Shown in pieces: positions 1 through 33,044 of a DNA stretch of 33,044 nt (positions are counted from its first letter, which is position 1; every line of letters starts with the position of its first letter). Below the pieces are notes generated by a model. The model was given only the letters and a program-made list of their open reading frames with translations, did no database searches and was not told where the DNA came from. Location of the stretch: assembly GCA_027886975.1 (NCBI GenBank), contig JAPCJK010000013.1:1-33044 (forward strand), read 5' to 3'. Made by a program: the position numbers and the translations under genes. The stretch comes from Nitrososphaerota archaeon (lineage in GTDB: Archaea > Thermoproteota > Nitrososphaeria > Nitrososphaerales > Gagatemarchaeaceae).

Positions 1-39
1 CCCGCAACGAAGACCAAAGGCTGTGCCGCATTGAGAATG

Positions 40-708
40 TCACTTAGCATGAGGTGTGACCTCCATTCCAGTGCTGGAAACTGCGAACCTGAAGTAGCCG
101 TGCAGTGGCGGTAGTCCCAGCATCTTTTTCACGCGGAAGAGTGGGGTTATGGCCAGCCCTTCTTCGTAAAGCCTCATTTCGATTACACCGTCAAACAGCT
201 GCTCCATTGTCGTGAGGACATTCGGGGGGTGCATCCCATCCTCGGCAAGGGCGAAGAGCACAGAATCCTGCTGCTTGAAATCAGAAACGAGCTGGGACCA
301 ATAGTTGTACATCGACTCCAGTGTGTTGAGCACAAGAAGCGGAGAGAGGACGTCGGTCGCGACCCTCACTCGCCTTGCTACATTCCGATGGACTGCCTCC
401 TTCGCGTTGAAGGAAATCGATGTAGCGTCCCTGAGGTCGCATTTGACGGGCGAGCCCGCGCTTGCTATCCATTCCGGAACCCTCTCGGTGCTGATTCCGC
501 TTCCTTTCATGTCTCTCAGGACGTCCGTCACAGGGCGGTGGGTGACGTAGAGGCAGTAGTCTCCCTGGATCAAGCCGGAGCGGACGAACCAGTATCCTAG
601 GGCTTCCTTGCCTATTCCCGGCGGTCCGACGACGAGGATGGCTGACCTGTCTGGGTATCCGTCGCTGCCGAGAAGATTGTCAAGAGAAGGGACTCCGGTA
701 GAGACCAA
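40..708 (-). CDS. RecA/KaiC-like (RAD55 family) ATPase domain protein, degenerate P-loop
   Basis: A 222-residue single RecA-fold domain. The N-terminus (TGVPSLDNLLG, residues 4-14) has the layout of KaiC/RadA-type domains that begin 'TGIPGLDELLGGG'. A Walker A-like loop, GPPGIGKE, lies at 28-35. The usual Thr/Ser after the Lys is Glu, and the Walker B strand (PLLVLNTLES, about 123-132) has Asn where the acidic residue is expected. ATP hydrolysis is therefore doubtful; binding or a regulatory role is more likely (inference). Archaeal single-domain KaiC-like proteins are mostly uncharacterised and often linked to signalling or motility. The start is a TTG at 708, with a TATA-like GTAAAG about 25 nt upstream, consistent with a leaderless message. 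The 39 bases downstream of its stop hold nothing recognisable. Confidence 0.72.
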   Translation of the reverse strand: MVSTGVPSLDNLLGSDGYPDRSAILVVGPPGIGKEALGYWFVRSGLIQGDYCLYVTHRPVTDVLRDMKGSGISTERVPEWIASAGSPVKCDLRDATSISFNAKEAVHRNVARRVRVATDVLSPLLVLNTLESMYNYWSQLVSDFKQQDSVLFALAEDGMHPPNVLTTMEQLFDGVIEMRLYEEGLAITPLFRVKKMLGLPPLHGYFRFAVSSTGMEVTPHAK

Positions 709-898
709 CTGGGAGGTTCCAGGCTGGCTTTACTTGTGAGATAAGCCTATCCAGGACCTGCAACACTCGCCGTGGAGAGATTCCCTGGCCGGGCTTAACA
801 CCAGCGGGTAAAATGCCCCACAACCAATACGTTCGCTATAACAGATGAGATGTGGGCCTGAATCTGTGGAACTAGACTTTCCCCGTTCGAATCCGGTG

Positions 899-979
899 GG
901 ATTCGCTTAGAAGACCTGCCACATTCCATCCTCCTAGCCTTGGGATTCTTTGGATTCGATTAATTTTCTAAGTGAATCC
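899..979. repeat. 14-bp inverted repeat, 53-nt spacer
   Basis: The left arm 899-912 (GGATTCGCTTAGAA) and right arm 966-979 (TTCTAAGTGAATCC) are complementary over 14 positions, with one pair that is G-U if transcribed. The arms flank an AT-rich spacer. The right arm ends two bases before the tRNA-like element at 982-1059, so the two may belong to one RNA or one mobile remnant. Confidence 0.6.
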
Positions 980-981
980 GA

Positions 982-1059
982 AGTGGGCCGGAAGGGATTC
1001 GAACCTAAAGTTCAATGCGCACCCCCCGCATTGCCAAGCAATACCGTGTTGCGCCCACT
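982..1059 (-). tRNA. tRNA-like cloverleaf, degenerate (possible tRNA pseudogene)
   Basis: On the minus strand the ends AGTGGGC and GCCCACT form a perfect 7-bp acceptor-like stem. Inside are GCAA/TTGC closing a 7-nt loop that contains GG, a 7-bp stem CAATGCG/CGCATTG closing the 7-nt loop GGGGGTG, and the T-loop word GGTTCGAATCC. Length (78 nt) and arm order match a tRNA. Against a working tRNA: there is no U33 in the putative anticodon loop, the T stem has only about two good pairs, and the spacing between T loop and acceptor is 3 nt too long. Read naively, the central loop would give a GGG (Pro) anticodon. Best called tRNA-derived or tRNA-like. Confidence 0.35.
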
Positions 1060-1135
1060 CAACCTAGCTGATTGACTCTTGAGGCAGGACAGATTCTGAA
1101 CAAGGTTAATATTCTGAGCCTCACAAAACTGAGGG

Positions 1136-1357
1136 TTGTTGAGAGGAAAACGAGTTCTCATTATTGCGGGAATCCTGCTGATACTCCTAGGGACTGTGTG
1201 GGCTTCTCAGGGCGCTGGCATGCTCGGTTCGGGGAGCTTCATGGACAACAACTCGACATACATATACTTGGGCGGCGCGGTAGCGATTGTTGGAGTTCTC
1301 TTGCTGGCCTTTGGGGTGATTCCCAGGCAAGGGAAGCAAATGGCCCCAACGAAATAG
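1136..1357 (+). CDS. Small two-TM membrane protein
   Basis: A 73-residue protein of unknown function with two hydrophobic segments (about residues 7-22 and 44-63). A short Gly/Ser/Asn-rich loop joins them, and the tail is basic (RQGKQ near the C-terminus). The start is TTG at 1136; a TATA-like TTAATA begins at 1105, giving the about 30-nt spacing seen before many genes here. It lies 91 nt upstream of the molybdoenzyme on the same strand and could be co-transcribed with it; no functional link can be shown. No family recognised. Confidence 0.55.
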   Translation: MLRGKRVLIIAGILLILLGTVWASQGAGMLGSGSFMDNNSTYIYLGGAVAIVGVLLLAFGVIPRQGKQMAPTK

Positions 1358-1448
1358 GCAAATGTCCAGTTGTCTCTAGAAAAAACGTGCACGGATGTAG
1401 GTCTATGACGCATTGAATGGCTGTTGATGGTTTGATGCGGGTCGGAGA

Positions 1449-3035
1449 ATGAAATCTGTTTCGGGACTCGCCATCCCCCTCGCAGCAGGCACCCTCGCAG
1501 TAGGATTCTCCTATCTGCTCCGAGTCTTCTTCGGGGTAACGTATCTTCCCGAAGCAGCCGCTCAATCTCTCTTCTCCCTCGCCCCAGGTTCAGTGGAGTC
1601 GCAGGCCGTTGAGAATCTCGGAGCGCTTGCCAAAGAAACAGCTTTCGTTGGAGCGTCGGTGGTAAACGTATTCGTCCTTGCCTTCATACCCTCCGTCCTT
1701 AGGCGAATTGGGTATCAGCCCAGGGGGAAGGCGTTTCGGATAGCATTCTACGTTTTCATCCCTTACGCTGTTCTACTCGTTCTTGGTTTCGTCTTCCTGG
1801 CAACTGCTCAAGTCGCTTCAGTCCCGCCGACTCCGGTGGCGATGGCGCTGGCAATTTTGCCGGTCAGCGTCGTCTTCGGGATCTTTGCTGGTTACCGCAC
1901 ACCAGCCATCGGTGTGGTTGCAAGCGCAGGTAGTGGGGCACTTTGCGTTCCATCATCGAGGGGAAAGCGGCAGACCGACAAGAAGAGGAGGCTCTTCATC
2001 AAGACCGGGGTCGCCGCCGCCGTCGGTGCCATCATCGTTTACTACGGGGTGGGCCTCCTTTTCCCGAAGGAGCAGCCGAGAAGTGTCGCGGGGGAGCAAG
2101 CCAGTATTCTTTCTTCGAAGATAACGGCGAACGACCAGTTCTATAGAGTGGACGTGAACGTGCTCGCTCCGGTTGTTGACTCGAACACTTGGAGCCTCAA
2201 CGTGCGTGGATTAGTGAATACCCCGACGAAATTGAGCTACTCTCAGCTTGTGTCCATGCCCTCCGTTGAGGAGTACGCCACGCTGGAGTGCGTGAGCAAC
2301 AACATTGGAGGAGACCTCGTGAGCACGGCGCTCTGGAAGGGTCCCAGACTGAAGGAAATATTGGACGTGGCGGGGGCAAGCGCCTCGGCCGATTACGTGG
2401 TGTTCAGGTGCTTTGACGGATATGATGTCGGAGTTCCCATGGAAAGGTCGCTACTGGACGGTAGTATCCTCGCGTATGAAATGAACGGAGCGAAGTTGCC
2501 GACCGAACATGGCTACCCTGTAAGGGCCATAATTCCGGGGCTTTACGGAATGATGAACGCGAAATGGGTTACGGAAATTGAGTTGGTCGGCCAGACCTAT
2601 CTGGGTTTCTGGCAACGCAAAGGATGGACAAACAGCGCCCTCTATGAGACGGCCTCCACCATCCTGTCACCGGGGAATGCTCCCCTCCGGGACAGATTCC
2701 CAGTTCCGTCCTCGGTGACAGACTTAACCGGTAGTTCCGTTCCGATTGTGGGGATCGCCTTTGCGGGCGACAGGGGGATTTCCAAAGTCGAGGTGAGCAC
2801 AGATCGAGGGAATTCCTGGAAAGTGGCAAGTCTTCAAGACCCGCTGTCGGGAAACACGTGGGTACTCTGGAACCTGGACTGGAACCCACCCGCCATTGGT
2901 GCCTACAAGTTGATGGTAAGGGCGACCGACAAGACAGGACAAACACAAACAATGACTATGAGGAATCCCTTCCCTGATGGTGCATCTGGATATCAGGCTG
3001 TGGACATCAGAATCTCGACGCCCGTGAGCACCTAG
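1449..3035 (+). CDS. Membrane-anchored sulfite oxidase-family molybdopterin oxidoreductase
   Basis: A 528-residue protein. The N-terminal 205 residues contain five predicted TM segments (about 6-28, 63-83, 97-120, 128-148, 187-205). Directly before the fifth is KKRRLFIKTG (residues 178-187), which resembles a twin-arginine motif. Residues about 215-400 form the oxidoreductase molybdopterin-binding domain. Cys281 in LECVSN is at the expected Mo-ligand position, and the hallmark NG.KLP..HGYPVR and GLYG..NAKWV blocks follow (about 346-375). Residues 410-526 match the Ig-like Mo-co oxidoreductase dimerisation domain (VSTDRGNSW, DKTGQTQ). The natural substrate is unknown; sulfite or another small oxo-compound is possible. 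The catalytic domain should lie outside the membrane. The start is ATG 1449 with GGAGA just upstream. Confidence 0.85.
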   Translation: MKSVSGLAIPLAAGTLAVGFSYLLRVFFGVTYLPEAAAQSLFSLAPGSVESQAVENLGALAKETAFVGASVVNVFVLAFIPSVLRRIGYQPRGKAFRIAFYVFIPYAVLLVLGFVFLATAQVASVPPTPVAMALAILPVSVVFGIFAGYRTPAIGVVASAGSGALCVPSSRGKRQTDKKRRLFIKTGVAAAVGAIIVYYGVGLLFPKEQPRSVAGEQASILSSKITANDQFYRVDVNVLAPVVDSNTWSLNVRGLVNTPTKLSYSQLVSMPSVEEYATLECVSNNIGGDLVSTALWKGPRLKEILDVAGASASADYVVFRCFDGYDVGVPMERSLLDGSILAYEMNGAKLPTEHGYPVRAIIPGLYGMMNAKWVTEIELVGQTYLGFWQRKGWTNSALYETASTILSPGNAPLRDRFPVPSSVTDLTGSSVPIVGIAFAGDRGISKVEVSTDRGNSWKVASLQDPLSGNTWVLWNLDWNPPAIGAYKLMVRATDKTGQTQTMTMRNPFPDGASGYQAVDIRISTPVST

Positions 3036-3103
3036 AATTGCCGCACCCAAATTAAGACCTGCCAATGATCCGTCCCGATTCAGCGGAACAGAATTGGCAG
3101 TGG

Positions 3104-3961
3104 TTAGTTAACCCGCCTTGCAACGTCAGCCCAATTGAAGTAGGCGAGCGCCACGGACGAGGCAACGACGAGGTAGACTCCGACAAGAATCGCAGCGGAA
3201 GCCTCCGAGGGCGTCCCTCCCGCAGGCCCCAAGATGAGTTGGAAGAGCCTACTGGCGGCGGAAGGCAGCAAGGACTGTTCGTATTGAGGTGGGAGAGAGC
3301 CGGCAAGCGTCGTCGGGAGGTAGATGTGAATCGTCTCGTAGAAAGTGTTCCCTGTTAACTCATAGGCGATCGAAAGGTATGTCCCTATGATCTGACTGGC
3401 AACAATGAGTGCCGATGATAGAATGTACGCGAGGGAAGACCGCCTGACCAATTCACCGAGCATGAACGCGACCGAAAAAAACAGCGCCGAGGAGTAGACC
3501 TCAACTAGGACGACCCCTGGCAGGGTGTCAAGCCCTGCCTGAGCTCCGTAGGTCAGGGTCGCCGCAGCGACGCTCAGGAGGGCGTTCAGAAGAATCAAGA
3601 GCGCAAGGAGCGCGAAGCCACCCAGGAATTTGCCCAAGAAGAACTCCGTCCGGCTGACGGGTTTCGCCAAGAGGAGCTCCGCTGTACCAGACTCGTACTC
3701 CTCAGACATCGCGCCCGCTGCAATCAGTATGGCCACGAACTGCATGAAGAGGGCGAATGGTGCAAGGACGCCGGCGACCCAGAGATAGGGGTAGACCTGC
3801 AGCGGAATGATTTTGGTCCCAGATGTCGCAAGAATGTAGTAGGGGACTGTATCCAAAAGGGCGATAAATCCGACCATCGCCAAGACCTTCTTCCTCGCTA
3901 ATGCCCTCCTGACTTCGTAGGCCGCGAAGGCGTACACCCTACTAGGCCTTGGCAATGCCAT
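3104..3961 (-). CDS. ABC-2 type transporter permease
   Basis: A 285-residue polytopic protein with about six hydrophobic segments. It carries the hallmark cytoplasmic block SEEYESGTAELLLAKPVSR (86-104) of the ABC-2/NosY-like permeases, followed by a TM-rich core and a C-terminal TM (AAILVGVYLVVASSVALAYF). Its start overlaps the end of the upstream ATPase gene by 20 nt, so the two are almost certainly co-translated as one exporter. Substrate unknown. The N-terminal VYAFAAYEVRRAL is an amphipathic entry helix typical of the family. Confidence 0.85.
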   Translation of the reverse strand: MALPRPSRVYAFAAYEVRRALARKKVLAMVGFIALLDTVPYYILATSGTKIIPLQVYPYLWVAGVLAPFALFMQFVAILIAAGAMSEEYESGTAELLLAKPVSRTEFFLGKFLGGFALLALLILLNALLSVAAATLTYGAQAGLDTLPGVVLVEVYSSALFFSVAFMLGELVRRSSLAYILSSALIVASQIIGTYLSIAYELTGNTFYETIHIYLPTTLAGSLPPQYEQSLLPSAASRLFQLILGPAGGTPSEASAAILVGVYLVVASSVALAYFNWADVARRVN

Positions 3962-4880
3962 TCCTCAGCGCTTCGATGTATGCCTTCTCGAGCATTCTTT
4001 CCCCCTCCCGTATTGTAAGGAGCTCAGCCCCGGCCCCGGTGATCAGCCTAGCGATGGTAGGCCTGGCCTCGATGCCGTGCCTGACCTTTACGTCGAGCCC
4101 ATCTGCGCCTTCTGTGACCTCCAGAACGCCTTCGACCCTCCGTACAGCATCCACGATGGCAGGTGACAGCCCATTCGCTTCTACTCGGATTTCATCAGCA
4201 CCGAGCACCTGCGAGACCATCTCCTTCGCCGTACCCCTGAATAGGAGTTTTCCGCCGTGGATCAGCGCAATCGAGGAACACAGGTCTTCCACCTCGGTCA
4301 TCATGTGCGAAGACATCAAGATCGTCCCTCCGTTCCTCGCATACTCCCTGAACGCCTCCCTCAGGTGAGCGGTCCCCGCCGGGTCGAGGCCAATCATGGG
4401 TTCGTCCAAGACCAAGGTCTTGGGGGACCCAATCAGTGCCTGGGCCACGCTGAGCCTTTGCACCATTCCCTTGCTCAGCTTGCCCACCTTCGTGTCTCCG
4501 TACTCAATAATCCCGACCTCCTCGAGGACCCTGGCGGTCTCCGCCCTGACCTCTGACTTCAGACCGATTTCCGATGCAGCCAGGGCAAGGACCTCCTTTG
4601 GCGTCATGAAGGTCTGAATGTTGGGGAGTTCCGGGGAATAGCCAACCCCTGTCAGGGCTTCTGTGTGGTTGCGGATCGGGTCAAGGCCCCCAAGTTTGAC
4701 CTTCCCTGCTGAGGGCCTAACAAGCCCCAGAAGCATTCTGATGCACGTGGTCTTGCCCGAACCGTTCGGGCCGAGAAAACCGAAGATTTCACCCCTCCGT
4801 ACCGAGAATTCAACCGGGCCGATCCTCTTCTCTCCGTATAGTTTGACCGCTCCGGCAAACTCGATGACGGAAGCGTTCAA
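3942..4880 (-). CDS. ABC transporter ATP-binding protein
   Basis: A 312-residue ATPase with Walker A GPNGSGKT (37-44), signature LSKGM (135-139), Walker B LVLDEP (156-161) with D-loop GLDP, and switch His192 (SSHMMTEVEDL). The C-terminal about 90 residues form the extension common in ABC-2 exporters such as the CcmA/DrrA/NatA type. The start is TTG 4880, 10 nt after the stop of the secreted-protein gene, with GAAGG as a possible ribosome-binding site. It is the middle gene of a three-gene minus-strand operon (secreted protein, ATPase, permease) and powers the permease encoded next. Confidence 0.88.
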   Translation of the reverse strand: MNASVIEFAGAVKLYGEKRIGPVEFSVRRGEIFGFLGPNGSGKTTCIRMLLGLVRPSAGKVKLGGLDPIRNHTEALTGVGYSPELPNIQTFMTPKEVLALAASEIGLKSEVRAETARVLEEVGIIEYGDTKVGKLSKGMVQRLSVAQALIGSPKTLVLDEPMIGLDPAGTAHLREAFREYARNGGTILMSSHMMTEVEDLCSSIALIHGGKLLFRGTAKEMVSQVLGADEIRVEANGLSPAIVDAVRRVEGVLEVTEGADGLDVKVRHGIEARPTIARLITGAGAELLTIREGERMLEKAYIEALRNGIAKA

Positions 4881-4890
4881 TTGGGAGCCT

Positions 4891-5592
4891 TCAGTCTACC
4901 CAGTGCAAGGGTTTCTCTCCCTTCGATTCGACCTTCTTCGTCCTTCTGCGTATCAGGAACACCCCCCCAAGGGCCAGCACCCCAATTCCGACGCCTGCGC
5001 CTACATAGGCAGCAGTGGAAGCCTGAGTAGAGGACTGATTCAGTGGGAGGTCAGTTGCCTGAAGGACAGCCTCGACCTTGGTTGTGCCATTCCCGAAACT
5101 GGCCGAGTAGACAAGGGAAGACGGGAACGTATCAACGGTGCCGTTCGCCCTGAAGATTCGCGGTCCGTAGGAACCTGAAATCGAGATAGCCAAGACGCTC
5201 AGGGCATACTGGCTTCCCTTGAACGTCACCATGGTCGTGCCTGAAGCGGTGAGGTTCACATGGACGCTGTACTTAGTACCATTCGTGTAATCAAAGGACC
5301 GCGTGGCAATATTCGGGAGGTATGGGAAGATATTGTTTGAGGCATTCACAAACCTCGAGTAGCTCAAGTTCTGCTGCTTTCCAAAGAGTTGGAGAATCAG
5401 ATCAGAGTAGCCTGCCTTGCTGGTTGGACCGACTGTTTCGGTCACCAAGACTGTGTGCTGGCCCTTGGGTGATGTAAGACTTACTTGGTAAGTGACAAAG
5501 CCCCTCGCGGACTGAGAAGCGGCAGCCGATGAGACAAGAAGCATGGAAACCAGAGCGAGGCCTGCAACAGAAATGCAGATCTTCTTGTTCAC
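4891..5592 (-). CDS. Secreted, C-terminally membrane-anchored protein
   Basis: Start taken at GTG 5592 (233 aa). Its N-terminus MNKKICISVAGLALVSMLL is a Sec signal peptide with an SAAAS cleavage region. A TATA-like TTTATATC lies just upstream at leaderless spacing, and the longer upstream frame is not protein-like. The mature part is rich in Ser/Thr/Asn with several N-glycosylation sequons (NLS, NGT, NLT, NQS). The C-terminus has one TM (AAYVGAGVGIGVLALGGVFL) followed by the stop-transfer RRRTKK. It should be displayed outside the cell and tethered. No family recognised. Being 10 nt from the ABC ATPase suggests it is the extracytoplasmic partner of that exporter, but it has no lipobox Cys and is not a recognisable solute-binding protein. 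Confidence 0.72.
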   Translation of the reverse strand: MNKKICISVAGLALVSMLLVSSAAASQSARGFVTYQVSLTSPKGQHTVLVTETVGPTSKAGYSDLILQLFGKQQNLSYSRFVNASNNIFPYLPNIATRSFDYTNGTKYSVHVNLTASGTTMVTFKGSQYALSVLAISISGSYGPRIFRANGTVDTFPSSLVYSASFGNGTTKVEAVLQATDLPLNQSSTQASTAAYVGAGVGIGVLALGGVFLIRRRTKKVESKGEKPLHWVD

Positions 5593-5732
5593 AGAGGTCT
5601 TTGCCCCTTCTTCGATATAAAGCCAGCGCGGCAGGACTTTTTTCCCGAAGCCGGAACTGACGGGGGCCGGGGGAGTACAAACCGAACTCACAAATCGATT
5701 TGGCCTCTGGTTTCTTCCTTCATACGGCATAA

Positions 5733-6071
5733 ATGCATAGACGCGAGGTTGAACCATTGTTGCAAACTTTTAGGATCCCGGAGAACGAACTCGCCGAGCT
5801 CTACCATCAGCACGGAGGAGTCCACCGCGTCCTCGTTCGCGAAGGGACCAATGCCTGGCGGTACCACTTGCTGACATCGCGAGAACGTAGGTTCTGGCGA
5901 AGGTTGGGCCGGACCGAAAGAGAGTATTTGAGGCGCAAAAGTCGAAGAAGCTGCCTGGTGTGCGCAATCAGGGACGCGATGGCGATACAGGAACGCTTCG
6001 AGGGAGGCCTTCACCGAGCGATGATGAGTTTACTCCTCGTGCCCCTCGCGACTCAAAGTCGAGAGACTTAG
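5733..6071 (+). CDS. Hypothetical basic protein with CxxC
   Basis: A 112-residue Arg/Glu-rich protein of unknown function. Codon usage follows the neighbouring real genes (GC-rich third positions). A central helical, Arg-rich stretch (RERRFWRRLGRTEREYLRRK) is followed by SCLVCAIRD, a single CxxC that could bind a metal only as a dimer or with His. The opposite strand also has an open frame here (5688-6014), but its composition is less protein-like. The start ATG 5733 follows the AT-rich CATAAATG. No domain recognised; moderate certainty that it is a gene. Confidence 0.45.
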   Translation: MHRREVEPLLQTFRIPENELAELYHQHGGVHRVLVREGTNAWRYHLLTSRERRFWRRLGRTEREYLRRKSRRSCLVCAIRDAMAIQERFEGGLHRAMMSLLLVPLATQSRET

Positions 6072-6099
6072 AATCCAATAATACGACCCGGCCCAGTGC

Positions 6100-6315
6100 G
6101 TGGACGGAATGGGTGGGAGGGACGGACTTTCTGCACTCGAGCTTCTTATTCTGCGCTCAATTCCTCTAGCCGCCAACGTGGAAGAACTTGCCAAGTTGGT
6201 TAAGGTTCGGCCTGCGAATCTTGGAATGGAAATCGCCAAGCTTCAGCTCAGGGGGTTCATAGCCGACGACGGCGTGCTCACGCGGAAGGGGATGGACGCC
6301 ATTGCGGAGCCCTAA
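6100..6315 (+). CDS. Small winged-helix DNA-binding protein
   Basis: A 71-residue protein. The segment LSALELLILRSIPLAANVEELAKLVKVRPANLGMEIAKLQLRGFI reads as a helix-turn-helix (about 10-54), followed by a short wing (DDGVLTRKG, 56-64) as in MarR/ArsR-like or DUF-type archaeal wHTH miniproteins. It probably acts as a transcription factor or DNA-architectural protein; no effector domain is present. The GTG start at 6100 sits about 25 nt after the TATA-like AATAATAC (6074-6081), fitting a leaderless message; ATG 6109 is an alternative. It stands alone, 28 nt after the upstream gene. Confidence 0.65.
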   Translation: MDGMGGRDGLSALELLILRSIPLAANVEELAKLVKVRPANLGMEIAKLQLRGFIADDGVLTRKGMDAIAEP

Positions 6316-6341
6316 TCGGGTCGCGCTCTCCTCCCCTTCTT

Positions 6342-6505
6342 CTAGTAATATCTCCTCTTCCTCGGCCCAGAGACAGTGCTGCCGAAGAAGGAAGGTAACT
6401 GATCACCACGAAGTCGGTGATAATTGCCACATGCATGATCGTACAGTAGACGCAAATTGCGATGCCTTCCCTCGACACGCCGGAAGCCGGCGTTTAGCAA
6501 CTCGT
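6342..6505 (+). ncRNA. Candidate structured RNA between wHTH gene and helicase
   Basis: In the 241-nt gap, a long-range stem (GGAAGG 6390-6395 with CCTTCC 6465-6470) encloses two hairpins: ATCACC 6402-6407 with GGTGAT 6416-6421, and CGCAA/TTGCG around 6451-6461. It is followed by a 7-bp, 3-nt-loop hairpin (ACGCCGG 6477-6483 with CCGGCGT 6487-6493) and a short T-rich run, which could end a transcript. A TATA-like TAGTAATATC (6342-6351) would start transcription near 6372. No known RNA family recognised; this could also be regulatory DNA. Confidence 0.3.
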
Positions 6506-6523
6506 TGTCTCGGCAGGTAAGCC

Positions 6524-6530
6524 TTTTAGT
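6524..6530 (+). promoter_or_regulatory. TATA box of the helicase gene
   Basis: TTTTAGT begins 33 nt before ATG 6557. The same spacing precedes many start codons here, so transcription should begin at or next to the start codon. This supports ATG 6557 over the TTG three bases upstream. Confidence 0.45.
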
Positions 6531-6556
6531 CGAATTCGAATGCGCAGTCCACTTTG

Positions 6557-8107
6557 ATGTCCGCCCGCTTAGAGGCGAGGGAATACCAGAAGAGAATCGC
6601 AGAGGTTGCCACCTCGAAAAACACACTGGTAGTCCTGCCCACTGGGCTTGGGAAGACCATGGTCGCAATCATGGTTGCGGCGGCGATCCTTCAGAGGGAC
6701 CCCAAATCGAAGGTGATTGTGCTCGCCCCGACCAGACCCTTGGTCCTGCAGCATCTGAGAGCCTTCGACGCCGAGCTGAAGCTCCCGGAAGGCTCGATGG
6801 TCGCCCTGACGGGTACGGTCGATCCCGGGGAGAGAGAGGTACTTTGGCTGAAGTCAAAAGTGATTTTCGCAACCCCTCAGACGATCTACAACGACGTTAG
6901 GCACGGAAGGATTTCGCTCCGCGAAGTGGCCCTTGCGGTGTTCGATGAAGCCCACAGAAGCGTCAGGGACTACACCTACACGAAGCTGGCGATAGTATAC
7001 AGGGAGACCTCCGACCATCCACTGATATTGGGGCTGACGGCGTCTCCCGGTGCCTCCAAGGAGAAAATAGACGAAATCAAGAGGAACCTGTTCATCGAGG
7101 CAGTCGAAGCGAGGAGTGAGGAGAGCGACGATGTAAAAGAGTATGTTGAGAGAACGAACATCGAGACTATCAGGGTAAAAGTTCCTGATGAATACTACAT
7201 GACGACTCTGAGGTTGAGGGAGCTCTACAATGACAAGGTGAAGAAACTTCTGAACGGCGGGTTCCTGAGGAGCAATAGAGTCTCAAAAAAGGCACTGCTT
7301 GAGGCAAGGATCGCGATTTCTGCGAGGCTCAAGTCGGCCCAGGCCACTGGTGGACAAAGAGGGTACATCTTCGGGGCGATCATGAACCAGGCTCAGGCGG
7401 TGACGATTCTTCACGCCATTGAGATGATAGAGACCCAGGGCGCGCCTCCGCTTTTGAGGTACCTAGAGAAACTCAGGGAAAAGCCCGACAAGGGGAAATC
7501 AGCGACGTCATTGGTGAAGGACCCAAAGTGGCTGAAGGTCGAAGAAGAGGCGTCCAAACTGGCCAAGATCCCCCATTCTAAGATAGCAGTTATGCTCGAC
7601 GTGGTTGAACAGCAGACAAAGAGGAAACCAGACTCCAAGGTAATCGTGTTCACTCAGTACAGGGACACAATCGAGGACATCGTTAGGGCGCTAGGTGAAA
7701 GAGGGCTCAGCGCAAGCCGTTTCGTAGGCCAAGCTGATAGGACTGGGAGCAAGGGGATGGACCAAGGGAAACAGACGGAGACCCTGGAGCTTTTTCGCAG
7801 AGGGGAGTTCAAGGTTCTGGTCAGCAGCAGCATTGGTGAAGAAGGATTGCATGTACCCGACGTGGACCTAGTGATTTTCTACGAGGCCGTCCCTTCTGAA
7901 ATCCGGTCCATCCAGCGTCGAGGGCGCACGGGGCGGACAACCGAAGGCAGAGTCGTCATCCTCCTTGCTGAAGGGACCGTGGACGAATCGTATTACTATA
8001 GCACTCTGTTCAAAGAAGGAAGGATGCGGGAGCTTGTCAAGGCCACGAATGAGAAGCCGGCACGAAGGCGATCGAAAAACCCGACACTGATGGATTTCGT
8101 GGATTAG
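6557..8107 (+). CDS. Hef/FANCM-type SF2 DNA helicase (helicase-only form)
   Basis: A 516-residue superfamily 2 helicase: motif I PTGLGKT (28-34), Ia APTRPLVLQ (57-65), II DEAH (130-133), III GLTASPG (159-165), a Hef-like helical insertion (about 200-330), motif V SSSIGEEGLHVPDVD and motif VI QRRGRTGR. It remodels stalled forks and branched DNA in archaea (family knowledge for Hef/FANCM). Euryarchaeal Hef carries a C-terminal XPF-type nuclease; this one stops at 516 residues with only a basic tail. The extreme C-terminus, NPTLMDFVD, resembles a PCNA-interacting peptide (L-x-x-F spacing), suggesting clamp recruitment. It converges with pyruvate kinase, with only 7 nt between the stops. Confidence 0.88.
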   Translation: MSARLEAREYQKRIAEVATSKNTLVVLPTGLGKTMVAIMVAAAILQRDPKSKVIVLAPTRPLVLQHLRAFDAELKLPEGSMVALTGTVDPGEREVLWLKSKVIFATPQTIYNDVRHGRISLREVALAVFDEAHRSVRDYTYTKLAIVYRETSDHPLILGLTASPGASKEKIDEIKRNLFIEAVEARSEESDDVKEYVERTNIETIRVKVPDEYYMTTLRLRELYNDKVKKLLNGGFLRSNRVSKKALLEARIAISARLKSAQATGGQRGYIFGAIMNQAQAVTILHAIEMIETQGAPPLLRYLEKLREKPDKGKSATSLVKDPKWLKVEEEASKLAKIPHSKIAVMLDVVEQQTKRKPDSKVIVFTQYRDTIEDIVRALGERGLSASRFVGQADRTGSKGMDQGKQTETLELFRRGEFKVLVSSSIGEEGLHVPDVDLVIFYEAVPSEIRSIQRRGRTGRTTEGRVVILLAEGTVDESYYYSTLFKEGRMRELVKATNEKPARRRSKNPTLMDFVD

Positions 8108-8114
8108 CCTCCGT

Positions 8115-9521
8115 TCAGGCCCTGCTGCCGACGACGGAGACTTTTATCAGATTGGTGGTTCCCCGCATTCCTAGCGTCCCGGAGGTCACTACTATGCGCT
8201 CTCCTTTCTTTGCGAAGCCGAGGCGTTCAGCCGCTTGGTCGGCCCGAGCGAAAAGCCAGTCCGTCGTCTTTGCCTGCTTGACCACAACCGGGATTACGCC
8301 CCAGTAGAGCTTCAATTGCCTTGCAACTCGCCCCTCGGTACACAGGGCGACTATCGGCTGCCTGGGTCGGTACATGGCCACGCGCTTCGCCGTGGAACCA
8401 GTCTGGGTTGGCGCGACAATGGCCTTCGCGCCCACGTAATCGGCGAGCCCGCACGCCGCTCTTCCTATCGCCTCGGGGGTCTCCCCGGTTTCTAACCCTT
8501 TGCGAGTGAAGGAAGTTTCCATGGGCATTTTTTCAGCTGACCTTGATATCCTGTCCAGCATCTTGGCTGCTTCGACAGGATACTTCCCAACGGCGGTCTC
8601 GTCGGATAGCATCACCCCGTCGGCACCTTCCAGGACTGCTGACGCCACATCGGTCACTTCAGCTCGGGTCGGGACGGGGAAGTTCACCATGCTGACGAGC
8701 ATCTGGGTAGCGACAATGACCGGCTTACCCACGAGGTTGCACTTCCTCACGATCCGCTTTTGGATTGCCGGGACATTCTCGATCGGCGCCTCTATTCCGA
8801 GGTCTCCCCTCGCGACCATTATGCCATCGGCCTCGGCGAGTATTTCGTCGAAGTTGCGAACTGCTTCGCGTTTTTCTATTTTGGCGATCAAAAACGGCCG
8901 TTCCTTTGGCATCAGGCGCCTCAAGGACCTTAGGTCTGTCCTCGATCTAACGAAAGATGCGGCTACGAAGTCTACTCCTTGGTCGAGCCCGAACTTCAGA
9001 TGTGCGGAGTCGGCAGCGGTGGGATATTCGACCTTCATTCTGACCCCCGGCGCGTTGACCCCTTTCCCCGAGCTCAGGGTCCCGCCTGCGAGCACGGTGC
9101 AGAGTATCCCGTCTTGAGTTCGCCCGTCGACCCGGAGCCGGATCAGGCCGTCGGCGAGATGAAGAAGATCTCCTTTTTCGACCGAGTGGAGGAGGCCCGG
9201 ATAGTTCAGGCTCGCTCTCTTCGAATCGCCCATGACATCGGAGTCTGTCAACACGAAGTTCGAGCCCCGGGTAAGTTCCGCCGAGCCCCCGGCCATCTTG
9301 CCTATCCTGATCTTTGGGCCAGGTAGGTCTTGGAGGATGGCGACAATCCGCCCGGCTCGGCGCGCTTCTCCCCTTATCGTGGCCATGTCACGGAGGTGGC
9401 TGGCCCTGTCGCCATGAGAGAAGTTTATCCTGAAAACGTCTACCAGAGCAACAAGACGCCTTATGATCTTGGGAGCGCTGCTGGCGGGACCGACCGTGCA
9501 GACTATCTTTGTCCGCCTCAC
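8115..9521 (-). CDS. pyk: Pyruvate kinase
   Basis: A 468-residue pyruvate kinase: phosphoenolpyruvate + ADP to pyruvate + ATP. Visible hallmarks are TKIVCTVGPAS (4-14), RINFSHGD (31-38), LPGPKIRIG, the catalytic Lys in IAKIEKRE, the metal/substrate block MVARGDLGIE, and KPVIVATQML with the following helix. The C-terminal domain is complete, ending in the GTLGMRGTTNLIKV strand. Length matches bacterial/archaeal enzymes. The start is GTG 9521 (MRRTKIV), about 30 nt after a TATA-like TTAGAT inside the end of the padR gene, so it may have its own promoter despite the 33-nt gap. Confidence 0.95.
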   Translation of the reverse strand: MRRTKIVCTVGPASSAPKIIRRLVALVDVFRINFSHGDRASHLRDMATIRGEARRAGRIVAILQDLPGPKIRIGKMAGGSAELTRGSNFVLTDSDVMGDSKRASLNYPGLLHSVEKGDLLHLADGLIRLRVDGRTQDGILCTVLAGGTLSSGKGVNAPGVRMKVEYPTAADSAHLKFGLDQGVDFVAASFVRSRTDLRSLRRLMPKERPFLIAKIEKREAVRNFDEILAEADGIMVARGDLGIEAPIENVPAIQKRIVRKCNLVGKPVIVATQMLVSMVNFPVPTRAEVTDVASAVLEGADGVMLSDETAVGKYPVEAAKMLDRISRSAEKMPMETSFTRKGLETGETPEAIGRAACGLADYVGAKAIVAPTQTGSTAKRVAMYRPRQPIVALCTEGRVARQLKLYWGVIPVVVKQAKTTDWLFARADQAAERLGFAKKGERIVVTSGTLGMRGTTNLIKVSVVGSRA

Positions 9522-9554
9522 AACGCCTTAGGATGAAGGAGATTCAATCTAAGG

Positions 9555-10124
9555 CTAGCGGAGTGGTTTCCTCCTCTGCCGAACTGTGCCCTTTGGCGCC
9601 AAAACCGACTCTATCCAATCAAGTTGGTTCTCCGTAATTGACCTCAACTCCCTCAAGGCCGGTGTTCTCTCTGGTCCAGGGAGTTCGGCGATCCTCGACC
9701 GTAGGAATTCGGAACCCTCCCTGGCCCTGTTGAGTAGGATAGGGACAAGCGCTGCGTTGGGCATGAGGTCGGACACCAGTCTCATCATCACCCTCTCCTT
9801 CCTGCCGAAGGTAGCCATCCCCGCATACATTGTTTCGATCTCGCCTTTGGCAGCTGCCGTTACCGTATACGTAACCCTCGAAGTTTTCGACTTCTTACCA
9901 GAAGACGTGACAAGCCTCTCCCGGACGAGGCTCTTGAGGAGGGGGTAGATCGTGCCCGGCCCAGGACGCCAGGCTCCTTCGGTCTTCTCCTCGATTCTTT
10001 GCATTATTTCGTAGCCCGTCGCCGGGCCCCGCGACAAGGTCGTCAAGATGTACATTCTAAGGAAACCCCTTGGAATCGCCTGAGGATGAGCCCAGTGCCT
10101 CGGGAAAGGGGTTGACACCGTCAC
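9555..10124 (-). CDS. PadR family transcriptional regulator
   Basis: Start placed at GTG 10124 (189 aa). A TATA-like TTTAAG lies 28 nt upstream, and the domain begins directly with RGFLRMYILTTLSRGPATGYE; the frame continues upstream but is promoter DNA. The PadR winged helix spans about 20-95, with ATGYEI (35-40), the recognition helix PGTIYPLLKSL (56-66) and a wing around SKTSRVTYTVT. The C-terminal about 80 residues form a helical dimerisation region. PadR proteins usually repress adjacent transporter genes. This gene is divergent from a DrrAB-like exporter with palindromic AT-rich sites between them, so it probably controls that exporter and itself. Confidence 0.85.
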   Translation of the reverse strand: MTVSTPFPRHWAHPQAIPRGFLRMYILTTLSRGPATGYEIMQRIEEKTEGAWRPGPGTIYPLLKSLVRERLVTSSGKKSKTSRVTYTVTAAAKGEIETMYAGMATFGRKERVMMRLVSDLMPNAALVPILLNRAREGSEFLRSRIAELPGPERTPALRELRSITENQLDWIESVLAPKGTVRQRRKPLR

Positions 10125-10158
10125 GTAGGCGGCAATTTGTCGCCTTCTTAAACTATCT

Positions 10159-10203
10159 CTATACGATATACGTACCAGTATAGTATTCGATATGCTTATA
10201 TCG
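10159..10203. promoter_or_regulatory. Putative PadR operator region with exporter TATA box
   Basis: In the padR/exporter intergenic region, CTATAC (10159-10164) is mirrored by GTATAG (10178-10183). CGATAT recurs at 10164-10169 and 10188-10193, and CGATAT-4-ATATCG forms a perfect palindrome at 10188-10203. The right half of that palindrome contains CTTATATC, the likely TATA box for the ATPase start at 10228. A repressor bound here would block TBP. Confidence 0.5.
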
Positions 10204-10227
10204 TCAACGTGGTCGGGCTGACTTTCA

Positions 10228-11253
10228 ATGCCCGAGACCATCAGCGTCCAGGACCTCGTCGAGGTCTACTCGGACGGAACGAAGGCCGTTGACGGGATTT
10301 CCTTTGAAGTCAACGAGGGAGAGTTCTTCGGATTCCTGGGACCAAACGGCGCGGGCAAGAGTACCACAATCAAGGTCCTGACGACCCTCCTCAGGAAGAC
10401 AGCAGGCAAGATCTCGGTCGCCGGATTCGACATCGAGAAACATCCTGAGGAGATAAGGAGGGTCATCGGGGTTCAGAGCCAGGAGACGGTGGTAGACCCA
10501 GACCTCACGGGGAGAGAGAATATGATGCTTGAAGGACATCTCCACCAAATGAGCGGCGACGGGCTCAAGAAGAGGGTGGACGAGCTGCTCACGTTGGTTG
10601 GGATTGCAGACGTCGCAGACAAGAGGGCCGGTCACTACTCGGGGGGCATGAAGAAGAGGCTTGACCTGGCATCGGCTCTGGTGCACAAACCGAAGCTGCT
10701 TTTCCTCGACGAGCCAACAACCGGACTTGACCCTCAGTCAAGGGCGGCAATTTGGGGGTACCTTTCGAAACTCAACAAGGAGGAAGGGATTACGATATTT
10801 CTTACGACCCAGTACATGGAAGAGGCAGATAAGCTGTGTGAGAGGCTCTACATCATAGACCAAGGGAAGATCGTCGCGAGCGGAACGCCTGAGTCACTAA
10901 AGAGGGAAGTCGGAGCTGACTCGATTACGATGACCCTGGAGAACAGCGGAGTTGCGACTCAGACGAAGGAGAAGGCCAAAGAGGTTCTGGGAGCGATTCA
11001 GGGAATTAGCAAGGTTATCGAGTCTGATGCCGGCATTACTGTCTACGCAAGAAATGCCAGCCTCATAATCGCCGATATTGTGAGGGCCTTCGATTCGAAC
11101 AAGATCCGACTGACTTCGGTCAATTTCGCGTCCCCCACCCTGGATGACGTGTTCCTACAACATACAGGAAGAAGGATAAGGACTGAGGAGCTCAATACGA
11201 AGCAGACATCTTTCGCCAGGTTTGGGGCAAGGAGGAGGCCAGTCAGACAATGA
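10228..11253 (+). CDS. ABC transporter ATP-binding protein, DrrA-like
   Basis: A 341-residue ABC ATPase with Walker A GPNGAGKS (38-45), signature YSGGM (137-141), Walker B LLFLDEP (157-163) and GLDP. The switch position is Gln195 (TTQYMEEADKL) rather than His, a feature common in daunorubicin-resistance-type (DrrA) ATPases. The C-terminus carries the DrrA-type extension with TLDDVFLQHTG. The start ATG 10228 is 27 nt after the TATA-like CTTATATC. Its last 4 nt overlap the permease start, indicating translational coupling. Role: drives export of a hydrophobic or lipid-like substrate by the next gene product; substrate unknown. Probably regulated by the divergent PadR. Confidence 0.9.
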   Translation: MPETISVQDLVEVYSDGTKAVDGISFEVNEGEFFGFLGPNGAGKSTTIKVLTTLLRKTAGKISVAGFDIEKHPEEIRRVIGVQSQETVVDPDLTGRENMMLEGHLHQMSGDGLKKRVDELLTLVGIADVADKRAGHYSGGMKKRLDLASALVHKPKLLFLDEPTTGLDPQSRAAIWGYLSKLNKEEGITIFLTTQYMEEADKLCERLYIIDQGKIVASGTPESLKREVGADSITMTLENSGVATQTKEKAKEVLGAIQGISKVIESDAGITVYARNASLIIADIVRAFDSNKIRLTSVNFASPTLDDVFLQHTGRRIRTEELNTKQTSFARFGARRRPVRQ

Positions 11254-12047
11254 GTCTCGCGTCGGACACTTACTTCCTGTTCGTTAGAGCGCTGAAGAAA
11301 GTCATGCGGAACCCGATTCTCCTGTTCTTTTCGCTACTCCAGCCCATCATATTCTTGGTCTTGTTCACACAGCTATTCTCTAGGTTTGTCGGCGCCCCCG
11401 GTCTATTCCCTCCGGGGATCTCCTACCTAGAATACGCAACACCAGGCATTCTGCTGCAAAACGGATTCAGCAGTGCACTTCAGTCGGGGACTTCCATAGT
11501 GGACGAACTCAACTCTGGAATGCTCGAGAAGATGCTCGTGACCCCGGTCAATCGCTCAGCCATTTTACTCGGTAGACTTCTCTCAGATGCCTTCAGAGTA
11601 GTTGTACAATCCTCAATAATATTGGTACTTGCCTACATCCTTGGGTTCAACGCAGCGAGCGGGGCAGGCGGAATCATTTTGATACTTGTAATCATCGCGT
11701 TTTTCGGTCTCGCGTGGTCAGGGATTTCTCTGGCCATTGGTCTTCGAACACGCAGCGCAGAGACAGTCTTTGGCATCGGTGGTTTCCTGACTTTCCCTCT
11801 CCTATTCATGAGCACTTCACTGGTCCCTCTCAAGGCCATGCCCGACTGGATAGCGACCGTCTCGAACCTGAACCCGATCAGCTACGCCGTCAACGCCGTC
11901 AGGGGACTATCGCTCCCATCCTCGGCCCTTCCAGGCCTGGGGCTTTCGTATCCGGGGGACATCATATCAGCGCTCGGATACATCGCTGCCATCGCGATAA
12001 TTACTCTGGGCGCGACCCTCTACCTGTTTAGGAAGGTTGTCAAGTAG
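11250..12047 (+). CDS. ABC-2 type permease, DrrB-like
   Basis: A 265-residue permease with six hydrophobic segments. It has the DrrB/NodJ-type order: an N-terminal amphipathic helix and TM1 (PIIFLVLFTQLF), then YATPGILLQNGF, then the conserved cytoplasmic block ELNSGMLEKMLVTPVNR (about residues 87-103). The family's late LNPISYAVNAVRG motif is also present. It overlaps the ATPase gene by 4 nt and forms the membrane half of that exporter. Confidence 0.9.
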   Translation: MSLASDTYFLFVRALKKVMRNPILLFFSLLQPIIFLVLFTQLFSRFVGAPGLFPPGISYLEYATPGILLQNGFSSALQSGTSIVDELNSGMLEKMLVTPVNRSAILLGRLLSDAFRVVVQSSIILVLAYILGFNAASGAGGIILILVIIAFFGLAWSGISLAIGLRTRSAETVFGIGGFLTFPLLFMSTSLVPLKAMPDWIATVSNLNPISYAVNAVRGLSLPSSALPGLGLSYPGDIISALGYIAAIAIITLGATLYLFRKVVK

Positions 12048-12137
12048 ATGGAGCAAGTGGACGTTTTCAAAGTTCTGAGAGCGAAGCTGATATTTGATGA
12101 ATGGAGCTTAATACGGGCTCAAAAGGGGCGGCCCTAA
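12048..12137 (+). CDS. Possible 29-aa miniprotein between two exporter operons
   Basis: An ATG immediately abuts the permease stop (12045-12047). The frame stays open for 29 codons (starting MEQVDVFKVLRAKL) and ends at TAA 12135-12137, 3 nt before the next gene's TTG. The composition looks protein-like, but the segment also contains the TATA-like CTTAATAC for the downstream ATPase, and a frame this short can arise by chance. No homolog recognised. Confidence 0.2.
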   Translation: MEQVDVFKVLRAKLIFDEWSLIRAQKGRP

Positions 12138-12140
12138 GTA

Positions 12141-13076
12141 TTGCCTCCGTCACTTGAGGCTGTAGGCCTCTCCAAGAAGTTCGGCAATTTCGCTGCCCTA
12201 ACAGACCTGAATCTCAAGCTCCAAGGAGCGAAGTGCGTTGGATTCCTAGGACCGAATGGGGCAGGAAAGACCACGACGATGAAGATCTTCACCGGCTTGA
12301 TCTCTGCTTCGAGTGGGAGGGCGTTGATAAATGGCGTCGACGTCAGCAAGGACAAGAAGGGCGCCCTGGCATCTTGCACGTCGCTGATTGAGACCCCAGA
12401 AATCTACTCGTCTCTCACCCCCAAGGAAGCTCTTACGATGTTATGTGCGATTAGGGGGGTCCCCAGCTCCGAGAGGAACAAGAGAATCGACGAGGCCATA
12501 GGAAGGGTAAAGATGCAGGAATGGGAGAACAAGAAGGTCGGCAGTTTCTCTAAAGGCATGAAACAGAGGATCAATGTGGCGTCCACGCTACTGAGCGATC
12601 CAGAAGTGATAATCCTAGATGAACCAACTACGGGTTTGGACCCGAGGGGGATGACGGAAGTAAGGGACATTGTGAAGTCTCTAGATGACAGGTTGGTCTT
12701 CATGAGTTCTCACTTGCTCGCTGAGGTTACCGAAGTCTGCGACGAAGTGGCAATGATAGATCACGGCAAGCTGTTGGTCTACGATTCCATTGGCGCAGTC
12801 ACCGCGAAGTTCTCAGGAGGAGGAGGGAATGTCGACGTGGGTTTCTCTCATCCGGTGGAGGCGCAAACAATTTCCATCGTAGGCAGCGTGATGGGCGTCC
12901 TATCAGTGATTCCTGGGAGCGAACGACACCTGCTTCTGAAATTTGACCCCAAGACCACCAGTCAAGAGAAGCTCTTCGAAGGATTGGCGGCCATGAGGGT
13001 CGGAGTCACGAGTTTGAAGGAGACCTCTTCGGGGCTCGAAGATGCATACCTGAGCCTGATTAAGGAGACTCTTTAG
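12141..13076 (+). CDS. ABC transporter ATP-binding protein (second exporter)
   Basis: A 311-residue ABC ATPase: Walker A GPNGAGKT (37-44), signature FSKGM (136-140), Walker B VIILDEP (156-162) with GLDPRG, and switch His191 (SSHLLAEV). It differs from the DrrA-like neighbour in its signature and switch residue and is closer in style to the ATPase at 3942-4880. It starts at TTG 12141, preceded by a TATA-like CTTAATAC about 30 nt upstream. The partner permease begins 2 nt after its stop, so the pair forms a second exporter with unknown substrate. Confidence 0.87.
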   Translation: MPPSLEAVGLSKKFGNFAALTDLNLKLQGAKCVGFLGPNGAGKTTTMKIFTGLISASSGRALINGVDVSKDKKGALASCTSLIETPEIYSSLTPKEALTMLCAIRGVPSSERNKRIDEAIGRVKMQEWENKKVGSFSKGMKQRINVASTLLSDPEVIILDEPTTGLDPRGMTEVRDIVKSLDDRLVFMSSHLLAEVTEVCDEVAMIDHGKLLVYDSIGAVTAKFSGGGGNVDVGFSHPVEAQTISIVGSVMGVLSVIPGSERHLLLKFDPKTTSQEKLFEGLAAMRVGVTSLKETSSGLEDAYLSLIKETL

Positions 13077-13078
13077 AA

Positions 13079-13930
13079 ATGGCTGTTACTTCAGAACGGA
13101 GAAGCCGAGAGAGCAGTCTTGCTCAAGTGGGGGTGGTGGCGAAGTACAATTTCCTGAACTACTTCAGAGCGAGGAGATTCTATGTGATGATCGCGATAGT
13201 CCTACTGATAAGCGGGTTGCTCACCTTTGTGATCGCCTACCGAAGACCTGCAGGGATTCTCACGGCAGACCTTGGATTCCTCTCGTTAGTATGGGGGTCG
13301 TTCGTCAGTCTGATAGTGATTCTCTCGACGGCCTTTTTCGGAGGGGACGCAATCTCAAGCGAGTTCCAGAACAGGACCGGCTATTTTCTTGTGCCCAATC
13401 CGATCAGGAGATCTGTGATATACGTGGGCAAGTGGATCGCAGCTTTGACTGCGTCGACGATAATCCTCCTGGTCTATGCCGCGGTGGCAATCGCAAACAG
13501 TCTCTACTACTTTGGGTTCACCCTTCCCAACGAATTCTTCCTCTCAGTGTTGTACGCTTGGATCTTTCTTGCCGCTGCCCTCTCGTTCGCCTTCGCTTTC
13601 AGCTCGCTGTTCAAGAGCAGCTCCATAGCGGTACTCATGAGCGTGATAATGTTACTTTTCGTGTTCAACGTGATAGACACCGTCGCATCCAGCCTTGCCG
13701 GAGTCGAGCCATGGTTCTCGATAACTTATGGGGCGGGCGTCGTCCAGAGCGTTCTTACAGTGCCCTATCCTCCGCATGTCTTCAGCACGCCTGTGGGCCC
13801 GGGGGGAGGATTCTCACTCACCATCTTCACCGCACCGGTCTGGGAAGGGCTCGCGATACTCGGTATCTACTTCGCGGTCATGGCCGTGTTGGGACTGTGG
13901 CTATTCGAGCGGAAAGAGTTCACTGCGTGA
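13079..13930 (+). CDS. ABC-2 type permease (second exporter)
   Basis: A 283-residue polytopic protein of the ABC-2/NosY type with about six TM segments. The diagnostic cytoplasmic block SSEFQNRTGYFLVPNPIRR (about 95-113) corresponds to SEEYESGTAELLLAKPVSR of the 3104-3961 permease, so the two exporters are related. An extracellular Gly/Pro-rich loop precedes the final TM. It starts 2 nt after the ATPase stop. It converges with the metallophosphoesterase gene with a single base between the stops. Confidence 0.85.
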   Translation: MAVTSERRSRESSLAQVGVVAKYNFLNYFRARRFYVMIAIVLLISGLLTFVIAYRRPAGILTADLGFLSLVWGSFVSLIVILSTAFFGGDAISSEFQNRTGYFLVPNPIRRSVIYVGKWIAALTASTIILLVYAAVAIANSLYYFGFTLPNEFFLSVLYAWIFLAAALSFAFAFSSLFKSSSIAVLMSVIMLLFVFNVIDTVASSLAGVEPWFSITYGAGVVQSVLTVPYPPHVFSTPVGPGGGFSLTIFTAPVWEGLAILGIYFAVMAVLGLWLFERKEFTA

Positions 13931-13931
13931 G

Positions 13932-14876
13932 CTAACCGCTCGTAAGCATGAAATCATGGACCTTGTCTCCTTCCAGGTTAACCAGAGCCCCGCGGAGGAT
14001 GCCGTCGGAATATTCGCTCCCTGGATTGATGCAAAGTGTCCTTCCAACCTTCTCGAACCCCTTGGATTCGTGGATGTGTCCATGGAGCCCGAGCAGAGGA
14101 TTGTGCCTTTCGATTGACTCGCGGACCGCGGAGCTTCCCGCATGTATGAATTTGATGCCGAGACCCTCCTTTACGTAGTTGAAATCATGACTGACTGCCG
14201 GGGCCTTGTCAAGCTGGGTGTTGATTGGAGGTACGTGTAGGTTGTACACTGCAGTCTCGGGTCTTCTGACATTTGACGCGAGGGCCTCGATCATCTCGCC
14301 AAGCTTCGCCTCGCTCAGCTCCCTGGGACTGTGCCATGGGGTCGGGTTGGCGTAACCCAGGGTAATCATCTCGAAGCCGCCGGCTAGCTCGACCACCTTG
14401 TTCTCTGGATTGATTACCTGACCAGAGTCGAGGAGGGCCTCGTCGATTTCGAACCTGTCATCGTTCCCGGGCGAAATGTAGCAGTTTATGTTGGTCCCCC
14501 TTAGTCGTTCTTCGGCCAATTCCACCCAGCTCCTGACGGCCTTCATCATCACTTCGTTGAAGATTTTGTCTGCCTTCGATTTGTCCGCCTGCATCTCGGA
14601 AAGCTCCTCCGACGTCGTGACGAAGGAGTACTGGCCGGCATCCAAAAGCGCCTTCCGCGTCTCTTGGAGCCTGTCTTTTTTGACCAAGGTCTCACGGCCG
14701 AAAAGGGTCAGCTTGTATGTGCCATTTTGAGTTTCCAAAATTGAAACCAAAACCTTGCCGGTAATGTCCCCTCCCAGAATCAGGGTGTCTGCTTTGTACA
14801 CTTTGGCCGCGTTGAGGAACTTCCTGAAGCACTTGTCCGATGCATGGACGTCCGTCGTGAAAAAGATCCGGGTCAA
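13932..14876 (-). CDS. Calcineurin-like metallophosphoesterase
   Basis: A 314-residue metallophosphoesterase with all five family motifs: D9-x-H11 (TTDVH), GGD (35-37), GND (137-139), His214 (NLHVPP) and GHIH (266-269). These bind two metal ions and hydrolyse phosphoesters; substrate unknown. The fold closes with LCINPGSEYSDG. An insertion of about 70 residues between motifs 2 and 3 is helical and charged. TTG 14876 is the chosen start; a TATA-like GTTAAATAC lies about 40 nt upstream, leaving a short leader. It stands alone, facing the exporter operon. Confidence 0.87.
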   Translation of the reverse strand: MTRIFFTTDVHASDKCFRKFLNAAKVYKADTLILGGDITGKVLVSILETQNGTYKLTLFGRETLVKKDRLQETRKALLDAGQYSFVTTSEELSEMQADKSKADKIFNEVMMKAVRSWVELAEERLRGTNINCYISPGNDDRFEIDEALLDSGQVINPENKVVELAGGFEMITLGYANPTPWHSPRELSEAKLGEMIEALASNVRRPETAVYNLHVPPINTQLDKAPAVSHDFNYVKEGLGIKFIHAGSSAVRESIERHNPLLGLHGHIHESKGFEKVGRTLCINPGSEYSDGILRGALVNLEGDKVHDFMLTSG

Positions 14877-14990
14877 GTCGGATTCGGAGTGACCGCCGAG
14901 ATGACTACCGTATTTAACGATGGTTTGACGCGAACCTGCTAAACCTTCGCAACCGTGGCTTTATCGCGGGAAACGTCGCGGGTGCTTCCA

Positions 14991-15440
14991 TCAAGCCGCT
15001 TCTGCCTCGAGCGCCTTGGTGATTCCCGCGAAGATTTCTCCCACCTTCTTTGTAGCGAATCCTTTCAGGATTGAAGAGCCCAATCCCGCCATGACTCCGG
15101 TAATCTCTGCGTCCGCACTCCAATTCAGAGTGGTAGGGCGGCTCCCTGTGAGCTCGAAGGTGCTGCTGATAGTCAAATGACTCCCGCTCCCGGAGGCCTC
15201 AGCTAACAGTTTGGCTCTAGAGGTCGGCTCGGTGTCAGCTATACTCATCCTGAGCTTTAGCGTACTGGTGACGACGGCAACTCTGACCTTCAACTTGGCC
15301 TCTAGGGTAGTGGGATCAACAATATTGACATCCTCGGCATCGGGGAGAGTTCCTGCGATGAACTTGACGTCGGTGAGCTTGTTGAAGACAGTCTCCTTCT
15401 CTGCGTCGATGGAGGTCGAGCCATCGAGGTGGAGCCGCAC
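14991..15440 (-). CDS. CoxG-like SRPBCC domain protein
   Basis: A 149-residue protein covering the whole CoxG/SRPBCC fold: N-terminal strand HLDGSTSIDA, helix VFNKLTDVKFIAGTLPDAED, a middle beta sheet, then strand LNWSADAEITGVMAGLG and a long C-terminal helix. CoxG in carboxydotrophs anchors CO dehydrogenase to the membrane, but no coxLMS genes are visible here and there is no TM tail, so lipid or ligand binding is the safer call. It starts at GTG 15440, about 27 nt after TATA-like TTTATAG, giving it its own promoter 30 nt downstream of the acyl-CoA dehydrogenase stop. Confidence 0.8.
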   Translation of the reverse strand: MRLHLDGSTSIDAEKETVFNKLTDVKFIAGTLPDAEDVNIVDPTTLEAKLKVRVAVVTSTLKLRMSIADTEPTSRAKLLAEASGSGSHLTISSTFELTGSRPTTLNWSADAEITGVMAGLGSSILKGFATKKVGEIFAGITKALEAEAA

Positions 15441-15470
15441 GATTGGACAATCCTCCGGCTCGCTATAAAT

Positions 15471-16748
15471 TCACTTGTAGGCCTCGTAGCCCTTCCCGAG
15501 GACCGACGAGGCTATCTTCAGTTCCATTATCTCGTCTGTTCCTTCGTAAATTCTGGCGACGCGGGTGTCTAGGAAATGTTTTGCGACTGGCGACATTATG
15601 GAATAACCGAACCCTCCGAAGCACTGGACCGCTCTGTCGGCCGATTCGAAAGCGCATCGGGAAGCCATGTATTTGGCAACGGCTGACAGTCGGTCGGCCT
15701 CGGCTCGGAGTGGCAGGCTCTTCGGGTCCTTCTCAGAATCGTCTTTCTTGATGGCAGCCCGATAGACGAGCCACCGGCAAGCCTCCAGGCTTGACTCTAT
15801 GAAGGCCACGTGCTTCTGGATTAATTGGTGCTTGCCAATCTCCTTGCCGTGCTGAACCCTGGAAGTTACCCTTTCTTTCACCTGGTTGAGGCAGTCCTCC
15901 ATCACGCCCACGCACCCAGAACCTATCCCAATCCTCCCGTTGAGAAGTGCGGAGTAGGCTACGGAGAACCCCTTTCCCTCCTGCCCTAGGATGTCCTCCT
16001 TTGACACGAAGGCGCCCTCAAGAGTCAACATCGACGTGTCAGAGGTGAAGAGGCCGATTTTTTCTTCGAGCCTCATATCCACTTTGAAGCCCTTCTGTTT
16101 CGTGTCAAGTAGGAACGCGGTGAGTCCTCCGCCTCCCACTTCAGGATAGGCGAAGACTATCATGTTGGATGCAACGGACCCGTTGGAGATGAGGTACTTG
16201 GATCCAGAGAGGCTGAAACCATCTCCCTCCCTCCTGTAGGTCGTCTTGAGCGACGCCGGGTCCGAGCCTGCTTCCGGCTCCGTAAGGCCGTAAGCGAGGA
16301 CCGCCTCACCTTTGGCTGCCCTAGGAAGGTACCGCTGCTTCTGTTCCTCGGTCCCCCAATCTTGGATGCTCATGCTCCCTAGGCACTGATGGACGTCGGC
16401 GAATGTAATGACCCCCATGCCAGACTGCCCCATCCGTTCAAGGAAGAGGGCCTGAACAAGCTGCCTGGCCCCTCGGCCCCCATACTTCTCTTCTATCGGC
16501 ACCCCCATCAGGTTGTGCCGTTTGAGCACTTCAGGGATCTCGGGATTGTACTTCCTCTCGACGTACTTCTCGAATTCTGACACCAGGAGTTCGTTTGCTG
16601 CCGCGTCTGCATCCTCAAGGATATCCAGTTCGCGCTTCTCAAGGCCTATGAGCTTGGTAACTTCGTCCACTGAAGCCTGGAAAAGAACCTCCAATTCGGA
16701 GGCATGGGCCGTCCACGGGCTCTTTAACCGTCTCGGCGCAGGACACAT
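15471..16748 (-). CDS. Acyl-CoA dehydrogenase
   Basis: An FAD-dependent acyl-CoA dehydrogenase of up to 425 residues: acyl-CoA + ETF to enoyl-CoA. It has the N-terminal helical domain, the FAD-binding strand block AYGLTEPEAGSDPASL, the SGSKYLISNGS beta region, and the C-terminal domain with FGGFGY. ARIYEGTDEI has Glu at the usual catalytic-base position. The N-terminal start is uncertain: the frame runs to GTG/ATG-type codons at 16748, but TATA-like TTAAAG sits about 30 nt before TTG 16694, which would give MEVLFQASVDEV and a normal-length enzyme. No ETF genes in the window. Substrate unknown (short-chain or amino-acid derived acyl-CoA). Confidence 0.92.
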   Translation of the reverse strand: MCPAPRRLKSPWTAHASELEVLFQASVDEVTKLIGLEKRELDILEDADAAANELLVSEFEKYVERKYNPEIPEVLKRHNLMGVPIEEKYGGRGARQLVQALFLERMGQSGMGVITFADVHQCLGSMSIQDWGTEEQKQRYLPRAAKGEAVLAYGLTEPEAGSDPASLKTTYRREGDGFSLSGSKYLISNGSVASNMIVFAYPEVGGGGLTAFLLDTKQKGFKVDMRLEEKIGLFTSDTSMLTLEGAFVSKEDILGQEGKGFSVAYSALLNGRIGIGSGCVGVMEDCLNQVKERVTSRVQHGKEIGKHQLIQKHVAFIESSLEACRWLVYRAAIKKDDSEKDPKSLPLRAEADRLSAVAKYMASRCAFESADRAVQCFGGFGYSIMSPVAKHFLDTRVARIYEGTDEIMELKIASSVLGKGYEAYK

Positions 16749-16865
16749 GCTTTTCTAGCGGACGAGACCACGGCGCCTCAATGCGGGTCTTGTCGGAAGC
16801 GGACTAGGATGAAATCAAACGTTTCACCGATGTTCCTGACGTATTTCATGGTGAACTGGGAGAAG

Positions 16866-17012
16866 ATGGAACAGCATCAGTCAGACCAGAAGTGCACCCT
16901 ATGCGGTGGTTCCATGAACAGGACGGAGGAGGTGATCGACCAGAAGGGGCTGAGATACGAAGGCTACGTCTGCCACGCCGACAAGAGCGTAATCTGGGTT
17001 AGAGCACCCTAG
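16866..17012 (+). CDS. Small zinc-binding-like protein
   Basis: A 48-residue protein if started at ATG 16866 (MEQHQSDQKC). It carries CTLCGG (two Cys), then EGYVCHADK (third Cys plus His), which could coordinate one zinc as C2-C-H. ATG 16809 would add 19 residues of poor protein character. TATA-like TATTTC about 25 nt before 16866 and GGGAGAAG just ahead of it favour the short form. Function unknown; such mini zinc ribbons are common in archaea. Its stop overlaps the convergent MazG-like gene by 4 nt. Confidence 0.58.
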   Translation: MEQHQSDQKCTLCGGSMNRTEEVIDQKGLRYEGYVCHADKSVIWVRAP

Positions 17013-17335
17013 GCTGTTTCGGCTCTCTTCTCCCTGAAGCCTTCGCCGTATTTGAAAGCCCGGCTCATGTTTTTCGCCCACTTCTTCTCAAAGACTTCGT
17101 CCATGTTCGCTTCGGGAGCAATCAACCTAGAGGCGTCGAGGATGTAGAAAATCACGTCAACCAACTCCTCTATGGTCTCATTGGTTGGCTTACCTTTCTT
17201 CCACGAGTCTCCCGCCTCCCCCAGTTCGATGAATGCAAAGAGGAGCTTGTTTGCTATGTCATCAGGAGTGTTTCCGAAACCCTTCGCGGCAACGAGTTCG
17301 GCGACCTTCCGTTTTGCCTCCTCAAGGCCAGGCAC
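17009..17335 (-). CDS. MazG-like nucleotide pyrophosphohydrolase
   Basis: A 108-residue all-alpha NTP pyrophosphatase-like protein with the paired acidic motifs of the MazG fold: FIELGEAGD (35-43, Glu37/Glu40) and EELVDVIFYILD (56-67, Glu56/Glu57/Asp60), which bind Mg2+ and the triphosphate. It probably hydrolyses non-canonical (d)NTPs to monophosphates (house-cleaning). It starts at GTG 17335, 23 nt downstream of the endonuclease III stop on the same strand. Pairing with a base-excision-repair nuclease fits a nucleotide-damage theme (inference). Confidence 0.82.
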   Translation of the reverse strand: MPGLEEAKRKVAELVAAKGFGNTPDDIANKLLFAFIELGEAGDSWKKGKPTNETIEELVDVIFYILDASRLIAPEANMDEVFEKKWAKNMSRAFKYGEGFREKRAETA

Positions 17336-17358
17336 ACTTCAAGGGCGCCGTCCACGGC

Positions 17359-18006
17359 CTAAGAAGCTTTGCGCTTGGGAGCGACGACTGTCTTGTAGTA
17401 GAAGCACTCACCCGACAGGGAGCAGGTTGAGCAATGAGGACCGATAGGCTTGCAGGTTGTCTGGCCGAACCGAACGAACAGGTCATTCAGTTCTAACCAG
17501 TACTTCTTGGGGACCTTGCGAACGAGTTCTGCCTCGGTCTCCTCTGGTTTCTTAGTACTTACGAGTCCGAGCCGGTTGGAGATTCTGTGGACGTGCGTGT
17601 CGACGGGTATCGCCGGTTTGTTGAAGGCGTAGACAAGAACGCAGTTGGCGGTTTTCCTCCCCACCGAATGCAACTTCAAGAGGTCCTCCTCGTTGTCGGG
17701 GACCTCTCCCCCGAACTCGTCAAGTAATTGTCTTGATGCAATCATGATGTTTTTCGTTTTCATGTTGTAAAAACCTGACGGCTTTATGAGACGGCGTACG
17801 ATGTCCGGGTCCGCTGTCGCGAGCTGGAAAGGGGTCTTGTATTTTGAAAACAGGTTTTCAGTCGCCCTTGTCGTGTTTTCATCACGGGTTCTGTGAGAGA
17901 GGATGGTACCGATCAAGATGCGAAACGGGTCACCTCCTCCAGCTTCCTGGAGCTGTGCCAAGGCGGTAGCTCGCTTGTCGAAGGAGCCATAGACCATCCG
18001 CCGCAT
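17359..18006 (-). CDS. nth: Endonuclease III (DNA glycosylase/AP lyase)
   Basis: A 215-residue Nth from ATG 18006; a longer frame to 18069 would overlap the upstream epimerase gene by 40 nt, so the shorter start (23 nt after that gene's stop) is preferred. It removes oxidised pyrimidines and nicks abasic sites. The HhH motif [11 protein letters not shown] contains the catalytic Lys (about 118). PVDTHVHR contains the catalytic Asp (about 136). The C-terminal [4Fe-4S] motif is Cys185-x6-Cys192-x2-Cys195-x5-Cys201. Length and cluster spacing are standard. Confidence 0.93.
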
Positions 18007-18029
18007 CTCCCTGAGGATTCGAGAGATGG

Positions 18030-18953
18030 CTAAGCGTTTTCTGTGACCCAGGGCTCTTTTCTGTACCAAACCGCGATTTCCTCGGATGTGGCCTTCAAGT
18101 CAAACTGAGGGGAATACCCCAAACCCTTCCATGACGTTTGTGTCTCTATCCTAAGTGAAGCCTTCAGCTGATCCGCGGTGTATTTGGGCAAGGCGGAGGA
18201 TGTGAAGACCCCCTGTCTCTTGACATTGACCCTTGCTCCCAACGCAACGACTATGGCGCGGGCGAGCTCTTCGGGGGTCGAGTCGAAAGATTTCACCAGG
18301 TAGACAGGTCCTTGACTCGAGGGTCCTGTTGCAGTTTTGTACATGGCCTGGGCGATATCCTTGGGATGAGAGAATGACATGGACTTGGTGGAGGGGATCG
18401 TAACGGTGCCCGAATCAACCATCCGAAGGACAGGGACCACCAAGCTTTCGTCTCTTGAGCCGATTGCCTTTGCCGACCGGATTATTGCGATTCTTGGTTC
18501 TTTGTTCCTCTTGGAGAATTCGATGAGTAGTCTCTCGGCTTCTGCTTTCGACTTCTGGTAGTCATCCGAGGGGTTTAGGCCTGTCGCCTCGTTGATCGCC
18601 TTTGTTCCGAATCCGTAGACATCGAGAGTGCTTAGGTGGACGAAGGTCTTGACCTTCGACTCTTTGGCCACTTCGAGGAGGTTGAGTATGCCCTCGGTGT
18701 TGAACATGTGAAAATCGGCGTCGGACCCCGGCATCGGCGACGCCATATTGTAAACCATGTCAACTCCTTCCATGGCTTCGTGAAGCGAGTGGTGGTCCTT
18801 CACGTCCGCTTCCAATCCCTGAACCCCGCTGGCGTCCATTATCTTGAGGTGCGAACCCTTCCTGAAGATTCCCTTGGAAATCTCCCCTTGCTGGAACAGA
18901 TATTCTACTACATGGCCACCGATGAAACCCGTTCCTCCCACAAGCAGGTTCAA
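18030..18953 (-). CDS. NAD(P)-dependent epimerase/dehydratase (extended SDR)
   Basis: A 307-residue extended [11 protein letters not shown] (6-13) binds NAD(P). The active-site Ser/Thr (LST, about 117-119) and Tyr132-x3-Lys136 (YQKSK) form the catalytic triad. The C-terminal half is typical of sugar or steroid-like epimerase/reductases ([10 protein letters not shown]). Substrate unknown. It starts at TTG 18953, overlapping the stop of the upstream His-tailed gene by 4 nt, so the two proteins are made together. Nth follows 23 nt downstream. Confidence 0.87.
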
Positions 18954-19273
18954 ACTTTCCCACCCTCGGGATCTTCGCCAAGATGAAGGTGATGATGGTG
19001 TTCATTCTTTCCAGGTCTTGCCTCGAAGTCCCCCCTGACAAGCCTCAACTGGAGGTCCTCCTCGAATTTGGGGAAATCGCCTGTGAGTGTCGCCAGTTTG
19101 CCCTTGGCCATCTTCGAAAACTGTGGCGAGAAGTTTTGCCCCCCGAATCTTCCGTAGGCAACTCCGGAGAATCGGACCTTTTTGCCCTTGACTTCCACGA
19201 ACCCTTTGATGAGATTCGCCACCTCCCCCTCACTTACAAAGTCCACCACTATGCTGTATGAAGGAAGAGACAA
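18950..19273 (-). CDS. Hypothetical protein with His-rich C-terminal tail
   Basis: A 107-residue protein of unknown family. The first about 75 residues look like a compact beta-rich domain (YSIVVDFVSEGEVANLIKGF; VRFSGVAYGRFGG). The tail contains EHHHHLHLGED, five His within seven residues plus acids, suggesting metal (Ni/Zn/Co) binding or storage. The start is TTG 19273, with TATA-like TTTAAA about 33 nt upstream. It is translationally coupled (4-nt overlap) to the SDR epimerase downstream, so a shared function is likely but not identifiable. Confidence 0.65.
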   Translation of the reverse strand: MSLPSYSIVVDFVSEGEVANLIKGFVEVKGKKVRFSGVAYGRFGGQNFSPQFSKMAKGKLATLTGDFPKFEEDLQLRLVRGDFEARPGKNEHHHHLHLGEDPEGGKV

Positions 19274-19347
19274 GTCTCGTCGAGGCCCTCCGCGGCTGCG
19301 TTTAAAGTCAGTCGTCGCTTTTACTCTATCGATGGGACAACGAAGCC

Positions 19348-19671
19348 CTAGCGCAGGGCCTCGGCTTGAATGAGTTCGGCGAGCTTTTGGAAGTAAAGCC
19401 TGGTGGCCATGGGCATTTGGGAAAGGTTCCTTTCGATGGCTTCGATGACATACTTGATGGCCCGCCTTGAAGTCTTGAATTCGAATTTCATCGGGAGAAT
19501 AGGATCTTGGACAACTTCGATGGAATCTGTCAGATGACTCGGGGCTTCGGATCTTGCGTCGCTGGCGACCTTCTGATACCAGCCCGAGAGAACGTTGGGG
19601 TCGAGGCCAAGTTTCAGGTCTTCTATTTCCTGAAGGAGCCTGTTAAGGACCAGCATCTCCTCGTTGGCCAA
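19348..19671 (-). CDS. Hypothetical helical protein
   Basis: An about 107-residue, mostly helical protein (ANEEMLVLNRLLQEIEDLK; RRAIKYVIEAIERNLSQM) with no recognised family. The frame is open up to TTG 19773, but residues before 19671 are Asn/Ser/Arg-rich and unlike protein, and TATA-like TTAAAC (19705-19710) lies inside them. TTG 19671 or ATG 19656 are therefore likelier starts. The upstream edge abuts the AT-rich homing-endonuclease island, so the original promoter or N-terminus may have been altered by insertion. Confidence 0.55.
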   Translation of the reverse strand: MANEEMLVLNRLLQEIEDLKLGLDPNVLSGWYQKVASDARSEAPSHLTDSIEVVQDPILPMKFEFKTSRRAIKYVIEAIERNLSQMPMATRLYFQKLAELIQAEALR

Positions 19672-19811
19672 TGACCTTACGGGGCTGTATTCCCTCCTTC
19701 GGGAGTTTAAGAAATGGTGTGTAAAGTTGTTGAGCCGAGAATTGAAACTAGATTGATTTCGAGACTCTTTCAAGGTTGGTCGTTAAGTGTTAGACATCGC
19801 TGTCTTGGTGA

Positions 19812-20411
19812 TTGCCAGAGAGCGAACTCGACTCCCTTGGATACAATGACTGGCGGCAGGTAGGGGGGTATTTTGACGGAGATGGTTGTGTTATCGTCAA
19901 GATTCGGCAATTTGTTCTCATCCTTTACCTTCAATGGACCGACCGCTGCAGAGAACATTTGGAGCAGATTGACAGATTATTACATTCGATTCAAGGGATT
20001 TCAACCAGAATCTATCGCGACGCTGTTCATGATGCATATCACCTCATGGTTACTAGACAAGATTCAGTACTCCGGATAGCCAAGGAAATGTTGCCGTTCA
20101 CATTCAAGAAGAGGGTAGAACTTCAAGTCGTCGTCGACTATTACTGTGACAAAATAACGGGGAACGAAGGCACAGCCTTGCTGAATGAACAGATTGAAAG
20201 AGGCTTCAGATCAGCGAACAAGATTTCGGCTAGTCTCCCATTAACTCACAACAAGGCCGTCGCCAGGGCTAGGCGACGCTCGAATTTGAGCGACTTCCAA
20301 GTAGAGGAAATATGTAGAAAGTACGGAAATGGATGTCCAGTTTCTGAACTCGCATCTGCCTATGGAAAGTCCGCAGCTTCCATACGGAAAATAGTAACTA
20401 ATCCAACTTAG
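19812..20411 (+). CDS. Free-standing LAGLIDADG-type homing endonuclease with C-terminal HTH
   Basis: A 199-residue protein. Residues 17-25 (VGGYFDGDG) are a clear LAGLIDADG motif with the acidic catalytic residue, followed by the beta strand CVIVKI. Residues about 40-110 fit the rest of one LAGLIDADG domain. A single motif implies a homodimer. Residues about 155-198 (LSDFQVEEICRKYGNGCPVSE..AYGKSAASIRKI) form a helix-turn-helix like those used for DNA contact. It starts at TTG 19812, 29 nt after TATA-like TTAAGT (19783). Base composition is visibly more AT-rich than flanking genes, suggesting transfer. It is not inside a recognisable host gene, intron or intein. Confidence 0.72.
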   Translation: MPESELDSLGYNDWRQVGGYFDGDGCVIVKIRQFVLILYLQWTDRCREHLEQIDRLLHSIQGISTRIYRDAVHDAYHLMVTRQDSVLRIAKEMLPFTFKKRVELQVVVDYYCDKITGNEGTALLNEQIERGFRSANKISASLPLTHNKAVARARRRSNLSDFQVEEICRKYGNGCPVSELASAYGKSAASIRKIVTNPT

Positions 20412-20413
20412 TC

Positions 20414-20827
20414 CTAGCTACATCTCATTTGAAATATCTCTGTCTTCTCGTATTCGGCCTCCCACATGTGGGTCGAGTTCCTCCCCCGGCGGACGGCCAG
20501 AAGGGTGTAGCCCTCGGGCGCTTTTGTGTACGCGCGTTCCAAGATAGTGGTGGCGGGTTCGTCGTCTTCGTCGAAGCTCTGGACGATGTGCTGACGGAAC
20601 TTTTCGACCTCCTTCATGTAGTCCTTGAGGCAGAGGGCCCTGCCCTGGAGCCGGGAAGATGTAAGGAGCTTCACATCGTCTCCACAGACATCGCATTTCA
20701 CCTTGGTCATCCCGTCAGCGAGGCAGACCCTTCCTACCCCAATGACCAAGGGGAAGGTCCCTGTCTGCTCCTCGACTTTCCCGCAGATTGCACACTTCGC
20801 CAGTCCTTTCGATGATGAGTGTTGCAA
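20414..20827 (-). CDS. Zinc-ribbon hypothetical protein
   Basis: A 137-residue protein from TTG 20827 (MQHSSSKGLAKCAICGK). TATA-like TTAAAT is centred about 30 nt upstream; the frame extends to 20851, but that part would lie upstream of the expected transcript start. Two zinc-binding pairs (CAICG and CDVCG, about 30 residues apart) with an intervening CLADGM and later CLKDYM suggest one or two treble-clef/ribbon sites. The C-terminal part is a soluble alpha/beta region. Function unknown. It shares a bidirectional promoter with the enolase-superfamily gene. Confidence 0.68.
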   Translation of the reverse strand: MQHSSSKGLAKCAICGKVEEQTGTFPLVIGVGRVCLADGMTKVKCDVCGDDVKLLTSSRLQGRALCLKDYMKEVEKFRQHIVQSFDEDDEPATTILERAYTKAPEGYTLLAVRRGRNSTHMWEAEYEKTEIFQMRCS

Positions 20828-20854
20828 GTTCGAAAGGAAGCGTAGTGTCAATCA

Positions 20855-20861
20855 ATTTAAG
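20855..20861. promoter_or_regulatory. Bidirectional TATA element between zinc protein and enolase-superfamily gene
   Basis: ATTTAAG reads TTTAA on plus and TTAAAT on minus. It is about 28-30 nt from TTG 20886 (plus) and TTG 20827 (minus), matching the leaderless spacing elsewhere in the window. No second AT-rich element lies between the two starts. Confidence 0.5.
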
Positions 20862-20885
20862 GTTGCCCCGATGGCGATTGTTCTA

Positions 20886-21971
20886 TTGAAGGTCGAGGCC
20901 CTGGAAGCCTTCCCAATCGCGATTAAGGTCGAAGAAGACCTCAAGGGAGGGACGTTCAGTTACTCGCACTTCCAGACCGTGCTCGTCAGGGCCGTTTGCG
21001 ACGGGGTCGAAGGCTGGGGGGAAGCGATGACCAGGTTCGACCCTGAGGCCACTGCCTCCATGGTGCGCTATCTAGGGAAGGCGTTAACGGGGCGAGTCTA
21101 TCCCGAGGTGAGGGCAGCGTGGAATCAGATCTGGAGAGAACTCCGGGTCCGGGGGCATACGAGAGGAGTATCCGTCGAAGCGCTTAGTGGAATCGAAATC
21201 GCCTTGTACGACTGCCTGGGGAAGGCCTCGCGCAGGCCTCTGAACAGCTTCTTTACTTCAAATCCAACACCAGAAGTCGGAGTTTTTGCAGGGTCACTGT
21301 TCGCTTCTCGCGGCTCGTTGGCCTCTCAAGTCGAGCAGGTGAGGGCAAAAGAGCTTGGGGGTGCCAAAATCAAGATCGGTTTCGGCGTCGACGAAGATGT
21401 GCGAACTTTGGCAGCGGTCAGGAAAGCATGGCCTGAGGGGATGCTTGTGGCGGACGCCAACGGTGCGTACGACGTGAAGAACGCACTGAAAGCCGCGGCG
21501 GCATTCTCCGACTTCGACCTAGCCTGGTTCGAGGAACCTGTTCTCTCCGACGATTGGGAGGGGTACACCGCCCTCAAGGGTTCGAAAGTTAGGATAGGGG
21601 CAGGCGAGAGCTGGTTCGCCGGAGATTTCGACAGGCCCATCGAAGAGAAGCTTGTAGGAGTCCTTGAGCCAAGCGTGAGCAGGTGCGGCGGGGTTGCAAT
21701 CGAGATGGAAGTAGCGGAGAAGGGGGGCGCGCGAGGCGTATCATTTTCTCCGATGACCGGTATGAACTCGGTCATTTCGCTTGCGGCCTCCCTGCACGCC
21801 GCGTCGGCTCGTCCCTCCATCGGTGTAGAGTTCAATCCCTTTCCGAACCCTCTTCAGTCAGAACTCGCCGCCGGACTTGAAGCGCCCAGAGGCGGAAAAA
21901 TCGGAGTCCCACATGGTCATGGTCTAGGGATATCCGTTGACCTAGCGTTCGTGAAGAAGCATTCGAGATAG
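20886..21971 (+). CDS. Enolase-superfamily (mandelate racemase/muconate lactonising) enzyme
   Basis: A 361-residue enzyme from TTG 20886 (MKVEALEAFPIAIKV), which aligns with the usual family N-terminus; ATG 20871 would add five residues but lies only about 13 nt from the TATA element. The capping domain is followed by the barrel with Lys151-x-Lys153 (KIKIG), metal ligands Asp180 (VADANGAYD), Glu206/207 (WFEEP) and Glu231 (GAGES). At the seventh strand, where mandelate racemases carry a catalytic His, the sequence is SFSPMTG (276-282) with no His. Lys-based acid/base chemistry, as in muconate lactonising or dipeptide epimerases, is more likely. Substrate unknown. Confidence 0.83.
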   Translation: MKVEALEAFPIAIKVEEDLKGGTFSYSHFQTVLVRAVCDGVEGWGEAMTRFDPEATASMVRYLGKALTGRVYPEVRAAWNQIWRELRVRGHTRGVSVEALSGIEIALYDCLGKASRRPLNSFFTSNPTPEVGVFAGSLFASRGSLASQVEQVRAKELGGAKIKIGFGVDEDVRTLAAVRKAWPEGMLVADANGAYDVKNALKAAAAFSDFDLAWFEEPVLSDDWEGYTALKGSKVRIGAGESWFAGDFDRPIEEKLVGVLEPSVSRCGGVAIEMEVAEKGGARGVSFSPMTGMNSVISLAASLHAASARPSIGVEFNPFPNPLQSELAAGLEAPRGGKIGVPHGHGLGISVDLAFVKKHSR

Positions 21972-21988
21972 GCGAAACTCGCCTCGCA

Positions 21989-22768
21989 TCATAGTAGCGG
22001 GACTATGTCGTCGACGTTGGAGAGGGTGGCGACGGTTTGAAAGTCCCCGACGCTCTGGTCGACCCCGCTTGTTACTAAGATCGAATCTACCCCAGCCTTC
22101 GCTGCGCCTGCGATATCTGTGTCCGCCTGGTCTCCGATCATCACTGCCTCCCCTTTCTCGCACCCTGCCCTTTCAAGTGCGATTCTGAACATCAAAGGAG
22201 ATGGCTTGCCTATCACGGTCGATCTCTTTTGGCTGGCATACTCGATTGCTTTGACGATCGGCCCAGTCGCCATGGCAGGGCCTGTCTTGTACATGTAGAG
22301 CCGAGAGTTGTGGGTAGCGACAATAGCTGCGCCGTTTCTTGCGAGCCTTGCAGCATGGTCGAGTTTTTCATAGTTTATTTTCCGGTCGAGGCCCACGACC
22401 ACGAATTCTGCTTTCTCGCCTTCGGTCCTACGGTGGCCGCACCTTTTCATCTCCAAATCCAGGCCCTCCTCGCCGACAAGAAAGTAGGAGACCCTGCCGT
22501 GCCTGTCTCGGAGATATTCGGCGGTGAGAAGGCTGCTCGTCAAGATTTCTTCCTTTTTCACTGGCACGGCGAACTCCTCAAGGCGAGAATGGATTGTCTC
22601 GACGGTGTCGGTCGAGTTGTTGGTTAGGACATAGAGTTTCTTGTGGCGCGCTCTAAGGGCCTCAATGGCCTTCGTCCCGCCTATCTTCACCCTGCTCTCC
22701 TTTCCTTTGTAAAAGACCCCGTCGAGGTCGAACAGGAAGAGCTTCTTGTCACGCAGCAGTCTTTTCAA
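21989..22768 (-). CDS. HAD-superfamily phosphatase, NagD-like
   Basis: A 259-residue HAD phosphatase of the NagD/p-nitrophenylphosphatase group: motif I DLDGV (14-18, nucleophile Asp14 and acid Asp16), motif II LTNNS (about 48-52), a C2-type cap, motif III Lys in GKPSP, and motif IV GDQADTD. It hydrolyses a small phosphomonoester, substrate unknown. Its ATG overlaps the stop of the aconitase-X small subunit by 4 nt, making it the third gene of that operon. This suggests a role on a phosphorylated isoprenoid precursor or a related housekeeping function (inference). Confidence 0.87.
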   Translation of the reverse strand: MKRLLRDKKLFLFDLDGVFYKGKESRVKIGGTKAIEALRARHKKLYVLTNNSTDTVETIHSRLEEFAVPVKKEEILTSSLLTAEYLRDRHGRVSYFLVGEEGLDLEMKRCGHRRTEGEKAEFVVVGLDRKINYEKLDHAARLARNGAAIVATHNSRLYMYKTGPAMATGPIVKAIEYASQKRSTVIGKPSPLMFRIALERAGCEKGEAVMIGDQADTDIAGAAKAGVDSILVTSGVDQSVGDFQTVATLSNVDDIVPLL

Positions 22769-23193
22769 ATTGACACCCGCACCTCGCCAGCACCGCCGTC
22801 CACCGAAACCCTGGCCCCCGACTTAATTGCCGAGTAGATGTTCCTCTGGATGCCAGAGATGACGGGTATCTCCTTTCCGTAGACCAGCCTCGCCATGACG
22901 GACCCGATGACGGCCGATAGGTCGACCCCTTCGGTCACCAGGGCCACTGGGTTGTTCCCGAGTCGGACGGTCTCAAGGAACCAAGCGGAAGCTGTGGTGG
23001 AGCCCTTGCCGAACGGGTAGAACAGAACTTTGCCCTTTACCTCCGAACCCTTGACGTCGCTCCTCACGTCGGTGACGTTCCCGGTTGCAGGGTCGACTCC
23101 GTGTGCAAAGGTGAACGCCATGTTTGACACGACCGCTTCTCCTTCGGCCCGGCCCGGGACCAATCCTCTACCCTTCAAGGTGCCTGAGCTCAA
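22765..23193 (-). CDS. Aconitase X swivel domain / phosphomevalonate dehydratase small subunit
   Basis: A 142-residue DUF126-type protein, the swivelling domain that pairs with the aconitase-X catalytic subunit. Visible hallmarks are RAEGEAVVSNMAF, the GKGSTTAS loop and GKEIPVI near the end. In archaea this two-subunit enzyme is phosphomevalonate dehydratase: mevalonate 5-phosphate to trans-anhydromevalonate 5-phosphate in the archaeal mevalonate pathway (established for the family in archaea; in bacteria relatives act on hydroxyproline). The start is TTG 23193, overlapping the large-subunit stop by 4 nt. Confidence 0.88.
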   Translation of the reverse strand: MSSGTLKGRGLVPGRAEGEAVVSNMAFTFAHGVDPATGNVTDVRSDVKGSEVKGKVLFYPFGKGSTTASAWFLETVRLGNNPVALVTEGVDLSAVIGSVMARLVYGKEIPVISGIQRNIYSAIKSGARVSVDGGAGEVRVSI

Positions 23194-24398
23194 TTTGTTA
23201 CCTCCTCGATTATGTCCTTCATTGGAACGTATCGTATCTTGATCTCGCCCTCGGAGGAGACGATCTCGGCGAGTTTCGCCGAGTTCGTGGCGACTACGTT
23301 GAAGCCAAGTTGCTTCAAGGGTGAGATTTCGGCGTCGGTGCTTTGAGACAGCCTTGCACCGGAAGCCTCTATGGCCGAAGTTATCCCCGCCCTCCCTGCC
23401 ATATCGAAGGCCTGGGACGACGTGTAGGCGTACATCTGCACGCCGGGCCTGAGCATTCTCCCTTCGAGCATCTTTGCCAGTTGGCCCAGCTCGTTGACCG
23501 AGAGATGAGGGACCCCGAAAGCTACCAAGTCGGGCCGCTCGGACGTCTGGTTCAGGTCCGTTTCGACCTCGTCCAAGTCCGCCCTTCTAACCTCCACTTC
23601 CTCCACTTTGGTGCCCCCGGTGGCCTCACCAAGCGTCCCCGACCCGGGAGTGATGCCAAGGTAATGAATCATAGTGATTGGCCCCGCTGCTGCCGCGGCG
23701 GCTCCAAGGTGTTTGATGTCGTCGGAGGTCACTTCTTGGGGAAGTCCGATTAGCGCTGGGACGCGCGAGCCGGCGTTTCGGCCTATGAAGAATCCCAGTG
23801 ACCGGTAGTCGAGGTCGGAGAGAAGCTCGAGTGCGACCTTGAAAGCGATAGTTGCCGGCCGGTTCTCATCGTTCAACATCCCGAACTTCGGGGTCTGCCC
23901 GAGAATTGCGCATGCCACGTCCATCCCCGCAGTGATCTTGTTGGATCTGCACCCTATCACTGAGTTGGCGAAGACCACCGCACTGGATTCGGCCCAGGCG
24001 ACAGTTTCGTCGCGTTTGGGGAAATTGCAGACCTGGTACTGGACACAGGTCCAGCATCTGAGCCCCCCGAGGCGGGCATAGGCATCACAGAGCCTGAATT
24101 GTTGGCGAGCGTATTCCTCGGGGATGCCGAAGGACTTCCAGTTCTGCAGGTCGATGCTCGCAGGGTCGACAGAGGTCGGAACGGCGAACTTGCCCCCTGA
24201 GTTGGCGAATCGCTCGAGGAGGTCGATTCCCGCGTCGTGGAGGCTACTGTAGTGGGCGAGGACGTGGGCTGACTTGATCGGGACCAGCGATTCTGCTCCC
24301 ACAGCGTCTCCTACCTTGGTGACGATTTCCATGGCGAACTGATTTGCTTCCCCCCCTTCGCCGCGGAGTAGCTTCTCCTGAGACGGGTCGAGGTGCAA
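23190..24398 (-). CDS. Aconitase X catalytic domain / phosphomevalonate dehydratase large subunit
   Basis: A 402-residue protein from TTG 24398 (MHLDPSQEKLLRGEGGEA), which matches the standard aconitase-X N-terminus. TATA-like TTTTTAAC is centred 29 nt upstream; the frame continues 71 codons further but that part is promoter and divergent-gene DNA. The subunit should bind a [4Fe-4S] cluster; Cys residues occur in CWTC, QVCNFP and VIGCRSNK. It dehydrates mevalonate 5-phosphate with the DUF126 subunit encoded next. Together with an IDI-like gene at 29037 this fits archaeal isoprenoid/lipid synthesis. Confidence 0.88.
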   Translation of the reverse strand: MHLDPSQEKLLRGEGGEANQFAMEIVTKVGDAVGAESLVPIKSAHVLAHYSSLHDAGIDLLERFANSGGKFAVPTSVDPASIDLQNWKSFGIPEEYARQQFRLCDAYARLGGLRCWTCVQYQVCNFPKRDETVAWAESSAVVFANSVIGCRSNKITAGMDVACAILGQTPKFGMLNDENRPATIAFKVALELLSDLDYRSLGFFIGRNAGSRVPALIGLPQEVTSDDIKHLGAAAAAAGPITMIHYLGITPGSGTLGEATGGTKVEEVEVRRADLDEVETDLNQTSERPDLVAFGVPHLSVNELGQLAKMLEGRMLRPGVQMYAYTSSQAFDMAGRAGITSAIEASGARLSQSTDAEISPLKQLGFNVVATNSAKLAEIVSSEGEIKIRYVPMKDIIEEVTN

Positions 24399-24421
24399 AC
24401 GTGCGATTCGGCTCTGGTATC

Positions 24422-24430
24422 GGTTAAAAA
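24422..24430. promoter_or_regulatory. Bidirectional TATA element between aconitase X and Fe-ADH
   Basis: GGTTAAAAA, the only AT-rich element in the 54-nt space between divergent starts TTG 24398 (minus) and TTG 24453 (plus), is centred 29 and 26 nt from them. One TATA box could therefore serve both leaderless transcripts, linking isoprenoid synthesis and the dehydrogenase pair. Confidence 0.5.
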
Positions 24431-24452
24431 GGAGTTTTTCGCTCTGGACTCG

Positions 24453-25601
24453 TTGAAGTTCTCTTATTTCCTCCCGACCAAGCTCTCTTTCGGGTTCGGT
24501 GCCGTCGAGGGGATTGGGGCCGAGGCGAAGGCACTGGGAGGAAGCAAAGCGCTGATGGTGACTGACAAGGTCATGGTAAAGACCGGGATTGTCCAGAGAG
24601 TCTCGCAACATTTGGGCGGAATAGGGCTCGAAGTGTTCGACGAAGTCGAGCCTGAACCGAGGATCGAGGTCGCTCAGGCCGTTGCGGACCGAGTAAGGAG
24701 CGGGAAATACGACATTGTGATTGGTGTCGGGGGAGGAAGTTCAATGGACATGGCAAAGGTTGCGACGGGCTTTGCGACTAATGATGGGCCAGCGAAGTCG
24801 TTCGTCGGGAACGGCCTCTTCGCGAAGGAACCTCTGGCGTCCATCATGGTCCCTACTACCGCGGGGACGGGGGCCGAGCTTACGGTGACCTCCATGGTCA
24901 CAGTTGATGGCCACAAACAGTGGATCAACAGCCCTCTTTTGCTCCCATCTGTGGCAGTGGTTGACCCAGACCTTACGATGTCAATGCCCCCCGGAGTGAC
25001 TGCGGCTACGGGTATGGATGCCCTGTGCCACAACACAGAGGCATATCTGTCCAACCTAGCCAGCCCGATCACCGACTCAGCTGCTCTCGAGGGGATCAGG
25101 TTGATTGTGCAAAATCTGGAGAGGGCCTATGACGAAGGGAGCGACAAAGGGGCAAGGGAACCAATGAGTCTGGGGGCCCTGTTGGGAGGGATAGCATTGC
25201 AGGCCAAGATGGTATACGGGCATTCGATAGGTTATACGATTGCGACCCAGTTCAAACTCCCGCACGGGGTCTCTTGCGGCCTCCCTCTCCCGTACATACT
25301 TTCGAACTACGCAGTAGCGTGCGGCCCAAAGATGAAAAAGCTCGGAGAAGCGTACGGGATAGATTCCGCCGACGACCCGGCTGCCCTGGGGATGGCCATG
25401 GCCGAGAAGGCAAGAAGCTTAGTGTCCCACCTCAAAATTCCCACGACGCTCAAAGAGATCGGGGTCGCCGAAGGTGACCTTTCTTCACTGGCGGACGAGT
25501 GCATAAGAATGTACCCGAGACCCAACAGCCCCCTCGTATTCGACGAGCAGAGTATGGTCCAGCTATACCATCGGATGTGGGATGGAAACCTGGCCCCCTG
25601 A
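24453..25601 (+). CDS. Iron-containing alcohol dehydrogenase
   Basis: A 382-residue group III (Fe-type) alcohol dehydrogenase from TTG 24453 (MKFSYFLPTKLSFGFG), the usual family start. NAD(P)-binding GGGSSMD is at 93-99. Metal ligands are Asp179, His183 (GMDALCHNTEAY), His247 (GHSIGY) and His261 (KLPHGVSCG), all present. It interconverts an alcohol and aldehyde; thaumarchaeal semialdehyde reductases of the hydroxypropionate/hydroxybutyrate cycle belong to this family, so a 3- or 4-carbon semialdehyde is a reasonable but unproven substrate. An aldehyde dehydrogenase follows 48 nt downstream on the same strand with its own TATA-like element. Confidence 0.92.
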   Translation: MKFSYFLPTKLSFGFGAVEGIGAEAKALGGSKALMVTDKVMVKTGIVQRVSQHLGGIGLEVFDEVEPEPRIEVAQAVADRVRSGKYDIVIGVGGGSSMDMAKVATGFATNDGPAKSFVGNGLFAKEPLASIMVPTTAGTGAELTVTSMVTVDGHKQWINSPLLLPSVAVVDPDLTMSMPPGVTAATGMDALCHNTEAYLSNLASPITDSAALEGIRLIVQNLERAYDEGSDKGAREPMSLGALLGGIALQAKMVYGHSIGYTIATQFKLPHGVSCGLPLPYILSNYAVACGPKMKKLGEAYGIDSADDPAALGMAMAEKARSLVSHLKIPTTLKEIGVAEGDLSSLADECIRMYPRPNSPLVFDEQSMVQLYHRMWDGNLAP

Positions 25602-25649
25602 CGAGATAAAGTTATACGCGGCCAGAGAAGGTCAAGGTGTGATTTTTGG

Positions 25650-27116
25650 ATGAAGATGCTGATTGAAGGCCAGCTGACCGAGTCCCAAAGCGCCGACGTC
25701 ATCCGGGTCTCCAACCCGGCGACCGGTGAGCTGGTAGACACCGTCCCGAAGGGGGGGCGCGAGGACGTGAAGCGAGCTGTGGACGCGGCAAGCGAGGCGT
25801 TCAAGGTATGGTCGGAAAGGCCCGCCATCGAGCGTTCACGGGTACTTCTGAAGATAGCTGAAGTAGTCAGGGCAGACGTCGCGGACCTGGCGAGGAGCTT
25901 GACACTCGAGCAGGGCAAGCCTCTCGGAGAGTCCAGCAGCGAGATCAATTCCTTCGCCAACTCCTGCGAATACTACGCTGGTCTAATCGGGAGGCAGAGG
26001 GGGGCGCACACCCCGTTCTCTACCGGCGAGGGGTTCTTCATAGTGACAAAGCGTCCTCTCGGGGTAGTAGGGGCTATACTTCCATGGAACTTTCCCGTAT
26101 CCCTGATGGGATGGAAGGTCGCACCCGGTCTGGCGGCAGGGAATACGTTCGTGGTGAAGCCGGCGAGCACCACCCCTATCACAGACATCAAGGTGGCGGC
26201 ACTGCTGGCAAAGACGGGTCTCCCGGCTGGTGCCGTGAACGTCGTAACGGGGCCTGGTAGCGTAGTTGGCGAGGAAATAATCGAAAATCCGAAGGTTGCC
26301 AAGATAGCGTTCACCGGGGAAACGGCGACCGGCAAGAGAATAATGGAAGGTGCCGCCAAGTCGATAAAGAGGCTGACCCTTGAACTCGGCGGGTCGGACC
26401 CCATGATTGTCTGCGACGACGCAGACCTCGAACTGGCGGTTGAGGCCGCTGCATGGGGGCGGTTCAGGAATTGCGGTCAGTCCTGCACTTCCGTAAAGAG
26501 GCTCTTCCTTTTTGATTCTGTCGCCGACGAGTTCGTCAGGAGCTTCGTCGAAAAGGTGAAGACTATCAGGGTTGGAAACGGGCTCGAGAAGACGACCCAC
26601 ATGGGCCCTGTGCACACACAAGAGCAAAGAGAGAAAGTGGAATCGATGGTGGAAGATGCGAAAAGCCGGGGCGCGAAGGTGATAGTCAAAGGTGGCAGGC
26701 CCATGAATAAGGGACTAGAGAGGGGCAACTTTCTTGTTCCTACCGTTTTGGGAGACGTCGACTATGACGCAAAGATTTCCAGGGAAGAGTGCTTCGGTCC
26801 GGCTCTTCCGATCTTCGTAGTGAAAGATGTGGAAGAAGCCATTCAAAGGGCGAACGATACGCCGTTTGGCCTGGGTTCGTCGGTGTGGACCAAAGACGTC
26901 GAGAAGGCTTACCATGTGGCCGAAAGAATCGAGGCTGGGACGACGTGGGTCAACTCTCCGCCCATAGCAAGAGCGGAGGTCCCGTTCGGGGGATTCAAAC
27001 AAAGCGGATTCGGAAGGGAGCTTGGGATCGAGGGACTCGACTATTATTACGAGACGAAGAGCATCCAAGTCCTTGAGTACGGCAAAGGAAAGAAGTGGGC
27101 TTTCCCAATCAACTAA
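25650..27116 (+). CDS. NAD(P)+-dependent aldehyde dehydrogenase (semialdehyde type)
   Basis: A 488-residue ALDH with the full set of residues: LPWNFP (144-149), Lys170 (FVVKPAS), GPGSVVGEE, FTGETATGKR, general base Glu245 (LELGGSDP) and nucleophile Cys279 (NCGQSCT). ECFGPALPI and PFGGFKQSGFGRELG follow. Best matched in style to succinate-semialdehyde/glutarate-semialdehyde dehydrogenases; the exact aldehyde is unknown. TATA-like AGTTATAC about 38 nt before the ATG gives a short leader. With the upstream Fe-ADH it could oxidise an alcohol to an acid via an aldehyde. Confidence 0.92.
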   Translation: MKMLIEGQLTESQSADVIRVSNPATGELVDTVPKGGREDVKRAVDAASEAFKVWSERPAIERSRVLLKIAEVVRADVADLARSLTLEQGKPLGESSSEINSFANSCEYYAGLIGRQRGAHTPFSTGEGFFIVTKRPLGVVGAILPWNFPVSLMGWKVAPGLAAGNTFVVKPASTTPITDIKVAALLAKTGLPAGAVNVVTGPGSVVGEEIIENPKVAKIAFTGETATGKRIMEGAAKSIKRLTLELGGSDPMIVCDDADLELAVEAAAWGRFRNCGQSCTSVKRLFLFDSVADEFVRSFVEKVKTIRVGNGLEKTTHMGPVHTQEQREKVESMVEDAKSRGAKVIVKGGRPMNKGLERGNFLVPTVLGDVDYDAKISREECFGPALPIFVVKDVEEAIQRANDTPFGLGSSVWTKDVEKAYHVAERIEAGTTWVNSPPIARAEVPFGGFKQSGFGRELGIEGLDYYYETKSIQVLEYGKGKKWAFPIN

Positions 27117-27247
27117 GCGAATCGCTTGTTGCACGCCTTGTTGGCGTCGTCGAGATACACGTGCGCCGATTGTTCTGGCTCGTCGAAGATGTCGGCGAGT
27201 TGCTCGCCGACGCCCTTCATGATGGCCTCGTGAGAGTCGTGTTCCAT
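27113..27247 (-). CDS. Hidden 44-aa acidic miniprotein
   Basis: An ATG-started 44-residue frame (MEHDSHEAIMKGVGEQLADI, then a 24-residue tail including VYLDDANKACN and ending KRFA). TATA-like TTAAGA begins 31 nt before the ATG, the same leaderless spacing as other genes. Codon choice is GC-rich like its neighbours, and the frame fills most of a gap otherwise lacking a gene. It converges with the aldehyde dehydrogenase and overlaps its stop by 3 nt. The C-terminal YLDD.NKACNKRFA recalls a segment of longer archaeal hypotheticals, so this may be a short or truncated member (recall only). Function unknown. Confidence 0.6.
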   Translation of the reverse strand: MEHDSHEAIMKGVGEQLADIFDEPEQSAHVYLDDANKACNKRFA

Positions 27248-27376
27248 TTCGTCGGGTCGAGAAACTGAGTCATCTTAACGCTATTAGAGAAGTTGGCATT
27301 TCCATCGATTTGTGTGCCACATCTGTTCATTCCTGAGCAACGGCTAAATAGAGACCTCGGGCGTTGTTGAAAGAAA

Positions 27377-27688
27377 ATGGCCCAGTATGCCAGGATAAAA
27401 CTCACCAGCACTAACCTCCCCGAGTTGGAGAGAGTGGCAAAGGACATCAGAGACATCGCCGACAAGACCGGGGTGAAGGTCAAGGGCCCCCAACCGCTTC
27501 CAACTAAGAAGTTGAAAATCACGACACGCAAGGCGCCGACAGGAGAGGGGAGCCACACCTTCGACCACTGGCAGCTGAGGGTCCACAGAAGGATTCTAGA
27601 CGTTCAGCCGGATGACAGGACCATGAGGCAGATTACGAAGCTTAGGATCCCCGAAGACGTGAAAGTCGAACTGATACTTACGTCCTAA
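27377..27688 (+). CDS. rpsJ: 30S ribosomal protein uS10
   Basis: A 103-residue protein matching archaeal uS10 along its length: MAQYARIKLTSTN at the start, KGPQPLPTKKLKI (53-65) and HFRI-type DHWQLRVHRRILDV in the middle, and the C-terminal strand VKVELIL. It is part of the small-subunit head. The wording KTGVKVKGPQPLPTKKLKI is close to thaumarchaeal uS10, used here as a lineage hint. TATA-like CTAAATAG lies about 30 nt upstream of the ATG. It is not accompanied by EF-1A or other ribosomal genes, and its stop overlaps the convergent epimerase's stop by 4 nt. Confidence 0.96.
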   Translation: MAQYARIKLTSTNLPELERVAKDIRDIADKTGVKVKGPQPLPTKKLKITTRKAPTGEGSHTFDHWQLRVHRRILDVQPDDRTMRQITKLRIPEDVKVELILTS

Positions 27689-28578
27689 CCCTGTTTCTTT
27701 ACCCAGTCGATTGTCCGTTGTAATCCCTGCTCAAGTGTGAGCTCGTGCGAATAGCCGAGCAAATTCCTGGCCTTGTTGATCGATGGATAGCTGATCTGAG
27801 GGTCATTTTCGAGTTCACTCCGGGGAGGGAGAAGGGTGAGCTCGGATTTGGAACCGGTCAGCCTCTTTACGGTCTCGGCGAGTTCGCGGATTGTTACCGC
27901 CCTTTCGCCCCCGAAGTTGAACGCCTGCCCGACCGCCTTCTCATCGTCGAGGATTGAAAGCGCGAGCTTGGCGAAGTTGATGACGTGGGTCGGTGACGTG
28001 GTGTCCTTGCCTGCATTGAAGAGCGACAAAGGTTCGTCCTTAAGGCATGCCCGGATGAAACGGACGACAGCACGAGAGGGCTGGTCATACTCTCCGAATA
28101 GGAGCCAGCTTCTCGTGATCGAAATCGGCAACCTTTTCGACTTGTAGAACCCCATCGCCATGCTCTCGCAGACCAATTTTGAGTAGTCGTAGGGAGCCCG
28201 CGGGTCGAAGGGAGAGTCCTCGGTGACGGGGTTATCTTTTGGCGCTCCAAAAACGTTGGCCGACGACGCGATTATTATTCTTGAGACGTTTTTCTTCCGG
28301 GCCAGTTCCAGCATGTTGAGCGTTCCAACGCAGTTGACTTCGAAGCACAGGTGAGGGTTTTCGATCGTCTTTTTGATTTCCGTGATAGCAGCGAGGTGGA
28401 CGATGGCATCAAAGTCCATCAAAGCTAGAGTTTGGGAAACGAAGTCGTCGTCGAGCAGGTCGCCTGACACGTCCCATCCCTTAAGGTCGGTGGGGATTGT
28501 CGTGACGCCCTTGTGCCCTAGATAATCGACCAGGTTCCTCCCGACCATTCCCGACGCTCCTGTGACCAGGACCTTCAT
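27685..28578 (-). CDS. NAD-dependent nucleotide-sugar epimerase/dehydratase
   Basis: A 297-residue extended SDR from ATG 28578 (MKVLVTGASGMVGRNL), preferred over 28602 because TATA-like TTAAAT is 33 nt upstream and the Rossmann strand begins there. GASGMVG (7-13) binds NAD. The active site is SSANVFG with Ser about 105-106 and Tyr130-x3-Lys134 (YDYSK). HLAAITEI is the typical GalE/RmlB-like strand. It probably acts on a UDP- or dTDP-sugar for glycan or S-layer glycosylation; substrate not determinable. Confidence 0.9.
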   Translation of the reverse strand: MKVLVTGASGMVGRNLVDYLGHKGVTTIPTDLKGWDVSGDLLDDDFVSQTLALMDFDAIVHLAAITEIKKTIENPHLCFEVNCVGTLNMLELARKKNVSRIIIASSANVFGAPKDNPVTEDSPFDPRAPYDYSKLVCESMAMGFYKSKRLPISITRSWLLFGEYDQPSRAVVRFIRACLKDEPLSLFNAGKDTTSPTHVINFAKLALSILDDEKAVGQAFNFGGERAVTIRELAETVKRLTGSKSELTLLPPRSELENDPQISYPSINKARNLLGYSHELTLEQGLQRTIDWVKKQG

Positions 28579-28607
28579 TCGACTGCCCCGGCCGAAGTGC
28601 ATTCTAT

Positions 28608-29003
28608 TTAAGCAGAGGAGGGGATTCCTGCCTTTCTTGCCAATTCACGGACAAGGTCCGGCTCCACGACCCCGTAGCCCATCGATTCAGCGCCGTCGAG
28701 GAGTGTAAGTGGGAGCCGGGAGACGTAATACGGGACCTCGAAGGTAGCCAGGCTTGCCTCGTCGTCCGTCCTGAAAAGCCTGGACCAGGCGCCGTTCTTT
28801 CGTTCGAAAAACAAAACCTCAGCTACCCGTCTCTCTCCGAAACCACCACCCCTCCCCCCGGAAGCCAATGAGCCTTCCGCAATCTTCAGAAGGAAGAGCC
28901 TGTTGTCCCCGGACTGAGGCCTCAGGTCTACATCCTTCTCGGCGATAACGATTACCCTCGACCCGCCCGAGAGATACGAAACCAGTTCGTCAACTCCTTC
29001 CAT
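28608..29003 (-). CDS. Hypothetical protein
   Basis: A 131-residue soluble alpha/beta protein with no recognised family. A first strand pair (SRVIVIAEK; NRLFLLKIAEG) is followed by a Gly-rich loop (ASGGRGGGFG), beta strands with an aromatic turn (VLFFERKNGAWSRLFR) and a C-terminal helix. The start ATG 29003 is about 30 nt after TATA-like TTTATAC, so it has its own promoter although it sits between the IDI-like gene and the epimerase on the same strand. No functional clue beyond position. Confidence 0.62.
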   Translation of the reverse strand: MEGVDELVSYLSGGSRVIVIAEKDVDLRPQSGDNRLFLLKIAEGSLASGGRGGGFGERRVAEVLFFERKNGAWSRLFRTDDEASLATFEVPYYVSRLPLTLLDGAESMGYGVVEPDLVRELARKAGIPSSA

Positions 29004-29036
29004 CAGGGACTGGCTGCAATTTTGCGTATAAAAATC

Positions 29037-29564
29037 TCAGATTCCCGCCGAGGGAGCCGACGACTTCAGGTACTCCCCCAAGATTATCTTTGCGTCTGGG
29101 GTAACGGGCCAGTCGGTGAGGATCTTCCTCAACTCATGTTGCATCACTTCGGAGGCAGACTCAAGTTCCGCCGGGTCGATTGTAAGAGGTGCGTCGGTCA
29201 AGGTCGTGAATAGCGCAATCCATTCCAGCTCGGTCAGACCGTTCGAAGAGATGGGAGGGAGGAGAAACTTCCTGAATTCCTCGACCGTGCTCTTCAGTCC
29301 CAGCTCCTCGCTTAATTCTCTGATCGCCGCCTGTTCGTAGGACTCGTCTCTTCGCACATGACCTGTGCACGAGATTGTCCAAAGTCCTGGGTGCCAGGAA
29401 TCGTTCCTGCTCCGCTGCTGAAGAACGACAGCGCCGCTCTCCCGTTTCACAAGAACTGCAACGGCCCTGTGTAGGAGCCCTTCCCTGAGGCACTTGTCAA
29501 TGGTTGCAACCCCCACTACGCGGTCCTGATTGTCGACCACGTCGACCATCTCGTCGTTGGCCAC
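29037..29564 (-). CDS. Nudix protein, type I isopentenyl-diphosphate isomerase-like
   Basis: A 175-residue Nudix-fold protein. The Nudix box runs from Gly68 to Gly89 (GHVRRDE, then IRELSEELG). The stretch WHPGLWTISCTGHV resembles the WTN..C.HP region of type I IPP isomerase. Its Cys66 is offset by one from the E. coli catalytic Cys, and an E-x-E pair (TELEW) matches the isomerase's acidic residues. IDI interconverts IPP and DMAPP, which would complement the aconitase-X genes upstream; a generic Nudix hydrolase remains possible. The start ATG 29564 lies 6 nt after the carB stop, so it can be co-transcribed with carAB. Confidence 0.72.
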   Translation of the reverse strand: MANDEMVDVVDNQDRVVGVATIDKCLREGLLHRAVAVLVKRESGAVVLQQRSRNDSWHPGLWTISCTGHVRRDESYEQAAIRELSEELGLKSTVEEFRKFLLPPISSNGLTELEWIALFTTLTDAPLTIDPAELESASEVMQHELRKILTDWPVTPDAKIILGEYLKSSAPSAGI

Positions 29565-29570
29565 TGTCGA

Positions 29571-32500
29571 CTACCTGTCGACGCACATAAGCAAGGCTTC
29601 GGCTTCCTCCCTGGTTGAGATTACCTGCACTTGCAGGTCCACCGCCTTCCGCCTGATCCTGTTGAAGACCTCCGTGTCTGTGTTGGAGTTTGCGTTGAAA
29701 GAAAGAATGAACGAGACCTCGCCATGAGAGATCATTTTCAAGGCCCCATCAAACATCGTGTCCAGGGAACTTTGGTCAAGAACTTGGATTTTGATTCCCT
29801 TCTTCTCGAACCCATCGATCAGGCCAGTTGCAGAGCTCTTGTCCTGCCAGGGCTCAAGTAGAAGGATGCCTAGGTCTCCTTGCTTTGGGATCGTGTGGCC
29901 ACTGGCCATGAAGGCCTGGGAGAGGGCTTCGGCGAATGTGTCACCGAAGCATGCAACTTCGCCCGTCGAACGCATTTCGACACCGAGCCTTGGGTCGGCT
30001 CCGTCCATTTGAAGGAAGGAAAACTGCGGCGCCTTGACCGCGAAGCGCATGGGTTCCTCGACGTCGTTGGTTCTCTTTAGTTTCCCCCCTCGCATCACCG
30101 GTGCCACGACATCGATCAGGTTTACCCCCGTGGCCTTGCAGACGAAGGGGAGGGACCTTGATGCTCTGAGGTTGCACTCGATTACGAATACGGAGGCGCC
30201 CTTCACCAAGAACTGAATGTTGAGGGGGCCTTTGGCTTTGAGTTCACGCGCGATGCTCTTTGTGTAGGTCCTGATCTTCGACTTCGCCGCTTTTGTGACC
30301 GACACAGTAGGGATGGACATGATGGCGTCACCCGAATGGATTCCGGCATCCTGGACGTGCTCGATTATGGCGCCAATCACCGTGTCCTTGCCGTCTGACA
30401 CTGCGTCGACTTCGACCTCGCGGGCGCCCTCCATGAACTCGCTGACCACCACAGGGTAGTCTGGGTTCACCCTGGCCGCTTTCGTGATGTAAGTCTCCAG
30501 TTCCGAAGGATCCCAGATCACCCTCATGGCGGACCCGCTGAGGACATGTGACGGTCTCACTATGACGGGGTAGCCTACCCTCGCGCAGAAGGTTGCAGCT
30601 TCCGCTGAAGAGTGGAACGAGCCCCATACTGGTTGTGGAATTCCCAGCCTGTCGAGGAGGGCGCTGAACTTCGTCCTGTTTTCGGCCATCTCCACGGAGT
30701 TGGAAGATGTCCCCAGGACGACGACGCCTCGCTTCTCTAGGCTCTCGGCGAGGTCGTTCGGTGTCTGGCCTCCCACGCAAAGGACCATCCCTTCAGGCCT
30801 CTCTTTGTCATAGATCGCCAGAAGTCTCTCTACTGTAAGCTCCTCGAAATACAGCCTGTCACTCATGTCGAAGTCGGTGGACACCGTTTCGGGATTGCAA
30901 TTGACCACAATCACTTCGTCAAATCCGTTTTCCCTGAGCGCCCAGGCCATGTTCATTGTCCCCCAGTCAAACTCGACGGAGCTGCCGATTCTGTAGGGGC
31001 CGGCGCCGAGGACCATTACTTTTCGCTTCTTTGTTGCCGGTGCCTCGTCAACCGATGCGTTGAATGTCTGGTAGAGGTAGTTCGTCTTCGAAGGCCACTC
31101 GGCGGCCAAGGTGTCGATCACCTTGGTGACAGGGGTCACTCCAAGATGAATGCGGGACTCCCTGACCCTGTCCTCCCCCACGCCGAGAAGGGCTCCCAGC
31201 TGCTTGTCAGAAAAACCGAGTTTCTTCGCCCTGGATATCAAGCTGCGGGTCGGAATCGACCCCGGGGTCCCGGATTCCAGACGTCCGTGGAAGTCCACCA
31301 CGTTCTTCAGTTTTCGAATGAACCACATGTCGACTTCGCTTCTCGCAGCTACCTCGTTGGGGTCGATCCCCGCTCTAAGGGCCTCTGCCAGGTCGAACAC
31401 AATTGTGTCGGTCGGGTGGTCCAGCCTCCTTAGGGACTCCGGCCGGTCTGGTGGGGTTGTTCCTGTTCTGATCACCCCGTCGAACTGCGGATTGGCCATC
31501 CGCGCGGCCTTCTGAATGGCTTCCTCGAAGCCCCTACCCACGGCCATCACCTCCCCAATGGACTTCATGGAAGTGCCTATGGTCCGAACCGCACCGTCGA
31601 ACTTGACCGTGTCCCAGCGCGGCATCTTGACGACCAGGTAGTCCAACGATGGCTCGAAGAGGGCAGTTGTTATCCCGGAGACCTTGTTTTTCAGCTCAGT
31701 CAGCTTGTATCCCAGAGCGAGCTTCGTCGCGATGTAGGCCAGGGGATAGCCCGTCGCTTTGGACGCCAGTGCGGAGGACCTGGACAGCCTGGCGTTGATC
31801 TCGATGGCCGCGTACCTTTCAGACCCTGGATGCAATGCGAACTGTATGTTGCACTCTCCTATGATTCCACAGGTCTTGGCTGCGACGAGGGAAGCTGTCC
31901 GGAGCATGTGGTATTCGGAGTTTGTCAGGGTCTGGGAAGGGGCGACCACAATGTTGTCACCCGTGTGGACCCTCATTCCCAACATGTTCTCCATGTTGCA
32001 GATGATCACGCTGTTGCCTTCACGGTCCCGCATGATTTCGTACTCGATCTGCTTCCAGCCACCCAGATACTCCTCGACCAGGACTTGGTGGGCGATGGAG
32101 CTGCTTAGCCCGCGCTCGATGATCTGTTCGAGTTCCTCGATGTTCCTGGCGACCCCTCCTCCCTTCCCCCCTAGTGTGTAGGCGACCCTGATTATGACCG
32201 GGAATCCTAGCAGATTTGCAGCGCGCCGTCCCTCCTCGAACGAATATACTGCGACGCTCCTGGGGACTGGGATTCCTGCACTCACCATAGTCTTCTTGAA
32301 CAGGTCCCTGTCCTCCGTAAGTTGGATTCCGCGGATTGGGGTGCCCAGGACACGCAACCAGTATTTCTCAAGGACTCCTTTTTCCGCGAGTTCGATGCCG
32401 CAATTTAGGGCCGTCTGACCCCCGAACCCCAGCAGAATCCCGTCCGGCCGCTCCTCCTTGATAACGTTGGTCACGGAAGCGAGGTTGATCGGGACGAAGT

Positions 32501-32697
32501 GGATGCGTTCTGAAAACTGCGGGCTGGTCTGAATGGTGGCGATATTCGGGTTGACGAGGACCGAGTCCACCCCCTCCTCCTTCAGGGCCTTAAGGCACTG
32601 GCTGCCGGAGTAGTCGAACTTGCGGCTGGTTCTACCAGCTTTCGCCTGCTTCTCCGACTTTAATCGCGCCGCTGCCTATGACGAGGACTTTCTTCAC
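29571..32697 (-). CDS. carB: Carbamoyl-phosphate synthase large subunit, reading frame split by a 22-nt insert
   Basis: CarB makes carbamoyl phosphate from bicarbonate, ammonia (from CarA) and 2 ATP. Translation starts at GTG 32697 (VKKVLVIGSGAIKVGEAGE), overlapping the carA stop by 4 nt. After 19 codons the frame meets a TAG inside a 22-nt insert (32640-32619). From 32618 the protein resumes as FDYSGSQ and continues unbroken for 1015 residues to 29571. Joined, the protein is 1034 aa, normal for archaea. Both ATP-grasp halves are present (NMENMLGMRVHTGDN; ECNLRASRSLPFV), as is the MGS-type C-terminus. Without removal of the insert, only an internal start such as GTG 32570 could be used, losing the conserved first strand and loop. 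Confidence 0.9.
32619..32640 (-). other. Putative 22-nt bulge-helix-bulge mini-intron in carB
   Basis: The insert lies between GGC-GAA and TTC-GAC, i.e. inside the invariant GEAGEFDYSG. Its inner hairpin pairs 32639-32634 with 32630-32625 (6 bp, 3-nt loop). Exon bases 32645-32643 pair with 32624-32622 (GCG/CGC, extended by a G-A mismatch at 32646/32621). This leaves two 3-nt bulges on opposite strands: 32642-32640 (AA^A) and 32620-32618 (AG^U). Cutting each bulge after its second base removes exactly 22 nt and restores the frame. The outer helix is weak, so this is a relaxed (HBh'-like) motif. Confidence 0.5.
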
Positions 32698-33044
32698 GCC
32701 CTCAAGCTTCGAAACTCCTCACCTCTTTGGCGCTCTCCCGTGGTAGCGTCTGCGAACTTGTCGAAGACAAACATTGTATCGTAGGGCCCGGGGGTGGCCT
32801 CGGGATGAAATTGCACCGCCATGCAGGGCTTGCTCTTGTGGAAGACCCCTTCAATCGTTCTGTCGTCAGCGTTGATGAACCAAGGCTTCAGTTCAGTCCT
32901 AGCGAGTGATTTCTCGTAGATGGCGTAGCCGTGGTTCTGGCTGGTGACATAACCCAGCCCGTTCGTCAGGTCTATGCAAGGCTTGTTCTGCCCCCGGTGG
33001 CCGTACTTCAGCTTGAACGTCTTTGCACCCTGGGACATACCTAC
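32694..33044 (-). CDS. carA: Carbamoyl-phosphate synthase small subunit (partial, C-terminal part)
   Basis: The last 116 codons of CarA, continuing beyond the window edge. This is the class I glutamine amidotransferase domain. KYGHRGQNKPC and SQNHGYAI are typical CarA blocks, and VQFHPEATPGP holds the catalytic His-Glu pair; the nucleophile Cys lies outside the window. It supplies ammonia from glutamine to CarB. Its TGA (32694-32696) overlaps the carB GTG, so the two subunits are translationally coupled. Confidence 0.95.
   Translation of the reverse strand, partial: VGMSQGAKTFKLKYGHRGQNKPCIDLTNGLGYVTSQNHGYAIYEKSLARTELKPWFINADDRTIEGVFHKSKPCMAVQFHPEATPGPYDTMFVFDKFADATTGERQRGEEFRSLRA

Follow-up and report, generated by a model that had tools for sequence, protein, structure and literature searches.

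A candidate 22-nt bulge-helix-bulge intron in the carB gene of a Nitrososphaerota archaeon and its relatives

The carB gene (for carbamoyl phosphate synthase) in the window (the whole 33,044-nt stretch of DNA that was analysed) is interrupted by a 22-nt insert, which is very probably an archaeal pre-mRNA intron of the bulge-helix-bulge (BHB) type. This reading had been put forward in a preliminary description of the locus and is supported, at the level of sequence, by BHB inserts with the same boundary in relatives, by compensating changes in the stem, and by genes for two endonuclease subunits and for RtcB in the genome.

The interrupted carB gene and its predicted fold

The features of the locus are listed in Table 1. 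From a GTG start at 32697 on the minus strand, carB runs through 19 intact codons, meets a TAG within the insert at 32640-32619 and resumes in the exon 2 frame at 32618, exactly as first described; the claim that excision of the 22 nt regenerates GEAGEFDYSG was likewise reproduced. The source genome is a MAG of 2.05 Mb in 151 contigs, 94.8% complete, in which a single carB was found. A second intact copy, which the preliminary description had named as a point against splicing, did not appear in this 95%-complete genome; the sole further CarB match is weak and partial (23% identity) and lies in a different ORF. Directly upstream of the insert the carA stop and carB start overlap as GTGA (32694-32697), which suggests coupled translation of carA and carB. 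Elsewhere in the window (19812-20411, plus strand), a stand-alone ORF encodes 199 aa with a homing endonuclease-like LAGLIDADG_3 domain.

The gene could in principle be read differently, with CarB starting downstream of the insert, and exon 1 and the insert forming an untranslated regulatory hairpin; indeed, a GTG at 32570 opens a 999-codon ORF in the frame after the insert. However, exon 1 encodes the beginning of the preATP-grasp domain: the Pfam CPSase_L_D1 match starts at profile position 21 with exon 2 alone but at position 3 when exon 1 is joined, and the joined N-terminus aligns with a mitochondrial carbamoyl phosphate synthase of known structure without a gap at the junction. In addition, exon 1 varies at synonymous positions while its amino acids are conserved, and in intronless relatives the reading frame continues through this region without a break. 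We therefore consider a downstream start very unlikely.

The fold that supports the intron reading is as the preliminary description gave it: a central helix GGCG/CGCA of three pairs plus a G-A, a 6-bp inner stem and two 3-nt bulges, with the canonical cuts falling on the two junctions. Cutting inside the bulges would restore the frame of the conserved CarB protein, as is expected of an archaeal BHB pre-mRNA intron of the cbf5 type. None of 300,000 shuffles of the 22-nt insert reached at least three central and at least six inner pairs at the window's register. Of 200 dinucleotide shuffles of the local RNA (32600-32665), 199 fold less well than the native sequence (z -3.3), whose centroid structure includes the BHB and an outer exon helix. 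Two observations count against this fold, i.e. the minimum-energy structure of the same region pairs the central part differently, and the outermost central pair is a G-A mismatch in the window and in 13 of the 50 distinct inserts considered below. In the window, five of the six pairs of the second outer helix are formed.

Table 1. Features of the carB locus in the window; RNA elements are predicted and are given at their DNA positions.
Feature	Position	Strand	Remarks
carA 3' part, GATase domain	32694..33044	-	carA stop overlaps carB start
carB exon 1, GTG start to Glu codon of GEAGE	32641..32697	-	19 codons; amino acids conserved, codons upstream of the paired region variable
Predicted BHB intron, 22 nt, in-frame TAG at 32634-32632	32619..32640	-	Boundary shared by 50 distinct inserts in the loci examined
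carB exon 2, FDYSG to stop	29571..32618	-	1015 codons without a stop; Pfam CPSase_L_D1/D2/D3
Second outer helix, 5' strand, consensus GGGGCA, here GGCGCG (less certain)	32665..32670	-	6/6 pairs in 36/60 intron-bearing vs 0/30 intronless rows
Outer helix, 5' strand GTCGGAG, within exon 1 coding sequence	32652..32658	-	At least 6/7 pairs in 58/60 intron-bearing vs 2/30 intronless rows
Central helix, 5' strand GGCG, in exon 1	32643..32646	-	Codon -2 GGC/GGT in 60/60 intron-bearing vs 14/30 intronless rows
5' bulge AAA, predicted cut between 32641 and 32640	32640..32642	-	AAA 37, AGA 12, AGT 1 (50 inserts)
Inner stem, 5' strand GCTGGT	32634..32639	-	5/6 pairs with changes on both sides
Inner stem, 3' strand ACCAGC	32625..32630	-	Covariation with the 5' strand
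Central helix, 3' strand CGCA, in intron	32621..32624	-	C-G replaced by U-A in L029 (both sides changed)
3' bulge AGT, predicted cut between 32619 and 32618	32618..32620	-	AAT 32, AGT 13, ATT 5 (50 inserts)
Outer helix, 3' strand CTCCGGC, within exon 2 coding sequence	32604..32610	-	Pairing and covariation counts; RNAalifold
Second outer helix, 3' strand, consensus TGCCTC, here TGCCTT (less certain)	32592..32597	-	Pairing and covariation counts

Inserts in relatives and the constraint on structure and codons

We gathered carB loci by searching 61 genomes at the protein level and by scanning species genomes. A covariance model of 11 interrupted carB loci matched 341 of 400 genomes of the order, a figure that includes intronless genes, which match via their exons at weaker E-values. 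Insert extraction from 155 records (154 loci and the window) gave 60 distinct intron-bearing rows and 30 intronless rows; 29 of 135 loci, with a carB 5' end that was unreadable or divergent, lie outside these counts. The intron-bearing rows hold 50 distinct inserts of 20-40 nt at a common carB codon boundary (family codes f1, f3, f5, f8, f10, f11, f12 and f20). Interruptions were seen in further members of the window's genus, in the family's other genera and beyond the family, and some relatives were uninterrupted. The inserts of close relatives, whose comparison had been suggested at the outset, differ in sequence and length and share the BHB, i.e. they are not unrelated indels. With the register fixed by the protein-defined junctions and not searched for, all 50 form a BHB of 3-4 central pairs (G-U counted), 3-7 inner pairs and a 3-nt bulge on each side. 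The exon strand of the central helix is GGCG in all of their loci but one (GGTG), and each insert's own pairing score was matched by at most 0.21% of its 20,000 shuffles. Three genomes (G156, G265 and G367) gave two matches each to the carB intron model, which may reflect mixed bins or two carB copies. At two loci of G018 (L017 and L040, JAKAPN010000110.1) the CarB match splits into two frames near residue 904-906, a possible sequencing error given the coverage of 1.76.

Covariation was analysed in 54 of the 60 intron-bearing rows, leaving out six with inserts of 27-40 nt. The structure named in Table 1 paired 92.3% of cells, as against 86.7% in shuffles and 25-45% in slid registers; the shuffle controls ignore shared ancestry, whereas the slid-register controls allow for it. 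Cells changed on both sides numbered 89, compared with a shuffle mean of 25.6 and with none of 500 shuffles as high. Eight pairs showed a change on both sides, a weaker measure that was reached by 17 of 500 shuffles. In an earlier count on 11 sequences, the number of pairs changed on both sides was reached by 34/500 shuffles, and the count of further pair types did not exceed that in shuffles (423/500). The compensating changes fall mainly in the inner stem, where pairs 5 and 6 fail in 17/54 and 9/54 rows; the central helix has one, and the outer helices are mostly conserved and not covarying. When the structure was not supplied, RNAalifold recovered the inner stem, all but one of the four central pairs and all but one of the seven pairs in the first outer helix. 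It also paired part of the second outer helix, in a register that was shifted, and on the 30 intronless rows it predicted no pairs. These counts indicate that the predicted BHB structure is kept by compensating base changes.

Both outer helices (AUCGGAG/CUCCGGU and GGGGCA/UGCCUC) lie entirely in coding sequence, and the first fails in two loci, L028 and L098 (3/7 and 4/7 pairs). Most codons at paired positions are near-frozen in genes with the intron and free in genes without it. Codon -5 is GGA in 57/60 intron-bearing vs 9/30 intronless rows, codon +4 is TCC or TCT in 58/60 vs 12/30, and within the window's genus GGA occurs at -5 in 5/5 intron-bearing vs 0/11 intronless rows. Codons -9 and +8, which belong to the second outer helix, showed no contrast between the two kinds of gene. 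Farther upstream in exon 1, codons are at least as variable in intron-bearing rows, and the exon 1 amino acids are conserved despite this codon variation. Because most rows had been recruited by a model trained on intron-bearing genes, which biases the set towards similar exons, the contrast was retested on 18 rows whose genomes had first been identified by protein search; it persisted, with GGA in 17/18 of these vs 9/30 of the same controls (p 1e-5).

An in-frame stop, in the entering frame, is present in 42 of the 50 distinct inserts: in all 28 whose length is a multiple of three and in 14 of the 22 of other lengths (Fisher p 0.0006, ignoring shared ancestry). It lies at codon 2 in L153, at codon 6 in L029 and at the last codon in L142 and L149, and elsewhere mostly in the loop. 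With shared ancestry uncorrected, the stops in the 3n inserts suggest selection against read-through of unspliced message. Hairpin inserts with such stops would also suit programmed translational bypassing, in which the ribosome hops over the insert and no RNA is removed. Bypassing of the T4 gene 60 type requires matching take-off and landing codons. Here the take-off codon would be GAA or GAG, but none of the 50 inserts ends in either, and bypassing is disfavoured because this matching landing codon is missing throughout. Furthermore, a central helix between exon and intron and frozen outer helices in the exons fit a substrate of the splicing endonuclease and would be unexpected for hopping, which leaves bypassing a highly improbable account of the insert.

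Still less credible is an inactivating insertion or an assembly error. The window does come from a MAG of 151 contigs, but like inserts occur at the same position in many independent assemblies, exon 2 is intact and the structure of the insert is maintained by compensating changes. Because several single-contig genomes (e.g. G005, G043, G045, G087, G109 and G189) carry the insert, it is not to be taken for an assembly error or a broken gene, and we give this explanation a negligible probability. A self-splicing group I or II intron was rejected, as the insert has only 22 nt and no Rfam family reached its gathering score in the window.

Distribution and history

In a sample of the phylum, 90 of 300 genomes matched the covariance model at E 1e-6, and the 210 without a match at this threshold are uninformative. 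Fifty of the matching genomes belong to the order, of which 30 had matches of insert length and 20 of the intronless 56-nt length; all 40 matches outside the order were of the intronless length. A point against the intron reading is that CarB can do without the insert, 20 of the 50 order members having the intronless length. Intronless carB genes have no leftover residues at the junction.

The presence and absence of the putative intron require at least six changes on an exon-2 tree of 85 rows (LG+G4 without mixture, up to 460 residues), which omits five rows that were too short or contained X. This number is approximate because the tree is a quick one with some long branches. In the window's genus the 11 intronless rows group as a single clade inside intron-bearing rows, so that one loss fits there, and there are more intronless rows in other families. 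Judged from these sequences, the predicted intron is old and has been lost several times. A genome whose code places it in a different order of the class also has a carB intron, of 23 nt (L135, G420:C32). A class-wide origin was considered on this account and rejected: this carB groups inside the window's family, which makes transfer or a mis-binned contig likelier than an older origin.

We also searched for further copies of the intron sequence, using a BHB-only model of 34 positions built from 37 of 43 inserts of up to 26 nt. Each of 22 intron-carrying genomes, with at most 150 candidates scored per genome and some of the 22 introns also in the model, gave one strong match (E 1e-5 or better), which was always carB; the next best match had E 0.17. 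Because there was one strong match per genome, these 22 genomes give no sign of a multi-copy element of carB-intron sequence. No match to carB, joined or interrupted, came from pattern scans of viral contigs, an outcome that says nothing on splicing, and a plasmid search also gave no match.

Predicted processing, known introns and implications

The preliminary description had pointed to the EndA subunit type as a relevant feature, and the source genome encodes two endonuclease subunits, one catalytic-like and one structural-like, as two tRNA_int_endo genes (L083 and L084). L083 aligns over its length to the solved tRNA-splicing endonuclease chains 3p1z and 3ajv, which we take to be from Aeropyrum pernix, and keeps the catalytic Tyr, His and Lys. 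The chain 3ajv_B has Ala at the catalytic His position and looks like a catalytic mutant; L084 has no His at this position. The predicted arrangement of L083 and L084 is alpha/beta. Endonucleases of this type are reported to accept both canonical and relaxed motifs, Methanopyrus kandleri being a constrained exception (PMC6379350). A gene for the RNA ligase RtcB is also present.

We infer from these data that the transcript is cut and ligated, and that unspliced message gives no working CarB. In the mechanism that we propose, the exon 1 codons, the insert and the exon 2 codons of the carB transcript would fold into a single long imperfect hairpin displaying two 3-nt bulges around a 4-bp helix. 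Cleavage just 3' of base 2 in each bulge would fall to the tRNA splicing endonuclease, whose genes point to an alpha/beta heteromer; once RtcB had ligated the exons, ribosomes could translate CarB without interruption.

The closest known case is the cbf5 intron, which like that of carB is a short BHB intron that contains no ORF and interrupts a housekeeping gene at a critical point; it too is traced to an ancestor, with loss in some lineages (PMC2738675). The carB intron lies in another gene and another lineage, and outer helices drawn from frozen codons of both exons were measured in this analysis for carB. The preliminary description had called 22 nt unusually short. This was wrong, because the cbf5 pre-mRNA introns are given as 16-44 bp in the same paper (PMC2738675), so that 22 nt is neither unusually short nor a record. 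The cbf5 intron of Crenarchaeota was linked by its authors to the hetero-oligomeric endonuclease (Yokobori 2009, PMC2738675; Watanabe 2002 as cited there), and a table in that paper enters a value of 0 for the cbf5 intron in Nitrosopumilus maritimus and Cenarchaeum symbiosum (PMC2738675).

As of 2020, PMC7714728 names cbf5 as the only BHB intron reported in an archaeal mRNA besides its authors' own case. The haloarchaeal mRNA described there is, as we propose for carB, processed by the splicing endonuclease at BHB sites, but these sit in the 5' UTR, whereas the carB intron is inside the reading frame (PMC7714728). The BHB introns of archaeal tRNAs share with carB the two 3-nt bulges and the 4-bp helix (the motif as given in PMC6379350) and presumably the same enzymes; in carB, mRNA exon helices take the place of the tRNA body. 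An archaeal virus has putative introns of 12 bp (Peng et al., as cited in PMC2738675), which like the carB insert are very short and in protein genes, but their splicing is putative and they might stay in the message (PMC2738675). No report of a carB intron was found among the papers listed by searches of the open-access literature, judged by titles and the starts of abstracts, subscription journals being mostly outside it. On the sequence data presented here, carB would be a rare and apparently overlooked archaeal gene that needs mRNA splicing.

The addition of a central metabolic gene, interrupted in several families of an archaeal order, would make archaeal mRNA splicing broader than assumed. 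In intron-bearing genomes carB starts may be mis-annotated and predicted proteomes may lack the CarB N-terminus, and archaeal gene finders need to look for introns of the carB type. The intron also offers a natural test, within one genus, of how introns are lost and how RNA constrains codons. A more speculative possibility, which we hold to be rather doubtful, is that the intron is an ancient selected RNA device and not a neutral relic, with the exons sacrificing synonymous freedom for a scaffold that replaces the tRNA body and the insert kept so as to block read-through of unspliced message. If that were true, the synthesis of pyrimidines and arginine in ammonia-oxidising archaea and their relatives would be gated by splicing.
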